Below are positions 1-64,000 of a stretch of DNA of 64,000 nt, piece after piece. Under the pieces are notes generated by a model. The model made no database searches, was not told where the DNA came from, and worked only from the letters and a program-made list of their open reading frames with translations. Each line of letters begins with the position of its first letter. Within the stretch, counting starts at the first letter, position 1. Origin of the DNA: an uncultured Sphingomonadales bacterium. GTDB taxonomy: Bacteria; Pseudomonadota; Alphaproteobacteria; Sphingomonadales; Sphingomonadaceae. The translations under genes and the position numbers were made by a program. The stretch covers positions 1 through 64,000 of the forward strand of contig CAIJLZ010000005.1 of assembly GCA_903821605.1 (NCBI GenBank), given 5' to 3'.

Positions 1-301
1 AATAACAATGTCAAAGAGCCGAAAAAACCGACGCACCAGCAACCAGTATTTCTACCGGTAATCCGGAACGCCCGCTTTTAGCTAACCGCACCTGCTTCAG
101 AACCCAGCTAAACCGTCCGTCTCCGTCCGGCCCAGCAGCTCATCCGCTGCGGTGAACAGCCCTCTACGGATCGGTCTGAGTCGGGTCAACAGCTTTTTTC
201 CGCCCCAAGGCACTTTTTTCATCATCGCCCGCTCGCATGTCGTCAAGCTGTCACGCATTGCTGCGCATCCTTACCGCCCGGCCCGCTCCGGCCTTCGCCA
301 T
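1..301. other. Gene-free left edge
   Basis: I see no convincing gene here. All frames carry early stops or only short open stretches, and no ribosome-binding site with a plausible coding start stands out. A few residues of a gene ending just inside the edge cannot be excluded, since one plus-strand frame is open from base 1 to base 84. The stretch lies downstream of the CBS-domain gene, which ends at 302 on the minus strand. Confidence 0.4.
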
Positions 302-730
302 TCAGGCCTGGGTGATATAGTCGCGCATCGCATTGGCCTCGGCCTCGATCTGGTCGATCCGGCGCTTCACCAAGTCGCCAATCGAAATAAAGCCAATCAG
401 CTGTCCTTTGTCGATCACCGGCAGATGGCGAATCCGACGCTTGGTCATCAGGCTCAATGCACCAATGACAGTTTTGGTCGGATCGACCGTGATCGGCGGG
501 GCGGTCATAATGTCACAGGCATGGCGACCAAGCACATGCGCCCCTTCATGCGCGAGGCACTGCAACACATCGCGTTCGGAGAGGATGCCGACGACCTCTG
601 CCCCCTGCATCACGGGAACGGCCCCGATCCGGCGTTCTGCCAGCAGGGCCACCACATCGGACACAAGTGCATCGGGCGCGACGGTGACGATCGAATGGGT
701 CCGGCTCGCGATGATGGCGGCAATCGTCAT
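302..730 (-). CDS. CBS-domain pair protein
   Basis: A 142-residue soluble protein made of two CBS domains, roughly residues 8-60 and 75-130. The second half of each carries the typical strand-turn-helix (VGILSERDVL near 47-56 and IGFISIGDLV in the second). Stand-alone CBS pairs usually bind adenine nucleotides and sense energy charge or act as regulatory subunits; the ligand and partner here are unknown. The start at 730 is preceded by a good purine-rich ribosome-binding site (GGGGAGAGAG). The gene is divergent from the small membrane protein at 837. The family call is firm, the role is not. Confidence 0.85.
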   Translation of the reverse strand: MTIAAIIASRTHSIVTVAPDALVSDVVALLAERRIGAVPVMQGAEVVGILSERDVLQCLAHEGAHVLGRHACDIMTAPPITVDPTKTVIGALSLMTKRRIRHLPVIDKGQLIGFISIGDLVKRRIDQIEAEANAMRDYITQA

Positions 731-756
731 ATCTCTCTCCCCACGTTCTTATAATC

Positions 757-780
757 GGGCTGGCTTATTATAGGGCTGGC
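757..780. repeat. 8-bp direct repeat upstream of the CBS gene
   Basis: GGGCTGGC occurs at 757-764 and again at 773-780, a 16-bp period. The spacer between the copies contains a TATAAT-like hexamer on the minus strand (767-772). It lies about 30-50 bases upstream of the CBS start, where an operator could sit. No regulator is identified and chance is possible. Confidence 0.3.
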
Positions 781-836
781 CGATGGACTCGGCATTTCTG
801 GCTTGATGATCACATTTTCCCGGCGCAAATGAAAGT

Positions 837-1103
837 ATGGAAAACCCGATCCCCCCGGCCCAAATGGCCCTTCGTCGTCGATACAAGCGGATGATGGCAT
901 GGATGGTCCTTGTGACCATCGCTGCCGTGGCTGGCTCTATTGCGTTTCTCTATGCAACGGTCGGCCAGTTGCCGATCCACATGGTGATCGCGACCGTGGT
1001 CGGTGTCGGCTTTTCGGTGCTGCTGGGTTCGGCGCTGATGCTGCTGTCCTTCATCAGCAATGCATCGGGCCATGATGCCGAGGTCAACACCCCGGACGAA
1101 TGA
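837..1103 (+). CDS. Small two-helix membrane protein, unknown
   Basis: An 88-residue protein with a basic, Met-rich N-terminus (residues 10-20), two hydrophobic segments (about 20-42 and 50-72) and an acidic tail. That is the layout of a small inner-membrane hairpin protein with the basic segment facing the cytoplasm. I do not recognise a named family. It is divergent from the CBS gene and followed by tRNA-Gln. The reading frame has normal local codon use, so it is probably real, but the start has only a weak ribosome-binding site. Confidence 0.6.
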   Translation: MENPIPPAQMALRRRYKRMMAWMVLVTIAAVAGSIAFLYATVGQLPIHMVIATVVGVGFSVLLGSALMLLSFISNASGHDAEVNTPDE

Positions 1104-1188
1104 TCCGCTCCGGCGCTTTCGGCCGCCCCACCCGCAAAAGCGCGTTGACAGCTTTTGAAACTGCCCTTATCGGGCGGGTCACGGCAAC

Positions 1189-1262
1189 TGCCCTGTCGTC
1201 TAAAGGTAAGACTACGGACTCTGACTCCGTTAATTGAGGTTCGAATCCTCACGGGGCATCCA
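1189..1262 (+). tRNA. tRNA-Gln (anticodon CTG)
   Basis: A full cloverleaf can be folded by eye. The acceptor stem TGCCCTG (1189-1195) pairs with CGGGGCA (1252-1258). The D-arm is GTCT/AGAC, the anticodon stem ACGGA/TCCGT encloses the loop CTCTGAC with anticodon CTG, and the T-arm holds TTCGAAT. Discriminator T1259 is followed by an encoded CCA at 1260-1262. It reads CAG codons. In most alphaproteobacteria Gln-tRNA is formed by misacylation with glutamate followed by GatCAB amidation. Confidence 0.95.
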
Positions 1263-1472
1263 GCCGGACCAACTCTCCCCCATCGTCAAACCACCCTTTG
1301 CCTCTGGCGTGCGCTGTCATTGCGTTTGTTGCACGTGCGAGGACATATTATGCAGCCCGAAATCGGTGGCTTGCGCCTGATCCTCATGACAATATGCTGC
1401 GTCGCAACATGACGAATCAGGCAATGCACCAATCGGGGGCATCGCTGTTTGGTCGACGATCGGGAGATCCCC

Positions 1473-1730
1473 ATGACCGCCTATCGGCTTTATTTCATGT
1501 GCCCGGCCACCGGGGACATTCAGGGTAGCAAGCGTTTCGAGGCCGAAGATGACGCGAGCGCCATGGCGGCGGCAAGCGATTATGTCGGGCTGGAGGCCGT
1601 TGAACTATGGCGTGGTCATCGCAAGCTGTCGCGGATCGAAGGCGTGTTGCCGCTTGATCTGCGGTTCGGCATGGCCATCGGCACCCCAACCCTCGGCGGC
1701 ACCACCCGATCCGCCGCCGCGAGCCGCTGA
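1473..1730 (+). CDS. Small conserved-looking protein, unknown
   Basis: An 85-residue soluble protein. The ATG at 1473 has GGGAG about seven bases upstream and is preferred to an in-frame ATG eight codons earlier. The sequence starts MTAYRLYFMCPATG, has an acidic Ala-rich helix (about residues 22-40), a WRGHRK segment and a low-complexity tail. It resembles small stand-alone proteins seen in sphingomonads that have no assigned function. The neighbours (tRNA-Gln upstream, galU downstream on the same strand) suggest no role. Confidence 0.65.
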   Translation: MTAYRLYFMCPATGDIQGSKRFEAEDDASAMAAASDYVGLEAVELWRGHRKLSRIEGVLPLDLRFGMAIGTPTLGGTTRSAAASR

Positions 1731-1924
1731 CCATCCCCACCCCTGCCGCCGCTGTCGACCCTCCCCCGTCCTGACGAAAACACGGGCGGTGGCGGCCATG
1801 ATCCGGGCGGCAGGACAATAATTGTCGAGGAAAAACCGATCCGGGGCTATTGCTACCCATCGAATCACGGTGCATCGGCACGGTGGATTGAATCGATTGA
1901 ATAGTCCTATCGGAGATTGGATAC

Positions 1925-2830
1925 ATGGCCGCACGCGTCCGCAAGGCAGTCTTTCCGGTTGCCGGCCTTGGCACCCGCTTCCTGCCCGCCACCAAATCTG
2001 TGCCGAAAGAGATGCTGCCCGTCGTTGACCGGCCACTGATCCAATATGCCGTGGATGAGGCGCTGGAGGCCGGGATCGAGCAACTGATCTTCGTCACCGG
2101 ACGCGGCAAGGTCGCGATCGAAGACCATTTCGACGTGGCCTTCGAACTGGAAACCACCCAGACCAACCGGGGCAAGCCGCTTAGCGCGCTCAAGGGCACG
2201 CGCCTCAAGCCCGGCGACTGCGTGTTTGTTCGCCAGCAGGAGCCGCTCGGCCTTGGCCATGCCATCTGGTGCGCGCGCGAGATCGTCGGCAATGAACCCT
2301 TCGCCATCTTCCTGCCCGATGAATTCATGGTCGGCGCGCCCGGCTGCATGAAGCAGATGGTTGATGCCTATGAACAGGTCGGCGGCAACATGATCTGCGC
2401 GCTGGAAGTCGACCCCTCTGAAACGTCAAGCTATGGCGTGATCGATCCGGGCGCGCGCAACGGGGCGCTGACCGAAGTCCGAGGATTAGTGGAAAAGCCC
2501 AAGCCCGGCACCGCGCCATCCAATCTGATCGTCGCCGGGCGTTATATTCTCCAGCCCGATGTGATGCGCATTTTGGAAACGCAGGAAGCAGGTGCTGGTG
2601 GTGAAATCCAGTTGACCGACGCCATGGCCCGCATGATCGGCACCCAGCCCTTTCACGGCGTGACGTTCAATGGGGATCGCTATGATTGCGGTTCCAAGCT
2701 TGGATTCGCTGAGGCCAATTTCGCACTGGCGATGTCGATGCCCGATATCGGTCCCAAGCTGCGGACATTCGCACGTCAGCTGATCGAGCAGGAAGCCGCC
2801 ACCGATCTGGCTGGCGGGTCGGTCGATTAA
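1925..2830 (+). CDS. galU: UTP--glucose-1-phosphate uridylyltransferase
   Basis: A 301-residue nucleotidyltransferase, full length for bacterial GalU. It makes UDP-glucose from UTP and glucose 1-phosphate for exopolysaccharide and envelope glycan synthesis. The N-terminal GLGTRFLPATK motif (about residues 14-24) forms the nucleotide-binding loop, VEKP (about 189) is the conserved sugar-phosphate segment, and YDCGSKLGF near residue 255 is typical of the C-terminal part. GGAG nine bases upstream supports the ATG at 1925. Its TAA overlaps the TAA of ribA on the other strand. The phosphomannomutase/phosphoglucomutase at 55 kb could supply its substrate. Confidence 0.95.
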   Translation: MAARVRKAVFPVAGLGTRFLPATKSVPKEMLPVVDRPLIQYAVDEALEAGIEQLIFVTGRGKVAIEDHFDVAFELETTQTNRGKPLSALKGTRLKPGDCVFVRQQEPLGLGHAIWCAREIVGNEPFAIFLPDEFMVGAPGCMKQMVDAYEQVGGNMICALEVDPSETSSYGVIDPGARNGALTEVRGLVEKPKPGTAPSNLIVAGRYILQPDVMRILETQEAGAGGEIQLTDAMARMIGTQPFHGVTFNGDRYDCGSKLGFAEANFALAMSMPDIGPKLRTFARQLIEQEAATDLAGGSVD

Positions 2831-3891
2831 TCCAGCATGTGCCCGGTCCGATCCTTCTTCGTCGCCAGATAGGCGGCGTTGAACGGATTGGATGGCAATT
2901 GGTGTGGCACGCGTTCGGCCACGCGGATGCCCTCGGCTTCAAGCACCGCAACCTTGTTCGGATTATTGGTCAACAGCTTGACCTCTTCCTGCCCCAGCAG
3001 CTTCAACATCCGCGCGGCAATCGCGAAATCGCGCGCATCAATCGCCAGCCCCAGGCGAACATTGGCATCGACCGTGTCGAACCCCTGATCCTGCAACGCA
3101 TAGGCGCGTAGCTTGTTGATCAGGCCGATGCCGCGACCTTCCTGCCGGAGATAAAGCAATATCCCCCAATGGGCGGCGGCCATGCTCGCCAAGGCGGCGT
3201 GCAACTGCGGCCCGCAATCACATTTGAGTGACCCGAAGACATCGCCCGTCAAACATTCGCTATGCAGGCGCACCACCGGCAGACTGCCATCGGGTTGACC
3301 AATCACCAAGGCGACATGTTCGGCGGCGTCATCCGGGCCACGGAACGCGACAATCTCGCACTGCGACGACGCCTCGACCGGCAGCCGTGCGCGGGACGCG
3401 ATGAACAGGTCTGCCGCCTTGGCATATTGCCCGATCTCTTCCACCGCGACCGTTACCGCCGGATCATCCCCCCCCTGCTCAAGCCAGAAAAAGGCGGGCA
3501 GCATCCCGGCATGACGCGCAAGCCGCAGTGCCGCCGCGGCGATCACCGGCTGGGCCAGCGACAGGGCACGAAACGGCCCCTTGAGCGGCGTTGCCAAATC
3601 AAGCACCGGATCGGCAACCGCGGTGGCCACCGCCAGATCGATCCACGCCGCACGGTCGACCAGCACCGCATGATCGGGATCGGCCGCTTCCAACTGATTG
3701 GTCAAGCGCAGCGTTTCTGCCCGACCGGCCGAAATCAGCAACAGCGCCGCATGATCCGGGTCAAAGGCGGATAATCGCCCATCATCGGCGGTTTCAATCG
3801 CCAGCACATCAATCGCGGTCGCGCCATCGCTGATCCGCACCGGCCAGCCGCGCCGAAGGGCATCAATGGCTCGGGCAGCATTGCGGGACAT
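2827..3891 (-). CDS. ribA: GTP cyclohydrolase II with degenerate N-terminal domain
   Basis: A 354-residue protein for the first step of riboflavin synthesis, opening GTP to a diaminopyrimidine with loss of formate. The C-terminal half (about residues 160-345) has the RibA zinc ligands Cys213, Cys224 and Cys226 (HSECLTGD, KCDCG) and the RQEGRGIGL loop at 249-257. The first 150 residues occupy the place of the RibB domain of RibBA fusions but lack its acidic active-site motif, so that half is probably not catalytic. The start at 3891 overlaps the xth stop by one base (TGATG), indicating a shared transcript. The longer frame upstream runs through xth and is not the start. Confidence 0.92.
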   Translation of the reverse strand: MSRNAARAIDALRRGWPVRISDGATAIDVLAIETADDGRLSAFDPDHAALLLISAGRAETLRLTNQLEAADPDHAVLVDRAAWIDLAVATAVADPVLDLATPLKGPFRALSLAQPVIAAAALRLARHAGMLPAFFWLEQGGDDPAVTVAVEEIGQYAKAADLFIASRARLPVEASSQCEIVAFRGPDDAAEHVALVIGQPDGSLPVVRLHSECLTGDVFGSLKCDCGPQLHAALASMAAAHWGILLYLRQEGRGIGLINKLRAYALQDQGFDTVDANVRLGLAIDARDFAIAARMLKLLGQEEVKLLTNNPNKVAVLEAEGIRVAERVPHQLPSNPFNAAYLATKKDRTGHMLD

Positions 3892-4688
3892 CAATCGATC
3901 CGAAACGTCGTGAGGATCGGGATATGGTCCGACGGCTTGCCCCAGTTGCGGCAATCCTCGAATAGCTTGTGGTCCACCGCGCGCGCCGCGACCGCGGGGC
4001 TGGCCCACATGTGATCAAGCCGCCGACCCCGATTGGATGCCTTCCAGTCACGGGCGCGATAGCTCCACCAAGTGAACATCTGCTCCGGCTCGGGGATGAA
4101 CTGGCGACCAAGATCGACCCAGCCATGGCTCTGCTGAAAGCGATCCATGGCGGCAACCTCGACCGGCGTATGGCTGACGACGTTGAGCAGTTGCTTATGG
4201 CCCCAGACATCGCTTTCGAGCGGGGCCACGTTGAAATCGCCCACCAGCAGCGTCGGCTCGGTGAGCTGCGACGACCATTGGGTCATGCGATCAAGAAAGG
4301 CGAGCTTCTGCGCAAATTTGGGATTCACCTCAGGGTCAGGCTCCTCGCCGCCTGCGGGAATATAGACATTATCCAGACGAAAGCCGCATTCAAGCTCGAC
4401 ACCGACATGGCGTGCCTCGCCATTGTCCTGCCAGTCGAACCGCTTGTCCTCGCGCATCGGCACGCGCGACAGAATCGCCACACCATGATGCATCGGCTGG
4501 CCGTGCAGCACCTGATGGGTATAGCCCAATTGGCGGAACATGGCCGAGGGGAAGTCGCGGTCAACCACCTTGGTTTCCTGAAGACACAGAATATCCGGCT
4601 GCACATCGCGCAGGAACCGCTCGACAATGTCGATCCGGAAACGGACGGAATTGATGTTCCAAGAAGCGATTGAAAGCGTTTGCGACAT
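3891..4688 (-). CDS. xth: Exodeoxyribonuclease III family
   Basis: A 265-residue AP endonuclease/3'-5' exonuclease of the EEP phosphatase fold, acting in base-excision repair. The catalytic residues are in place: N11 and N13 in SWNINSVR, E38 in LQETK, D151 and N153 in GDFN, D225 in RRLDH, and D254-H255 in SDH. The start at MSQTLSIASWN removes a non-conserved 15-codon extension. It is translationally coupled to ribA. The DNA-repair assignment is clear from the motifs, while the balance of AP-endonuclease to exonuclease activity cannot be read from sequence. Confidence 0.93.
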   Translation of the reverse strand: MSQTLSIASWNINSVRFRIDIVERFLRDVQPDILCLQETKVVDRDFPSAMFRQLGYTHQVLHGQPMHHGVAILSRVPMREDKRFDWQDNGEARHVGVELECGFRLDNVYIPAGGEEPDPEVNPKFAQKLAFLDRMTQWSSQLTEPTLLVGDFNVAPLESDVWGHKQLLNVVSHTPVEVAAMDRFQQSHGWVDLGRQFIPEPEQMFTWWSYRARDWKASNRGRRLDHMWASPAVAARAVDHKLFEDCRNWGKPSDHIPILTTFRID

Positions 4689-4825
4689 GGCGCACGCCAT
4701 AACCACAAAATCACCTGCATTGCCATGACTCAATTTTGTCGCATGATATACGCCGGATGTTCATGGTATATGCAGCCCGCTTGGGCTAACTTCCTTGGGA
4801 AGCGATCATCAACAGGGGTTTTGTC

Positions 4826-5455
4826 ATGGCATTTTCGACCGATCGGCTGCGCAAATGGGGCGTGGCGGCGGCAGTGGTGATGGGCCTTGCGCTCGCGACC
4901 AGCCCGGCGCAGGCGCAATTTTCCGACAGCTACAAATTCCTGAAGGCGATCAAGGATCAAGATGGCCAGAAGGTGACCGACATGCTCGGCGAATCGGCCT
5001 CGACGCTGATCAATACCCGCGATGTCACGACGGGCGACGGTGCATTGCATATCGTCACACAACGCCGCGACACCGCATGGATCAATTTCCTCCTGTCCAA
5101 GGGTGCCAAGCCGGATATCCGGGACAAAGCTGGCAACACCCCCCTCTTGGTTGCGGCGCAGATCGGCTATGTCGACGCGGTGCCGCTGCTTGTCAGTTTC
5201 AAGGCCGATGTGAACGGTGCGAACGGGCGAGGCGAGACACCCCTGATCATCGCGGTGCAGCGCCGGGATCTTGCCATGGTCCGCCAGTTGATCGCGCTGG
5301 GAGCGAATCCCGCCTTGCGTGACACGGTGGTCGGCATGTCAGCCCGCGACTATGCCCAGCGTGACACGCGCGCTGGCACGATTCTCAAAGCGTTGGACGA
5401 GGCCAAGCCCGCCGCCGCCGCCACCGCCAAGCCGATGGCCGGACCACGCCCCTGA
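4826..5455 (+). CDS. Secreted ankyrin-repeat protein
   Basis: A 209-residue protein with a clear Sec signal peptide (basic n-region, hydrophobic core at about residues 12-26, cleavage near ATSPAQAQ). Three to four ankyrin repeats follow (about residues 70-180, for example GALHIVTQ, GNTPLLVAAQ, GETPLIIAVQ), then an Ala/Pro/Lys tail. It should be a periplasmic protein-protein interaction module. It sits 29 bases before an L,D-transpeptidase on the same strand, so a role beside cell-wall enzymes is plausible but inferred from position only. Confidence 0.85.
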   Translation: MAFSTDRLRKWGVAAAVVMGLALATSPAQAQFSDSYKFLKAIKDQDGQKVTDMLGESASTLINTRDVTTGDGALHIVTQRRDTAWINFLLSKGAKPDIRDKAGNTPLLVAAQIGYVDAVPLLVSFKADVNGANGRGETPLIIAVQRRDLAMVRQLIALGANPALRDTVVGMSARDYAQRDTRAGTILKALDEAKPAAAATAKPMAGPRP

Positions 5456-5484
5456 TCGGAGAGTGCAACCGACACCATCGTCCC

Positions 5485-6768
5485 ATGACCTCAACAGTGA
5501 AAAGTCGACAGATCATGCGCCTCAAATGGCAGACACTTGCGCTCGGATGGCTCGTTCTCGGACTGGGTGCGGTTGCCCATGCGCAAGATATCGATCCGGA
5601 AGCAGGGCGTGAGGCCACGCTGCCCGATGTGCCGCCACCTGCCGATATTCTCCCGACATTGGCGGCCCCGGCCGATAGTTTGTGGACCCAGGATTTCGTG
5701 ATCGAATTATTGTCGGTGATCGACGGCGTCAGCGCCGAAGGTCTAAAGCCGGAAAGCTATGCCCCCGACAAGCTGCGCGAGGCGCTGGCGACCAATGATC
5801 CCGCCCAATATGGCCCGCTGGCCACTGCGGCATGGCTGAAGCTCGCGCATGATTTCGGCAATGGCTATGTCCCGAATGAGGCCCGGCTCGACTGGCACAT
5901 GGAGGCGCTGGCCGATGATCAGAATGTCGACATGTCGTCGCTGTACGGCGCGCTGGCGAGTGGCCAAATTCGCGACACGCTGATGGGTCGCCTGCCGACC
6001 AATGGCCAATATCAGTCGCTCAAGGACAAGCTGGCCGCCACGCCCGCGACCGACAAGGACACCATCGACCGGGTTCGGGTTTCACTCGAACGCTGGCGCT
6101 GGATGCCGCGCGATTTCGGCAGTGATTATATCTTCGTCAATGTCCCGGCCTTCAACGTCGCGATGGTCCGCGACGGGCGCGCGCTGGCGCGCCACAAGGT
6201 GATTGTCGGCAAGGCCAAAACCCCGACGCCGCAATTATTCGTGCAGGCAACCGGCGTCATCCTCAACCCGACGTGGACCGTGCCGCAAAGCATCATCCGC
6301 GAAAGCGTGGGCGCGATGATGCAGAAAAACCCGAAAAAAGCGCGGGCGCAGGGCTATATCATGACCCGGAATGAGGATGGCAGCGTCAAGGTGGTCCAGG
6401 GACCGGGCACGGCAAATGCGCTGGGGGCGATGAAGTTGGTCATGCCCAACCCGCACTCCATCTATATGCACGACACCCCGGCAAAGTCGCTGTTCGAAAG
6501 CAAGATCCGCGCCTTCAGCCATGGCTGCATCCGCACCGACAAGGCCCTGAATTTCGCATCCGTCATGCTGCGCGGTACGCCGGGTTGGTCGCTGGCGAAG
6601 ATCGAACAGACCGTCGCGGCCAAGAAGACGATCAAGGTCGAACTGGTCAAGCCGGTCAACGTGCTGATCACCTATCTGACGGCAGTGGTCGAGGATAATG
6701 GCGTGCTCAAGACCTATAACGACATTTACGGGCGCGATGCGCCGGTGGTGGCGGCGCTCGACCAGTAA
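5485..6768 (+). CDS. L,D-transpeptidase, YcbB-like
   Basis: A 427-residue exported enzyme with a signal peptide ending near VAHAQ and a long N-terminal scaffold. The YkuD catalytic domain starts at about residue 210 (YIFVNVPAFNVAM) and contains YMHDTP and the active-site segment FSHGCIRTDKAL, with His346 and nucleophile Cys348. Such enzymes form 3-3 peptidoglycan crosslinks or attach proteins to peptidoglycan. An in-frame ATG at 5515 gives a more compact signal peptide and could be the true start. It follows the ankyrin gene and ends at a bidirectional terminator shared with a second transpeptidase. Confidence 0.9.
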   Translation: MTSTVKSRQIMRLKWQTLALGWLVLGLGAVAHAQDIDPEAGREATLPDVPPPADILPTLAAPADSLWTQDFVIELLSVIDGVSAEGLKPESYAPDKLREALATNDPAQYGPLATAAWLKLAHDFGNGYVPNEARLDWHMEALADDQNVDMSSLYGALASGQIRDTLMGRLPTNGQYQSLKDKLAATPATDKDTIDRVRVSLERWRWMPRDFGSDYIFVNVPAFNVAMVRDGRALARHKVIVGKAKTPTPQLFVQATGVILNPTWTVPQSIIRESVGAMMQKNPKKARAQGYIMTRNEDGSVKVVQGPGTANALGAMKLVMPNPHSIYMHDTPAKSLFESKIRAFSHGCIRTDKALNFASVMLRGTPGWSLAKIEQTVAAKKTIKVELVKPVNVLITYLTAVVEDNGVLKTYNDIYGRDAPVVAALDQ

Positions 6769-6775
6769 AGAAAAA

Positions 6776-6794
6776 GCCGGGGACATGCCCCGGC
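6776..6794. terminator. Bidirectional terminator
   Basis: The hairpin GCCGGGG/CCCCGGC (6776-6782 and 6788-6794) has a five-base loop, an A-run on its left flank and GTTTT on its right. It can therefore stop transcripts from both convergent L,D-transpeptidase genes. Confidence 0.85.
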
Positions 6795-6820
6795 GTTTTC
6801 ATTCCCCGCGTTAGCTTGGA

Positions 6821-7432
6821 TCAGGCTTTGGTAGCGTACAGCAACCGGCCCGGGCCAAGGCGTTCCAGCACCTGCGGCAAATCGGACTGGGCAAAGGCGA
6901 AACAGCCCTCCGACCGGCCGATCTTACCCGTATCGCGCGCCATCTGTTCGCTGACATACCACGCGCCATGGACGACAACCGCGCGCGCCTCGGCATTATT
7001 ATTGGTCCGGTCAAGCCCGACCAAGCGGAGCGAGCGGCCATGTTTGCCGGTATAATAATCGCCGGTGAGATAGGCCCCCGGCGACGACGCAAAAGAGCCC
7101 GGATCATTCGAGAATTGCTGCACCCAGCCGGTATGGGCCGGATCGGACCCACGGCCATGCGCCACCAGAAAGCGCGAAATACGGCCCGACATCATGTCGA
7201 CCAGATAGAAGCGCTCTTCGCGGGAGGCCGCAGAAAAATCGGTAATGCCGACCACATCGCGATGATGGACCGCATGCGCATTGGCTTCCAGCGCCCGGCG
7301 CGCCATGCGGATGAGGCGGCTATCATCGGTGATCGAAACGGTAGCGGATGCCAATGCCGGCACGGCGGGAAGCACCGTAGCAGCAGCAATCGAGGCAAGA
7401 CCCCGACCCAGGAATTCGCGGCGATTGACCAT
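6821..7432 (-). CDS. Murein L,D-transpeptidase catalytic domain protein (YkuD_2 type), Tat-exported
   Basis: A 203-residue protein. The chosen start gives a twin-arginine signal (NRREFLGRGLAS, then a hydrophobic stretch to ALASA at about 30). The catalytic region has VVHGAW (His155) and GRSEGCFAF (Cys177), the signature of the short YkuD-related family found in Gram-negative bacteria. It should act on periplasmic peptidoglycan peptides. Export of a cysteine-dependent enzyme through Tat is worth noting. It faces another transpeptidase of a different subfamily, and the next gene upstream on its strand is an unrelated membrane methyltransferase. Confidence 0.85.
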   Translation of the reverse strand: MVNRREFLGRGLASIAAATVLPAVPALASATVSITDDSRLIRMARRALEANAHAVHHRDVVGITDFSAASREERFYLVDMMSGRISRFLVAHGRGSDPAHTGWVQQFSNDPGSFASSPGAYLTGDYYTGKHGRSLRLVGLDRTNNNAEARAVVVHGAWYVSEQMARDTGKIGRSEGCFAFAQSDLPQVLERLGPGRLLYATKA

Positions 7433-7545
7433 CAGTAAGGGCGACCTCAGTTGTCCCGGAACCATGTCATTCCGAGCGCCCTCATACCATATATGGCCGA
7501 TTCGAGCCAGTCACCCGTCGCACGCGCGGCGCAGTTCACCGGATT

Positions 7546-8886
7546 TCAGGGCGTTTTAACGCCAGCTTCGGCTTGATCGCCATAGGCGGGCGGGCGCATC
7601 CCGCACCGGGCACGCAGCCAACCACACAGCAACGGGATCGGTCCATGGCGTTCCATCCAACGGGCATAAGCCACATAATCCGGGTCGGCCAGCAGGTGCC
7701 GTTCCTCGGTCCGGGCCCGCCAATAATAGACGCCGCTCACCAATAGAAGTAGCCCCGTCGCCCGGATCAGATCGATGGCCGCGCCGGTGGTGAGCAGCGG
7801 CATGGTCGCCAGCCACCAGAACAGGTTCTTGGACACATAAGCCGGGTGTTTTGTCCAGGCATAAGGTCCATGCGTAATGATGCCGCGATGGGTCAGGTTC
7901 GAAAAGCGCAGGCCGAATACAATCGTCGCCCAAGCATAGATCGCGGTCAGCACCACCAGCATCGCACCGATAAAGCCGAGCGCCACGGGCTGCCCCTCCA
8001 GCCAATAGCTCCATTCCGCCGTGCCGGGATGATAGTTGAGCGGCCCGCCATCCCCCATCAACACGAACGGCGGATAACAGATCAGCGCCGCCGTCCAGCC
8101 CGCCGCATAGGGATTGGCCGAACGAATATGGGCGTCGAGGGGCTTGCAGGTGAGGAGATAGCCCACGGTCGCAAAGGCGACATCGAACAGGAACATCATC
8201 GCGATCAGCCAGCGAACGATACCGACCGGGCTGTTCAGGCTATTGCTTTCGTGCCAGCGGATCATCTCCACCCAATTGCCCGGCACGATCGAAATCATAA
8301 AGGCGGTGAAAAAGGCCTTCATGCCCCATGCGCGCACATGGTCGTACAGGCGTTCGTCATCGGCCCGATCATGGCGGCGCATCAGCCAGTTGCCGAACAC
8401 CCACAGGCCGTCGCGCGGTTCTCGCATCCGGCGATCAACCAGCACGACATAGGGAATGGACAGCAGCAATAGCGCCGGAATCGCCGCAATCAGCAATTGC
8501 ATCGCGGCGAGATAGGCACCTTCCCAATACCAGCGGCCAAGGGCATAAAAAAAGCCGATCACGATCCATGTGCCCCATAGCCCGATCAGCTTCACCGCAC
8601 TGGTGGCCCGCACCTCGCCCCATGGGCGCGCCGGGCCGGTCCAGTCGATACCAGTCGTGGGATGACGATGGACCTTATCGACCAGCACTGACCACAGCAC
8701 CATCGGCACGCCACAGGCCGCGACCGCCATGGCCGCCGCCAACGGGCCGTCCAACTGCTGCACATGGGCCATGACCACCCAGATCAGCATGCCAACCATG
8801 CCTGCCAAGCCAACGCCCGCGCTAACGGCGGAACGGGGTCTGGGATCGCTTGAAACGCTGTCGTTCACGGTCTGGCTCGCCTGCAT
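7546..8886 (-). CDS. Polytopic membrane protein with ICMT/PEMT-like methyltransferase C-terminus
   Basis: A 446-residue inner-membrane protein with about eight to ten hydrophobic segments. The last 110 residues carry the isoprenylcysteine/phospholipid methyltransferase pattern: HGPYAWTKHPAYVSKNLFWW, a hydrophobic helix, then RARTEERHL and a YARWM segment. That pattern binds S-adenosylmethionine at the membrane face. The N-terminal 300 residues are extra compared with minimal ICMT-like proteins (about 150-220 residues) and I recognise no domain there. The substrate is unknown; a lipid or small hydrophobic compound is the likeliest guess. Confidence 0.75.
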   Translation of the reverse strand: MQASQTVNDSVSSDPRPRSAVSAGVGLAGMVGMLIWVVMAHVQQLDGPLAAAMAVAACGVPMVLWSVLVDKVHRHPTTGIDWTGPARPWGEVRATSAVKLIGLWGTWIVIGFFYALGRWYWEGAYLAAMQLLIAAIPALLLLSIPYVVLVDRRMREPRDGLWVFGNWLMRRHDRADDERLYDHVRAWGMKAFFTAFMISIVPGNWVEMIRWHESNSLNSPVGIVRWLIAMMFLFDVAFATVGYLLTCKPLDAHIRSANPYAAGWTAALICYPPFVLMGDGGPLNYHPGTAEWSYWLEGQPVALGFIGAMLVVLTAIYAWATIVFGLRFSNLTHRGIITHGPYAWTKHPAYVSKNLFWWLATMPLLTTGAAIDLIRATGLLLLVSGVYYWRARTEERHLLADPDYVAYARWMERHGPIPLLCGWLRARCGMRPPAYGDQAEAGVKTP

Positions 8887-8943
8887 AACGTTATGAACAT
8901 AAATCGCTAGCGGACCAGTGTCACCAAAACGTCAACAGCTGGC

Positions 8944-10296
8944 TCAGCCCTCGCCGTCGCGGGCGAGCCATTCCTCCAGCCACTTGATCGTATAGGCCCC
9001 ATCCTTGAATTCCGGGTCATCGATCAATTGCTGGTGAAGCGGGATCGTCGTGGTCACGCCTTCCACCACAAATTCTTCCAGCGCGCGCTTGAGCCGGCGG
9101 ATACAGCCATCACGGTCGCGGCCATAGACGATCAGCTTGGCAATCATGCTGTCATAATAAGGCGGCACGCGATAACCGGCATACATGCCGCTATCCACCC
9201 GGACATGCATGCCGCCCGGCGCGTGGAAGGTCTTCACCAACCCCGGCGACGGCGCAAAGGTGCGCGGGTCTTCGGCATTGATGCGGCATTCAATCGCATG
9301 GCCACGGAATTCGAGGTCTTCCTGCCGGACCGACAGGGGTTCACCGCCAGCAATACGAATCTGTTCGCGCACCAAGTCCATGCCGGTGATCATCTCGGTC
9401 ACCGGATGTTCGACCTGCAAACGGGTGTTCATCTCGATGAAGTAGAACTCGCCATTTTCGTAGAGAAACTCGATGGTGCCCGCGCCGCGATAGCCCATAT
9501 CGGCCATCGCCTTGGAGACGACGCCGCCCATATGGTCGCGCTGTGCCGCCGAAATGACGGGCGACGGCGCTTCTTCCAACACCTTCTGGTGACGACGTTG
9601 AAGCGAACAGTCCCGTTCACCAAGATGGATCGCATTGCCATTGCCGTCGCCAAACACCTGAAATTCGATGTGGCGCGGATTGCCGAGATATTTTTCAATA
9701 TAGACGGTGTCGTCACCAAAGGCCGCCTTGGCTTCCGAACGGGCCTGCGACATCAGCGTTTCGAGCACGTCTTCGGAAGGCACGACCTTCATGCCACGCC
9801 CGCCGCCGCCCGACGCCGCCTTGACCAGCACCGGATAGCCGCAACGATCGGCGACCTCGCGGGCCTCCTCAATCGTGTCGACCGCGCCCGGCGACCCCGG
9901 CACCAGCGGCAAGCCAAGCGCGCCAGCGGTCCGCTTGGCCTCGACCTTATCGCCCATGGTACGGATATGTTCGGGCTTCGGACCGATCCAGATGATGTTG
10001 TGCATCTCGACAATCTCGGCGAAACGCGCATTTTCGGACAGGAAGCCATAGCCCGGATGGATGGCATCCGCCCCGGTGACTTCTGCCGCCGAAATGATGT
10101 TCGGGATGTTGAGATAGCTTTCAGACGCTGCCGGCGGACCGATGCAGACGGCCTGATCGGCCAGCCGCACATGCATGGCATCGGCGTCGGCAGTCGAATG
10201 GACCGCCACCGTCTTGATCCCCATTTCATGGCAGGCACGGTGGATACGAAGCGCGATCTCGCCGCGATTGGCAATCAGGACCTTCTTGATCGGCAT
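8944..10296 (-). CDS. accC: Acetyl-CoA carboxylase, biotin carboxylase subunit
   Basis: A 450-residue ATP-grasp enzyme that carboxylates biotin on AccB for malonyl-CoA synthesis. It shows the N-terminal [12 protein letters not shown] motif, the glycine-rich ATP loop GGGGRGMK, the ERDCSLQRR segment, and [14 protein letters not shown] with the catalytic glutamate/arginine region. Length and order match the family. ATG at 10296 is preferred; an in-frame GTG two codons earlier is possible. It is the last gene of aroQ-accB-accC, 14 bases after accB. Confidence 0.96.
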
Positions 10297-10310
10297 GTGC
10301 ACAGGGCCTG

Positions 10311-10781
10311 TTATTCGATGACGATGAGCGGCTGGTCGAATTCGACCGGATGACCATTTTCGACAAGTATCGCGACGACCTTGCCTGCACGCGGTGCCGA
10401 AATCTGGTTCATCACCTTCATCGCCTCGATGATCAGCAGGGTGTCGCCCTGCTTCACGCTGTCGCCCACGCTAACAAAATCAGGAGAGCCGGGTTCAGCC
10501 GCGAGATAGACCGTGCCGACCATCGGCGATTTGACCGTGCCCGGATGATCGCCAACCGGCGCCGCCACCGGGGCGGGCGCCGCCACCGCAGCAGCGGCAG
10601 GTGCCGCCACCGGAGCAGCCACCACCGCCGTCGGCGCAGCGCTGACCATACGGGCAACGCGGATCTTGCGATCACCGTCCTCGACTTCAATCTCGGTCAG
10701 ATGGGTTTCATTCAGCAGTTCCGCCAACTGGCGCACCAGCGCGGGATCCACCTGCATTGATCCGGCATTCTTATCGCTCAT
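10311..10781 (-). CDS. accB: Acetyl-CoA carboxylase biotin carboxyl carrier protein
   Basis: A 156-residue carrier protein. Residues 1-48 are a helical/acidic segment, 48-78 a very Ala/Pro/Val-rich flexible linker, and 80-156 the biotinyl domain with EAMKVMNQI, in which Lys122 is the biotinylation site. It shuttles carboxybiotin from AccC to the carboxyltransferase. A GGGGG ribosome-binding site precedes the start. It lies 44 bases downstream of aroQ and just upstream of accC, the usual proteobacterial order. Confidence 0.96.
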
Positions 10782-10825
10782 TCGACCCCCGAAGGTAAAA
10801 TATCTGTTTCCATCTGGCAGCGCGC

Positions 10826-11266
10826 TTAGAGCTTCGCTGCCGCTTCAAGCGCAAGCGCGTAGCCCATCGGACCGAATCCGGCAATGGTTGCCTTCGCGGC
10901 CTGACCAACAAAACTATGGTGACGGAATGGTTCCCGCTGATGCGGATTGGAAAGATGAAGCTCGATCACCGGCACCGAAATGGCCTTGATCGCATCCAGC
11001 AGCGCCACCGACGTGTGGGTATAAGCCGCAGGATTGATGATCACCGCCTTGGCGCCCCGGGCTTGCGCCTCATGCAGCCAATCGACGAGATGCCCCTCAT
11101 GGTTCGACTGGCGCACATCCACCTCAACGCCCAGTCCGAGCGCCTGATCTTCCAGCCGCCCGGCAATATCGTCCAGCGTGTCATGGCCATAGATATCCGG
11201 CTCGCGCGTGCCGAGCAGATTGAGGTTCGGACCATTCAGCACATAAATCAGCGGCTTGTCCGCCAT
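10826..11266 (-). CDS. aroQ: 3-dehydroquinate dehydratase, type II
   Basis: A 146-residue shikimate-pathway enzyme converting 3-dehydroquinate to 3-dehydroshikimate. The N-terminal [13 protein letters not shown] motif, Arg21, catalytic Tyr26 (IYGHDT), Asn78 (INPAAYTH) and His104 (ELHLSN) match the type II dodecameric family. AAGGGAA eight bases upstream marks the start. It heads the aroQ-accB-accC cluster, a linkage common in proteobacteria that probably reflects shared growth-linked expression rather than a shared pathway. Confidence 0.95.
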
Positions 11267-11306
11267 GATTTCATTCCCTTTTCCTGTGCCCGCTCCATAT
11301 GCCCGA

Positions 11307-11969
11307 TTACCAGCGCAATGGCCAACCCTGTTTGACAGCGAGCAATTTCATCCGCGCATCGGCATTAACCGCATAGCCCTTATCCGCCCAGTCCAGCACC
11401 GGCTGATCCGACACATGATCGGAATAAAAGCGGATATCGAGCGCCTCGCGCGGCAGGCCTTGGGCCGCCAGCCACGCCTCGATCATCCGCAACTTGGCCG
11501 GGCCATAGCAATTTTCGCCCGCGATCAACGGCAGCACCAGATTGTGCTGGTCGCGCTGGCTGTTGGTCGCAATCGTCTCGAAACCGAGCAATTCGCCCAC
11601 CGCCGATGCGTAATAATGAAAGGAAGCGGTGGCCATGACCATGCGGCACCCCTCTGCCCGGTCCGCCGCGATCTGCGCATGCGCCGCATCGAACAGGCCA
11701 GTCGCAATGATGTGCGATGCGAAATCCTCGGCCACTTGCGCCAAGCGAGCGGGATCAAGCCGAGGGCCAAGCAACGCGCCGTGCATCAATTCTTTCAACC
11801 GCCCCCGGCTGACAAGCTTGAGCGCATAGCCGAGCAGGAACAATCCGACCAACGGCCAAAGCAACTGCCGCACCGGCGCGATCCGCAGCCCGGCAAAACG
11901 GAGAAAGCCGGGGAAAGTCGCCCGCCGCGTGATGGTCTTGTCCATGTCGTAAATGGCAAATTTCTGCAT
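11307..11969 (-). CDS. HAD family subclass IB phosphatase
   Basis: A 220-residue HAD hydrolase starting [12 protein letters not shown], where Asp8 and Asp10 are the nucleophile and acid/base. It also has an ATASF segment (motif II) and a [15 protein letters not shown] segment (motifs III/IV). A hydrophobic stretch at about residues 30-50 may associate with the membrane. It resembles SerB/CicA-like IB phosphatases; the substrate cannot be assigned. A 14-codon upstream extension is left out because the family begins at the DxDxT motif. It lies 40 bases upstream of aroQ on the same strand. Confidence 0.85.
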
Positions 11970-12089
11970 GAGCAGTGCTGTGCCAAGCCTGACAAAGGCT
12001 GACAAGCCCATTCAGGCTACAGCAAGCGCACCGAGGCTAGACAAGGTTCGATATTGACGAATGGTCGGTTCGATGCGTAGCGTCCGCAG

Positions 12090-12281
12090 ATGCAACGGAA
12101 AAGCGCCCTTTTGCTCGTAACAGGCTGTAGCCTGCTGCTGGCTGGCTGTATCCAGGTATCTGCCCCGGACAAGCCCATCGAGATCAACCTGAACATCAAT
12201 ATCCGGCAAGAGGTGATGGTGAAGCTCGAAAAAGATGTCGAGACACTGATCACCGACAATCCGGAACTGTTTCCGCAATGA
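12090..12281 (+). CDS. ynbE: YnbE-like lipoprotein
   Basis: A 63-residue lipoprotein. The signal peptide ends in the lipobox LLAGC with lipidated Cys20, followed by a short acidic domain containing NLNINIRQEV. The family normally sits between ydbH and ydbL. In E. coli, YnbE works with the AsmA-like protein YdbH in lipid transport between the two membranes. Here ydbL follows with an ATGA overlap, but no ydbH precedes it; the next gene upstream is a divergent HAD phosphatase. Confidence 0.88.
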   Translation: MQRKSALLLVTGCSLLLAGCIQVSAPDKPIEINLNINIRQEVMVKLEKDVETLITDNPELFPQ

Positions 12282-12289
12282 GGTTTGAC

Positions 12290-12685
12290 ATGCACGTGAC
12301 GAAGAAGATGGTGGCCGGGGCGGTCGCGCTGGGACTGGCGCTTGCCGGCGGCGTGGTGCCGGCGTCCGCCCAGAACGCCTCCGTCATCGAACAGGCCAAG
12401 ACGAGCGGGATCATCGGCGAAACATGGGAAGGCTATATCGGCTTTGCCCAAACGCCGTCCGATCAGGTCCGCGCCGAAGTCGAGGCGCTGAATATCAAGC
12501 GGCGCGCTGCTTATACCCAATTGGCCAGCCAGCGCGGCGCGACCGTGCAGGAAGTGGCGCTCAAGACCGCCTGCCAGATCCTCGCCGCCAAGGTGCCGGT
12601 CGGCCAGTCCTATCTGCTGCCAGACAAGCTGTGGCGCGTGCGTGAAGGCGCCAGCCCTATCGCCCGGCCCGATTACTGCAACTGA
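12290..12685 (+). CDS. ydbL: YdbL family periplasmic protein (DUF1318)
   Basis: A 131-residue exported protein with a signal peptide ending near VPASAQ and the DUF1318 core (VIEQAKTSGIIGET, the GYIGF segment, KRRAAYTQLA). GAGG six bases upstream favours ATG 12290 over the ATG at 12278 that overlaps the ynbE stop. YdbL is proposed to chaperone or tune the YdbH-YnbE lipid-transport bridge. Two cysteines (about residues 104 and 130) could form a disulfide. Confidence 0.87.
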   Translation: MHVTKKMVAGAVALGLALAGGVVPASAQNASVIEQAKTSGIIGETWEGYIGFAQTPSDQVRAEVEALNIKRRAAYTQLASQRGATVQEVALKTACQILAAKVPVGQSYLLPDKLWRVREGASPIARPDYCN

Positions 12686-12780
12686 TCGGGGTCGCCCGCT
12701 CTTTCCGGACAGCGCCGCGCAGAGCGACATAGCGGGAGGCGTTGCGCCTCGCCCCATCACCCATCATTCCATCACCCACG

Positions 12781-12811
12781 AAAAACGGCCCGGCATTGCT
12801 GCCGGGCCGTT
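12781..12811 (-). terminator. Terminator of the porin gene
   Basis: A perfect 12-bp stem AACGGCCCGGCA/TGCCGGGCCGTT (12784-12795, 12800-12811) with a four-base loop. It is followed on the minus strand by five T, 53 bases past the stop of the TorF-like gene. Confidence 0.88.
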
Positions 12812-12864
12812 ATCGTGTCGAAACAGGCGGTCAACTGGGCCCGCCTGTCCTCAACCGCGATCGA

Positions 12865-13602
12865 TCAGAAAGCGAGACCGAGCGAGAAGACCACACCGGC
12901 CTTCACATTGTCATAGCTGCTGGTGAAACCAGCGGCGAGGATGTCGCTGCCACGACCGATGCTGGTGTCGACATAAGAGAGCGACGCAGACACCGGACCG
13001 AGGGTGGTTTCAAGACCAAGCTGCCAATCGGTGTAGGAAGCAAAGCCAAGATCCTGCACGCCGACATGACCACGGAAGGTCAGCGGGGTCGAAGGGATCG
13101 GAGCCGACAGTTCACCATAACCATAGATGAAGTCCTGATCGCCAGTCGCCTTCATCGACGGCGCCCAAGCACCACCAACCTTGATCGCGGCAGGACCGAA
13201 GTCATGCTTCACCGAACCCAGGAACTCCATATAGTCGGAGTGGGTGCCCGACGGCGAGTCGGCATAGGTGTAGAAGGTCGCGTTCAGGTCGATCGAGGTG
13301 CCCGGCGAGATTTCCGTGCCATAGCCAACGAACAGATCCGATTCCACCTTGCCGTACAGCGGCTCGACGCTGTCACCGAGGCTCGAACCCCAAACACCGG
13401 CATAAACGCCAGATTCATGGTTGATCGTGACAGAGCCCTGCACCGCAGCTTTGGTGTCGCTCAGCGAAATGCCACGGAAGCGATAATCCGACACGCCGGA
13501 AACGCCAACGCTGGCCGAGAAGCCATTGCCGAGATCGACGGCGGCAGCCGGGGTAGCAGCAGCACAAAGGGCGGCGGAGAGGGCAATGAGAGACATGCGC
13601 AT
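12865..13602 (-). CDS. TorF-like putative outer-membrane porin
   Basis: A 245-residue outer-membrane beta-barrel candidate. It has a signal peptide of about 20 residues ending AAA, the family opening VGVSGVSDYRFRGIS, alternating aromatic and polar strands through the body, and a terminal phenylalanine (LGLAF) that suits BAM recognition. The start at 13602 has AAGGAA eight bases upstream, which excludes the longer frame. The substrate is unknown. It is monocistronic, with its own strong terminator. Confidence 0.85.
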   Translation of the reverse strand: MRMSLIALSAALCAAATPAAAVDLGNGFSASVGVSGVSDYRFRGISLSDTKAAVQGSVTINHESGVYAGVWGSSLGDSVEPLYGKVESDLFVGYGTEISPGTSIDLNATFYTYADSPSGTHSDYMEFLGSVKHDFGPAAIKVGGAWAPSMKATGDQDFIYGYGELSAPIPSTPLTFRGHVGVQDLGFASYTDWQLGLETTLGPVSASLSYVDTSIGRGSDILAAGFTSSYDNVKAGVVFSLGLAF

Positions 13603-13926
13603 GTTTAATTCCTTGCAATGTTGGTCGCGTTTCATGCTCATCCTGCGTTCGGCGGCCTGGCCTCTTTGATGCGCCTGTCTTGCAACGAAGATGATCGTGC
13701 AACGGACATCACGGGTCTGATCTCAACCGGACGGCTCTAAACATGCGCAATTTTTTGCATTGCACAACGCACTTCTTTCAATTTGAGATAAGTTGGCATT
13801 GGAACTGTTGCAGTTAGGTTACACTCCCTCAACCCCTTGGCCACAGTCGATCGGCTGAAACAATTGCCGAAAGGAAAGATCTTCTGCCGGGTGACGGCGG
13901 CGGTGTAATCGGCTAACAGCCGAAGC
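13603..13926. promoter_or_regulatory. Divergent promoter region, porin and gltX
   Basis: 324 bases without a gene, separating two divergent starts. It should hold the promoters of both. A plus-strand TTGGCA at 13793-13798 with a TAGGTT-like hexamer 16 bases on is a weak promoter candidate for gltX, overlapping a small inverted repeat AACTG/CAGTT (13803-13815). AT-rich DNA at 13750-13790 may serve the porin. No riboswitch or T-box pattern is visible. Confidence 0.35.
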
Positions 13927-15264
13927 ATGATCAAGACACGCTTCGCTCCCAGCCCGACCGGCACGCTTCACATCGGCAACATCCGCACCGCCGTGCTCAA
14001 CTGGATGTTCACCCGGCAACAAGGCGGGGAATTTTGGTTGCGCCTCGATGACACCGATAGCGAACGATCCACCGAAGAATTCGCAGCGGGGATCGTGGAA
14101 GACCTCGCTTGGCTTGGCCTTGAACCCGATGGGCAGGTCCGTCAATCTGACCGTTTCGCCTTGTATGAACAGCGTTTTCAGGAATTGCGCGCGGCGGGCC
14201 GGGTCTATCCCTGTTACGAAAGCGCGCAAGAACTTGACCTCCGCCGCAAGGTCCTGCTTGGCCGTGGCCTGCCCCCGATCTATGACCGTGCGGCGCTCTG
14301 CCTGACCGACGAGGACCGCGCCGCCTTCGAAGCAAAAGGCATCACCCCGCACTGGCGCTTCAAGCTGGACCAGTCCACCCCGCTCGTCTTCGATGACATG
14401 ATCCGTGGGCCGCAACGCTTCGATCCGGCCCTGCTATCCGATCCCGTCATCCGCCGTGCGGACGGCAGTTGGCTCTATATGCTGCCGAGCGTGATCGACG
14501 ACATCGACATGGGCATCACCCATGTCGTGCGGGGCGAAGACCATGTCACCAATACCGCACTGCAACTACAAATGTTCGCGGCCATGGATGCCCCCGCACC
14601 ACAATTCGCCCATGCCGCCTTGCTGACCGGCGAAGAGGGCAAGCTGTCCAAGCGCCTTGGCTCGCTCGGCGTGCTGCATTTCCGCGAAACGGGCATTGAA
14701 CCGCTGGCCGTCACGGCGTTGCTCGCCCGGCTCGGCACCAGTGACCCGGTGATCGCCGTGACAGACATGGCCGCATTGGTCGCTGCTTTTGCGTTTGACC
14801 ATTTCGGCCGCGCGCCCGCCCGCTTTGACGAGGCCGAGTTGCGCGCGCTCAATGCCCGCATTCTCCACCTCATGCCGTTCGACACCGTCGCACACCGCCT
14901 GCCCGATACGATGGATGAGCGCGCTTGGGCGGCGATCCGCCCCAATATCGAAACCGTCGCCGATGCGGCCGACTGGTGGGCGGTGGTCCGGATCGGGCCG
15001 GAAGACGCCGCGCCGGACCCGGCCGATCACGCCTATCTCGCCGAAGCGGCGACCATCGCTGCCGGCATCGACTGGTCGACCGACCCGTGGCACGCCTTGA
15101 CCAGCCAGTTGAAGGAAAGCAGCGGGCGCAAAGGCAAGGCCCTGTTCCTGCCGCTGCGCCGCGCCCTGACCGGGCGCGACCATGGGCCGGACATGGCTGC
15201 CTTGCTGCCGCTGATCGATCAGGCCGACGCCGTCGCCCGGCTGCGCGCGGGGCTGGCCGATTGA
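13927..15264 (+). CDS. gltX: Glutamyl-tRNA synthetase
   Basis: A 445-residue class I synthetase that attaches glutamate to tRNA. The HIGH-like site is in SPTGTLHIGN (residues 9-18) and the KMSKS-like site is KLSKR at 239-243. The C-terminal anticodon-binding region is shorter than in E. coli GltX. Many alphaproteobacteria carry two GltX proteins with different preference for tRNA-Glu and tRNA-Gln. The 445-residue length and the nearby gluQRS paralogue raise that question here, but it cannot be settled without the rest of the genome. Confidence 0.94.
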   Translation: MIKTRFAPSPTGTLHIGNIRTAVLNWMFTRQQGGEFWLRLDDTDSERSTEEFAAGIVEDLAWLGLEPDGQVRQSDRFALYEQRFQELRAAGRVYPCYESAQELDLRRKVLLGRGLPPIYDRAALCLTDEDRAAFEAKGITPHWRFKLDQSTPLVFDDMIRGPQRFDPALLSDPVIRRADGSWLYMLPSVIDDIDMGITHVVRGEDHVTNTALQLQMFAAMDAPAPQFAHAALLTGEEGKLSKRLGSLGVLHFRETGIEPLAVTALLARLGTSDPVIAVTDMAALVAAFAFDHFGRAPARFDEAELRALNARILHLMPFDTVAHRLPDTMDERAWAAIRPNIETVADAADWWAVVRIGPEDAAPDPADHAYLAEAATIAAGIDWSTDPWHALTSQLKESSGRKGKALFLPLRRALTGRDHGPDMAALLPLIDQADAVARLRAGLAD

Positions 15265-15366
15265 GGTGCAAGGGCTGTCGCCCGTTCATCGCCGCCCCGG
15301 CTCGCCCTGCCGGTGATTCCCGCGCCAAGACTTGCAATTGACGGCAAAAGCTTCACTTAGGGGGGC

Positions 15367-17567
15367 ATGAAGTCAGGGTCGCCCAAAATGCGTTTGTTCA
15401 ACATGATGACAGGGGGGGTGGCGATCTTGCTTGCCGCCGCGCCCGCCCATGCCATGTTCGCCACCGACAATCTGGAAAACAGCGCCGCCGCCGTTCCTGA
15501 TCTGCCCTCAATTGATCCGTTCGCCAGCGCCCGTCAGGCCGAGGCGCGTGACGATTATGCCGAGGCGCTGACCGCCTATATCCGCGTCCTTGCTTCTAAC
15601 CCGCGCAATGTTCGCGCGCTGGTCGGCGCAGGCAAATCGGCGGTCAAGGTCGGTGATGCCGAGGCGGCGGTCGGCTTCCTCGCCCGCGCCGACGAGCTTC
15701 AGCCCCGTTCGGGACCGACCAAGGCCGGGCTGGCCGCGGCGCTGGTGATGATGGACCGGCCGCGCGATGCCCTGCCGCTGTTCGACGAAGCCGAGCGCCT
15801 TGGCGTGCGCGATATCGAAATGGCGGGCGACCGTGGCCTTGCCTATGACCTGATCGGCGATCCGGTCAGGGCGCAAAAAGAATATGCGCTTGCCCTCAAA
15901 AACGGATCGGACAGCGAAACCGTCCGCCGCCTCGCCATCTCGCAAGGCGCAGCTGGCAAGATGGCGGTTGCGCTCAACACGTTGGAGCCGCTACTCCGCA
16001 AGCAGGATCGCGCGGCCTGGCGCGACCGGGCCTTTATCATCGCGATGAGCGGCGACACCCGCGCGGCCCAGCAATCCGCCGCCCTGATCCTGCCCCCGTC
16101 ACAGGTCAATGTGCTCGCCCCCTATCTCAGCCGCATGCCGTCGCTAACACCGACCGAACGGATGCGCGCCGTGCATTTCGGCATCTTCCCCGATACCGGC
16201 AATGCCGCCTCGCCGGAAACGCTGGCGATGATCGAAGAAGGGTCCGCCCAGGGCCTGGTGCCAACCGGCACGCCACTTGGCAAGCCGGGCACCGCGACAC
16301 CCAACGCCCAGACCGAGCAGGAACGCACACGGCGCGAGTTGGAAGCCGCCATCGCGGTCCGCACACGGGCACAGGCGGAAGCCGCCGCCCGCGCGCGCGC
16401 CGAGGCCGAGGCCCGCGCCCGCGTCGCCGCCGAAGCGGCCGCTCGCCAAGCCGAACAGGTTCGTCAGGCGCGGCTCGCCGCTGCCGCCGATACCGCCCGC
16501 ACGACGGAGCAGGACCGCCAGCAGCCCGGTGCCGCAGATAATGAGGCCGAAACGGCCCGGCGTGCGCAGGCTGAACGGCTCGCCCGCGCCCTGTCGACCA
16601 CTACACCGACCGCATCACGCACCAACCCGGTCCAGACGGTGGCGGCCGCTTCCGCCCCGGCAGCACCGACAGCACCGGCCAAGCCCGCCAACCAGTTCAA
16701 CAGCCGCGTTGCGGCGCAACAGGCCGACCGCTTGCAGATTGCCCTGCCGGAACTGCGGCCTGAAGACGAACAGCCGGTCGCCCCAAGCGCCGCCGTCGTC
16801 GCCTTGGCCAGCCAGAAGGCACCCATGGTGATGCGTCCCACGCCAACCGCCAGCACCAAGCCCGGCACTGATAAGCAGATGGGCGACAAGCAAGTCGCCG
16901 ACAAGCCGGTCGCCAAGCCCCTCGACAAACCCAGCACCAAGACCGCCGATAAGGCTGCGGTCGAATGCACCATCGATCCCAAGGCGAAAAAGGGGTCCGC
17001 CAAGGCAACGCCCGGCTGCAACCCCAAGACTGCTGCCAAAGATCAAAAGGACGCCAAGGGCAAGGAACTGGCCAAGGCGGACTGCAAGCCTGATCCGAAG
17101 GCAAAGAAGGGCAGCAAGGCGCAAGTCTGCGAAGAGCCCAAGCCCGTCTGCAAGCCTGACCCCAAGGGGAAAAAGGGCAAAAACGCCAAATCCGTGCCAT
17201 GCGATGACAAGGCCATCCGGGAGGCGGATGCCAAGGGCAGCAAGGCCGGAAAAGACGCAAAAGATAGCAAGGACAGCAAGGACGCCAAGGATAAGGGCGG
17301 CGAACGTTACTGGGTGCAGGTCGCCAGTGGCCCGAACAAGGCCGATCTCGGCAAGGCCTTTAGCGCGGTCAAGGCCAAGGCCCCGGCGCTGCTCGGCAGC
17401 CAGTCGACTTGGACCTCGCCATGGCGCGGATCCAACCGGCTGTTGGTCGGCCCCTTCTCCTCCGCCGACGACGCGCAGGCATTTGTCAATAAGCTGACCG
17501 GCAAGGGCGTGTCCGGCATCCAGTTCACCAGCCGTTCGGGCGTGGCAGTGGACCGGCTGTCGCTCAA

Positions 17568-17571
<4 letters not shown>
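15367..17571 (+). CDS. TPR and SPOR domain envelope protein
   Basis: A 734-residue exported protein. A signal peptide (to about APAHA, residue 29) is followed by tetratricopeptide-like helices (about 50-240), an Ala/Arg/Glu-rich coiled segment (315-400), a Pro/Thr-rich linker and a Lys-rich region. That region has six cysteines (534, 551, 573, 588, 595, 612), each next to repeats of the type [14 protein letters not shown]-terminal SPOR domain (about 645-734, YWVQVASG to the end) follows. SPOR domains bind denuded septal glycans, so the protein probably acts at the division site. Its stop overlaps the next start (ATGA). Confidence 0.88.
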
Positions 17572-18740
<1,169 letters not shown>

Positions 18741-18794
18741 CGAAAACCGGCCTTGTTTGCGGGGGGTGTTTCAGACTAGACTCACCCCATCAAC

Positions 18795-20138
18795 ATGAAC
18801 GCGACCCCCACCCCCTTTCCCTGGCTTGACCTGGTGATCATCTTGGCACTGGTTCTGGTCAACGGCCTGTTCGCCATGTCCGAACTGGCCATTGTATCTG
18901 CACGCCGCCCCCGGCTGGAAGCACTGGCCGCGCGGGGCAAGACGGGCGCGCAAGTGGCGCTTGATCTCTCTGCTGATCCGGGCCGCTTCCTCTCCACCGT
19001 GCAGATCGGCATCACGCTGATCGGGATTTTGGCGGGCGCCTATTCCGGCGCCAGCCTTGGCCACCCGACTGCCGAACGCCTGCTTTGGCTGGGCCTTGAT
19101 CATGAATTAACCGAAACCTTCGGCTTTGTGATCGTGATCGGCTGCACGACCTTCGCCTCGCTGGTCATCGGTGAACTGGTGCCCAAGCAATTCGCCTTGC
19201 GCGCCCCGGAAGTGATCGCCTGCAACATGGCCATTCCGATGCTGTGGCTGTCGCGGATCACGGCCCCCTTCGGCTGGCTGCTCGACAAAAGCAGCGCCGT
19301 GATTTTTGCGCTATTGCAACTCGAACGCGAATCGGAAAGCAAGGTCACGGCCGAGGAACTCCACCTCGTTGTGGCGGAAGCGAGCAAATCCGGCGTGATT
19401 GAAGAGAACGAGCGCGCCATTATTTCGGGCGTGGTGCGCCTTGCCGATCGCCCGGCGCGCGAAATCATGACGCCGCGCACCGAGGTGGACTGGCTACCGG
19501 TCGATGCCACCACCGCGCAATTGGTCGATGCGATCAGCACCATTCCGCACAGCCGCATGCCGGTGGCAGATGGATCGGTCGACAATATCATCGGCATCGT
19601 CCAGACACGCGACCTGCTGCTCGCCAGCCTTGCCGGCGAGGTCATCGACCTGCGCCAGATGTTGCGCAAACCCCGTGTCATCCCGGATCAACTCGACGCG
19701 ATGGACGCGCTTGATGCCCTGCGTCAGGCCGAGGTGCCGATGCTGCTTGTCCATGATGAATATGGCCACTTTGAAGGGCTGATCACCCCCGCAGACCTGC
19801 TGATTGCCATTGCCGGGGATTTCGCCTCGGACGCCGATCTCGGGCTTGATCCCGCCATCAGCGAATTGGACGATGGGCAGTTGCTGATTTCCGGTTCAAC
19901 CCCGGCAGATGCGATGGCGGACCGGCTTGGCTTCGAACTCCCCGAAGACCGCGATTATGCGACGGCGGCGGGCTTTGTGCTCGATATCTTGCGCCACCTG
20001 CCCACCACCGGCGAACAGTTTGATCATCTTGGCTGGCGGATTACGATTGCCGACATGGACGGACGACGGATCGACAAGCTGCTGATCCGGCCGATCGACA
20101 CAAAGGCGCTGGAAGACGCGGGCGAGGCGGCGGACTAA
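18795..20138 (+). CDS. CNNM/HlyC-CorC family membrane protein with CBS pair
   Basis: A 447-residue protein. An N-terminal DUF21/CNNM membrane domain (about residues 8-190, three to four helices) is followed by two CBS domains (about 205-330; REIMTPRTEVDW is the signature) and a C-terminal CorC/HlyC domain (about 355-440). Members are implicated in divalent-cation efflux and are often annotated as hemolysins, a label I would not take literally. It converges on phaR with a 21-base gap and no terminator in between. Confidence 0.9.
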   Translation: MNATPTPFPWLDLVIILALVLVNGLFAMSELAIVSARRPRLEALAARGKTGAQVALDLSADPGRFLSTVQIGITLIGILAGAYSGASLGHPTAERLLWLGLDHELTETFGFVIVIGCTTFASLVIGELVPKQFALRAPEVIACNMAIPMLWLSRITAPFGWLLDKSSAVIFALLQLERESESKVTAEELHLVVAEASKSGVIEENERAIISGVVRLADRPAREIMTPRTEVDWLPVDATTAQLVDAISTIPHSRMPVADGSVDNIIGIVQTRDLLLASLAGEVIDLRQMLRKPRVIPDQLDAMDALDALRQAEVPMLLVHDEYGHFEGLITPADLLIAIAGDFASDADLGLDPAISELDDGQLLISGSTPADAMADRLGFELPEDRDYATAAGFVLDILRHLPTTGEQFDHLGWRITIADMDGRRIDKLLIRPIDTKALEDAGEAAD

Positions 20139-20159
20139 CGCCGCCCGCCGCGCGGTTAC

Positions 20160-20738
20160 TTATTTTGCGATCTTATCGATCTTATCCTGCAACGCGGCAA
20201 GCTGCGCCTTGAGCGTGCCGAGATCTTCCGCAGCCGCATCCTTGGCCGCCGGCTTTTTTTCAGCCGGGGCAGCAGTGGTCGCCGCAGCAGCGGCACCCGG
20301 ACGGAAAGCGCTGGTGGCAGCGTCGAGGAACGCCATGTTCTGGCGGGCCAGTTCGGCGAACGGACCAGTACCAAACGCCCCTTCCATCGCCGAGCGGAAC
20401 TGTTCCTGATTGCGACGGAACGCGTCCATCGACGATTCGAGATATTGCGGCACCATCGACTGCATCGAATCACCGTACATCGAGATCAACTGACGGAGAA
20501 AATTGACCGGCAGCATATTCGCACCGCGCGATTCTTCGTCCATGATGATCTGGGTCAGCACATTGTGCGTGATGTCATCACCGCTTTTTGCGTCGACGAC
20601 CTTGAAATGCCGGCCTTCGCGGGTCATTTGAGCGAGATTGTCGAGAGTGATGTAAGTCGAGGATTCGGTGTTGTAGAGTCGGCGGTTGGCGTATTTCTTG
20701 ATGACCACGACATCGTCAATATTGGGTGTTCCGGACAT
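20160..20738 (-). CDS. phaR: Polyhydroxyalkanoate synthesis repressor
   Basis: A 192-residue regulator. The PHB/PHA accumulation DNA-binding domain is at residues 10-75 (VVIKKYANRRLYNTESSTYI) and a second conserved module at about 80-125 (GANMLPVNFLRQLI). An Ala-rich linker and a short C-terminal coiled coil follow. PhaR binds both DNA and PHA granules and represses phasin and synthesis genes. GAGGAAGG upstream marks ATG 20738. It is divergent from a PhaC-like gene and near phaA, which fits control of this locus. Confidence 0.93.
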   Translation of the reverse strand: MSGTPNIDDVVVIKKYANRRLYNTESSTYITLDNLAQMTREGRHFKVVDAKSGDDITHNVLTQIIMDEESRGANMLPVNFLRQLISMYGDSMQSMVPQYLESSMDAFRRNQEQFRSAMEGAFGTGPFAELARQNMAFLDAATSAFRPGAAAAATTAAPAEKKPAAKDAAAEDLGTLKAQLAALQDKIDKIAK

Positions 20739-20805
20739 GCAACCACCTTCCTCAAAATTTCGACCACCCATAGCATCAATTATTTCCGCACCGCAACAAA
20801 ATGCG

Positions 20806-21864
20806 GTGTTACCCGGCCCAAGGCCGCTGCCGCTGTTCCTCGACATGCTGCGCACTGAAACCGCAACTTCCCCGGAACGCCAAGCGCAGGCGCTCATCGG
20901 GCTGCGGCGTTACCAGCAGGCAGACCGCCCCGTTACCCCCTATTCGCACCGCATCATTGCTGCGCAACATGGGGATGCGAAATTGTGGCATATCCCACCC
21001 GAACGCCGCCGCCCTGCCGGTGCGCCCGTCCGCCCGCCGGTGGTGCTTGTCCCCTCGATCATCAACGCGCATGACATTCTCGACCTTGGGCGCGGCCATA
21101 GCTTTGCCCGGTTTCTCGCCGGGCGCGGCCACCCGGTCTATCTCGTCGATTGGGGCTCTCCGTTGGCGGAGCAGGCGCAGCTCTCGCTTGAAGAACTGAT
21201 CACCCGCCGCCTGTTGCCGCTGCTCGCCCATCTCGGCGCACCGCCGATCCTGCTTGGCTATTGTCTTGGCGGCACGATTGCCATTGCGGCAGCGGCGCTA
21301 TCCCCGATGCGGGCGCTGGTGACACTGGCCGCGCCATGGCACTTTCGGCGCTATCCGCCCGCATTCCGCGCTGACACCGCGCGTATCTGGGAACAAGGGC
21401 AGCAGGCCATTGGCCAATGGGGCGTCATGCCGATGGAGGTGATGCAGCAGGGCTTCTGGATGCTCGATCGCGCCGCCACCATTGCCAAGTTCGAACGCTT
21501 CGCCGGTTTTGCCGAAGACAGCACCGCGCACCGATTGTTCGTGCTGGTCGAAGATTGGGCCAATAGCGGCGAACCGCTGTCTCCCCCCGCTGCGACCGAG
21601 ATGTTCGACACGCTATTCGATCAGGATGCATCGGGCCTGGGCCATTGGCAGGTCGGTAGCCAGACCGTCGATCCGGACCGGATCAACTGCCCGGTGCTGC
21701 ATGTTTCTTCCACTACCGACCGCATCGTCCCGCATGCGAGCGCCCCGGATTTCGGCAAGCGGCGCGATATTGCGCTTGGCCATGTCGGCATGATTATCGG
21801 TAGCCGCGCCCGGCAACAGCTCTGGCAGCCCCTCGCCCGCTGGCTGGTGCGGCATGGCGGCTGA
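20806..21864 (+). CDS. PhaC-like alpha/beta hydrolase
   Basis: From a GTG at 20806 the product is 352 residues. It has the polyester-synthase hallmarks: VPSIINAHDILDL (82-94), YLVDWG (112-117), the nucleophile box GYCLGG with Cys153, Asp305 in STTDRIVP and His326 in LGHVGM. The cysteine nucleophile points to PHA synthase rather than esterase chemistry. Class I PhaC is about 570-600 residues; this size matches class III subunits, but no PhaE partner is present. The start is uncertain: an in-frame ATG at 20737 would overlap the phaR start codon. It could make PHA or depolymerise it. Confidence 0.72.
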   Translation: MLPGPRPLPLFLDMLRTETATSPERQAQALIGLRRYQQADRPVTPYSHRIIAAQHGDAKLWHIPPERRRPAGAPVRPPVVLVPSIINAHDILDLGRGHSFARFLAGRGHPVYLVDWGSPLAEQAQLSLEELITRRLLPLLAHLGAPPILLGYCLGGTIAIAAAALSPMRALVTLAAPWHFRRYPPAFRADTARIWEQGQQAIGQWGVMPMEVMQQGFWMLDRAATIAKFERFAGFAEDSTAHRLFVLVEDWANSGEPLSPPAATEMFDTLFDQDASGLGHWQVGSQTVDPDRINCPVLHVSSTTDRIVPHASAPDFGKRRDIALGHVGMIIGSRARQQLWQPLARWLVRHGG

Positions 21865-21943
21865 TACGTTGGTCTTACTTTCGCAGCCGCACAAAAACTG
21901 ATAGCGCCAAAGGCCTGTTCAAAAGAATAGGAGTTCGGAGTCG

Positions 21944-23119
21944 ATGACCGGTGTTGTGATTACCGCTGCCAAGCGGACCGCTGTGGGCAGCTTCATGGGC
22001 GCGCTCGCGCCGTTACAAGCGCATGAACTGGGCAAAGTGGCGATTATCGCCGCCCTCGCTGAAGCGGGCATCGCCCCGACCGATGTGGACGAGGTCATTC
22101 TTGGCAATGTGCTGACTGCCGCCAAGGGCCAGGGCACGGCGCGCCAAGCCGCCATCGGCGCGGGCATTCCGGTCGAGGCCACCGCGCTGACGATCAACCA
22201 GATTTGCGGCTCCGGCCTGCGCGCGGTCGCGCTCGCCGCGCAGGCGATTCAGGCGGGCGATGCCCGTGTCATCGTGGCGGGCGGACAGGAAAGCATGTCC
22301 AACGCCGCCCATGCGCAACAGATGCGCAACGGATCGAAAATGGGCAATGTCGCGCTGATCGACACCATGCTCAAAGACGGGCTGACCGACGCCTTTGACG
22401 GCGCGCATATGGGCCTGCACATGGACCGGGTGGCCGCCGAATTGCAGATCACCCGCGAAGATCAGGATCGTTTCGCCGTCCAATCACAAAACCGGGCCGA
22501 AGCGGCGCGCAATGCAGGCCGGTTCCGCGACGAAATCGTCCCGGTCACGATCTCGACCCGCAAGGGCGATGTCGTAATCGACACCGATGAATATATCCGC
22601 GACGGCGCAACGATTGACGCGCTTGCCGGGTTGAAGCCCGCGTTTGACAAGCAAGGCACGATCACGGCTGCCAATTCGTCCGGCATCAATGACGGCGCGG
22701 CCGCCATCGTCCTTGAATCGGCGGCCAGTGCCACTGCACGCGGGGCCAAGATTATGGGCCATATCCGTAGCTGGGCCACATCCGGCGTGGAACCGGGCCG
22801 CTTCGGCCTTGGTCCGATCCCGGCCGTGCGCAAGGCGCTTGATAAGGCGGGCTGGACCGTCGCTGATCTTGATCTGATCGAGGCAAATGAAGCCTTTGCC
22901 GCCCAAGCACTGGCGGTGGGCCGCGAACTTGGCTTCGACGAATCCATTGTCAACGTGAATGGCGGCGCGATTGCCATCGGCCATCCGATCGGCGCATCGG
23001 GTGCGCGGGTGCTGACCACGCTGCTCCATGAAATGGCGAAGCGCGATGCGAAAAAGGGCCTTGTCACGCTATGCATCGGCGGCGGCATGGGCATCGCCAT
23101 GTGTATCGAACGGGACTAA
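21944..23119 (+). CDS. phaA: Acetyl-CoA acetyltransferase (beta-ketothiolase)
   Basis: A 391-residue biosynthetic thiolase that condenses two acetyl-CoA to acetoacetyl-CoA. The catalytic triad is complete: Cys88 in NQICGSG, His347 in GHPIGASG and Cys377 in [13 protein letters not shown] precedes the ATG. It lies 79 bases after the PhaC-like gene and close to phaR, so PHA precursor supply is the likeliest role. phaB is not in the window. A second thiolase, at 45.1 kb, is a paralogue in a different setting. Confidence 0.9.
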
Positions 23120-23128
23120 TTTAGCTTC

Positions 23129-23162
23129 TCTCCCCGGCGGGGTGACCATCACGCCGGGGAGA
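23129..23162 (+). terminator. Hairpin after phaA
   Basis: An 11-bp perfect stem TCTCCCCGGCG/CGCCGGGGAGA (23129-23139, 23152-23162) with a 12-base loop, ten bases after the phaA stop. Only a short T-rich stretch follows, so termination may be partial. Confidence 0.55.
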
Positions 23163-23243
23163 AGAGATTTATTAGCTGTTTACTCTTCCTCAAGCTTCGG
23201 TCGGTTATGGATGAGCCTCAATAGTTTTGGGGCTTGCCAGCAG

Positions 23244-25598
23244 ATGATGCGCGACACCACCAACGAACAAGGTGACATCGGCAACTCGGCCGTCGATCAC
23301 GATAGCGGCCACCGCCATCTGCCGTTCGAGGCGCGGAGCAGCGACCGAACCCGGCATGCCGCCAATCGTCGCCAAATCCAATTTCTTGCCCGGCTCATGC
23401 CCCTGCATGCGGGCACAATGACCATCGGCGCGATGATTACGAGCTGGTCACTGCGCCACGTCCTCCCCAGCCCTTTGGTGCTGGGCTGGCTTGGCCTGCT
23501 GATCATCGCCAACATCATCTCCTCGCGCCGCGTCCAGCCCTATACCGGACCGGTCAGCGGGCGCGCCCCCGCCTCCGTGGCGTCCACTGGCATCATCATC
23601 GATAATTATGTCCGCGCCCTGCTTTGGGTGTCGATCCCGACCTATGGCATGGCGATGCTGGGCGGCATTGACCAGATGACGGTCATTTTGGCCACGGCGG
23701 TGATGATGTGTGCCGCTCTTGCGCTCGCAGTGGTGCCGGTTGTGGCCTTGGGCTGGATCGCGATTTTGGGCTTTGGCATGGTGGCCGGGCTGATCCGCGC
23801 CCCCATCGCACTGCCCGCCGCCACGCTATACCTGTTCACCCTCGTTACCTGTTTCGCCATTGGCGGCGCCCTGATCCTGGGGCGCATCCTTGTGTCGGGC
23901 GTGCAGGAGCTTGCGATCATGAGCGAACGCGGCACCGCCGCCAACAACCTGCTGCGTGAATATGAAGAACGCGGCGGCAGTTGGCTGTGGCAGACCGACA
24001 CCAACAACGCGCTGGTCTTTGTCTCGCCACAACTCGGCCTGTTGCTCAACCGCTCCACCCGGACGCTGGTCGGTCAGACGCTGCCAGCCGTCTTTCGCGG
24101 CCATGCGGCACTCGCTGCCGCGCTCAACAGCCGTCAGGATTTCATGGGGATCGAGTTGGAATTGCAGACCGCCGATGGCAAGCGCTGGTTCGCCCTTTCC
24201 GGCTCGGCGATGAACGACAAAAGCCGGGCGTTTAACGGCTTCCGGGGCGTCGGTGTCGACATTACCGAAAGCAAGCTTGCCCAGCAAAAGCTGCAACATC
24301 TCGCCAATCTCGACACGTTGACCGGCCTGCCAAACCGCCAGCGCGTGCGCGAACTGCTTGGCGAAGCATTGCACAAGGCGACTGAGGACGGTTCATCTTG
24401 TGCCGTGCTGTTCCTTGATCTGGATGGGTTCAAGCCGGTCAATGACAGCTATGGCCATGCCAAGGGCGACGTGGTGCTTCGCACCGTCGCGCGTCGCCTC
24501 CAGCTCGAAATCGGCGAAATCGGTGCCGTTGGCCGGATCGGCGGCGACGAATTCGCGGTTGTGCTGCATGATGCCCATAGCCGCCGCCACGTTGAAACCT
24601 TGGCGCAGCGCATTATCGACACGATCAGCGCCCCCTATCAGGTCGACGAACTAAGCGTTCGCATCGGTCTCTCGATTGGCTGCGCTTATGGCCCGATCGA
24701 CGCCGACAATGTCGATGAGCTGATCCAGAAAGCCGATTTCGCGCTCTATAACGCCAAGGCCGATGGTCGCGGGGCCTGCCGCGCATTTGAACCGAGCATG
24801 CAGCATGCCGCCGAAGAACGTATCTCGCTCGAAAATGATATCCGGGCGGCGATAGGGACGGACCAATTCTACGTCGCGTATCAGCCGCAGGTCGACAGCG
24901 AGACCCATGTCATCACCGGCTTCGAGGCGCTGCTGCGCTGGCAACACCCAACGCGGGGTTTTATCTCCCCCGCCACCTTCATTCCGATTGCCGAGGAAAG
25001 TGGCCTGATCGTCCAACTGGGCGAATGGGTGCTCAAGACCGCCTGCGCCGATGCTGCGCGCTGGCCGGGGCATATCAGCGTCGCCATCAACGTGTCGCCG
25101 GTGCAACTGCTCCACCCGACCCTGCCCAATGCCGTGGCCGAGGCGCTTGGCCGCGCCCGCCTGCCCGCCAATCGGCTGGAATTGGAGGTCACGGAATCGG
25201 TATTTCTTGGCGACTCCGATTATTCGCTCAACGTGCTCAAGCGCCTGCGCGATCTGGGCGTGAGCATCGCGCTCGATGATTTCGGCACCGGCTATTCATC
25301 GCTCGGCTATCTCAACAAGGCGGTGTTCCATAAGCTGAAGATCGACGGCAGCTTCGTCCGCGACGCCGCGACCAATGAAGAATCGGTTGCGATCATTCGG
25401 GCGATGGTCTCCCTCGCCGCCGCCTTCCGCATGAGTGTCACCGCCGAATGCGTGGAGACCAAGGAAGATCTGACGCGGATGAAATCACTCGGTTGTCACC
25501 AGATCCAAGGCTATCTCTTCGGGCGGCCGATGAAACAGGAAAAGACGCTCGAACTGCTGGTCGCCGCACAGGGAAATGCACGCCACCGCGCGGCTTGA
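23244..25598 (+). CDS. Membrane PAS-GGDEF-EAL protein
   Basis: A 784-residue bifunctional c-di-GMP candidate. The hydrophobic N-terminal part (about residues 45-220) has several membrane helices. It is followed by a PAS-like sensor segment (about 235-350, SWLWQTDTNNALVFVS), a GGDEF domain with an intact GGDEF at 433-437, and an EAL domain with Glu561-Ala-Leu and an intact DDFGTGYSSL loop. No RxxD inhibitory site precedes GGDEF. Both synthase and phosphodiesterase activity are possible; which one dominates is unknown. The start was taken at the first of two adjacent ATGs; ATG 23211 is an alternative. Confidence 0.85.
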   Translation: MMRDTTNEQGDIGNSAVDHDSGHRHLPFEARSSDRTRHAANRRQIQFLARLMPLHAGTMTIGAMITSWSLRHVLPSPLVLGWLGLLIIANIISSRRVQPYTGPVSGRAPASVASTGIIIDNYVRALLWVSIPTYGMAMLGGIDQMTVILATAVMMCAALALAVVPVVALGWIAILGFGMVAGLIRAPIALPAATLYLFTLVTCFAIGGALILGRILVSGVQELAIMSERGTAANNLLREYEERGGSWLWQTDTNNALVFVSPQLGLLLNRSTRTLVGQTLPAVFRGHAALAAALNSRQDFMGIELELQTADGKRWFALSGSAMNDKSRAFNGFRGVGVDITESKLAQQKLQHLANLDTLTGLPNRQRVRELLGEALHKATEDGSSCAVLFLDLDGFKPVNDSYGHAKGDVVLRTVARRLQLEIGEIGAVGRIGGDEFAVVLHDAHSRRHVETLAQRIIDTISAPYQVDELSVRIGLSIGCAYGPIDADNVDELIQKADFALYNAKADGRGACRAFEPSMQHAAEERISLENDIRAAIGTDQFYVAYQPQVDSETHVITGFEALLRWQHPTRGFISPATFIPIAEESGLIVQLGEWVLKTACADAARWPGHISVAINVSPVQLLHPTLPNAVAEALGRARLPANRLELEVTESVFLGDSDYSLNVLKRLRDLGVSIALDDFGTGYSSLGYLNKAVFHKLKIDGSFVRDAATNEESVAIIRAMVSLAAAFRMSVTAECVETKEDLTRMKSLGCHQIQGYLFGRPMKQEKTLELLVAAQGNARHRAA

Positions 25599-25602
25599 TC
25601 GC

Positions 25603-27018
25603 TCACCCCGCGCGCGGGAGCCGCAATCTCACCTGCAACCCGCCGAGATCCTCGCTCTCTTCGAGCGCCACCGATCCGCCATAAAGCTCCACCACATCGC
25701 GCACGATAGCGAGCCCAAGGCCGGTCCCCGGCTTGCTGGTATCCAGGCGCACCCCCCGCATGAACAATTGGCCCCGCAGTGTTTCGGGAATGCCCCGGCC
25801 ATCGTCCTCGATCAGCAATTCAACCTGATCACCCACCGTGCCGACCGTTACAAATACCCGGCTACCGCCGTATTTTGCGGCATTTTCGACCAGATTGCCG
25901 AGAATTTCATCCAGATCTTGGCGTTCGACCCGTGCCGCCAGCGCCTTGTCACCCGCCACATCAATCGTGACATGGCGATGCATCCGCGACACGGCGCGTT
26001 CGACCGCCTGCAAGGACGGCCATATTTCGGTCCGCGCCTGGCTGGAACCGCGCCGGCCAATGGCGCGGGCACGGGCAAGATGATGGTCCACCTGCCGCCG
26101 CATCGTTGTCGCCTCGCGAATAACGGTCGCAGACAAGTCCGTGCTTTGTGCCGTGGCCTCGTTCATGATGACGGTGAGCGGCGTCTTGAGCGCATGCGCA
26201 AGATTGCCAGCATGACGGCGCGCCTCTTCTGCTTGGCGTTCATTATGGGCGAGCAACTCGTTCAATTCCTGCACCATCGGCGCAATCTCGGTCGGCAGCA
26301 CCGCGTCCACCCGCGACGCCCGGCCATCCCGCACCTTCGCAATCGCTCGCCGGATATGGCGCAACGGCCATAGCCCGTAAAAGGCCTGCAACGCCGACAG
26401 CAGCACCAACCCCAGACCCAGCACGGCAAACGCCTTGATCAGGGTCGAACGCAACAAGCGGATCTGGTCATCAAGCCCGGCGCGGCTCTGCGCCACCTGA
26501 AAGCGCCACATCACTTGCGAACCGGGCAGCATGACCTCGCGCTCCATCACGCGCAGCGCATCATCCGGAAATTCATGGCTATCATAGATCAGCGGCGCCT
26601 CGGTATCGATGCGGTCATTGCCGGGTTTTAGCCCCCGATCCCACAGCGAGCGAGAGCGAAACGGCTCATGCGCAACGCCCGATACCTGCCAGTACAGGCC
26701 AGAATAGGGTTCAAGAAAACGCTGATCACCCAGCGGGCGGTTGAACCGCACCTCGGTATCCGGCCCGATTTCGGACGAGGCGATCATCGCCGTCAGCACA
26801 TAATCAAGCTGGGCATCGAAATTGCGCGTCACCGCGCTGGTCAACACCCGGTCAAGCGCCAGCCCGCCGCCCAGCAGCAACAACAACGTCCAGATCGTCG
26901 CCACCGTGATCATCCGCCGTGTCAGCGAACCGGTGGTGCGCGCCACGATCGGAGCGACCGCCTCATCACGGGTGTCGGCGACCGGCACCGACGGATCAGC
27001 TGGCGGGGAGGTCTTCAA
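25603..27018 (-). CDS. Sensor histidine kinase, PhoQ-like
   Basis: A 471-residue membrane kinase with helices at about residues 37-55 and 194-213 around a periplasmic domain of about 140 residues. A HAMP-like segment (213-265) follows, then the H-box NLAHALKTPLT with His275. The ATP-binding domain has NLVENAAKYGG, DDGRGIP and GTGLGLAIV. It phosphorylates the response regulator encoded just upstream, with a 23-base overlap. The PepSY gene ahead of them suggests a PhoPQ-type envelope or cation signal, by analogy only. Confidence 0.92.
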   Translation of the reverse strand: MKTSPPADPSVPVADTRDEAVAPIVARTTGSLTRRMITVATIWTLLLLLGGGLALDRVLTSAVTRNFDAQLDYVLTAMIASSEIGPDTEVRFNRPLGDQRFLEPYSGLYWQVSGVAHEPFRSRSLWDRGLKPGNDRIDTEAPLIYDSHEFPDDALRVMEREVMLPGSQVMWRFQVAQSRAGLDDQIRLLRSTLIKAFAVLGLGLVLLSALQAFYGLWPLRHIRRAIAKVRDGRASRVDAVLPTEIAPMVQELNELLAHNERQAEEARRHAGNLAHALKTPLTVIMNEATAQSTDLSATVIREATTMRRQVDHHLARARAIGRRGSSQARTEIWPSLQAVERAVSRMHRHVTIDVAGDKALAARVERQDLDEILGNLVENAAKYGGSRVFVTVGTVGDQVELLIEDDGRGIPETLRGQLFMRGVRLDTSKPGTGLGLAIVRDVVELYGGSVALEESEDLGGLQVRLRLPRAG

Positions 27019-27664
27019 GACTATAGCCCAGCCCGCGAATGGTGGAGATCACGTCCTGACCAAGCTTCTTGCGGATGCGGGTGACAAAGACCTCAATCGT
27101 ATTGCTGTCGCGGTCGAAATCCTGATCGTAGATATGCTCGATCAATTCGGTGCGCGACACGACCTTGCCCTTGTGGTGCATCAGATAGCTGAGCAGCTTA
27201 TATTCCTGCGCGGTCAGCTTGACCGGCTCGCCCTTGAGCGACACGCGACCCGAACGGGTGTCGAGCCGGACATCGCCCGCCACCAATTCCGAACTGGCAT
27301 TGCCCGACGCACGGCGGATGAGCGCGCGCAACCGGGCGATCAACTCCTCGGTCTGGAAAGGCTTGGCGAGATAATCATCGGCCCCGGCATCAAGCCCGGC
27401 GACCTTGTCTGACCAGCTATCGCGCGCGGTCAGCACGAGGACCGGCATCTGTTTGCCCTCCTTGCGCCAGCGGTCAAGCACGGTCAGGCCGTCGATTTCG
27501 GGCAGGCCAAGATCAAGCACGACCGCATCATAATTTTCAGTGGAACCGAGAAAATGCCCATCTTCGCCATCGGTGGCGAGGTCGATGGCATAGCCGGCAC
27601 CTTCGAGCGTAGACTTCAACTGGCGGCCCAGATTGGGCTCATCCTCGACGATCAGGACGCGCAT
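26996..27664 (-). CDS. OmpR-family response regulator
   Basis: A 222-residue two-domain regulator. The receiver (1-118) has acidic pocket residues in VEDEP, phosphoacceptor Asp51 (VVLDLGLP) and the conserved LTARD and AKPF segments. A winged-helix DNA-binding domain (about 125-220; LTAQEYKLLSYL, SNTIEVFVTRIRKKL) follows. AGGGAA precedes the start. It overlaps the histidine-kinase gene and follows a PepSY gene by 11 bases, so the three form one operon, probably autoregulated. Confidence 0.94.
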   Translation of the reverse strand: MRVLIVEDEPNLGRQLKSTLEGAGYAIDLATDGEDGHFLGSTENYDAVVLDLGLPEIDGLTVLDRWRKEGKQMPVLVLTARDSWSDKVAGLDAGADDYLAKPFQTEELIARLRALIRRASGNASSELVAGDVRLDTRSGRVSLKGEPVKLTAQEYKLLSYLMHHKGKVVSRTELIEHIYDQDFDRDSNTIEVFVTRIRKKLGQDVISTIRGLGYSLEDLPAS

Positions 27665-27675
27665 ATATTTCCCTG

Positions 27676-27987
27676 TTATCTGCCGGAACGGCGTATGATG
27701 TTACCGGAACGCCCATCCACATCAACCCAGATGACCGCCCCCTGCTGCATGAACTTCAGACGGTAATTGCCGGTGTCGCTATCGAACTCCGGCCCGAGAT
27801 AAGCCGCGCCACCCATTTGCGGCCGGACCCGACGTTCGATCACCGGCAACGGTAGCGGACCATGGCCGCCACGGCCGGCACTGAGAATGTCGGGCTGATC
27901 ACCGCGCTGCACCGCAAAAGCGGGCATGACAGCAAGGCCCGCCACGGCAATGCCGGCGACGGCCAGTCTCTTCATGATTCGCTTCAT
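27676..27987 (-). CDS. Small exported PepSY-like protein
   Basis: About 103 residues with a signal peptide (MKRIMKRLAVAGIAVAGLAV, cleavage after AFA). The short mature domain ends in a PepSY-type strand pattern (GNYRLKFMQQGAVIWVDVDGRSGNI). Several in-frame ATGs lie upstream (27999, 28020); the exact start is open. Small PepSY proteins are common first genes of PhoPQ-like operons, where they may modulate the kinase in the periplasm. That role is inferred from the position. Confidence 0.75.
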   Translation of the reverse strand: MKRIMKRLAVAGIAVAGLAVMPAFAVQRGDQPDILSAGRGGHGPLPLPVIERRVRPQMGGAAYLGPEFDSDTGNYRLKFMQQGAVIWVDVDGRSGNIIRRSGR

Positions 27988-28103
27988 CGTTGCATTCATC
28001 GTCGTCATGGTTATTGGCATAGGGGTCGTGGTTTGAATAGGTCATGAATGGCCCGGAAATCTGCGAAAATCATCCTGATCACAGAATTGGTTGAACACAA
28101 CGC

Positions 28104-29894
28104 ATGGCTGCGCCCGTCCTTGCATATGAAGATCTTGGCCTGATTCAAGGGTCGGGCTGGCTGTTTCGCCATCTCGACATCTATATCGGCGAACGTGACC
28201 GCCTCGCCCTGATCGGGCGGAATGGCGCCGGAAAAACCACGTTGTTGAAGCTGCTCGCCAGCCGGATCGACTGTGATGAGGGCAAGCGCACCATCGTGCC
28301 AGGCACCCGAGTCGTGCTGCTCGAACAGGAACCCTCATTGCAGGGCTGCGCGACGCTGCGCGATTTCACCAGCCGGGGTGACGACGCCCCAGCGGCGCAT
28401 GACGTGGCCGCGATTGCGGACCAGATGGGGATCGACCTCGACCGCGACGCCGCCACCGCATCGGGTGGTGAGCGCCGCCGCGCCGCGCTGGCGCGCGCAC
28501 TGGCGCAAGATCCGGATGTGTTGCTGCTTGATGAGCCAACCAACCATCTTGACCTCGCCGCGATTGACTGGCTGGAAACATGGCTGTCGCGCTATAAGGG
28601 CGCGTTCGTGACGATCAGCCACGACCGCACCTTCCTCACCCGCCTGACCCGGCAGACGCTCTGGCTCGACCGCGGCAACGTCCGTCGCAGCGAACTGGGC
28701 TTCGGCGGTTTCGAGGCATGGATGGAGCAGGTCTATGATGAAGAGACCCGCGCCGCCGAAAAACTGGATGCCAAGCTCAAGCTTGAACTCCACTGGTTGC
28801 AGCGCGGCGTCACCGCCCGGCGCAAGCGCAATCAGGGCCGACTTGCCAAGCTTCACGACATGCGCGCCGCGCGCAAGGCGATGATCGGGGCGGCCGGCAC
28901 GGCGAAGCTCGCCATCGCGACGGACGACGTCAAGACCAAGTCGGTGATTACCGCGACCGAAGTCACCAAATCCTACGGCGACCGCGTCATCATCAAAGAT
29001 TTCAGCCTGCGCATCCAACGCGGTGACCGCATCGGCATCGTCGGCGCGAATGGCGCTGGCAAGACCACGCTCTTGAAATTGCTCACCGGCGAGATCAAGC
29101 CCGACAGCGGCACCGTCGCGCTCGCCAAGACGCTCGACGGCGTGATTATCGACCAGCAACGCACCCTGCTCGCCCCCGATAAGCGGGTGCGCGACGTGCT
29201 CGCCGATGGCGGCGACTGGATCGAGGTGCGCGGCGTCAAAAAGCATATTCAAGGCTATCTCAAGGAGTTTCTGTTCGAGCCGGGCCTAGCCGAAGCCCGG
29301 ATCAGCACCTTGTCGGGCGGCGAACGCTCGCGCTTGTTGCTCGCCCGCGAATTTGCGCGCGCGTCCAACCTGCTGGTGCTCGACGAACCGACCAATGACC
29401 TTGATCTCGAAACGCTCGACCTGTTGCAGGAAGTGATCGCGGATTATGAGGGCACGGTGCTGATCGTCAGCCACGACCGCGACTTCCTCGACCGCACCGT
29501 GACGGTGACGCTCGGCCTCGACGGTTCGGGCAAGGTCGATATCGTCGCCGGGGGCTATGCCGACTGGGAAGCGCAGCGCGACGAAGCCCGCGCCAGCGCG
29601 AAGAAAAACGCGCCCAAGGCCGCTGACAAGCCTGCCAGCCCACCCCCGCCCAAGGCCGCCAAGCTGAGCTATAAGGACCAGCGTGACCTGGACCTGCTGC
29701 CGAAGCGGATTGAGGAGTTGGAGCAAGCCATCGTCCGCGACGAGGCCGCCTTGGCCGATCCCGACCTCTATACCCGTGACCCGAAGACATTCGACGCGTT
29801 GATGAAAGGCATCGATCGCGCCCGAGCAGAACGCGACGAGGCCGAAATGCGCTGGCTGGAACTGGCGGAAATGGCCGAGAAACTCGGCGGCTAA
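28104..29894 (+). CDS. ABC-F family ATPase (Uup-like)
   Basis: A 596-residue protein with two ABC ATPase domains and no membrane segment. Walker A motifs are GRNGAGKTT (about 38-46) and GANGAGKTT (about 314-322). ABC signatures are SGGERRRAAL and SGGERSRLLL, and both Walker B regions read LLDEPTN/VLDEPTN. The linker after domain 1 is charged (ARRKRNQGRL). A C-terminal Lys/Ala/Pro segment is followed by a coiled coil, as in Uup. ABC-F proteins act on ribosomes or on DNA structure rather than transport. The gene is divergent from the PepSY operon. Confidence 0.9.
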   Translation: MAAPVLAYEDLGLIQGSGWLFRHLDIYIGERDRLALIGRNGAGKTTLLKLLASRIDCDEGKRTIVPGTRVVLLEQEPSLQGCATLRDFTSRGDDAPAAHDVAAIADQMGIDLDRDAATASGGERRRAALARALAQDPDVLLLDEPTNHLDLAAIDWLETWLSRYKGAFVTISHDRTFLTRLTRQTLWLDRGNVRRSELGFGGFEAWMEQVYDEETRAAEKLDAKLKLELHWLQRGVTARRKRNQGRLAKLHDMRAARKAMIGAAGTAKLAIATDDVKTKSVITATEVTKSYGDRVIIKDFSLRIQRGDRIGIVGANGAGKTTLLKLLTGEIKPDSGTVALAKTLDGVIIDQQRTLLAPDKRVRDVLADGGDWIEVRGVKKHIQGYLKEFLFEPGLAEARISTLSGGERSRLLLAREFARASNLLVLDEPTNDLDLETLDLLQEVIADYEGTVLIVSHDRDFLDRTVTVTLGLDGSGKVDIVAGGYADWEAQRDEARASAKKNAPKAADKPASPPPPKAAKLSYKDQRDLDLLPKRIEELEQAIVRDEAALADPDLYTRDPKTFDALMKGIDRARAERDEAEMRWLELAEMAEKLGG

Positions 29895-29912
29895 GCCACC
29901 CGCTCAACGTCA

Positions 29913-29944
29913 GAGGCCGGATACGGCTTCCCGTACCCGGCCTC
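29913..29944. terminator. Hairpin between convergent genes
   Basis: A 14-bp stem with one mismatch, GAGGCCGGATACGG/CCGTACCCGGCCTC, closing a CTTC tetraloop. It lies between the ABC-F and EF-hand stops. No T-run flanks it on either side, so it may terminate weakly or protect message ends. Confidence 0.5.
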
Positions 29945-29967
29945 CGGCTGGGACCTGACGATAGAAA

Positions 29968-30672
29968 TTAATGCTGGTGATTGTCCGGATGGGGAGGCTC
30001 GTTCGGAGCCGGGGGGGCATCCTTGCGGCTGCGCATTTTCTCCCACATCGCCGCACGCGCGGCGCGGCGTTCATCGGGGCTGATCGTGCCATCCTTGTTG
30101 GTATCGACGCCGTCAAACATCGCCAGTGGGCGGGCCGCAACCTCGGCAAGGCTGAGCTTGCCATCCTTGTCGGTATCGAGCGTTTCAAGCGACATCATGC
30201 CACCCGCACCGCCTTTGCCCATGGCCATGGCCATATGCATGTCGCCACCGCCATGGCCATCGTCATCGCCATGGCGCTTATCGCCACGACCCTTATCGCC
30301 GCGATCCTCCTCTTTGCCCATGCCGCCTTGATGCTTGGCATCAAATTCCTGACGCGAGATGCTGCCATCCTTATTGGCGTCGAGATCGGCAAAATGCTCG
30401 TCCATGCGCTGTTTCATGCGGGTCTGCATATCGGCCTGCATCTTCGCGTGATGCGCATCGATTTCGCCCTTGTCGAGAAAGCCGTCCTTATTGGTGTCGG
30501 CCGCGCCGAAATGAAGCTTGACCAGCGACTGGACCTCGGCCCGTGTGGCCGGACCCTTGCCGCCCATCATACCCATGCGGTCATGCCCCGCCTCGAACGC
30601 CAGCACCGGAATCGCCAGCACCGGAATCGACAGCAGCGCCGTTGCCGCCACACCCATCATCAGCTTCTTCAT
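29968..30672 (-). CDS. Exported EF-hand protein
   Basis: A 234-residue protein with a signal peptide (about 1-26) and four canonical EF-hand loops at about residues 59-70, 98-109, 166-177 and 190-201 (DTNKDGFLDKGE and relatives). A Gly/Asp/His/Met-rich linker lies between pairs (about 115-158). It is probably a periplasmic calcium-binding protein; the linker could bind other metals. The start gives a proper signal peptide, and the 51-codon upstream extension is rejected. The signal peptide contains a duplicated IPVLA from a 15-base tandem repeat. Confidence 0.88.
   Translation of the reverse strand: MKKLMMGVAATALLSIPVLAIPVLAFEAGHDRMGMMGGKGPATRAEVQSLVKLHFGAADTNKDGFLDKGEIDAHHAKMQADMQTRMKQRMDEHFADLDANKDGSISRQEFDAKHQGGMGKEEDRGDKGRGDKRHGDDDGHGGGDMHMAMAMGKGGAGGMMSLETLDTDKDGKLSLAEVAARPLAMFDGVDTNKDGTISPDERRAARAAMWEKMRSRKDAPPAPNEPPHPDNHQH
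30601..30630 (-). repeat. 15-bp tandem repeat in the EF-hand signal peptide
   Basis: Two copies of a 15-base unit (30601-30615 and 30616-30630, 14 of 15 identical) encode IPVLA-IPVLA inside the hydrophobic core of the signal peptide. It looks like a recent slippage duplication that keeps frame. Confidence 0.85.
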
Positions 30673-30827
30673 TGTCAAAACTCCATCAATCTGCGACTGC
30701 GGCCCCAATGCCGCCGCCCGCAAAAACTGTTGTTGGCGCTCCAGATAGCGGTCCGATTCTGTATGGCGCTTGAATAAGCGGCGAGAAATTGGCAAGGCGC
30801 GCGCGTTCACTGAAGGGAGCTGCAATC

Positions 30828-32045
30828 ATGTCGGATTCGATCAAGCGCGTGGTCCTCGCCTATTCGGGCGGCCTCGATACCAGCGTCATCCTCAAATGGT
30901 TGCAGGTCAACTATAATTGCGAGGTCGTGACCTTCACCGCCGATCTTGGTCAGGGTGAGGAACTGGAACCGGCGCGCCGCAAGGCCGAAATGGCGGGCGT
31001 TAAACCGGAAAATATCTTCATCGACGATCTGCGCGAAGAGTTCGTGAAGGACTATGTCTTCCCGATGATGCGCGCCAATGCGCTGTATGAAGGCCTGTAT
31101 CTCCTCGGCACCTCGATCGCCCGTCCGCTGATCGCCAAGCGTCAGATCGAGATCGCCAAGATGGTCAACGCCGACGCCGTCAGCCATGGCGCGACCGGCA
31201 AGGGCAATGATCAGGTCCGCTTCGAAATCGGCTATTATGCGCTTAACCCGGACATCAAGGTCATCGCACCTTGGCGCGAATGGGATTTGACCAGCCGCAC
31301 CGCGCTGATAGAATTCGCCGAAAAGCACCAGATTCCGGTGCCGAAGGACAAGCGCGGCGAAAGCCCGTTCTCGACCGACGCCAATCTGCTGCACACCTCA
31401 TCCGAGGGCAAGGTGCTGGAAGATCCATGGGAAGAAGTGCCGGACTATGTCTTCTCGCGCACCAACAACCCGGAAGATGGCCCCGACGTGCCGGAATATA
31501 TCACCGTTGATTTCGAACACGGCGACGCCGTCGCCATCAACGGCGTCGGCCTGTCGCCTGCCACCCTGCTCGCCAAGCTCAACGACTATGGCAGGCTGCA
31601 TGGCATCGGCCGCCTCGATCTGGTCGAGAACCGCTTCGTCGGCATGAAGTCGCGCGGCATGTACGAGACGCCGGGCGGCACCATTTTGGGCATCGCCCAT
31701 CGCGGGATCGAACAGCTCACCCTCGACCGTGGTGCCGCGCACCTCAAGGATGAACTGATGCCGCGCTATGCCGAGCTGATCTACAACGGCTTCTGGTTCG
31801 CACCGGAACGTGAAATGTTGCAGGCCGCTATCGACCATAGTCAGGACAAGGTCACCGGCACCGTGCGGCTCAAGCTCTATAAGGGCAGCGCCACCGTCGT
31901 CGGCCGCAAATCGCCGTACAGCCTGTATTCCGAGAAGGTCGTCACCTTCGAGGACGATGCCGGCGCCTATGACCAGCGCGATGCCGCGGGCTTTATCAAG
32001 CTCAACGCCCTGCGCCTGCGCCTGCTCGGCCGTCGCGACGGCTAA
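30828..32045 (+). CDS. argG: Argininosuccinate synthase
   Basis: A 405-residue enzyme joining citrulline and aspartate with ATP. The N-terminal ATP pyrophosphatase loop [11 protein letters not shown] (residues 10-20), the [15 protein letters not shown] segment and [10 protein letters not shown] match the family, and the length is normal. GAAGGGA sits upstream of the ATG; the earlier in-frame start lacks conservation. It is monocistronic with a terminator after it. argB and argC lie at separate loci in the same window. Confidence 0.96.
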
Positions 32046-32140
32046 GCCAGAAGCGCGGCACGCCGCCCAGCGCGGCCGACGTCCTGCACTGGCAAGAATC
32101 CAGCCGCCACGGCGCCAGCGCAAGTCTCCCACTTTTTTTC

Positions 32141-32169
32141 CGCCCCCTGATCGTATAGGTCAGGGGGCG
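32141..32169 (+). terminator. Terminator after argG
   Basis: A perfect 10-bp stem CGCCCCCTGA/TCAGGGGGCG (32141-32150, 32160-32169) with a nine-base loop, followed by TAATTTT and preceded by a seven-T run. It separates argG from the aldolase gene. Confidence 0.7.
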
Positions 32170-32199
32170 TAATTTTGCCGATCAGATTGGACCCGACAC

Positions 32200-32853
32200 A
32201 TGAAATTCTTCGCCGACACCGCCGACGTCAACGACATTGCCGAACTCGCCGCGACCGGCCTGCTGGATGGCGTGACCACCAATCCGTCGCTGATCGCGAA
32301 ATCGGGCCGCAAATTCCTTGAAGTCGTCGAAGAAATCTGTGGTCTGGTCGATGGCCCGGTTTCTGCCGAAGTCGTCGCGCTCGACCATGCAACGATGATG
32401 AAGGAAGCCGCCGTGCTGCGGAAGATCGCAAACAACATCGCGATCAAGGTGCCGCTCACCATCGATGGGCTGAAGACCTGCAAGGCGCTCACCGATGACG
32501 GCGTGATGGTCAATGTGACGCTCTGCTTTTCAGCCAATCAGGCCCTGCTCGCCGCCAAGGCGGGCGCGACCTTCATCTCGCCATTCGTCGGTCGTCATGA
32601 CGACAATGGCTTTGACGGCATGCAACTGATCTCCGACATCCGGCTGATCTATGACAATTACGGCTTCGACACTGAAATCCTCGTCGCCAGCGTGCGCCAC
32701 CCGATCCATGTGCTGGAAGCCGCCAAGATCGGTGCCGATGTCATGACCGCCCCGCCCGCCGTCATCCGCCAGCTCAGCAAGCATGTGCTGACTGACAAGG
32801 GTATCGAGGGCTTCATGGCCGATTGGGCCAAGACGGGCCAGTCGATCCTCTAA
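32200..32853 (+). CDS. fsa: Transaldolase-like fructose-6-phosphate aldolase
   Basis: A 217-residue short transaldolase-family enzyme (FSA/TalC subfamily). Conserved GVTTNPSLI (24-32) and catalytic Schiff-base Lys83 in IAIKVPLT are present, and FVGRHDD follows. Short members either split fructose 6-phosphate to dihydroxyacetone and glyceraldehyde 3-phosphate or act as true transaldolases; sequence alone does not decide. xerC starts on the very next base. Confidence 0.88.
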
Positions 32854-33780
32854 ATGGTCGATCTCCTCCCCGGCGCGCATCCGGCCTTTGCACTGGCCGC
32901 CGCTTGGGAGGACCATCTGCGCCACCATCGCCGCCGGTCGGAACACACCGTTCGTGCTTATAGCGCGACGGCCCGGCGGCTGATCGGCTTTCTTGCGACC
33001 CATCGCGGTGAAGCCGTGTCGGGCGAACTGCTACTCCACCTCGATTCCGGTGACCTACGCGGTTTTCTCGCCACCCGGCGGCAAAGCGGCATTGCCAACG
33101 CCTCTGCCGCTCGCGAACTCTCGGCAATCCGCGCCTTTCTCGCTTATGTTGCCGATGACGCCGGGGTGGCGCTCACCCTGCCCCGGATGCAAAGCCCCAA
33201 GGTCGAGCGCCGCGTGCCGCGCCCGGTTGCCCCGGCCGATGCCATCGCGCTCGCCGAGGACGTGGCCGACGCACAAGACGAAGCATGGGTCGCCGCACGC
33301 GACCTTGCCATCTTGTTGTTGCTCTATGGCGCGGGCCTGCGCGTTGGCGAGGCCCTGTCCCTGACACCCGCAATCTTCCCGATCGGCAAGTCGATCCGCG
33401 TGCTCGGTAAGCGCGCCAAGACTCGCATCGTCCCGATCCTCCCCAAGGTGAAAACCGCGCTGGAAGCCTATCACCAGCTCTGCCCCTACGCGCTTGCCAA
33501 GGGCGAGCCGCTGTTCCGTGGGGTGCGCGGCGGGCCACTGGGCAGCGATATCGTCCGGCGGGCGGTGCGTCAGGCGCGCCAGCGGCTTGGGCTTCACGGC
33601 CGCACCACGCCCCATGCGCTGCGCCACAGCTTCGCCACCCATTTGCTGGCGCGCGGCGCGGATCTGCGAAGCCTGCAAGAGCTGCTGGGCCATGCGAGCC
33701 TGTCCTCGACCCAAATTTACACGGCGGTCGATGCGGCGCATTTGCTGGATGTCTATCGCAACGCGCATCCGCGCGCCTAG
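32854..33780 (+). CDS. xerC: Tyrosine recombinase XerC
   Basis: A 308-residue site-specific recombinase that resolves chromosome dimers at dif together with XerD. The N-terminal SAM-like core-binding domain covers about residues 10-105. The catalytic set is complete: Arg163 (GLRVGEAL), Lys186, His254 and Arg257 (HALRHSFATHLL), His280 (LGHASLSST) and nucleophile Tyr289. It follows the aldolase gene with no gap. Nothing suggests a mobile integrase: no att repeat or tRNA target adjoins it. Confidence 0.92.
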   Translation: MVDLLPGAHPAFALAAAWEDHLRHHRRRSEHTVRAYSATARRLIGFLATHRGEAVSGELLLHLDSGDLRGFLATRRQSGIANASAARELSAIRAFLAYVADDAGVALTLPRMQSPKVERRVPRPVAPADAIALAEDVADAQDEAWVAARDLAILLLLYGAGLRVGEALSLTPAIFPIGKSIRVLGKRAKTRIVPILPKVKTALEAYHQLCPYALAKGEPLFRGVRGGPLGSDIVRRAVRQARQRLGLHGRTTPHALRHSFATHLLARGADLRSLQELLGHASLSSTQIYTAVDAAHLLDVYRNAHPRA

Positions 33781-33796
33781 CGATCAACCGTCACCG

Positions 33797-34387
33797 TCAG
33801 CTTTCCAGCTCGGCATCCCAATACAGCCAGTCACGCCAGCTATCGTGCAAATAGTTCGGCGGGAATTTGCGGCCGGAATCCTGTAATTGCCAGCTCGTCG
33901 GCTTGTGCGGCGCCTGGGTCAACGCCATGCCCGCCTGTTTTGGTGTCCGCCCGCCCTTGCGCAAATTGCATGGCGCACAGGCCGTCGACACATTTTCCCA
34001 TGTCGTGCGCCCGCCCTGCGAACGGGGAACCACATGGTCAAAGGTCAGATCCCGCGGCGACCCGCAATATTGGCATTCAAAATGGTCGCGCAGGAACAGG
34101 TTGAACCGGGTAAAAGCGGGATGTTCGTGCGGCTTCACATATTGCCGCAGCGCGATCACCGACGGAATGCGCATCCGGCAGGTCGGGCTGTGAATCTCAC
34201 GGTCATAATGTTCGACAATATCGACCCGATCGAGAAACACCGCCTTGATCGCCGTTTGCCACGGCCACAGGCTGAGGGGATAATAAGACAGCGGGGTATA
34301 ATCCGCATTGAGCACCAGCGCGGGACAATTGTCCGGGTGTCGTATCAGGTCGGGGTGGTACATGAGTTCTACGCATGCCCTTTCCAT
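33797..34387 (-). CDS. HNH endonuclease domain protein
   Basis: A 196-residue protein with a treble-clef HNH motif in its middle: CQYCG, then DLTFDHVVPRSQGG, then CAPCN. The N-terminal part (ALVLNADYTPLSYYPLSLW) matches a widespread single-copy bacterial HNH family that is not linked to restriction. The function is unknown; a DNA-repair role is a guess. An internal ATG at 34363 (MYHPDL) is an equally good start. It converges on xerC with a 16-base gap. Confidence 0.82.
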   Translation of the reverse strand: MERACVELMYHPDLIRHPDNCPALVLNADYTPLSYYPLSLWPWQTAIKAVFLDRVDIVEHYDREIHSPTCRMRIPSVIALRQYVKPHEHPAFTRFNLFLRDHFECQYCGSPRDLTFDHVVPRSQGGRTTWENVSTACAPCNLRKGGRTPKQAGMALTQAPHKPTSWQLQDSGRKFPPNYLHDSWRDWLYWDAELES

Positions 34388-34398
34388 GGTTTCAGCCT

Positions 34399-34432
34399 AT
34401 CTTGTGGCCTGCTCCACGCTTGACCACAAGAT
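34399..34432. promoter_or_regulatory. Inverted repeat in a divergent promoter region
   Basis: ATCTTGTGG (34399-34407) is the exact complement of CCACAAGAT (34424-34432), with a 16-base spacer. The repeat lies between the divergent HNH nuclease and gluQRS genes. Position and symmetry suit a dimeric regulator site. No regulator is identified. Confidence 0.4.
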
Positions 34433-34494
34433 GATGACCAAGGCATGACACATCATATGCACCGCAGCGTCAAGCCCTCAATACTGGCTCTTAG

Positions 34495-35349
34495 ATGACC
34501 ATCACCCGCTTCGCGCCATCGCCAACGGGGCGGCTGCATCTTGGCCATTTCTGGTCGGCAGTGCAGGCACATGACCTTGCCAGGGCGAACCATGGGCGAT
34601 TTTTGTTGCGGATCGAGGATATCGACGGCACCCGCTCGCGGCCGGAGCATGTGCAGGCGATCATCGATGATCTGCGCTGGCTTGGGATCGGGTGGGACGA
34701 TGACATTTGGTTCCAATCGACCCGCATCCCGGTCTATCGCGCGGCGCTTGACCGCTTGGGCGCGATGGGCCTGCTCTATCCCTGTTTCTGCACGCGCGCA
34801 GACATCGCCGCCAGTGCCAGCGCGCCGCATGGGCCAGAGGGGATCATCTATCCCGGCACCTGCCGCGCGCTGGCTTCGGCCGAGCGTGCGCGTCGGCTTG
34901 ATCTCGAACCGCATTGCTGGCGGCTCGATAGCGCAGCGGCGATGGCGCAGACCGGGCCGATCCACTGGGAAGACCAGCAGATTGGCCGGGTTGCGGTCGA
35001 CATGGGTCAATTGGGCGATGTCGTGCTGGCGCGCAAGGACGCGCCGGCATCCTATCATCTTGCCGTCACCATCGACGATGCGGCGCAGGGCGTGACCGAC
35101 ATCATCCGGGGCGTCGATCTGTTGCATGCGACCCATGTCCATCGCCTGTTGCAAGCGCTTTTGGATCTCCCCACCCCCTTTTATCGCCACCATCCGTTGC
35201 TGCTCGGCGCGGATGGCGAGCGGCTCGCCAAGCGCAACGGCGCACCGTCAATTGATGTGTGGCGCGAAGCCGGGGTGGACCCGGCCCAGTTGCTGGCCGA
35301 ACTGCGGCAAGGACGCTTCCCCATTGGCATCACCGTCGCTTGCGCGTAG
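34495..35349 (+). CDS. gluQRS: Glutamyl-Q tRNA(Asp) synthetase
   Basis: A 284-residue truncated GltX paralogue without an anticodon-binding domain. It attaches glutamate to queuosine at position 34 of tRNA-Asp. It carries SPTGRLHLGHF and a zinc site pattern CFC with a downstream YPGTC (Cys pair near residue 98, Tyr/Cys near 118). The KMSKS-like site appears as LAKRNG. The length is typical of GluQ-RS. It heads a run of plus-strand genes but shows no pathway link to them. Confidence 0.92.
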   Translation: MTITRFAPSPTGRLHLGHFWSAVQAHDLARANHGRFLLRIEDIDGTRSRPEHVQAIIDDLRWLGIGWDDDIWFQSTRIPVYRAALDRLGAMGLLYPCFCTRADIAASASAPHGPEGIIYPGTCRALASAERARRLDLEPHCWRLDSAAAMAQTGPIHWEDQQIGRVAVDMGQLGDVVLARKDAPASYHLAVTIDDAAQGVTDIIRGVDLLHATHVHRLLQALLDLPTPFYRHHPLLLGADGERLAKRNGAPSIDVWREAGVDPAQLLAELRQGRFPIGITVACA

Positions 35350-35393
35350 AGACCCAATCGAATCCCGCTATCGTCGGGACGGAGGAGCTCGCC

Positions 35394-35618
35394 ATGAACG
35401 TTTTTCTCACTATCCTGCTGATCGCCGCGATGGCCGCAACGGTCTTCGCGCTTGTGCGCGGCGTGATTGCCTTCATCAAGACGACCGAAGCTGATCTGAT
35501 GGGCAACGGCCCCAGCCAATCAGGCCTGAAGCAGAACAAGGCAATGCAGATGCGCATCCTGTTTCAGGGGCTGGCGATCATCATCATTATCCTGCTGCTG
35601 ATGTCGCGGCGCGGCTGA
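35394..35618 (+). CDS. Twin-transmembrane HIG1-like protein
   Basis: A 74-residue inner-membrane protein with helices at about residues 3-26 and 52-70. A loop with the motif KQNKAMQMRILFQ before the second helix resembles the HIG1 domain of small respiratory-chain-associated proteins. A strong GGAGGAG site sets the start. It lies 11 bases upstream of the adenosyltransferase gene and is probably co-transcribed. A link to cytochrome oxidase is family-based and tentative. Confidence 0.72.
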   Translation: MNVFLTILLIAAMAATVFALVRGVIAFIKTTEADLMGNGPSQSGLKQNKAMQMRILFQGLAIIIIILLLMSRRG

Positions 35619-35629
35619 TTTCCGGACAG

Positions 35630-36199
35630 ATGGTCAAACTCAACAAGATTTACACCCGCACCGGTGATCAGGGCCAGACCGGCTTGGTCGATGGTTCCCG
35701 CATTGCGAAGCACGCCCCACGCATGGTGGCCATTGGCGATGTGGACGAACTCAACAGCCTGATCGGCGTCGCCGTCCTCCATATCCGGCAGGACGAGTAC
35801 AAGGCGATGCTCGACCGCGTGCAGAATGAATTGTTCGACGTGGGGGCCGATCTGGCCACGCCGGGCGAGGATTTTGAGCCGGGCGAATGGACCTTGCGGA
35901 TCGTGCCGTCACAAGTGGCCCGGCTGGAAGCGGAGATCGACGCGATGAACGCGACGATGCCGCCACTGTCCAGCTTTGTGCTGCCGGGTGGCGAACCGGG
36001 TGCTGCCCATGTCCATGTCGCCCGCGCCACCGCGCGCCGGGCTGAACGTTCGGCGGTTTCCGCTGCCGATAGCGCCAGCATCAACCCGCTGGTGCTGATC
36101 TATCTCAACCGGCTGTCGGACCATTTGTTCGTCATGGCCCGCGCGATCAATGCGCAAGGGTCGGGCGACGTGCTGTGGCAACCCGGCGCGACGCGCTGA
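35630..36199 (+). CDS. Cob(I)alamin adenosyltransferase, PduO type
   Basis: A 189-residue enzyme that transfers adenosyl from ATP to cob(I)alamin. The N-terminal [13 protein letters not shown] (residues 7-19) is the PduO ATP-binding motif. It also has GDVDELNS and the C-terminal [11 protein letters not shown] and [10 protein letters not shown] segments. It serves adenosylcobalamin-dependent enzymes such as methylmalonyl-CoA mutase or ribonucleotide reductase, none of which are in this window. Confidence 0.93.
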
Positions 36200-36228
36200 C
36201 CCATTTGCGAGAGGCTGAAAGGGCCATC

Positions 36229-37137
36229 ATGAGCAACCAAGACCACGCCCCCGATCCTGCCATGCTGATGAAAGCGGAAACGCTGACAGAAGCCCTGCCC
36301 TATATGCAGCGTTATGCGGGCCAGACCTTTGTGATCAAATATGGCGGCCATGCCATGGGCGATCCTGAACTGGCGCATGACTTTGCCGAGGATGTGGTGC
36401 TGTTGAAGGCGGTCGGCATCAACCCGATCGTCGTGCATGGCGGCGGCCCGCAGATTGGCGCGATGCTGAAAAAGCTGAACGTCGAATCCCGCTTCATCGA
36501 CGGCCTGCGCGTCACCAATCAGGACACGATGCAGGTGGCGGAGATGGTGCTTTCGGGCGCAATCAACAAGGAACTGGTGAGTTGGATCGCCCGTGCAGGC
36601 GGCCGTGCCGTGGGTATTTCGGGCAAGGATGCCGGTCTCGTCATCGCCGAAAAAGTGCAGCGCACCTCTCGCGATCCGGACAGCAACATCGAAAAGGTCG
36701 TCGACCTCGGCTTTGTCGGCGAACCGGCGAAGATCGACCGCATGATTCTCGACACCATTTCGGGCGCGGGCATGATCCCGGTGATTGCCCCTATTGGCGT
36801 TGGCGAAGATGGCCAAAGCTATAACATCAACGCCGATACCATGGCGGGCGCCATCGCCGCCGCTGTCGGTGCGGCGCGGCTGTTTCTGCTGACCGATGTG
36901 CCGGGCGTGCTCGACAAGGACAAGAATCTGCTGACCGACCTCACACCGCAGTCCATCGAGGCGTTGCAGGCCGATGGCACGGTTTATGGCGGCATGATCC
37001 CGAAGCTGGAAACCTGCACCCATGCGGTCGAACGCGGTGTCGGCGCTGCCGTCATCCTTGACGGCCGCGTCCCGCATGCCATGTTGCTGGAAATCTTCAC
37101 CCGGCGCGGCGCAGGCACGCTGGTGCGGAAAGACTAA
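36229..37137 (+). CDS. argB: N-acetylglutamate kinase
   Basis: A 302-residue amino-acid kinase catalysing the second step of arginine synthesis. KYGGHAMG (about residues 36-43) and VHGGGPQI form the nucleotide and substrate sites, and LTDVPGVL and the C-terminal [12 protein letters not shown] are typical. An extended N-terminal helix (about 1-28) is characteristic of arginine-inhibited hexameric enzymes, so feedback control is plausible. The internal ATG at 36229 has GAGGCTGAAAGGG upstream and is preferred over the longer frame. Confidence 0.95.
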
Positions 37138-37157
37138 GCCAAATACGGAGCAACCCG

Positions 37158-37448
37158 ATGCAGACGCTGATCCAGATCCTGTACTTCCTGAGCGACCTCG
37201 CCATCTGGGTCATCATCGGCCAAGGCATATTGTCGTGGTTGATCGCGTTCAACGTGGTCAACCGCAGCAATGATTTCGTGCGGCAGGTTGAAGTCGTGCT
37301 CAATGCGTTGACCGAACCACTCTACCGCCGTTTGCGCCGTTTCATCCCGCCTGCCGGTCATGTCGATCTTACCCCGATGGCGGCGATTGTGTTGCTGATC
37401 ATCCTCCAGATCGTGTTGCGCAATCTGGCGGTGTCTGCGGCCATCTGA
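37158..37448 (+). CDS. YggT family membrane protein
   Basis: A 96-residue protein with two long hydrophobic helices (about 4-30 and 70-92) and the YggT signature LTEPLYRRLRRFIPPAG with VDLTPMAAIVLL. Family members have been linked to osmotic tolerance and cell-shape or division clusters, but the mechanism is unknown. It is followed 16 bases later by the DUF167 gene, a linkage (YggT-YggU) that is widely conserved. Confidence 0.9.
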   Translation: MQTLIQILYFLSDLAIWVIIGQGILSWLIAFNVVNRSNDFVRQVEVVLNALTEPLYRRLRRFIPPAGHVDLTPMAAIVLLIILQIVLRNLAVSAAI

Positions 37449-37464
37449 AGCCGGACCTGATCGC

Positions 37465-37752
37465 GTGAAACTTGCCGTCAAGGTCACTCCCCGCGCCAAG
37501 CGCGACGGCATCGGCAACTGGATCGACAGCCCGGACGGAAAAAGGCTGGAAATCAGGCTGCACGCCATGCCTGCCGATGGCGAAGCGAATGCCGCTCTGA
37601 TCAAGCTGGTCGCAAAATTTTTCGGTCTGAGACAAACAGATGTCGAAATCACGCACGGGGGTGCTTCCCGGTTGAAGCTCCTGCGGCTAAAGGGAGATGA
37701 AGCGGCGCTCGCCGCGATCCTCAACCAGCATTTGGAGCAACTCGGCGCGTGA
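37465..37752 (+). CDS. DUF167 (YggU) family protein
   Basis: A 95-residue soluble protein starting with GTG. It shows the DUF167 pattern: [32 protein letters not shown], then a [10 protein letters not shown] strand. The function is unknown. It is linked to yggT upstream and its stop overlaps the folD start (GTGA), so it is part of a coupled run yggT-DUF167-folD-marC. Confidence 0.9.
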
Positions 37753-38639
37753 GCAAGATCATCGATGGCAAGGCCTTTGCGGCCAATTTGCGGGCAAAGG
37801 TCAAGGATGCGGCGGTCGATTTCGCGCGCCAGGCGGGCCGGGTGCCGGGCCTCGCCGTCGTGCTGGTCGGTGAAGACCCGGCCAGTCAGGTCTATGTCCG
37901 TTCCAAGGGCAAGGCGACGGTCGAGGCGGGCATGGCCAGTTTCGAACATAAGCTTGATGCCGAGACCGCGACCGAGGCGCAGTTGATCGCCTTGGTGCAA
38001 AAGCTCAACGCCGATGAAACCGTCGACGGCATTCTCGTCCAGTTGCCGCTGCCCAAGGGCATGGACGACAAGGCGGTGATTGCCGCGATTGACCCGGCCA
38101 AGGATGTCGACGGCTTTCATGTCGTCAACGCGGGCAAGCTCGCAGTGGGCGAAGAGGCGCTGGTGCCATGCACGCCGATGGGCTGCATCATGATGCTGAA
38201 GGACCGGCTGGGCGATCTTTCCGGCCAGCATGCCGTGGTGGTCGGTCGCTCCAATATCGTCGGCAAGCCGATGGCGCAGCTGCTGCTCGCGGAGAATTGC
38301 ACCGTCACCATTGCCCATAGTCGGACCAAAGACCTCCCCGCCATGGTGCGTCAGGCCGATATCGTCGTCGCGGCGGTTGGTCGGCCCGAAATGGTCCGGG
38401 GCGATTGGATCAAGCCGGGCGCGGTCGTGATTGATGTCGGCATCAACCGCATCCCCGGCGCGGAAGCGGGCAAGACCCGGCTTGTGGGCGATGTCGCCTT
38501 TGACGAGGCCTTGGCCGTCGCCAGCGCCATTACCCCGGTGCCGGGCGGTGTCGGGCCGATGACCATCGCCGTGCTGCTCCGCAACACGGTGGTCGCTGCG
38601 GCGCGGCGTGCCGGCCTGCCGGACCCGACGGGGCTGTGA
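37749..38639 (+). CDS. folD: Methylenetetrahydrofolate dehydrogenase/cyclohydrolase
   Basis: A 296-residue bifunctional one-carbon enzyme that interconverts methylene-, methenyl- and formyl-tetrahydrofolate with NADP. It has the [14 protein letters not shown] motif with the catalytic Lys (about residue 57), [16 protein letters not shown], the GRSNIVGKP nucleotide loop and [10 protein letters not shown] near the end. The GTG start overlaps the DUF167 stop, and its own stop overlaps the marC start (GTGA). Confidence 0.95.
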
Positions 38640-39316
38640 TCGAACTGTTCATCTCGGCACTGGTCACCTTTTTCGTGGTGATCGACCCGCCGGGATGCAT
38701 CCCGATCTATGCCGGGCTGACCCGTGGCGCGAGCGGCACACAGCACCGCGTCATGGCGATCCGGGCGATCACTACTGCGACCTTGATCCTGTTCATTTTT
38801 GCGGCCTTTGGTGAAAAATTGCTGCATGCGCTGGGCGTTGGGCTTGACGCCTTCCGCATTGCGGGCGGGATCATGCTGTTCCTGATCGCGCTCGAAATGG
38901 TCTTTGAAAAGCGCACCCAGCGCCGCGAAAATCGCGTGCGCGCGCTCAACGAGACACAGGAAATCGAAGATGTGTCGATCTTCCCGATGGCGATTCCGAT
39001 GATTGCCGGGCCGGGCGCGATTGCCTCGGTGATGTTGCTGATGGCCCGCAGCGACGGGCTATGGGAATCGCTCATCGTGTTGGGCGCGATGGGGGTCGTG
39101 CTCCTGCTCTTGCTGATCGGGCTGCTGCTGTCCCGCCCGCTGATGAACCTGCTGGGCGACAAGATCGAAGCGGCGGTAACCCGGATTCTCGGCGTGGTGC
39201 TGGCCGCACTCGCCGCGCAGTTTGTCGTGGACGGCCTGAAGGCCAGCTTCGCGACAACCGACAGCCTTGTCCTACTACAAGGGCTGGCCGACACGCTTGT
39301 CAGGGGCTATGCGTGA
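38636..39316 (+). CDS. MarC family integral membrane protein
   Basis: A 226-residue protein with six predicted membrane helices and the MarC features [13 protein letters not shown] near the N-terminus and [14 protein letters not shown] in the middle. The early link of MarC to multiple antibiotic resistance has not held up, and the transport substrate is unknown. GTG start; both ends overlap neighbours by four bases, which points to translational coupling with folD and the ABC ATPase. Confidence 0.9.
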
Positions 39317-40263
39317 CCGCCATGACGCAAGCAGCGATCGAAATCCGGGGTCTTGGCAAGACCTACAAGGACGGCAAACGGGCACTCGACGGCATCACTC
39401 TTGATGTCCCGCGTGGCACGATCTTCGGCCTGCTCGGCCCCAATGGCGCGGGCAAATCGACGCTCATCAACATCTTGGCCGGGCTGGTCAATAAAACCGA
39501 AGGCACGGCAAAGATCTGGGGCTTCGACATCGACGAAGAACCGCGCAACGCCAAGGGTTCGATCGGCATCGTCAATCAGGAATTGCTGTTCGACCCGTTC
39601 TTTTCGCCATTTGAAACGCTCGAAAATCAAGCGGGCTATTATGGCGTGCCCAAGCGCGAGCGGCGGACGATGGAACTGCTCCGCGCGGTTCATCTCGAAG
39701 ACAAGGCCCATGCTTATGCCCGCTCGCTATCAGGCGGGATGAAGCGGCGGCTGATGGTTGCCAAGGCGCTGGTCCACAATCCGCCGGTGCTGGTCCTTGA
39801 TGAACCGACCGCCGGCGTCGACATTCAGTTGCGCCAGCAATTGTGGGACTATGTCCGCGAACTCAACGCGCTCGGCACGACGGTGGTGCTAACCACCCAT
39901 TATCTTGAAGAAGCTGAACAGCTGTGCGACCGCATCGCGATTATCAACCATGGTCGTTTGATCGCAGACAAGCCCACGCCTGAACTGCTGGCCATGGCGC
40001 AGGACAAGGTGATCGAAATCACCACCGACCGCGATGTCGACCTGCTGCCGCGCTCGCCGATGTTCGACAAGGTGGAATTGCTGCCGGATGGTCGCACGCT
40101 CGTCATCTCCTACCAGAAGAACCGGGTATCGGCGGGCGGCGTGCTGGATGCCATTCAGGCGCATGGGCTTGGCGTGGTCGATGTCTCGACCCGCGAGGCT
40201 GATCTGGAGGATATTTTCCTGAACCTCACCTCGGCCCCGGCCCCGGAGACCCACCGGAAGTGA
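39313..40263 (+). CDS. ABC transporter ATP-binding protein without adjacent permease
   Basis: A 316-residue ATPase of the ABC-2/drug-export type. Walker A is GPNGAGKST (about 39-47), the signature is LSGGMKRRLM and Walker B LVLDEPTAGVD. The C-terminal 80 residues (from about 230) are the usual regulatory extension. GTG 39313 overlaps the marC stop and has AGGGG six bases upstream; ATG 39322 is the alternative. The permease that normally follows is absent; nadB comes next with a GTGA overlap. Confidence 0.88.
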   Translation: MTAMTQAAIEIRGLGKTYKDGKRALDGITLDVPRGTIFGLLGPNGAGKSTLINILAGLVNKTEGTAKIWGFDIDEEPRNAKGSIGIVNQELLFDPFFSPFETLENQAGYYGVPKRERRTMELLRAVHLEDKAHAYARSLSGGMKRRLMVAKALVHNPPVLVLDEPTAGVDIQLRQQLWDYVRELNALGTTVVLTTHYLEEAEQLCDRIAIINHGRLIADKPTPELLAMAQDKVIEITTDRDVDLLPRSPMFDKVELLPDGRTLVISYQKNRVSAGGVLDAIQAHGLGVVDVSTREADLEDIFLNLTSAPAPETHRK

Positions 40264-41846
40264 CCGCGCACCAGTTCGACGTTCTGATCATCGGATCGGG
40301 CGCAGCGGGACTGACCGCTGCGATCAACCTAGCCGACCGGTTCAAGGTCGCGGTGCTGGCCAAGGGGGCGCTGTCCGATGGCTCAACCGCTTGGGCGCAG
40401 GGCGGCATTGCCGCAGTGCTGGAACCCGGCGATACCTTCGACAGCCATATCGAGGATACGATCATTGCCGGGGCGGGTCTCAACAACCGCAAAACGGTGG
40501 AATTCGTGGTCGAGAACGCCCCGGCAGCGATTGAGCGGCTGGCGGCACTTGGGGTGCCGTTCAATCCCGGCGAGACGGAACGCTGGCATTTGACGCGCGA
40601 AGGCGGCCACAGTCATCGCCGCATCGTTCATGTTAACGACGCGACCGGATGGGCCGTGCAGCAGGCGCTTGAAAAGGCGGCGAACGACCATCCCAATATC
40701 ACGCTGATCCCCGACATGGTCGCGATCGACCTGATCACCGGGCGGCATGGCGAGGTCTATTCGGCCATGCCCAATGTCCATGGCGTCTATGCCGTCAGCC
40801 GCAAGACTGGCCGAGTATCAAGCTATATTGCGCGGGCGACAATCCTTTCCACCGGTGGTGCAGGACGGACCTATCTTTATTCGACCGCGCCACGCGGCGC
40901 GACCGGCGATGGCATCGCCATGGCGTGGCGGGCCGGTGCGCGGGTGTCGAATATGGAATTCAACCAGTTCCACCCGACCTGTCTCTATAATTTGCAGGTC
41001 AAGAATTTCCTGATCACCGAAGCCGTGCGCGGCGAAGGCGGGCATCTCAAGATTCCAACGACGGGCGAACGCTTCATGCCGCGCTTCGACCCGCGTGCCG
41101 AACTGGCCCCGCGCGATGTCGTGGCGCGGGCGATGGACCATGAGATCAAGCGTTTGGGGCTGGATTTTGTCCATCTCGACATTTCGCACAAGCCGCCGGA
41201 ATTCGTCCGCGAACATTTCCCCAATATCCATGCCAAGCTGCTTGAACTCGGCATCGACATCACGCGTGAGCCGATACCCGTGGTCCCGGCGCAACATTAT
41301 ACCTGCGGCGGCGTCTTGACCGATCTTGATGCCCGCACCGACCTGCCCGGCCTTTATGCCGCGGGCGAAGTGGCGCAATCCGGACTGCACGGCGCCAACC
41401 GATTGGCCAGCAACAGCCTGTTGGAATGCTTCGTCTTCGGCGCGGCCGCCGCGCGGCATATCACCGCCCATTGGGACGAACTCCCGGCCCCGCCCGCGAT
41501 CCGGCCATGGGATGAAAGCCGGGTGTCGGATAGCGACGAAGAAGTCGTGGTGCAGCAATGCTGGCGAGAGATTCGCCAGTTCATGTGGAATTTCGTCGGC
41601 ATTGTCCGCACCACCAAACGACTGGAACGCGCCAAGCACCGCATCGATCTGCTGCGGCAGGAAGTCGCCGATTATTATGGCCATTTCCGCGTCGCACCGG
41701 ATTTGATCGAACTGCGCAATCTGGTTGAAGTCGCCGACCTGATCGTGCGCTCGGCCCTGCTCCGCAAGGAGAGCCGGGGCCTGCACTATACGCTCGACTA
41801 TCCGAACCTGCTGCCGGAGGCGAAAGACACGATCCTCGTCCCTTGA
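40260..41846 (+). CDS. nadB: L-aspartate oxidase
   Basis: A 528-residue flavoprotein producing iminoaspartate, the first step of de novo NAD synthesis. The FAD-binding GSGAAGLTAAINLA is at about residues 13-26. The active-site region includes EFNQFHPT, GGHLKIPTTGERFMPRFD and HYTCGG, and NRLASNSLLECFVFG marks the family. A C-terminal helical domain follows. nadA and nadC are not nearby. The GTG start is coupled to the ABC ATPase. Confidence 0.93.
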   Translation: MTAHQFDVLIIGSGAAGLTAAINLADRFKVAVLAKGALSDGSTAWAQGGIAAVLEPGDTFDSHIEDTIIAGAGLNNRKTVEFVVENAPAAIERLAALGVPFNPGETERWHLTREGGHSHRRIVHVNDATGWAVQQALEKAANDHPNITLIPDMVAIDLITGRHGEVYSAMPNVHGVYAVSRKTGRVSSYIARATILSTGGAGRTYLYSTAPRGATGDGIAMAWRAGARVSNMEFNQFHPTCLYNLQVKNFLITEAVRGEGGHLKIPTTGERFMPRFDPRAELAPRDVVARAMDHEIKRLGLDFVHLDISHKPPEFVREHFPNIHAKLLELGIDITREPIPVVPAQHYTCGGVLTDLDARTDLPGLYAAGEVAQSGLHGANRLASNSLLECFVFGAAAARHITAHWDELPAPPAIRPWDESRVSDSDEEVVVQQCWREIRQFMWNFVGIVRTTKRLERAKHRIDLLRQEVADYYGHFRVAPDLIELRNLVEVADLIVRSALLRKESRGLHYTLDYPNLLPEAKDTILVP

Positions 41847-41990
41847 TCAATCGCCGATCATGTGCGGCGCCATTAATCTCGCAAATAGACAGGAACATCT
41901 AGCCGTAAAGCTAGTCAATGCGGCTTGAGTAGGTCGCCGGATATCGATAAACGGTCATCACTTGGAAATGACAATTGATGCGGGGGATTT

Positions 41991-42116
41991 ATGGCAAGCA
42001 ATGGCGACATGAAGGCGCATGAAGGCACCTACACCGGCTTTCTCGGCCTGTTGAAATGGGGAATCATCCTCTGCACGATCGTGGCGGCGGTTGTCATCAC
42101 TCTGATCTCGGGTTGA
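41991..42116 (+). CDS. aa3-type cytochrome oxidase subunit IV-like peptide
   Basis: A 41-residue single-span protein: MASNGDMKAHEGTYTGF, then a hydrophobic helix of about 20 residues ending ISG. This is the short bacterial subunit IV pattern found in alphaproteobacterial aa3 oxidases. GGGGGA lies five to ten bases upstream. It sits immediately before pntAA, with the stop six bases from the TTG start, an arrangement common in alphaproteobacteria. The main oxidase subunits are not in this window. Confidence 0.82.
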   Translation: MASNGDMKAHEGTYTGFLGLLKWGIILCTIVAAVVITLISG

Positions 42117-42121
42117 ATCTC

Positions 42122-43246
42122 TTGAAAATTGCAATTCTGAAGGAAGAGGCCTCGGGCGAGCGCCGGGTCGCCGGCACGCCCGAGACGGTAAAGAAGTTTA
42201 TCGCGCTGGGTGCAACCATGGCCGTCGAATCCGGCGCGGGCGCGACATCGTCGATTTCGGACGCCGCTTATGCAGATGTCGGCGCGGCGGTGGGTAGCCG
42301 GGCGGATGCCATCAAAGACGCCGACATCATCCTTGGCGTGCAAGGGCCTGACCCCGTGTCATTGACCGGCGTGAAGCCGGGAGCTTGGATCGTGGCCGGT
42401 CTCAATCCATTTGGCGAACGCGCCCGGGTTGATGCCTATGCGGCGCTTGGCGTCGATGCACTGGCGATGGAATTCATGCCGCGCATCACGCGGGCGCAGT
42501 CGATGGACATTCTGTCGTCCCAGTCGAACCTCTCCGGCTATAAGGCGGTGTTGGATGCGGCGGGCGAATATGGCCGGGCCTTTCCGATGATGATGACGGC
42601 AGCGGGCACCGTGTCCGCCGCGCGCGTGTTCATCATGGGCGTGGGCGTGGCCGGTTTGCAGGCGATTGCCACCGCGCGTCGGCTCGGCGCGCAGGTCTCG
42701 GCAACCGATGTGCGCTCCGCCACCCGTGAGCAGATCGAATCGCTCGGCGCCAAGGCGATCTTCGTCGAAAATGTCGAAGGCATTCAGGGCGAAGGCGCAG
42801 GCGGCTATGCCACCGAAATGTCGGATGAATATAAAGCGGCGCAGGCCGCGCTCGTCTCGTCCCACATTGCCAAGCAGGACATCGTCATCACCACCGCGCT
42901 GATCCCGGGCCGTCCGGCACCGCGGCTGATCTCGGATGCCCAGATCGCGACGATGCGACCGGGCAGCGTGATCGTCGATCTTGCGGTCGAACAGGGCGGC
43001 AATGTCGAAGGCGCGGTTGCGGGCGAAGTGGTCGAACGCCACGGCGTCAAGATCGTCGGCCACAAGAACGTGCCGTCGCGCCTTTCGGCAGACACCTCGG
43101 CGTTGTTCTCGCGCAACCTCTTCAACTTCCTATCCGCCTTTTGGGACAAGGAAGCAGGCCGCCCCGTGCTGCCCGACGAGGACGAAATCACCCAGGCCAT
43201 TCGCCTGACCAAAGATGGTAAAGTCGTAAACGCACGGCTGCTGTGA
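42122..43246 (+). CDS. pntAA: NAD(P) transhydrogenase subunit alpha part 1
   Basis: A 374-residue soluble NAD(H)-binding domain I of proton-translocating transhydrogenase. The N-terminal AlaDH/PNT-type region opens with IAILKEEASGERRVAGTPE, and the Rossmann loop VFIMGVGVAGLQAIATARRLGAQ is visible in its two halves. No ATG fits. TTG at 42122 gives MKIAILKEE, the conserved beginning; TTG 42113 is an alternative. It forms an operon with the oxidase peptide, pntAB and pntB, and reduces NADP+ using the proton gradient. Confidence 0.92.
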   Translation: MKIAILKEEASGERRVAGTPETVKKFIALGATMAVESGAGATSSISDAAYADVGAAVGSRADAIKDADIILGVQGPDPVSLTGVKPGAWIVAGLNPFGERARVDAYAALGVDALAMEFMPRITRAQSMDILSSQSNLSGYKAVLDAAGEYGRAFPMMMTAAGTVSAARVFIMGVGVAGLQAIATARRLGAQVSATDVRSATREQIESLGAKAIFVENVEGIQGEGAGGYATEMSDEYKAAQAALVSSHIAKQDIVITTALIPGRPAPRLISDAQIATMRPGSVIVDLAVEQGGNVEGAVAGEVVERHGVKIVGHKNVPSRLSADTSALFSRNLFNFLSAFWDKEAGRPVLPDEDEITQAIRLTKDGKVVNARLL

Positions 43247-43317
43247 GTGGACAGCCCTGACCTGACGGCCGATCCTGTGCGGATCGATCGACAGGTGCCG
43301 GGCTTCTAGGGGGTTAT

Positions 43318-43599
43318 ATGGATTTTATCAGCATTCTCTCCATCTTCGTGCTGGCGTGCTTCATCGGCTATTATGTCGTCTGGTCGGTTACCCCGGCCCT
43401 GCACACACCACTGATGGCAGTCACCAACGCGATTTCGTCGGTCATCATCGTTGGCGCGCTTATCGCGTCGGCCGCAGCCGGGGCGCTGGTCGCCAAATGG
43501 CTCGGCCTGCTTGCGGTCGTGCTCGCCAGCATCAACATTTTCGGGGGCTTTGCGGTCACTGAACGCATGCTTGCCATGTACAAGAAGAAGGAGCGCTGA
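43318..43599 (+). CDS. pntAB: NAD(P) transhydrogenase subunit alpha part 2
   Basis: A 93-residue membrane subunit with three hydrophobic helices (about 3-24, 34-56 and 62-85). It corresponds to the small C-terminal part of E. coli PntA, split off as in Rhodospirillum-type enzymes. The loop VVWSVTPALHTPLMAVTNAI is highly conserved. A gap of 71 bases separates it from pntAA, and pntB starts five bases after it. Confidence 0.93.
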   Translation: MDFISILSIFVLACFIGYYVVWSVTPALHTPLMAVTNAISSVIIVGALIASAAAGALVAKWLGLLAVVLASINIFGGFAVTERMLAMYKKKER

Positions 43600-43603
43600 G
43601 CTC

Positions 43604-45019
43604 ATGCACGCCGTCTCCTCCACCCCCGCTTGGGCGATGCTCGCCTATCTGATCGCAGGCGTCTGCTTCATCCTCGCGCTGCGCGGCCTGTCGTCACCGG
43701 CCACTTCGCGCAAGGGCAACCGTTATGGCATGGCCGGCATGGCGCTGGCCGTGGGCACGACACTTGTCACCCATATGAATGTCGGCATCGTCGAGATCAC
43801 CATCGCTATCGCCATCGGCGCGGTGATCGGTCTGGTCACTGCCCGTCGCATCGCGATGACGGACATGCCGCAGCTCGTTGCCGCCTTCCACTCGCTGGTG
43901 GGTCTTGCGGCCGTGCTGGTGGCTGCGGCGGCCTATCTCAACCCGCAGGCGTTCGGCATTGCCGATGCCATGGGCGAAATTCACACCGTGAGCCGGGTCG
44001 AAATGGGCCTTGGCATGGCCATTGGCGCGATCACCTTCTCCGGCTCGGTCATCGCCTTTCTCAAGCTGAACGGCAATATGTCGGGGGCGCCGATCATGCT
44101 GCCGGGTCGCCATGCCATCAATTTGGCGACACTGGCGGCAATCCTTGGCCTCATTGCCTATTTCCTGACCGATCAGAGCGGCTGGGTCTTCTGGACCGTC
44201 ACCGGGCTTAGCTTTGCCATTGGCTTCCTGCTGATCATCCCGATCGGCGGCGCGGATATGCCGGTGGTCGTCTCGATGCTCAACAGCTATTCCGGCTGGG
44301 CGGCGGCGGCCATGGGTTTCACCCTCCAGAACACGGCGATGATCATCACCGGCGCGCTGGTCGGTTCATCGGGCGCGATCCTGTCCTACATCATGTGCAA
44401 GGCGATGAACCGCAGCTTCATCTCGGTCATTGCGGGCGGCTTCGGCGCGGCACCGGAAGCCAGCGGCGGCGCGGCCAAGATCGACCGGCCGTGGAAGCGT
44501 GGCTCGGCCGACGACGCGGCGTTCCTGATGGCACAGGCCGAACAGGTCATCATCGTGCCAGGCTATGGCATGGCGGTAGCGCAGGCGCAGCATGTGCTGC
44601 GCGAAATGGGCGATCTGCTCAAGAAGCAGGGCGTCCGCGTGAAATACGCCATCCACCCGGTCGCAGGCCGGATGCCGGGCCACATGAACGTACTGCTGGC
44701 CGAAGCCAATGTGTCTTATGACGAGGTGTTCGAGCTGGAAGACATCAACAGCGAATTCGCCCAGACTGACGTCGCTTTCGTCATCGGCGCGAATGACGTG
44801 ACCAACCCGGCGGCCAAGACCGACAAATCATCGCCAATCTATGGCATGCCGGTGCTCGACGTTGAAAAGGCCAAGACCGTGCTGTTCGTCAAGCGGTCAA
44901 TGGGCGGGGTCGGCTATGCCGGGGTCGACAACGATGTGTTCTACATGGACCAGACCATGATGCTCCTCGCGGATGCCAAGAAAATGGTCGAGGACATCGT
45001 CAAAGCACTCCAGCACTAA
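43604..45019 (+). CDS. pntB: NAD(P) transhydrogenase subunit beta
   Basis: A 471-residue subunit. About nine membrane helices (1-265) provide the proton path. The cytoplasmic NADP(H)-binding domain III (about 290-471) has VPGYGMAVAQAQH, HPVAGRMPGHMNVLLAEA, GANDVTNPAA and VEKAKTVLFVKRSM. The ATG at 43604 directly follows pntAB. With pntAA and pntAB it forms the complete enzyme, a main source of NADPH. A terminator follows. Confidence 0.95.
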   Translation: MHAVSSTPAWAMLAYLIAGVCFILALRGLSSPATSRKGNRYGMAGMALAVGTTLVTHMNVGIVEITIAIAIGAVIGLVTARRIAMTDMPQLVAAFHSLVGLAAVLVAAAAYLNPQAFGIADAMGEIHTVSRVEMGLGMAIGAITFSGSVIAFLKLNGNMSGAPIMLPGRHAINLATLAAILGLIAYFLTDQSGWVFWTVTGLSFAIGFLLIIPIGGADMPVVVSMLNSYSGWAAAAMGFTLQNTAMIITGALVGSSGAILSYIMCKAMNRSFISVIAGGFGAAPEASGGAAKIDRPWKRGSADDAAFLMAQAEQVIIVPGYGMAVAQAQHVLREMGDLLKKQGVRVKYAIHPVAGRMPGHMNVLLAEANVSYDEVFELEDINSEFAQTDVAFVIGANDVTNPAAKTDKSSPIYGMPVLDVEKAKTVLFVKRSMGGVGYAGVDNDVFYMDQTMMLLADAKKMVEDIVKALQH

Positions 45020-45067
45020 TTTGGGTGCACTGCACAATACTCTTGTTGTGCATAGGTGACAGGATTA

Positions 45068-45100
45068 TGACGCCGGCCCATAAACCGGCGTCATTCTCTT
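45068..45100 (+). terminator. Terminator after pntB
   Basis: A perfect 9-bp stem TGACGCCGG/CCGGCGTCA (45068-45076, 45085-45093) with an eight-base loop, followed by TTCTCTT, 49 bases past the pntB stop. Confidence 0.8.
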
Positions 45101-45148
45101 ATGTGGCGACAGCAGGGTCGCAACGCCTACAACGATAAGGAAATCGAA

Positions 45149-46330
45149 ATGCAGGACGTGTTCATTCTTGGCGCGGCGCGGACCGCGATCGGCACCTTTG
45201 GCGGCACACTCAAGGGTTTCTTGCCGGCCCAGCTCGGTATCATCGCCGCCAAGGAAGCGATTGCCCGCGCTGGTGTTGACGCTGCGGAGATCGACAACAG
45301 CGTGTTCGGTCAGGTCTGCCCGGCAGAAGGTCATGATGCCTATCTGGCGCGCCGCATCGGCCTTGGGGCTGGCTTGCCGGTCAGCGGCATCGCCCATGCC
45401 GTCAACCGCCTGTGCGGTTCGGGCGCGCAGGCAATCGTCACGGCCGCGCAGATGATCCAGCTTGGCGAATCGGTGATCGGCCTTGCGGGCGGCGCCGAGT
45501 CGATGAGCAACGCGCCGATGGTGGTCGAAGGCATGCGCTGGGGCACCAAAATGGGCAATGCCGTCGTCAATGACTGGCTCCACACCACGCTGCACGATCC
45601 TTGGGGCAATGGCCATATGGGCTGCACCGGCGAGAATGTGGCTGACCGTTACGGCATCAGCCGCGAGCGTCAGGACGCCTATTCGGTCGAATCGCAGCGC
45701 CGCGCTGTTGCCGCCATCGCCGATGGCCGCTTCAAGGAACAGATCGTCGGGATCGAGCTCAAAACCCGCAAGGGCGTCGTGCTGTTCGACACCGATGAAC
45801 ATCCGCGCGCCAACACCACGTTGGAAGATCTGGCCAAGCTGAAGCCAGTGTTCCGCAAGGAAGGTGGCACCGTCACGGCTGGCAACGCATCGGGCATGAA
45901 CGACGCCGCTGGGGCGGTCGTGCTGGCGGGGGCCGACACGGTCAAGGCCAAGGGGCTGAAGCCGATTGCCCGCATCGTCGCCTCGGCATCGGCAGGGGTG
46001 GCGCCGGAAGTCATGGGCCTTGGCCCGATCGAAGCCATTCCGCTCGCGCTCAAGCGGGCGGGCCTGACCCTTGGCGATATCGATGTGATCGAATCAAACG
46101 AAGCCTTTGCCGTCCAGTCCATTGCGGTAGCCGATGTGCTTGGTTTCGATCCGGCCAAGGTCAATCCGAATGGCGGCGCGGTCGCGCTGGGCCACCCGCT
46201 GGGCGCAACGGGTGCGATCCTCACCACCAAGTGCATCTATGAATTGAAGCGCATCGGCGGGCGTTATGGCCTGATCACCATGTGCATCGGCGGTGGCCAG
46301 GGCATCGCTCTCATCATCGAGAACGTCTGA
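45149..46330 (+). CDS. Acetyl-CoA C-acyltransferase (second thiolase)
   Basis: A 393-residue thiolase with Cys89 (NRLCGSGAQ), the GHPLGATGA histidine near residue 350 and Cys379 (MCIGGGQG). AAGGAA six bases upstream of ATG 45149 fixes the start. It is monocistronic. It differs clearly from phaA, especially around EGHDAYLARRIGLGAG. It could serve beta-oxidation or ketone metabolism rather than PHA synthesis; chain-length preference cannot be read here. Confidence 0.9.
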   Translation: MQDVFILGAARTAIGTFGGTLKGFLPAQLGIIAAKEAIARAGVDAAEIDNSVFGQVCPAEGHDAYLARRIGLGAGLPVSGIAHAVNRLCGSGAQAIVTAAQMIQLGESVIGLAGGAESMSNAPMVVEGMRWGTKMGNAVVNDWLHTTLHDPWGNGHMGCTGENVADRYGISRERQDAYSVESQRRAVAAIADGRFKEQIVGIELKTRKGVVLFDTDEHPRANTTLEDLAKLKPVFRKEGGTVTAGNASGMNDAAGAVVLAGADTVKAKGLKPIARIVASASAGVAPEVMGLGPIEAIPLALKRAGLTLGDIDVIESNEAFAVQSIAVADVLGFDPAKVNPNGGAVALGHPLGATGAILTTKCIYELKRIGGRYGLITMCIGGGQGIALIIENV

Positions 46331-46344
46331 ACCTCGGCCTGTGC

Positions 46345-46392
46345 CCATATGGCGCCAGATGATGGGAGCTGACCGTCATCTGGCGCCTATGG
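46345..46392. repeat. Long inverted repeat after the thiolase gene
   Basis: A hairpin with a perfect 12-bp core GGCGCCAGATGA/TCATCTGGCGCC (46351-46362, 46376-46387). It is extended by CCATA/TATGG across a single bulge (T46350), about 17 pairs in all. The loop is 13 bases. No T-run follows directly. It could be a message-end stabiliser or a non-classical terminator. Confidence 0.8.
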
Positions 46393-46452
46393 ACAAGTTA
46401 TACCCCACCAAATGAGTGGACAATTGAACCGGGCTTCGATTCGACCCTGAAT

Positions 46453-46477
46453 CCGGGCGCTTTGGCCCGGCATTTTC
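46453..46477 (+). terminator. Possible terminator before the cys operon
   Basis: Short stem CCGGGC/GCCCGG (46453-46458, 46465-46470) with a six-base loop, followed by CATTTTCC. It is the second hairpin after the thiolase stop. The remaining 120 bases to 46592 should hold the promoter of the sulfur operon; no clear box or riboswitch is seen. Confidence 0.5.
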
Positions 46478-46592
46478 CTGCTTGGCCGCCCTCGCTCGCA
46501 TTGCACATGCGACTCACCGGATAGATTCGCTTGGGCGCGGGAAAAATTCCCTGAATTGCGTTGCTGGTCAGAAAACATCATTGCCTGCCCCC

Positions 46593-47387
46593 ATGGACAG
46601 TCATCCACCTCATGATTCGCAGGCGCGCGGCCGCGTGATCCTCGTCGGTGCAGGCCCGGGCGATCCGGAACTGCTGACCGTGCGGGCCGTGCGCTGGCTG
46701 TCGCAGGCGGAGGTGCTGGTCCATGACGGGCTGGTCGATCCGCGCGTGCTCGACCTTGTGCCGGCAACGGCGCTGCGCATCTCGGTCGCCAAGCAGCGCG
46801 ACCGCCACACCGTACCGCAGCACGGCATCAACGCCCTTCTTGTCGAACATGGGCTGGCGGGCAAGCTGGTCGTCCGGCTCAAGGGCGGCGATCCGTTCAT
46901 CTTCGGTCGCGGCGGCGAGGAAATCGAGGCACTGCGCGCCGCAGGCGTGGCGGTCGAGGTCGTCCCCGGTGTGTCCGCCGCGCTTGGCGCGTCGGCAGAG
47001 GCACAGTTGCCGCTGACCCATCGCGACTGGTCCAGTGCGGTCAGCTTTGTCGCGGGCACCTGCAAGGGGCTAGCAGACCAAGATTGGTCAGGCCTTGCAG
47101 GTCAGGGCCGGACCCTTGTGATCTATATGGGCGTCACGACCGCCAACGCCATTGCGGATAAGCTGATGGCGCAGGGCGTTGCCCCCGATATGCCGGTGGC
47201 CGTGCTCGAACGCGGCACGCTGCCCGGGTCGCGCGCGCTACGGACCCTGCTCGCCGATCTGGGTGAGATGGTGGGCCGCGAGCGGGTGATCAGCCCGGCG
47301 ATCGTGATCATCGGCGAGGTCGTGCGACTGGCGAATGCCGAAGACAAATTGGAACAACTGGCCAGGCAGGTGGAGGCAATGGCGTGA
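46593..47387 (+). CDS. cobA: Uroporphyrinogen-III C-methyltransferase
   Basis: A 264-residue SAM-dependent methyltransferase making precorrin-2, the precursor of siroheme. It has [12 protein letters not shown] (about residues 19-30), [24 protein letters not shown] (about 92-108) and VPGVSAALG. The ATG at 46593 is preferred over an upstream extension without family similarity. It is single-domain: the CysG oxidase/chelatase half must be encoded elsewhere. It heads the operon that includes the siroheme enzyme CysI. Confidence 0.93.
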
Positions 47388-47671
47388 AAATCGTAACGGG
47401 TAACGACCTGAAAACGGGCGATGTGATCTGGTGGACCGGCAAGGGCTGGTCGCGGCATTATGGCGAAGCGGTGGACGTGGTCGATGCCGCCGACACTGTC
47501 ATCGCCAGCGAATCCGCCGCCCAGCGCGTCAACGCCGCCTATGCCGTGGATGCCGAAGCCAGCCCGAACGGGCCGCTCCCGCTCCATATCAAGGACCGTG
47601 TCCGCGCTGCCGGGCCAACCGTGCGCGCCGACCTCGGCATCAACCCTGCTGTGCCGATCGTGAAGGGCTGA
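47384..47671 (+). CDS. DUF2849 domain protein
   Basis: A 95-residue soluble protein beginning with GTG inside the cobA stop (GTGA). It shows the DUF2849 pattern: VTGNDLKTGDVIWWTG near the N-terminus and SAAQRVNAAYAVDAEA in the middle. The family is almost always found between cobA and a sulfite/nitrite reductase gene in alphaproteobacteria, so an accessory role in sulfite reduction is likely, but no activity is known. Confidence 0.88.
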   Translation: MKIVTGNDLKTGDVIWWTGKGWSRHYGEAVDVVDAADTVIASESAAQRVNAAYAVDAEASPNGPLPLHIKDRVRAAGPTVRADLGINPAVPIVKG

Positions 47672-47675
47672 ACCC

Positions 47676-49307
47676 ATGTATCAATATGACCAATATGATC
47701 AGGCGATCGTTGATGCCCGCGTCGAGGAATTCCGCGACCAGGTAAAGCGCCGCCTTGCCGGTGAGATCACCGAAGACCAGTTCAAGCCGCTACGCCTGAT
47801 GAATGGCCTCTATCTCCAACTGCACGCCTATATGCTGCGCGTCGCCATTCCCTATGGCACGCTGTCGGGCAAGCAGATGCGCATGCTCGGCCATATCGCG
47901 CGCAAATATGACCGCGATTACGGCCATTTCACCACGCGCCAGAACCTCCAGTACAACTGGATCAAGCTGGAAGACACGCCCGACATTCTGGCCGATCTCG
48001 CCAGCGTCGAGATGCACGCCATCCAGACCAGCGGCAATTGCATCCGCAATATCTCATCCGACCAATATGCGGGTGCAGCAGCAGATGAAGTCGCCGATCC
48101 GCGTCCATGGGCAGAGCTGCTGCGTCAGTGGTCAACCTTCCACCCGGAATTCAGCTATCTGCCGCGCAAGTTCAAAATTGCGGTGATTGCATCCGAGGAA
48201 GACCGCGCCGCGATGCGCCTGCATGACATCGGCATCGAACTGGTGCGGCGCGATGGCGTGCTGGGTGCCCGCGTGTTCGTCGGTGGCGGCATGGGCCGCA
48301 CCCCGATGATCGCCCCGGAAATTGCCGAATTCGTCAAGGCCGACGATCTTTTGAGCTATGTCGAAGCGTGCCTGCGCGTTTACAATCGCTATGGCCGTCG
48401 TGACAATGCCTATAAGGCGCGGATCAAGATCCTGATCCATGAACTGGGTGCTGATGAATATCGCCGCCAGGTTGCGGACGAATTCGCCCATGTCAAAACG
48501 CTCGGCATTGATCCGCCGCTCGCCGAACTGGAACGCATCACCGCCTATTTCGCGCCGCCCGCTTATGAACAGGGGATCAGCGACGACATCGACCGCAGCG
48601 ATCCGGATTTCGCGCTCTGGCTCGATCAGAACGTCAAGGCGCACAAGCAGCCAGGCTATGCCATCGTCAATATCAGCCTGAAGCCGATTGGCGGCATTCC
48701 GGGCGACGCGACCTCGGATCAAATTGATCTGATGGCCGAACTGGCCGAAAAATATGGCTTTGACGAACTGCGCGTGACCCACGCCCAGAACATCGTCCTG
48801 CCGCATGTGGCCAAGCGCGACCTATATGCGATCTGGCAGGCGCTTGACGCGGCGGGTCTGGCCAATGCGAATCTCGATCTGGTCAGCGACATTATCGCCT
48901 GCCCCGGCCTTGATTATTGCTCGCTTGCCAACGCCCGTTCGATCCCGGTGGCACAGAAAATCGCCGAGCGTTTTGCGGACCTCGACCGCCAGCGCGACAT
49001 TGGCGAATTGAAGCTCAAAATCTCGGGCTGCATCAACGCCTGCGGCCACCATCATGCGGGCCATATCGGCATTCTTGGCGTCGATAAGAAGGGGATCGAG
49101 AATTATCAGCTCACCCTTGGCGGCTCAGGCGCGGAAGACACGTCGATCGGCAAAATCATCGGGCCGGGCTTTGATGAGGATGGGATTGTCGACGCCGTCG
49201 AACGGGCCATCGAAAAATATCGCGAAGTCCGCACCCCGGGCGAGCGTTTCCTCGACACTTATCGCCGGGTCGGCGCCGACGTTTTCAAGGGGGCCATCTA
49301 TGGTTGA
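47676..49307 (+). CDS. cysI: Sulfite reductase hemoprotein (nitrite/sulfite reductase family)
   Basis: A 543-residue siroheme/[4Fe-4S] enzyme. The cluster ligands are Cys409, Cys415, Cys452 and Cys456 (CPGLDYC and CINAC). The repeated ferredoxin-like and nitrite/sulfite-reductase domains are visible (YGHFTTRQNLQYNWI, then a second copy around FDELRVTHAQNIVLPH). Its position with cobA, DUF2849 and cysH argues for sulfite as substrate rather than nitrite. No CysJ flavoprotein is in the window, so the electron donor is probably ferredoxin or another reductase. Confidence 0.93.
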   Translation: MYQYDQYDQAIVDARVEEFRDQVKRRLAGEITEDQFKPLRLMNGLYLQLHAYMLRVAIPYGTLSGKQMRMLGHIARKYDRDYGHFTTRQNLQYNWIKLEDTPDILADLASVEMHAIQTSGNCIRNISSDQYAGAAADEVADPRPWAELLRQWSTFHPEFSYLPRKFKIAVIASEEDRAAMRLHDIGIELVRRDGVLGARVFVGGGMGRTPMIAPEIAEFVKADDLLSYVEACLRVYNRYGRRDNAYKARIKILIHELGADEYRRQVADEFAHVKTLGIDPPLAELERITAYFAPPAYEQGISDDIDRSDPDFALWLDQNVKAHKQPGYAIVNISLKPIGGIPGDATSDQIDLMAELAEKYGFDELRVTHAQNIVLPHVAKRDLYAIWQALDAAGLANANLDLVSDIIACPGLDYCSLANARSIPVAQKIAERFADLDRQRDIGELKLKISGCINACGHHHAGHIGILGVDKKGIENYQLTLGGSGAEDTSIGKIIGPGFDEDGIVDAVERAIEKYREVRTPGERFLDTYRRVGADVFKGAIYG

Positions 49308-49725
49308 TATCATCCGTTTCCGCGACGACGCCGCGACCGATCAACAGCCGGTCGGGCTGGCCGAACTGACCGGGGGCAGCAATGCCACCGCCGTGCGCTT
49401 GGAAAGCAACGAGGACGCGCGCGCCCTACTGCCCTATCTCGCCCAACTCACGCTGATCGAGGTGGCATTCCCAACCTTCCGCGACGGGCGCGGCTATTCC
49501 GCGGCGCGTATCTTGCGGGAAGCAGGCTATCTTGGCGAATTACGCGCCGAGGGCGATGTGCTGGTCGATCAGATGTTGTCGATGCGCCGCTGCGGCTTCG
49601 ATAGCTTTGTCGCACAAGCGCCGGTGGATCGTGCCACGCTTGATGCCACGCTCAATCGCTATCCGAATGTCTATCAACCGGCCGCAGACGCCGCCGTGCC
49701 GGTGTGGAAATTGCGCCATGGCTGA
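49300..49725 (+). CDS. DUF934 family protein
   Basis: A 141-residue soluble protein with the DUF934 core VAFPTFRDGRGYSAARIL and GDVLVDQMLSMRRCGFDSF. Its ATG overlaps the end of cysI by eight bases and its stop overlaps cysH by eight bases. Members are consistently encoded next to sulfite reductase and are taken as accessory oxidoreductase components. The single conserved cysteine in MRRCGF is notable. The mechanism is unknown. Confidence 0.9.
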   Translation: MVDIIRFRDDAATDQQPVGLAELTGGSNATAVRLESNEDARALLPYLAQLTLIEVAFPTFRDGRGYSAARILREAGYLGELRAEGDVLVDQMLSMRRCGFDSFVAQAPVDRATLDATLNRYPNVYQPAADAAVPVWKLRHG

Positions 49726-50485
49726 GGCAGCCCGCGTGGTTGACCGGATTGACGCTGCGCCCCGCTTCACCGCGGATGACGTGGCACGCCTCAATGCCCG
49801 CTTTGCGGGGGTTGAGACGGTCGAGATGATCTCGGCCGTGCTGCAAGCAGGACTCATCGGTCGCGTGGCGGCGGTGTCGTCCTTTGGCGCGGAATCGGCG
49901 GTGCTGTTGCACCTGCTCGCCCGCGTTGATCCGGGCGTCACCGTGCTGTTTCTCGAAACCGGCAAGCATTTCCCCGAAACGCTTGGCTATCGCGACATGC
50001 TCGTCGCCCGGCTCGGCCTGACCGATTTGCGGAGCCTGACGCCAGACGCCGTCGCAGTCGCCGAGCAGGATCAAACCGGCCTGCGCTGGTCCTATGATCC
50101 GGATGGTTGCTGCGAGATTCGCAAGGTCATCCCGCTCGACCGCGCAATGGCAGGCTTCGACGCCTCCATCACCGGGCGCAAGGGCTTTCAATCGGCAACC
50201 CGCGCCGGCTTGCAGCGATTCGAACTTGATGGGACGCGGATCAAGTTCAACCCGCTGGCCGATTGGGACAAGAGCCGGATCGAAGCCTATATGGCCGAAC
50301 ACGCCCTGCCGCCGCATCCCTTGGTCGAAGCGGGCTACCCTTCGATCGGCTGCGCGCCCTGCACCTCCAAGGTCAAGGCGGGCGAAGATCCGCGTGCCGG
50401 ACGCTGGCGCGGCTGGGAAAAGGTCGAATGCGGCATCCATAGCGCGGTGCCGGTTTCGGATGCCGGGGACGAGCCCGTCTTCTGA
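49718..50485 (+). CDS. cysH: Adenylyl-sulfate (APS/PAPS) reductase
   Basis: A 255-residue enzyme reducing activated sulfate to sulfite with thioredoxin. It carries Cys131-Cys132 (DGCCEIRK) and Cys212/Cys215 (GCAPC), the four ligands of a [4Fe-4S] cluster, plus catalytic Cys238 in ECGIH. The CC-CxxC set marks the APS-reducing assimilatory type, so PAPS formation may be dispensable. It is the last gene of the operon; a long structured hairpin follows. Confidence 0.94.
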   Translation: MAEAARVVDRIDAAPRFTADDVARLNARFAGVETVEMISAVLQAGLIGRVAAVSSFGAESAVLLHLLARVDPGVTVLFLETGKHFPETLGYRDMLVARLGLTDLRSLTPDAVAVAEQDQTGLRWSYDPDGCCEIRKVIPLDRAMAGFDASITGRKGFQSATRAGLQRFELDGTRIKFNPLADWDKSRIEAYMAEHALPPHPLVEAGYPSIGCAPCTSKVKAGEDPRAGRWRGWEKVECGIHSAVPVSDAGDEPVF

Positions 50486-50487
50486 TC

Positions 50488-50550
50488 AGACCGACATGCC
50501 GTCCCGCCCCTCGTGATGTTGCGAGATTGAGCAGGACGGCATTCTGGTCT
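50488..50550. repeat. Long imperfect hairpin after cysH
   Basis: AGACC-ATGCCGTCC (50488-50492, 50496-50504) pairs with GGACGGCAT-GGTCT (50534-50542, 50546-50550) across a 3x3 internal loop. Within the loop CTCG and CGAG can pair again. It occupies most of the cysH-rnd gap and ends 11 bases before the rnd start. No T-run follows. Confidence 0.75.
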
Positions 50551-50561
50551 AGGGCAAGCCT

Positions 50562-51179
50562 ATGACCGTTTATTTCCATGAAGAAGACCTGCCCGCAGGC
50601 GTCCTCGCCGATGGCCCCGTTGCCGTCGATACTGAAACCATGGGCCTGCTGACCCCGCGCGACCGGCTCTGTGTCGTGCAGATCGCCGATGGGCGCGGTG
50701 ACGAACATCTCGTCCGCTTCAATCCCGGTAGCGATTATGCCGCACCGAACTTGAAGGCGGTGCTCGCCGATCCGGCCCGGATCAAAATCTATCACTTCGC
50801 TCGCTTCGATCTGGCGGCCATCAGCCATTATCTCGGCGTGGTCGCGGCCCCGGTCTATTGCACCAAGACCGCCTCACGGCTGGTCCGCACCTATACCGAT
50901 CGCCATGGCCTGAAGGATCTGGTGCGCGAACTGCTGGGCAAGGAAATCTCCAAGCAGCAGCAAAGTTCCGATTGGGGTGGGCCAGTGCTGAGCGAAGCCC
51001 AGCGCGAATATGCCGCAAGCGATGTCCGCTTCTTGCATGTGATGATGACCGAACTCAACCTGCGCCTGGCGCGCGAAGACCGTACCGCGCTGGCACAGGC
51101 CTGTTTCGAATTCCTGCCGCATCGGGCGGCGCTCGATCTTGCTGGCTGGCCAGAGGTCGATATCTTCGCCCATGTCTGA
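50562..51179 (+). CDS. rnd: Ribonuclease D, single-domain
   Basis: A 205-residue DEDD exonuclease. Asp23 and Glu25 (AVDTETMGL), Asp83 (HFARFDLAAI) and Tyr150/Asp154 (YAASDVRFL) form the catalytic set. It trims RNA 3' ends, probably tRNA precursors. E. coli RNase D is about 375 residues with two HRDC domains; they are missing here, as is usual in alphaproteobacteria. The stop overlaps the lptC start by eight bases. Confidence 0.9.
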   Translation: MTVYFHEEDLPAGVLADGPVAVDTETMGLLTPRDRLCVVQIADGRGDEHLVRFNPGSDYAAPNLKAVLADPARIKIYHFARFDLAAISHYLGVVAAPVYCTKTASRLVRTYTDRHGLKDLVRELLGKEISKQQQSSDWGGPVLSEAQREYAASDVRFLHVMMTELNLRLAREDRTALAQACFEFLPHRAALDLAGWPEVDIFAHV

Positions 51180-51816
51180 CACGGCAAGCGCCTCGATCCT
51201 GCGCAGCGAGCGGCCCGCTTGGGCCATGCCGCACAGCGCCCATGATCGGCTGATCCGCCGGATGCGGCGGGTCTTGCCGGTTGGGATCGGGGGGCTAGTC
51301 ATTCTGATGTTGTTCGCTCCGCTGCTGACCACCACCGACCTCAGCTTCGTGCTGGCCAAGGATCGCGTCGATGTCGCGAGCGAACGCCTCCGGGTCGCCG
51401 CCGCCACCTATCGCGGCGAAGACAGCAATGGTCGCCCGTTTGAACTACACGCCAAATCGGCCGTGCAGGTGTCGTCGCGCGATCCCGTTGTGCGCCTGAC
51501 CGGCCTATCTGGCCAGATCGGGCTGGCTACGACGACCGCCCATATCGCGGCCAATCGCGGGCGCTATGACATGGACCGCGAGCGCGTCCTGATCGACGGC
51601 CCGCTGCGTTATCGCTCTGACGATGGCTATCGGCTCGACACGCGCGATGTCGATATCAGCCTCAAGGACCGCACCATCACCAGCAATGGCCCGGTCGACG
51701 GCCATATTTCGCTCGGCGATTTCTCCGCCAATCAACTGCTCGTCAATTTGCCCAACCGCAATGTGGTGCTACAGGGCCGGGCACGCCTTCACATTGTTCA
51801 GGGAGTCTCCCGATGA
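51172..51816 (+). CDS. lptC: LPS export protein LptC
   Basis: A 214-residue bitopic protein. A basic N-terminus is followed by a membrane helix (about residues 38-56) and a periplasmic beta-jellyroll domain that receives LPS from LptFG and passes it to LptA. The fold pattern (GRPFELHAKSAVQ, GPLRYRSDDGYRLDTRD, GPVDGHISLGDF) matches the family. It starts inside rnd and its stop overlaps lptA (ATGA). Confidence 0.88.
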   Translation: MSDTASASILRSERPAWAMPHSAHDRLIRRMRRVLPVGIGGLVILMLFAPLLTTTDLSFVLAKDRVDVASERLRVAAATYRGEDSNGRPFELHAKSAVQVSSRDPVVRLTGLSGQIGLATTTAHIAANRGRYDMDRERVLIDGPLRYRSDDGYRLDTRDVDISLKDRTITSNGPVDGHISLGDFSANQLLVNLPNRNVVLQGRARLHIVQGVSR

Positions 51817-52367
51817 CCGTCCGCCGCACGACCCTTGCCCTGATCGCGCTTGCCACCGGCCTTGCTGGCTTGGCGGCGGTCCCGGCTCTTTCGCAGAGCA
51901 GCACATCGGCGCTGCGTGGTCATGACCGCAATGCGCCGGTCAATGTCGAAGCTGACCGAATCGAAGTGCAAGACCGTGCCGACCGCGCGATCTTCCTCGG
52001 CAATGTTCGCGCCCAGCAGGGCAATATGACGCTGAGCGCCGGGCGTTTGACCGTCGCCTATTCGGGCCAAGGCGGTGAAAGCGTCCAGATCCGGCGAATC
52101 GATGCCAGTGGCGGCGTCATGCTCGTCAGCCCAAGCGAAACCGCGCGCGGCCAACTCGCCATTTACGACCTCGATCAGCGGCTGATCACGATGCTGGGCG
52201 GTGTCGTGCTGGAACAAGGGGCCAATATCGTGCGCGGCGGGCGACTGGTCATCAATCTCGATACCGGCCGCGCCGTGATGGATGGCTCTGCCGTGGGTGG
52301 CATTTCGGGCGGCGGCGGGCGTGTCAGCGGCACCTTCTCTGTGCCGCAGCGCAACACGAAACCCTGA
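51813..52367 (+). CDS. lptA: LPS transport periplasmic protein LptA
   Basis: A 184-residue exported protein. The signal peptide ends near ALSQS, then an OstA-type beta-jellyroll (APVNVEADRIEVQDRADRAIFLGNVRA, split here by residue 45; QLAIYDLDQRLITMLGGVVL). A Gly-rich tail follows. It oligomerises to bridge LptC and LptD across the periplasm. The usual next gene, lptB, is not present; the sequence instead runs into a non-coding or micro-ORF region. Confidence 0.9.
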   Translation: MTVRRTTLALIALATGLAGLAAVPALSQSSTSALRGHDRNAPVNVEADRIEVQDRADRAIFLGNVRAQQGNMTLSAGRLTVAYSGQGGESVQIRRIDASGGVMLVSPSETARGQLAIYDLDQRLITMLGGVVLEQGANIVRGGRLVINLDTGRAVMDGSAVGGISGGGGRVSGTFSVPQRNTKP

Positions 52368-52595
52368 TTCGCAACCACATTTCTAACTGCATAGACATGA
52401 CGCTGCGGTAAGACGCGGCGAAAAATGGCTATTTTCCGGCGTTTTTGTGCGCGCAATCTAGGTTGCATTTCTTGCAACTGCGGTGGAACGTTTCCTATTT
52501 GCGATAAAATCTGGCGGCCCTACATATGCTGCACCGCACCATAACAAGGCGGGGCGAACAGGGGCGCGACCCTCTGTGATGGAAGGAAGTTCGAT
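52368..52595 (+). promoter_or_regulatory. Upstream region of the micro-ORF unit
   Basis: 228 bases with no gene. It is more AT-rich than its surroundings at 52440-52510 (TTGCATTTCTTGCAA, then GCGATAAAAT), which looks like a promoter region although no hexamer pair with standard spacing can be fixed. A sigma-54 GG-N10-GC pattern was sought and not found. Confidence 0.35.
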
Positions 52596-52670
52596 ATGAA
52601 GCTCGCTGCCATGGCCGCTGCGGCCACCGCGACCCAGATCTTGGTCGTCACCGCCCTGATCTTGGGCTGA
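52596..52670 (+). CDS. Putative 24-residue hydrophobic peptide
   Basis: ATG 52596 follows a very strong ribosome-binding site (GGAAGGAAG, spacing six to nine). It opens 24 codons: MKLAAMAAAATATQ, then ILVVTALILG and TGA. One basic residue and a hydrophobic run make a minimal single-span or leader-like peptide. Two hairpins, the second a strong terminator, follow within 75 bases, so it lies in its own short transcript. I do not recognise it. It could be a small membrane peptide, a leader, or chance translation inside a small RNA. Confidence 0.5.
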   Translation: MKLAAMAAAATATQILVVTALILG

Positions 52671-52690
52671 TACCCCTCTTGCCAGCTTGT

Positions 52691-52711
52691 CCCTGGGGCA
52701 CCGCCCCGGGG
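52691..52711 (+). ncRNA. Stable hairpin in the 3' part of the micro-ORF transcript
   Basis: CCCTGGGG (52691-52698) pairs with CCCCGGGG (52704-52711), with one G-T pair and a five-base loop. It lies between the micro-ORF and its terminator, adding to the impression of a structured small transcript. This is a structure call, not proof of a named RNA. Confidence 0.4.
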
Positions 52712-52723
52712 ATAGCTCTCCCC

Positions 52724-52745
52724 AACCCGCGCTCGCGGGTTTTTT
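52724..52745 (+). terminator. Rho-independent terminator of the micro-ORF unit
   Basis: A 7-bp stem AACCCGC/GCGGGTT (52724-52730, 52735-52741) with a GCTC loop runs into TTTTTT. It points to the plus strand only and sits 20 bases from the panC stop on the other strand. Confidence 0.88.
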
Positions 52746-52764
52746 CATGCCCGGCACATGCGGC

Positions 52765-53613
52765 TCAGGCCTTGGGGTCAACCGCGATATTGTCGATCAA
52801 GCGGGCCCGGCCAATCCGCGCCGCCGCCAGCAAGCGCCCCGGGCGATCAAGCCGATCAAGGCGTTCCAGCGAAACAGCATCCGCCAGCGCAAAATAATCA
52901 ACCGAGGCAAAGCCCGACTGAACCAGCCCGGAAATCGCGCGCGCCAATACGTCCGTCACCGGCTCCCCCGCTTCGATCGCCGCTTTGGCGGTCTGCAAGC
53001 TGCGTGACAGGGCGACCGCATTCGCCCGCTCATCCGCCGCGAGATAGGCATTGCGCGACGACAAGGCGAGGCCGTCCGCTTCGCGCACCGTCGGCACGCC
53101 GATCACCTCCACCGGCAGGTTGAGATCTGTCGCCATGCGCCGGATCACCGCCAGTTGCTGATAATCTTTTTCACCGAACAAGGCCCGATCCGGGCGAACC
53201 TGATTGAACAGCTTGGCAACCACCGTCGCCACGCCGTCGAAATGACCGGGGCGGGCCGCCCCGCAAAAATCGGCGGTCACACCCGATACGCTGATCGAGG
53301 TGGCAAAGCCCGCCGGATACATGGTTTCCACCTTGGGTAGCCACAGCAGATCAACCCCTGCCGCCCGCAGCTTGGCCGCGTCTTCCTCTTCCTGACGCGG
53401 ATAGGCGGCCAGATCCTCATTGGGGCCGAACTGGGTCGGATTGACGAAGATCGACACGACAACGCGCCGGGCGCGGTGCTTTGCCTCTGCCACCAGCGTC
53501 AGATGGCCGCGATGCAAGGCGCCCATCGTCGGCACCAGCGCGACGTCTTCCCCGTCCCGCTGCCAGCCTTGGACAATGGCCGAAAGAGTGGCAAGCTCAG
53601 TCACAATCTGCAC
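52765..53613 (-). CDS. panC: Pantothenate synthetase
   Basis: A 282-residue ligase joining pantoate and beta-alanine with ATP for coenzyme A synthesis. It has PTMGALHRGHL with His34 and His37, IFVNPTQFGPNEDL, GEKDYQQL and a late LSSRN segment that corresponds to the KMSKS-like loop. The length is normal. It is monocistronic and divergent from mipZ; panB and panD are not nearby. Confidence 0.95.
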   Translation of the reverse strand: MQIVTELATLSAIVQGWQRDGEDVALVPTMGALHRGHLTLVAEAKHRARRVVVSIFVNPTQFGPNEDLAAYPRQEEEDAAKLRAAGVDLLWLPKVETMYPAGFATSISVSGVTADFCGAARPGHFDGVATVVAKLFNQVRPDRALFGEKDYQQLAVIRRMATDLNLPVEVIGVPTVREADGLALSSRNAYLAADERANAVALSRSLQTAKAAIEAGEPVTDVLARAISGLVQSGFASVDYFALADAVSLERLDRLDRPGRLLAAARIGRARLIDNIAVDPKA

Positions 53614-53743
53614 GGGCGGGCGACCTCCGGACGATAATGGGAAGGGGCTTATGCGGAGGCGGCGCGGCTAATGCAAGTCTCCCCAAGATCATATAGCTGT
53701 GCCATGATAGGCGCCTGTTCAGATCCAGGACCCGAATCGCCCG

Positions 53744-54556
53744 ATGACCACTTCTGCGCCCCACATCATCTGTTTCGCCAATGAAAAGGGCGGAACCGGC
53801 AAGTCGACCACCGCCGTGCACGTTGCGGTGGCGCTGGCGACCATGGGCTATAAGGTGGCGGGTATTGATCTCGACTTCCGGCAGCGCACCTTTGTCCGCT
53901 ATCTCGAAAACCGCGAGGCGAGCATCCGCCGCCTTGGCCAGCAACTGCCGCTGCCGCGTTTTCGCGTCTATGAAGGTCTGGATGCGGATGAGTTTCTCGA
54001 CGTCATCAATAGCTTCGGGGCAGGCGCCGATTTTCTGATCATCGACACGCCGGGCCGCGACGATCCAGCGACCCGCGTTGCGATCACCCGCGCCAACACC
54101 TTGGTGACGCCGATCAACGACAGCTTCATTGACCTTGACCTGATCGGGCAGGTCGACCCCGAGACCTTCAAGGTGCGCCGCCCGAGCTTCTATGCCGAAC
54201 TGATCTGGGATGCCCGCAAGGCCCGCGCCAAGACCGACGGCGTTACCGTCGATTGGGTCGTCCTGCGCAACCGACTGCAGCATGTCGGCGCGCGCAACAT
54301 GACCCGCGTGGCCAATGCGATGGAAGAACTTGGTCGCCGCGTCGGCTTCCGCATCATTCCCGGCCTGTCGGAACGCGTGATCTATCGCGAACTGTTCCCT
54401 GCCGGACTGACGCTGCTTGATCTCGGCGTGATTGAAGGCGCAGGCATTTCGCATATTTCGGCACGGCAGGAATTGCGCGAGATGATTTCCGGCCTGAGCA
54501 TCATCGACGAAAGCGCCGCACCCCAGCCCTTGACCAGCGGCGCCGTCGCGGCCTGA
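53744..54556 (+). CDS. mipZ: Division-plane positioning ATPase MipZ
   Basis: A 270-residue ParA/MinD-type P-loop ATPase. The deviant Walker A is NEKGGTGKST (about residues 13-22), GIDLDFRQRTF (40-50) contains the MipZ-specific segment, and IIDTPGRDDPATR is Walker B. MipZ forms gradients from the ParB-bound poles and blocks FtsZ at the wrong sites; it replaces MinCDE in many alphaproteobacteria. It is followed 16 bases later by a membrane DnaJ gene. Confidence 0.93.
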   Translation: MTTSAPHIICFANEKGGTGKSTTAVHVAVALATMGYKVAGIDLDFRQRTFVRYLENREASIRRLGQQLPLPRFRVYEGLDADEFLDVINSFGAGADFLIIDTPGRDDPATRVAITRANTLVTPINDSFIDLDLIGQVDPETFKVRRPSFYAELIWDARKARAKTDGVTVDWVVLRNRLQHVGARNMTRVANAMEELGRRVGFRIIPGLSERVIYRELFPAGLTLLDLGVIEGAGISHISARQELREMISGLSIIDESAAPQPLTSGAVAA

Positions 54557-54572
54557 ACGGCAAATTCGGCCG

Positions 54573-55043
54573 ATGCCCCTTCTTCTTCTGGCGGTTGCGA
54601 TCGGTCTGTATTTCGCATGGAAAAAGGGCTGGCTACCGCCGCTCGACTGGTCGACCTCGCTGGCCCTGACCGGGGTCTTGCTCGGCTTGCGCATGCTGGA
54701 AACCGGGCGGATTGTGATCGGCCTCGCGCTGATAGCGGGCAGCGGCTATGCGCTGTTCAACCGTCGGCGGCCTCGTCCCGGCCCCGCCACGCCCCCATCC
54801 CACTCGCAGCCCCGCGCCGAGGCAAAGGAGATGCCAAGCGTGGTGGAAGCACGCGACATCCTCAACATTGATGCGATGGCCGACCGCGAGACGATCATCC
54901 GCGCCCATCGCGACATGATCGCCCGGCTGCACCCCGACCGGGGCGGTTCTGCCATTCTTGCCGCGAAAGTGAACGCCGCGCGCGACATTCTGCTGGCACA
55001 ATTGCCCCCTTCACATGTTAAGACGGACATTAGTCCCCACTAA
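54573..55043 (+). CDS. Membrane-anchored DnaJ-domain protein (TIM14/Pam18-like)
   Basis: A 156-residue protein. Two hydrophobic segments (about 1-16 and 28-62) are followed by a Pro-rich linker and a C-terminal J domain (about 88-150; ARDILNID, then IARLHPDRGG with the HPD motif). The layout resembles mitochondrial Pam18 and its alphaproteobacterial relatives. It should recruit DnaK to the inner membrane. It lies between mipZ and a sugar-phosphate mutase gene in one apparent operon. Confidence 0.87.
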   Translation: MPLLLLAVAIGLYFAWKKGWLPPLDWSTSLALTGVLLGLRMLETGRIVIGLALIAGSGYALFNRRRPRPGPATPPSHSQPRAEAKEMPSVVEARDILNIDAMADRETIIRAHRDMIARLHPDRGGSAILAAKVNAARDILLAQLPPSHVKTDISPH

Positions 55044-55058
55044 GAGGATCATTGTTAG

Positions 55059-56447
55059 ATGCTTACCCACCAGTTCGCCCCAGTCAGCCTGCGTGAATAT
55101 GATATCCGCGGCATTGTCGGCAAAGACCTAAACGCCCCAGACGCCGAAGCCATCGGCCGCAGTTTCGGCACCCTGATCCGGCGCGCGGGCGGCAAGACGG
55201 TGGCCGTCGGCTATGACGGTCGGGTTTCATCGACGATGCTGGAAGCCGCACTGATCACTGGCCTGACGACAAGCGGCGTCGATGTGGTGCGAATCGGCAT
55301 GGGGCCGACGCCGATGCTCTATTATGCGGAGGCGACGCTAGAAGGCGTGGATGGCGGCATCCAGATAACCGGCAGCCATAACCCCGCCGATTATAATGGC
55401 TTCAAGATGGTATTTCAGCACCGCCCGTTTTTCGGCGCGGACATTCAGGGGCTTGGCCGCTTGGCCGCCGCCGGTGACTGGTCCGAAGGCGCCGGTAGCG
55501 TGCGGACCGTCGACATCATGGATGAATATGTCGCCCGACTGGTGCGCAACTTCGATGCCGCTGGCTATCGCATCGGCTGGGACGCCGGTAACGGCGCGGC
55601 TGGCCCGATCATTGAGCGCCTCGTCAAGCTGCTGCCCGGGGAGCATCACCTGCTCTACACCGATGTCGATGGTCGTTTTCCCAATCATCATCCTGATCCC
55701 ACAGATGAGGCTAATCTCGCTGATCTGAAGAAGCTTGTCATGGAAAACAAGCTCGACTTTGGACTGGCTTTTGACGGCGACGGCGACCGCATCGGGGCGG
55801 TTGACGGTCTGGGCCGGGTCATCTGGGGCGATCAGTTGCTGGCGATCCTCGCCGAACCGGTGCTGCGCGACCTGCCCGGCGCAACGATCATCGCCGACGT
55901 CAAGGCGTCGCAAGCGCTTTATGATCGGATTGCCGAACTGGGCGGCAAGCCCTGCATGTGGAAGACCGGCCACTCCCTCATCAAGACCAAGATGAAGGAA
56001 ACGGGCAGCCCGCTAGCCGGTGAAATGAGCGGCCACATCTTCTTTGCCCATGATTTTTTTGGCTTTGACGACGCGCAATATGCCGCCGTGCGCCTGATCC
56101 GCGCGGTCGATGTGCTGGGCGGTTCGTTGACAGCGCTGCGCGATGCCATGCCGGACATGATCAACACCCCGGAAATGCGCTTTCAGGTCGATGAAAGCCG
56201 CAAATTTGCGGTGGTCGATGAAGTGCTCGACCGGCTGGAAAAAGAGGGGGCGAATGTCAACCGCACCGATGGTGCCCGCGTCAACACGGCGGACGGCTGG
56301 TGGCTGTTGCGCGCATCGAACACCCAAGACGTGCTCGTGGCGCGGGCGGAAGCCAAGGATCAGGCCGGGCTTGACCGGCTGATGGCCCAGATCGATGCCC
56401 AGCTCGCGGCCTCAGGCCTGAAACGCGGGCCGCAAGCGGCGCATTAA
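55059..56447 (+). CDS. Phosphomannomutase/phosphoglucomutase
   Basis: A 462-residue alpha-D-phosphohexomutase. It has the phosphoserine loop TGSHNPA (Ser106), the magnesium site DGDGDR (239-244), a substrate loop GEMSGHIFF (about 323-331) and a C-terminal phosphate-binding RASNTQDVLVARAE. It interconverts 6- and 1-phosphates of mannose or glucose, feeding GDP-mannose and UDP-glucose (galU at 1.9 kb) pathways. It starts 16 bases after the DnaJ gene. PMM versus PGM preference is often dual in this family. Confidence 0.93.
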   Translation: MLTHQFAPVSLREYDIRGIVGKDLNAPDAEAIGRSFGTLIRRAGGKTVAVGYDGRVSSTMLEAALITGLTTSGVDVVRIGMGPTPMLYYAEATLEGVDGGIQITGSHNPADYNGFKMVFQHRPFFGADIQGLGRLAAAGDWSEGAGSVRTVDIMDEYVARLVRNFDAAGYRIGWDAGNGAAGPIIERLVKLLPGEHHLLYTDVDGRFPNHHPDPTDEANLADLKKLVMENKLDFGLAFDGDGDRIGAVDGLGRVIWGDQLLAILAEPVLRDLPGATIIADVKASQALYDRIAELGGKPCMWKTGHSLIKTKMKETGSPLAGEMSGHIFFAHDFFGFDDAQYAAVRLIRAVDVLGGSLTALRDAMPDMINTPEMRFQVDESRKFAVVDEVLDRLEKEGANVNRTDGARVNTADGWWLLRASNTQDVLVARAEAKDQAGLDRLMAQIDAQLAASGLKRGPQAAH

Positions 56448-56468
56448 TATCACTATCGGGATGGAACC

Positions 56469-56492
56469 GGGCTCCCGCGACAGCAGGAGCCC
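56469..56492. terminator. Small hairpin between convergent genes
   Basis: GGGCTCC/GGAGCCC (56469-56475, 56486-56492) with a ten-base loop, between the mutase and DksA-like stops. No T-run is present on either strand, so termination is uncertain. Confidence 0.4.
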
Positions 56493-56509
56493 ATCCATCC
56501 ACCGTCCGC

Positions 56510-56827
56510 TTAGGCCGCGCAGTTGATGCAGCGGCTGGCGGCGGGCAGGGCATGCAGCCGCGCTTCACCAATCGGCTCACCACAGCTGGTGCAATGGCCA
56601 TAGCTGCCATCGGCGATCCGCCCCAGCGCGGCCTTGATCTGGGCGATCTCGTCAAGGCTGGCCTGCTCCAGCCCTTCCAGCACTTCGTCATCGGCAAGAT
56701 CAATCGCCTGTTCCTCCGAATCAGCGGCCAACGGCTGGCGCAGGTCGGTTTCGAGCGCGTCGACCCGACCGGTCAGTTCCGCAAGGCGGGCGCGCAGTTG
56801 GGCGGCAAGGGCGTTATGGTCGGTCAT
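56510..56827 (-). CDS. DksA/TraR-like zinc-finger protein
   Basis: A 105-residue protein. A helical hairpin (about residues 5-70) is followed by a four-cysteine zinc finger: Cys79, Cys82, Cys100 and Cys103 (CTSCGE and CINC). AAGGAAAA before ATG 56827 fixes the start; a longer 46-codon extension is not conserved. The fold enters the RNA polymerase secondary channel in DksA, but the protein is shorter and I see no clear DxxDxA tip motif, so regulation of transcription is only probable. Confidence 0.82.
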   Translation of the reverse strand: MTDHNALAAQLRARLAELTGRVDALETDLRQPLAADSEEQAIDLADDEVLEGLEQASLDEIAQIKAALGRIADGSYGHCTSCGEPIGEARLHALPAASRCINCAA

Positions 56828-57003
56828 GCTGTTTTTCCTTTTCATATGTCCGGCAATCACCGGGTTCTTGCCCGTTATGACAGGGTTAATCCTTGCGCTG
56901 GCGCAAATCCAGTGCAGGAAGTTGGAGTGAAACCGCCCAACTTGCTTGACGAGACCCGCCATCGCGGTTTAGGGGCACCTCAGCTTCAGCCGGCAGGCTG
57001 TAT

Positions 57004-57081
57004 GGCGATCGTAGTTCAACTGGTTAGAGCACCGGTTTGTGGTACCGGAAGTTGCGGGTTCAAGTCCCGTCGATCGCCCCA
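57004..57081 (+). tRNA. tRNA-His (anticodon GTG)
   Basis: The cloverleaf is complete. The anticodon stem CCGGT/ACCGG encloses the loop TTGTGGT (anticodon GTG), and the T-loop TTCAAGT sits on a GCGGG/CCCGT-type stem. The acceptor stem includes the extra 5' G (57004) facing C57078, the G-1:C73 identity pair of histidine tRNA. CCA is encoded at 57079-57081. TTTTT follows at once and may end transcription. Confidence 0.95.
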
Positions 57082-57115
57082 TTTTTCCACACCCATCACC
57101 ACATGGCCCCCAGCC

Positions 57116-57709
57116 TTAGGGCGTATCGGGCGACCAATAATGCACGACCTGATCAAGGTCGGGGCGCGATCGCTCTTCCAGTGCCTTGCCGGGCGTGCCG
57201 ATGAACATAAAGCCCGCCACCCGATCCTTGCCCGGCACCCCGCCAAGGCCAGCCAGTACCGTCTCATTGAACGCTGGCCACGCCGTCAGCCAGCACGCAA
57301 CATAGCCCAGCGCATGGGCCGCATGTTCGACATTCATGCACAAGGCACCGGCCGACAACTCTTGCTCCCATAACGGGATTTTGCTCTCCCGCACCGGCGT
57401 CGAAAGGACCACCACCAAGCTTGGCGCGGCGTGCGCGAACTCCTGCATCGCCTCCAGTTCAAGCCGACCCGCCTCCGGCTTCTCGTCAACATAGGCCCTG
57501 ACAATCAACTCGGCGAACGCGGCACGTTGATCCGGGCCGATCACCACCAGTCGCCAAGGGAAGAGCTTGCCATGATCAGGGGTGCGCGTCGCCATGCCCA
57601 GCAACTGCCGCAACTGGGCATCGTCCGGGCCGGGCGCAACCATATGGCGCGGCTTGCCGGACCGGCGCGTTGTGAGCAGGGCGAGCGGCGATGAGAGATT
57701 GTTGAACAT
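57116..57709 (-). CDS. Nitroreductase family protein
   Basis: A 197-residue FMN-dependent oxidoreductase of the short YdjA-like type. It opens with LLTTRRSGKPRHM, then the TRTPDHGKLFPWRL segment that contacts flavin, and ends with the GFMFIGTPGKALEER strand-turn. The substrate is unknown; nitro compounds or quinones are typical in vitro. It is monocistronic and divergent from the peptide transporter, sharing a 152-base promoter region with an inverted repeat. Confidence 0.88.
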   Translation of the reverse strand: MFNNLSSPLALLTTRRSGKPRHMVAPGPDDAQLRQLLGMATRTPDHGKLFPWRLVVIGPDQRAAFAELIVRAYVDEKPEAGRLELEAMQEFAHAAPSLVVVLSTPVRESKIPLWEQELSAGALCMNVEHAAHALGYVACWLTAWPAFNETVLAGLGGVPGKDRVAGFMFIGTPGKALEERSRPDLDQVVHYWSPDTP

Positions 57710-57752
57710 AACCGTCCGGTTATCACGCCATTCCCTGTGTCACAATCCGCTT

Positions 57753-57791
57753 GCCGATTGTCCCGATCCGGGTCGACGCACGACAATCGGC
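57753..57791. promoter_or_regulatory. Inverted repeat between nitroreductase and peptide transporter
   Basis: GCCGATTGTC (57753-57762) is the exact reverse complement of GACAATCGGC (57782-57791), separated by 19 bases, 71 bases before the transporter start. It could be an operator for either gene or a hairpin in the transporter leader. No regulator gene adjoins it. Confidence 0.5.
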
Positions 57792-57861
57792 TTCACAAGC
57801 TGAATTTTCGCGCTAGTCTCTCAACTTCCGTTTGCTTTCAACGATAAAGGGGTTGCCCGCC

Positions 57862-59394
57862 ATGACTGTCACGCCGCACGCCGAAGGCACCGTCCCAGAT
57901 GGTGGCGGCAAACAGTTTTTGGGCCATCCGCGCGGTTTGTTCCTGCTGTTCTTCGCAGAAATGTGGGAACGTTTTTCCTATTATGGGATGCGCGCGCTCC
58001 TGATCTTTTACCTCACCAAGCACTGGCTATTTTCGGATCAGCAGGCGAGCGTGATTTACGGCGCTTATACCGCGCTGGTCTATATTACCCCGGTGATCGG
58101 CGGCTATCTCGCCGATCGCTATCTGGGCCAGCGCAAGGCCGTGTTATTTGGCGCGCTGCTACTAACCTTCGGCCATTTCCTGATGGGGTTCGAAGGCAAT
58201 GGCGGACAGGACCATTTCGCGCTCAACATCTTCTGGCTGGCGCTATCGTTCATCATTGTCGGTTCCGGCTTTCTCAAGGCCAATATCTCGGTGATCGTCG
58301 GCCAACTCTACAGCCGCACCGATCCCCGGCGCGATGGGGCCTATACGATCTTTTACATGGGCGTGAATGTCGGGGCGACGCTCGGCACGCTGATCGCGGG
58401 CTGGCTGGGCGAAACCTATGGCTGGTCTTGGGGCTTCGGCGCGGCGGGCGTCGGCATGTTGTTGGGCCTGATCGTGTTTGCGGCGGGCAAGCCATTGCTG
58501 ATGGGCAAAGGCGAAGCGCCGGACGAAGCCGTGCTGCGCAACAAGGTCGGCGGCATCCGCTTCGAACACATTCTCTATTTATTCGGCTTTCTTGCGGTCG
58601 CGGGTGTCTGGGGGCTGATCCAATATCAACAGGTCATCGGCTGGCTGCTGGGCGCTTCGGGTGGGGCACTGGTGCTGTATGTGCTGCACATCGCGGTCAG
58701 GGAACTGCCCCGGGTCGATCGCGACCGCATCTTCGCGGCGCTGTTCCTGATCATGGGGTCGATCCTATTTTGGGCGCTGTTCGAACAGGCGGGGTCCTCA
58801 CTCAATCTCTACACTGATCGCTATGTCGATCGTGAAATGCTCGGCATCACGGTCAACGCCTCCTTGTTCCAATCGGTCAACCCGATCTACATCGCCCTGC
58901 TCGCCCCATTGTTTGCAACGCTTTGGACGTGGCTTGGACGTCGCGGGCTGGAACCGTCCGCCCCGGCCAAATTCGGGCTTGGCGTGGTCCAGCTCGGCTT
59001 TGGCTTTCTGGTGCTGGTCGCCGGGGCAAGCAATGGCGTGGCGACGCCGGTGCTCTATATCTTCCTGATCTATTTGCTGCACACCACCGGCGAACTCTGC
59101 CTGTCCCCGGTTGGCCTCTCCGCCATCAACCGGCTAGCGCCAAAGCATATGGCCAGCTTGATGATGGGGACCTGGTTCTTCGCGTCTGCGGCGGGCAATT
59201 ATGCCTCCGGGCTGATCGCGTCGGCCACCGGCGCGGAAGGCGCAAGTGGCGAGGTCGCCAACCAACAGACGGTGCTTGATGTCTATAGCACGGTCGGCTG
59301 GGTCGCGATTGCGGTCGGCATCGCCATTGTTGCCATCGCGCCGCTGGTGCGCCGGATGATGCATCTCGACCTGTTGCAGGATGAAGAGGCGTGA
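57862..59394 (+). CDS. POT-family peptide transporter
   Basis: A 510-residue proton-coupled oligopeptide transporter with about 12 to 14 membrane helices. The POT signature is complete: an EMWERFSYYGMRALL segment holds the ExxERF proton motif (about residues 30-44), GGYLADRYLGQRKAV follows, and FYMGVNVGA lies in helix 4-5. AAAGGGG precedes ATG 57862. It imports di- and tripeptides. Its stop overlaps the first amidohydrolase gene (GTGA), linking uptake to exported hydrolases. Confidence 0.93.
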   Translation: MTVTPHAEGTVPDGGGKQFLGHPRGLFLLFFAEMWERFSYYGMRALLIFYLTKHWLFSDQQASVIYGAYTALVYITPVIGGYLADRYLGQRKAVLFGALLLTFGHFLMGFEGNGGQDHFALNIFWLALSFIIVGSGFLKANISVIVGQLYSRTDPRRDGAYTIFYMGVNVGATLGTLIAGWLGETYGWSWGFGAAGVGMLLGLIVFAAGKPLLMGKGEAPDEAVLRNKVGGIRFEHILYLFGFLAVAGVWGLIQYQQVIGWLLGASGGALVLYVLHIAVRELPRVDRDRIFAALFLIMGSILFWALFEQAGSSLNLYTDRYVDREMLGITVNASLFQSVNPIYIALLAPLFATLWTWLGRRGLEPSAPAKFGLGVVQLGFGFLVLVAGASNGVATPVLYIFLIYLLHTTGELCLSPVGLSAINRLAPKHMASLMMGTWFFASAAGNYASGLIASATGAEGASGEVANQQTVLDVYSTVGWVAIAVGIAIVAIAPLVRRMMHLDLLQDEEA

Positions 59395-60785
59395 GACGGG
59401 CGCTTGTCGCACTGGCATTGGTGCTGAGCGCCTGCGGTCAAGTTCGTCCGGAAACCGCCGCCTCGGCCGCGCCAACGCCCCCCAAAGCAAGAAGCGCCAA
59501 GCCGCCCGCCGACCCTTATCCCTCCAGCTACAAACCCTATCCCGGCCCGCTCACCGCCATTCGTCATGCCACCATCTATGACGGAGAAGGCGGACGGATC
59601 GAAAATGGCACGATCATTCTCGATCAAGGCAAGATCACGGCACTTGGCGGTCCCGATCTCGCGATCCCGACGGATGCGCGCTTGATCGATGGGCAAGGCA
59701 AATGGGTAACGCCCGGCGTGATCGATGTGCATAGCCATCTTGGCGACTATCCCTCGCCAAGCGTCGCAGCGCATCAGGACGGCAACGAGATCACCGGCCC
59801 GGTGCGGTCGGAAGTCTGGGCCGAACATAGTGTCTGGCCGCAGGATCCCGGCTTTTCCCGCGCGCTGACGAACGGCGGGGTGACGACCATCCAGATCCTC
59901 CCCGGATCGGCCAATTTGTTTGGCGGGCGTTCCGTCACGGTCAAGAATGTCTATGCCCGCACGGTACAGGGCATGAAATTTCCCGATGCGCCTTATGGCC
60001 TCAAAATGGCGTGCGGCGAGAATCCCAAGCGCGTCTATGGCAACCGCAATGTCATGCCCGGCAGCCGCATGGGCAATATGGCGGTCAATCGCCAGACATG
60101 GATCAACGCCGCCGAATATAAGCGCAAGCTCGACAAGGGTGAAAATGTCACCCGCAATCTGCAACTCGAAACGCTGGCTGAGGTGCTATCGGGGCGCGTG
60201 CTTGTCCATCATCACTGCTATCGCGCCGACGAGATGGCGCAGGTGATCGATATGGCGAGAGAATTTGGCTATAAGGTCTCCACCTTTCATCATGCGGTAG
60301 AGGCCTATAAAATCGCCGACCTGCTGGCGAAGGAAGAGATTTGCGGCGCGCTTTGGGCTGATTGGTGGGGCTTCAAGATGGAGTCTTATGACGGCATCAA
60401 GGAAAATATCGCCCTGCTCCACCGCGCGGGAGGCTGCGCCATTGTCCATAGTGACGACGCCAATGGGATCCAGCGCTTGAATCAGGAAGCCGCCAAGGCA
60501 CTCGCGGCGGGCCGCCGCATGGGCATGACGATCAGCGATCAAGAGGCGTGGCGCTGGCTCGCAATCAACCCGGCCAAGGCCATCGGCGTGTCCGACCGCA
60601 CCGGCAGCCTCAAACCCGGCAAAATGGCGGATGTGGTGCTATGGAACGGCAATCCGTTGAGCGTCTACACCCGGCCCGACAAGGTCTGGATCGATGGCGC
60701 GTTGCTTTATGACGCGGCCGATCCGCAGCGCCGACCGGTCAGCGATTTCGAACTCGGCCAACCGGGCGAAGGGGATGTGAAATGA
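59391..60785 (+). CDS. Amidohydrolase-family lipoprotein
   Basis: A 464-residue lipoprotein (lipobox VLSAC, Cys15; Pro/Ala-rich linker to about residue 45) with a full amidohydrolase domain. Metal ligands are visible: His114 and His116 (DVHSHLG), a His273-275 cluster, His300/301 and Asp355 (HSDDANG). It resembles imidazolonepropionase-like and dipeptidase-related hydrolases. The substrate is unknown, but coupling to a peptide transporter suggests peptides or cyclic amides handled outside the cytoplasm. The GTG start overlaps the transporter stop, and the next paralogue overlaps its own stop. Confidence 0.87.
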   Translation: MRRALVALALVLSACGQVRPETAASAAPTPPKARSAKPPADPYPSSYKPYPGPLTAIRHATIYDGEGGRIENGTIILDQGKITALGGPDLAIPTDARLIDGQGKWVTPGVIDVHSHLGDYPSPSVAAHQDGNEITGPVRSEVWAEHSVWPQDPGFSRALTNGGVTTIQILPGSANLFGGRSVTVKNVYARTVQGMKFPDAPYGLKMACGENPKRVYGNRNVMPGSRMGNMAVNRQTWINAAEYKRKLDKGENVTRNLQLETLAEVLSGRVLVHHHCYRADEMAQVIDMAREFGYKVSTFHHAVEAYKIADLLAKEEICGALWADWWGFKMESYDGIKENIALLHRAGGCAIVHSDDANGIQRLNQEAAKALAAGRRMGMTISDQEAWRWLAINPAKAIGVSDRTGSLKPGKMADVVLWNGNPLSVYTRPDKVWIDGALLYDAADPQRRPVSDFELGQPGEGDVK

Positions 60786-62131
60786 ACCGCCTTCCCCTCC
60801 TCCACCGTGCCGGACGGGCTGCATATTTGCGTCGCGGCACATTGGCTGCGCTGCTCGCATTCGGCCTGATCACGCCCGCTGATGCCGATACGCTTGCCAT
60901 TACCAATGGCCGCCTCGTGATCGGCGATGGCAGCGCGCCGATCGATCATGGCACGGTCGTGCTGCGCGACGGACGGATCCTGACCGCTGGCGCGCAGGTG
61001 ACGATCCCGGCCGATGCCCGTCGCATCGATGCGGGCGGGAAATGGGTGACGCCCGGGCTGGTCGCGGGCTTCTCCCGGCTGGGGCTGGTTGAAATCGACG
61101 CGGTCGATCCGGCCAATGACACCGCAGCCAATGGCTCGCCTTATGGCGCATCGCAATCCATCGCCCCGGCGATCAACCCCAAGGCCGAGGCCATCGCCGT
61201 CAGCCGGGCCGCCGGCGTCACGCGCGCCATCGTCGCACCGGAAGCGGGCAAGGGCTTGTTCGCGGGCCAAGGCGCGATCATCGATCTTGGTGAGGACATG
61301 GACGCGGTGACGCAGGCCGATGCCTTTCAATTCGCCGAATATGGCGAGATGGGGGCCGATAAGGCGGGCGGCAGTCGCGGTGCGGCTTGGCTTGATCTCC
61401 GCTATGCGCTGGAGGCGGCACAGGCCGTCGGGCGCGGGCGCGCGCCGCTCAACGGTGATGGGCGCGACACGCTGGTGCTCCGCCGCGACGCCGAGGCGCT
61501 GGCCCCGGTCGTGCGCGGCGAACAGCCGCTGTTAATCCACGCCGAACGCGCCAGCGACCTGCGCCAATTGCTCGCATTGAAGCGGCAATTTCCCTCGTTG
61601 CGGCTGGTGCTCGTCGGTGCGTCGGAAGCTTGGCTCGTCGCCGACCGGATTGCCGCAGCGGGTGTTCCGGTCATCGCCTCGGCACTGAATGACCTGCCCG
61701 ACCAGTTCGAGCGCCTCGCCGCAACCCAAAGCAATATCGGCCGGATGCAGCGTGCCGGCGTCGAGGCCAGCATCGGCATGATCGACGATAGCGACACAAG
61801 ACAGGCGCAACAATCGGCACAATATGCCGGCAATTTGGTGGCGCTGACCCGCGTGCCGGGGGCAACCGGCCTCGACTGGGCACAGGCCTTCCGCGCGATC
61901 AGCGCCGGTCCGGCCGAGGCCATCGGCATGGGCGGGGAATTCGGCTCGCTCCGGTCGGGACGACGGGCCGATGTGGTGATCTGGGACGGCGACCCGCTTG
62001 AACTGTCGTCCGCACCCGTCAACTTGTGGATCGACGGGGTGGAGCAATCACTGGTGAGCAGACAGACCCGACTACGGGACCGCTATGCGACGCCGGGAGA
62101 AACCGGGCTGCCCAAGGCCTATCAACGATAA
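60782..62131 (+). CDS. Amidohydrolase-family protein lacking the HxH metal motif
   Basis: A 449-residue exported paralogue of the preceding protein. It has a signal peptide (about residues 18-36, ADAD) and the usual beta-sandwich and WVTPGL strand, but where HxH should be (about 96-101) it reads GFSRLGL. The second histidine pair and the SDD aspartate are also not matched; one histidine remains in LLIHAERA. The C-terminal GSLRSGRRADVVIWDGDPL is intact. It may be a non-catalytic partner or use another mechanism. ATGA overlap with the active paralogue. Confidence 0.82.
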   Translation: MNRLPLLHRAGRAAYLRRGTLAALLAFGLITPADADTLAITNGRLVIGDGSAPIDHGTVVLRDGRILTAGAQVTIPADARRIDAGGKWVTPGLVAGFSRLGLVEIDAVDPANDTAANGSPYGASQSIAPAINPKAEAIAVSRAAGVTRAIVAPEAGKGLFAGQGAIIDLGEDMDAVTQADAFQFAEYGEMGADKAGGSRGAAWLDLRYALEAAQAVGRGRAPLNGDGRDTLVLRRDAEALAPVVRGEQPLLIHAERASDLRQLLALKRQFPSLRLVLVGASEAWLVADRIAAAGVPVIASALNDLPDQFERLAATQSNIGRMQRAGVEASIGMIDDSDTRQAQQSAQYAGNLVALTRVPGATGLDWAQAFRAISAGPAEAIGMGGEFGSLRSGRRADVVIWDGDPLELSSAPVNLWIDGVEQSLVSRQTRLRDRYATPGETGLPKAYQR

Positions 62132-62150
62132 CGCACGAGAACGGCGGGGC

Positions 62151-63098
62151 TTAGACCCGCAGGCCGGTTGCCTCGTCCACGCCCATCAGCAGGTTCATGG
62201 TCTGCACCGCAGCGCCACCCGCCCCCTTGCCGAGATTGTCGAGCGTCGCCACCAGCCGGGCCTGATCCCCAGCGTCCGAGCCGAAAACGAACAAATCGAC
62301 CCGGTCGCTATCAGCGCTGGTTTCCACCGGCAGCCAGTCCATCGCGTCACACTCGGCCTTGCTCGCCACCCGCACCAGCTTGCGCCCGGCATAATGGCTC
62401 GCCAGCCCGTCGCGCAATGCGTCAAGCGAGGCACAACCGGCCGCGCCGATCTGCAACGGCACCTCGACCACCATGCCGCGATAGGTCGGGACCACTGCCG
62501 GGGTGAACAACGGGCGATAGCCCAGCCCGGCCTGATGCTGCATTTCCGGCACATGCTTATGCCCAAGCTTAAGTGCATAAGTCCGCCACGCGCTGTCGAG
62601 CGGTTCGGCCGCATGCGCATCCTCATAGGCCGCGATCATCGCCTTGCCGCCGCCCGAATAACCAGACACGGCATTGCAGCAATATTGCCAGTCAGCCTTT
62701 AACAGCCCCTGCGCCACCAGCGGCGCCATGAGCGCGAGAAAGCCAGTCGAATAGCAACCCGGATTGGCAATCCGCGAGGAGGCGAGGATGCGGTCATATT
62801 GCCCCGCCTTGAATTCGGGAAAACCATAGACCCAGCCCGGAGCGGTGCGGTGCGCGGTCGATGCGTCGATCACCTTGGTCGTCGCATTGTCGATCAGGCT
62901 GACAGCTTCCTTCGCCGCATCATCCGGCAGGCAAAGAATAACGATCTCCGCCGCGTTCAGCGCATCGCGCCGCGCCGACGGGTCTTTGCGCTGGGCCTCA
63001 TCAAGCGTGATCAGCTCGATATCGCTGCGCCCGGCAATCCGTTCACGGATTTCAAGGCCGGTGGTGCCGACCGAGCCATCAATGAACAACCGGGTCAT
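62151..63098 (-). CDS. argC: N-acetyl-gamma-glutamyl-phosphate reductase, type 2
   Basis: A 315-residue NADPH-dependent enzyme for the third arginine step. It has FIDGSVGTTGLEI for nucleotide binding, STAHRTAPGWVYGFPE, and the active-site Cys in RIANPGCYSTGF. The shorter length and the GTTGL start mark the type 2 family. ATG 63098 overlaps the end of the SH3-like gene by four bases, so the two are coupled. argB (36.2 kb) and argG (30.8 kb) are elsewhere. Confidence 0.95.
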   Translation of the reverse strand: MTRLFIDGSVGTTGLEIRERIAGRSDIELITLDEAQRKDPSARRDALNAAEIVILCLPDDAAKEAVSLIDNATTKVIDASTAHRTAPGWVYGFPEFKAGQYDRILASSRIANPGCYSTGFLALMAPLVAQGLLKADWQYCCNAVSGYSGGGKAMIAAYEDAHAAEPLDSAWRTYALKLGHKHVPEMQHQAGLGYRPLFTPAVVPTYRGMVVEVPLQIGAAGCASLDALRDGLASHYAGRKLVRVASKAECDAMDWLPVETSADSDRVDLFVFGSDAGDQARLVATLDNLGKGAGGAAVQTMNLLMGVDEATGLRV

Positions 63099-63427
63099 TG
63101 CGGCAGATCCAGCGCCGAAATCGGCACATAACCGACGAGATGATCCTTGACGCAATAGCCCCAGGCAATGCCGCCAGAAAGATCGAGCACGGCGAATTGC
63201 TCACCCTGCGCCAATGTGCAGACCAGCGCGCTGTCCATCTCCGCCGTCTCGCGGATCGGCGCGGTCTCGGCGGTGCAGGCGACCGGCATCGGCTTGGCAT
63301 AATGTGGTGCGAACAGCACACCGGCCAGGGCAACATCAGCCACATCGCCCCGCACCGCATTGGTGCGCGGATCAAGCTGGACGGACGGCCCCTTCAGGCC
63401 GAATTTCGGGGTATTGGCAACACTCAT
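63095..63427 (-). CDS. Small SH3-like domain protein
   Basis: A 110-residue protein without signal peptide or membrane span. Residues about 45-108 form a bacterial SH3-like barrel (APIRETAEMDSALVCTLAQG, split near residue 65; AWGYCVKDHLVGYVPISAL). Similar modules form the N-terminus of NlpC/P60 endopeptidases, but no catalytic domain follows; argC begins at its stop. It may bind cell-wall peptides or be a reduced relic. Three cysteines are present. Confidence 0.72.
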   Translation of the reverse strand: MSVANTPKFGLKGPSVQLDPRTNAVRGDVADVALAGVLFAPHYAKPMPVACTAETAPIRETAEMDSALVCTLAQGEQFAVLDLSGGIAWGYCVKDHLVGYVPISALDLPQ

Positions 63428-63495
63428 CGTAGCGCGTGGCCTTACTTATTTGTCCGGGTGGAAATCAACCCGCGTCCATGCCCAACGATCACCGA

Positions 63496-64000
63496 TCAAT
63501 CACCCGTCAGGATGCGATCGACCAATTGCTTCACCGTCGGGGTAAAGCCGTTGGAATAGAACGGATCGGTCTTGAAATTGAACGCGGCATGGCCAGCAAA
63601 CATCAGATTATCGTCGATCTCACCGCCATGGGCGATGTCCTGCAACGTCTTTTGGATGCAGAAAGAACGCGGATCGGCGAGATAGCCAGTGGTGTAATCA
63701 TCATGGTCCTTCCACGACGAGAAACCACAATGCGACAGACAGCCCATGCAGTCGGTCTGGTCCTTGCGGATCATGTCGCGTTCGGGAACACTCACGAATA
63801 TCACGGTGTTGTCCGGGGTCTTGAGCGCTTCGGTAAAGCCCTGCGCCACCCAAGCCCGCGCGCGTTCGAGATCATGCGGCGTGACCCAGAAATTCTTCTT
63901 ATTCTTGACGCCGACATCAAGCTGGACCTCATGGTCGCCCGCCTGTTCGCCCGAATAAGGGATCTGCCGTTGCGAACGCCCCTCAAGGCTCCGCAGGAAC
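63496..64000 (-). CDS. Nitronate monooxygenase-like flavin oxidoreductase, C-terminal part
   Basis: An open frame enters from the right window edge and ends at 63496, giving the last 167 residues. The text LMFAGHAAFNFKTDPFY and the final VKQLVDRILTGD match the C-terminal end of NAD(P)H-dependent flavin oxidoreductases related to nitronate monooxygenase. A cysteine-rich segment DCMGCLSHCGFSSW is unusual for the core family. An internal ATG at 63849 is not the true start, since the reading frame stays open and protein-like upstream. The identity is recalled and tentative. Confidence 0.6.
   Translation of the reverse strand, partial: FLRSLEGRSQRQIPYSGEQAGDHEVQLDVGVKNKKNFWVTPHDLERARAWVAQGFTEALKTPDNTVIFVSVPERDMIRKDQTDCMGCLSHCGFSSWKDHDDYTTGYLADPRSFCIQKTLQDIAHGGEIDDNLMFAGHAAFNFKTDPFYSNGFTPTVKQLVDRILTGD

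Follow-up and report, generated by a model that had tools for sequence, protein, structure and literature searches.

Short hydrophobic peptides of sphingomonads as a possible membrane output of the PHB regulator PhaR

Bacterial single-pass membrane microproteins, among them KdpF, CydX, AcrZ and MgrB, often act as regulators or stabilisers of larger membrane proteins. Further points of reference are the phasins, which are amphipathic, the type I toxins, which are small hydrophobic peptides, and the branched-chain attenuators, in which ORF, hairpin and terminator follow one another in this order. In Sinorhizobium, the small RNA MmgR is repressed by PhaR, for which the binding motif WNWD2NYGCRNYGCRNH2WNW is given in PMC12542648. 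The unit described here occupies 52.50-52.75 kb of the window, that is, of the whole stretch of 64,000 nucleotides that was analysed, and combines a promoter-like stretch, a Shine-Dalgarno sequence, a hydrophobic ORF of 24 codons, a hairpin and a terminator, as found by sequence inspection and by ORF and terminator scans. It probably represents a real, if tiny, gene, one of a peptide family whose members are about 27 residues long.

Layout, neighbours and conservation of the unit

The unit is situated between lptA and panC, the latter on the opposite strand and followed by the gene of a MipZ ATPase. Its elements are, in order:

52472..52482, + strand: upstream TTGCAACTGCG element (GCAAYYG at -122), possibly a second, weaker operator
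52499..52504, + strand: -35-like TTGCGA, by eye
52521..52526, + strand: -10-like TACATA, by eye, overlapping the operator
52524..52544, + strand: PhaR-type operator ATATGCTGCACCGCACCATAA, an exact match to WNWDDNYGCRNYGCRNHHWNW
52559..52576, + strand: 5' UTR hairpin CAGGGGCGCGACCCTCTG from a three-sequence consensus fold, with both-sided changes in two pairs
52581..52589, + strand: Shine-Dalgarno sequence GGAAGGAAG, six bases ahead of the ATG
52596..52670, + strand: micro-ORF MKLAAMAAAATATQILVVTALILG, 24 codons plus stop, with one hydrophobic stretch
52684..52717, + strand: 3' GC hairpin, with hardly any change across the genus
52724..52745, + strand: intrinsic terminator from the terminator scan, stem 52724-52741, T run to 52745

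The compact unit proposed in an earlier, sequence-only reading of this DNA was borne out for ORF, Shine-Dalgarno sequence, hairpin and terminator; its promoter is recognised by eye, with a spacing of 16 between the -35-like and -10-like elements, and a strict sigma-70 scan of the unit found none. The RNA of 52520-52750 folds with z = -2.7, a value equalled by 2 of 200 shuffles. That reading had also noted that the unit stands at the usual place of lptB, and the sole over-cut-off match for lptB in the genome is indeed located on another contig (C6). The upstream gene is assigned to lptA by PF03968, which scores over its cut-off, and by the LptA profile, which scores below. The association with lptA proved incidental, because other genera carry the gene in other places: in several genomes next to ORFs resembling purB and dnaJ, and elsewhere next to hemW-like, S4-domain and other ORFs. 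These neighbours are rough longest-ORF choices, and names given to them without a Pfam result are a matter of reading only; among the test pieces searched against Pfam, DnaJ and S4 exceeded their cut-offs, radical-SAM stayed below, and three others had no match.

In both congeners compared, G001 and G002, the unit is present at the same place and can be aligned with that of the window's genome (G000). Their peptides read MKLFEQAA(M/L)AAAATAAQLLVV(T/S)TLILG, start at GTG and comprise 27 residues; relative to them, the window copy lacks three codons (FEQ) after MKL, which leaves 24 residues. Between the ORFs of the window and G002, 13 codons are silently changed and 3 change the residue, with 6, 0 and 13 substitutions at the three codon positions; under a random-placement null, the mean is 10.7 changing codons, and 3 or fewer occurred in 0 of 20,000 trials. 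For G001, the figures are 11 silent and 5 residue-changing codons. Identity between G000 and G002 amounts to 22/23 in the operator stretch, 37/41 in the 3' hairpin, 35/50 in the 5' UTR and 52/75 in the ORF, and both congeners retain a terminator-like stem, with the T run missing. The window unit is thus conserved beyond chance, in its operator stretch, its 3' hairpin and the strong synonymous bias of its ORF. Both arms of the hairpin at 52684-52717 are nearly invariant across the three species, a conservation that the peptide does not explain.

A peptide family of about 27 residues

Relatives were sought with a covariance model of three sequences of the genus, which led to distant relatives and from there to peptide profiles of nine (A5) and 39 (A6) sequences. 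The profile searches covered 298 genomes of the bacterial family and detected members in 43 of them, among these the window's genome; the carriers belong to 18 of the 96 genera. A set of 41 loci was used for counting; it consists of 37 loci at E <= 0.00185 in the A5 search and of four weaker ones (G280, G310, G030 and G285) accepted on inspection. All sequences contained in A6, these four among them, were scored there by a profile built in part from themselves, and their A6 scores, improved in the case of the four, are therefore circular. Three later members from the A6 search (G108, G092 and G109) stand outside the counts of motifs, Shine-Dalgarno sites, folds and T runs in the 41 loci. Inspection led to the rejection of the weak profile matches G320, G140, G011 and a second place in G243, and the A6 matches G220 and G171 were likewise rejected. 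Of the matches of the DNA search beyond the genus, the three inspected (L004, L005 and L008) were dropped as located inside large ORFs, and one match of the RNA model (L043) was false by eye.

For each member, the start codon closest to the profile match was used as the start, the stop being independent of the profile. On this basis, 36 of the 41 loci encode 27 residues, three encode 26, one 28 and one 24, and the set of G108, G092 and G109 has 27, 26 and 28. The consensus, about 27 residues overall, begins with M[K/R]xFE. Among the 34 distinct 27-mers, L19 is present in all, position 5 is glutamate (33) or aspartate (1), Q17 is found in 30 and F4 in 28, and in 33 of them K, R, D and E are absent from residues 7-27. 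The peptides accordingly have a short charged N-terminus and, behind it, a single stretch of some 20 uncharged, hydrophobic residues, with a low mean hydrophobic moment; examined for conservation along one face of the helix, they showed no significant moment (P 0.64). At the codon level, 11 pairs were compared. The six close ones add up to 25 silent codons and 6 changing ones (null mean 21.5, 0 of 20,000), and the remaining five, which are more distant and overlap in part, to 39 silent and 25 changing codons. A Shine-Dalgarno-like site precedes 38 of the 41 ORFs (8.5 expected), and in only 17 is the stop followed within 110 bases by four consecutive T. Mostly single copies were found, and in three genera all genomes are carriers (5/5 in g22, 6/6 in g32 and 6/6 in g64). 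Locus L131 (G180:C163) holds two 27-residue members about 320 bases apart; L197 (G033:C19), with a Shine-Dalgarno and an operator-like sequence, may be a second member in that genome, of 27 residues and strongly diverged (E 0.187), and is treated as tentative and uncounted.

The window's own ORF starts with MKLAAM, without the conserved F4-E5, and has the Q-x-L element as TQILVV within its uncharged hydrophobic stretch. Scored alone, it reaches E 1.7e-5 with A5 and E 0.019 with A6, where a rejected hit lies at 0.016, and both profiles contain the window copy. It is taken as a divergent member of the family, by its position and by its alignment with congeners that score as clear members; lacking F-E, it is atypical and not the best representative. 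Divergent members may escape profile detection. A search at E <= 0.01 of 337 genomes taken from across the class brought up no member; this negative is weak, because the window genome itself misses the threshold and the four other genomes of the bacterial family among the entries listed likewise had no hit with A6. Along different lines, a collection of named genomes, described as covering 84,980 species, was searched with a DNA pattern that joins operator and start. Of the 18 stretches matched, nine do not encode a member and nine encode one of 26-27 residues; the records of the latter are all assigned to Rhizorhabdus or Sphingomonas, for example to Rhizorhabdus histidinilytica and Sphingomonas cavernae. 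Five of the nine member-encoding stretches are records already counted and hence are not independent cases.

That the earlier reading could place the peptide in no family is in line with the library searches: 39 members gave no match in Pfam at E <= 0.1, Phasin_2 (PF09361) included, and NCBIfam returned no convincing match, its single one standing at E 0.068. A profile search of the PDB found nothing at E <= 1, and an Rfam search of the window unit found nothing at gathering score, with weak matches from E 0.3, so a known small RNA was rejected. In the literature, judged by titles and abstract openings, no such peptide was found. By sequence comparison, gene and family are well supported.

PhaR-type operators at the family promoters

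Upstream of the micro-ORF, at 52524-52544, the window matches the full Sinorhizobium PhaR motif; this site had been overlooked in the earlier reading. Three full-motif sites occur in the window, against 0.49 expected, and three or more arose in 2 of 100 shuffles. Besides the site at the micro-ORF, the following features belong here:

1392-1412: PhaR-type site ahead of an ORF of 85 residues (1473-1730, + strand) without Pfam or NCBIfam match
20523-20705, - strand: phaR (PF07879 and PF05233)
20781-20801: PhaR-type site beside phaR, compatible with autoregulation

An alpha/beta-hydrolase-like ORF, just below the Pfam cut-off and of opposite orientation to phaR, overlaps the last of these sites. 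The whole genome of the window contains 28 sites of the full motif, and 12 of the reversed pattern. Of the 17 that were inspected, two lie ahead of Phasin_2 genes and one each ahead of phaR and of the inorganic pyrophosphatase gene ppa; in Sinorhizobium, a ppa homologue is among the predicted PhaR targets. Genes for an FAD-binding protein, a cytochrome c and a porin also have a site ahead of them, and several further sites are located within or next to ORFs to which no link is evident. In view of the ratio of 28 to 12 and of the several sites beside unrelated ORFs, a single PhaR-type site is weak proof.

Across the family, the core TGCRNYGCA, the third of three operator patterns tried, occurs in the 150 bases ahead of the gene in 29 of the 41 members, against 1.9 expected, and downstream in one. 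The looser YGCRNYGCR occurs upstream of 32 (8.65 expected) and downstream of six, and the full 21-base motif of Sinorhizobium upstream of only six (0.17 expected) and downstream of none. The four rejected profile matches have neither core nor full motif. Since nine of the 41 loci came from the window's genus (three) or were found by the operator-bearing model (six), the core was recounted on the other 32, which did not come from that model, and was present upstream in 20 and downstream in none. The element GCAAYYG lies 20-220 bases upstream in 30 of the 41 members (4.7 expected). The second base (A) of the -10-like element is retained in 23 of the 29 members with operator core; sequences resembling the window's -35 (TTGCG) are visible by eye in many members, and the alignment shows no conserved column there.

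The core is missing in 12 of the 41 members, including five of six in genus g64, and control may therefore differ between lineages. In the g64 members L103, L106, L122 and L126, GTCGCAGGGCAACG paired with CGTTGCCCTGCG is found upstream in place of the operator core. One should also bear in mind that PhaR is encoded in 289 and PhaC_N in 284 of the 298 genomes of the bacterial family, and that all 43 carriers have both, a co-occurrence which is uninformative because both are near universal; the peptide family itself is patchy, and no member was detected in the majority of the genomes that have phaR and phaC. An open search for operators with a TAT box, a pattern too strict in that it misses the window's own site, gave hits in 7 of 104 genomes, and under the filter applied only the one in G119 led to a family member. 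At L180 and L182 (Hyphomicrobiaceae, Rhizobiales records), a PhaR-like box precedes ORFs that start with MNPFELQAEL and have no Pfam match. Taken together, it is motif evidence that suggests control of the microprotein gene by PhaR.

Proposed role and comparison with known systems

The reading to which we give somewhat better than even odds is that of a single-pass membrane microprotein, switched on as PHB granules titrate the repressor PhaR. The monocistronic gene would encode a microprotein of typically 27 residues and would be repressed by PhaR; as PHB accumulates, the granules would draw PhaR to themselves, and expression would set in together with that of the phasin genes. The peptide, whose membrane location is suggested by its hydrophobicity, would insert into the inner membrane with its N-terminus inside and might bind a membrane protein through Q17-x-L19 and small residues, such that the activity of the partner is adjusted to the state of carbon storage. 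That the ORF is a genuine gene encoding a small peptide, as the earlier reading anticipated, is supported by the conserved frame, the Shine-Dalgarno sequence, the codon-level selection and the relatives; the membrane part of that claim is the predicted one.

The PhaR-type site common to the microprotein and phasin genes could also point to a mini-phasin, a peptide that coats or anchors to PHB granules instead of the membrane. We consider this unlikely, given the long uncharged stretch, the low mean hydrophobic moment and the near-fixed, bilayer-fitting length of the peptides, as opposed to amphipathic phasins, and given that none of 39 members matched Pfam. Quite improbable, too, is a PhaR-controlled regulatory RNA in the manner of MmgR, with the ORF secondary or the transcript dual in function, although the unit is short and strongly folded, the 3' hairpin exceeds the ORF in identity between G000 and G002, and folding better than shuffles (z < -1.5) was found in 33 of the 41 3' regions (19 of the 5' UTRs and 9 of the ORFs). 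Against it stand the strong synonymous bias of the ORF, the lack of an Rfam match at gathering score, and the fact that between genera the peptide remains recognisable and the UTR sequences, by eye, do not. The dual-function RNA envisaged earlier thus finds backing within the genus and loses it across genera: as the hairpin is better conserved than the ORF, an RNA role additional to the peptide is possible in the window's genus.

Size and hydrophobicity would fit a type I toxin-like peptide with an antisense RNA, which we nevertheless judge very unlikely, since the gene is distributed by genus and mostly in single copy, the consensus peptide had no match in a plasmid search with low-complexity filtering on, and among phage families (PHROG) only two were weakly matched, by three members (E 0.042 and 0.07). 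Attenuation of a downstream gene by a leader peptide, with codons rich in I, L and V followed by hairpin and terminator as in branched-chain attenuators, was rejected as extremely improbable: panC, which comes next, is encoded on the minus strand, dnaJ-like ORFs are likewise opposite in several relatives, and the neighbours are not constant between genera.

We return to the single-pass membrane microprotein under PhaR. It seems an even bet that this undescribed membrane microprotein family is an output of the PHB regulator in sphingomonads, signalling stored carbon to the membrane. For a gene without a matching model in the libraries searched, there are now a testable family and a specific candidate regulator, and should control by PhaR hold true, the storage-polymer regulon would extend to a membrane microprotein in addition to phasins and enzymes. 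The near-fixed length of 27 residues and the invariant L19 make the peptide a compact subject for partner finding.

With KdpF, CydX, AcrZ and MgrB, the family shares the very small size and the single hydrophobic helix, and it differs from them in having neither a Pfam nor a convincing NCBIfam match, no constant neighbour gene, and a PhaR-type site. The phasins (PF09361) have the PhaR-type motif at their promoters in the window genome, as does the microprotein gene, whereas the microproteins are set apart by 24-28 residues, a low hydrophobic moment and the lack of a Phasin_2 match. MmgR of Sinorhizobium meliloti, as described in PMC12542648, is similarly a short unit downstream of a PhaR site; in contrast to it, the window unit has no Rfam match at gathering score and carries a conserved coding frame.
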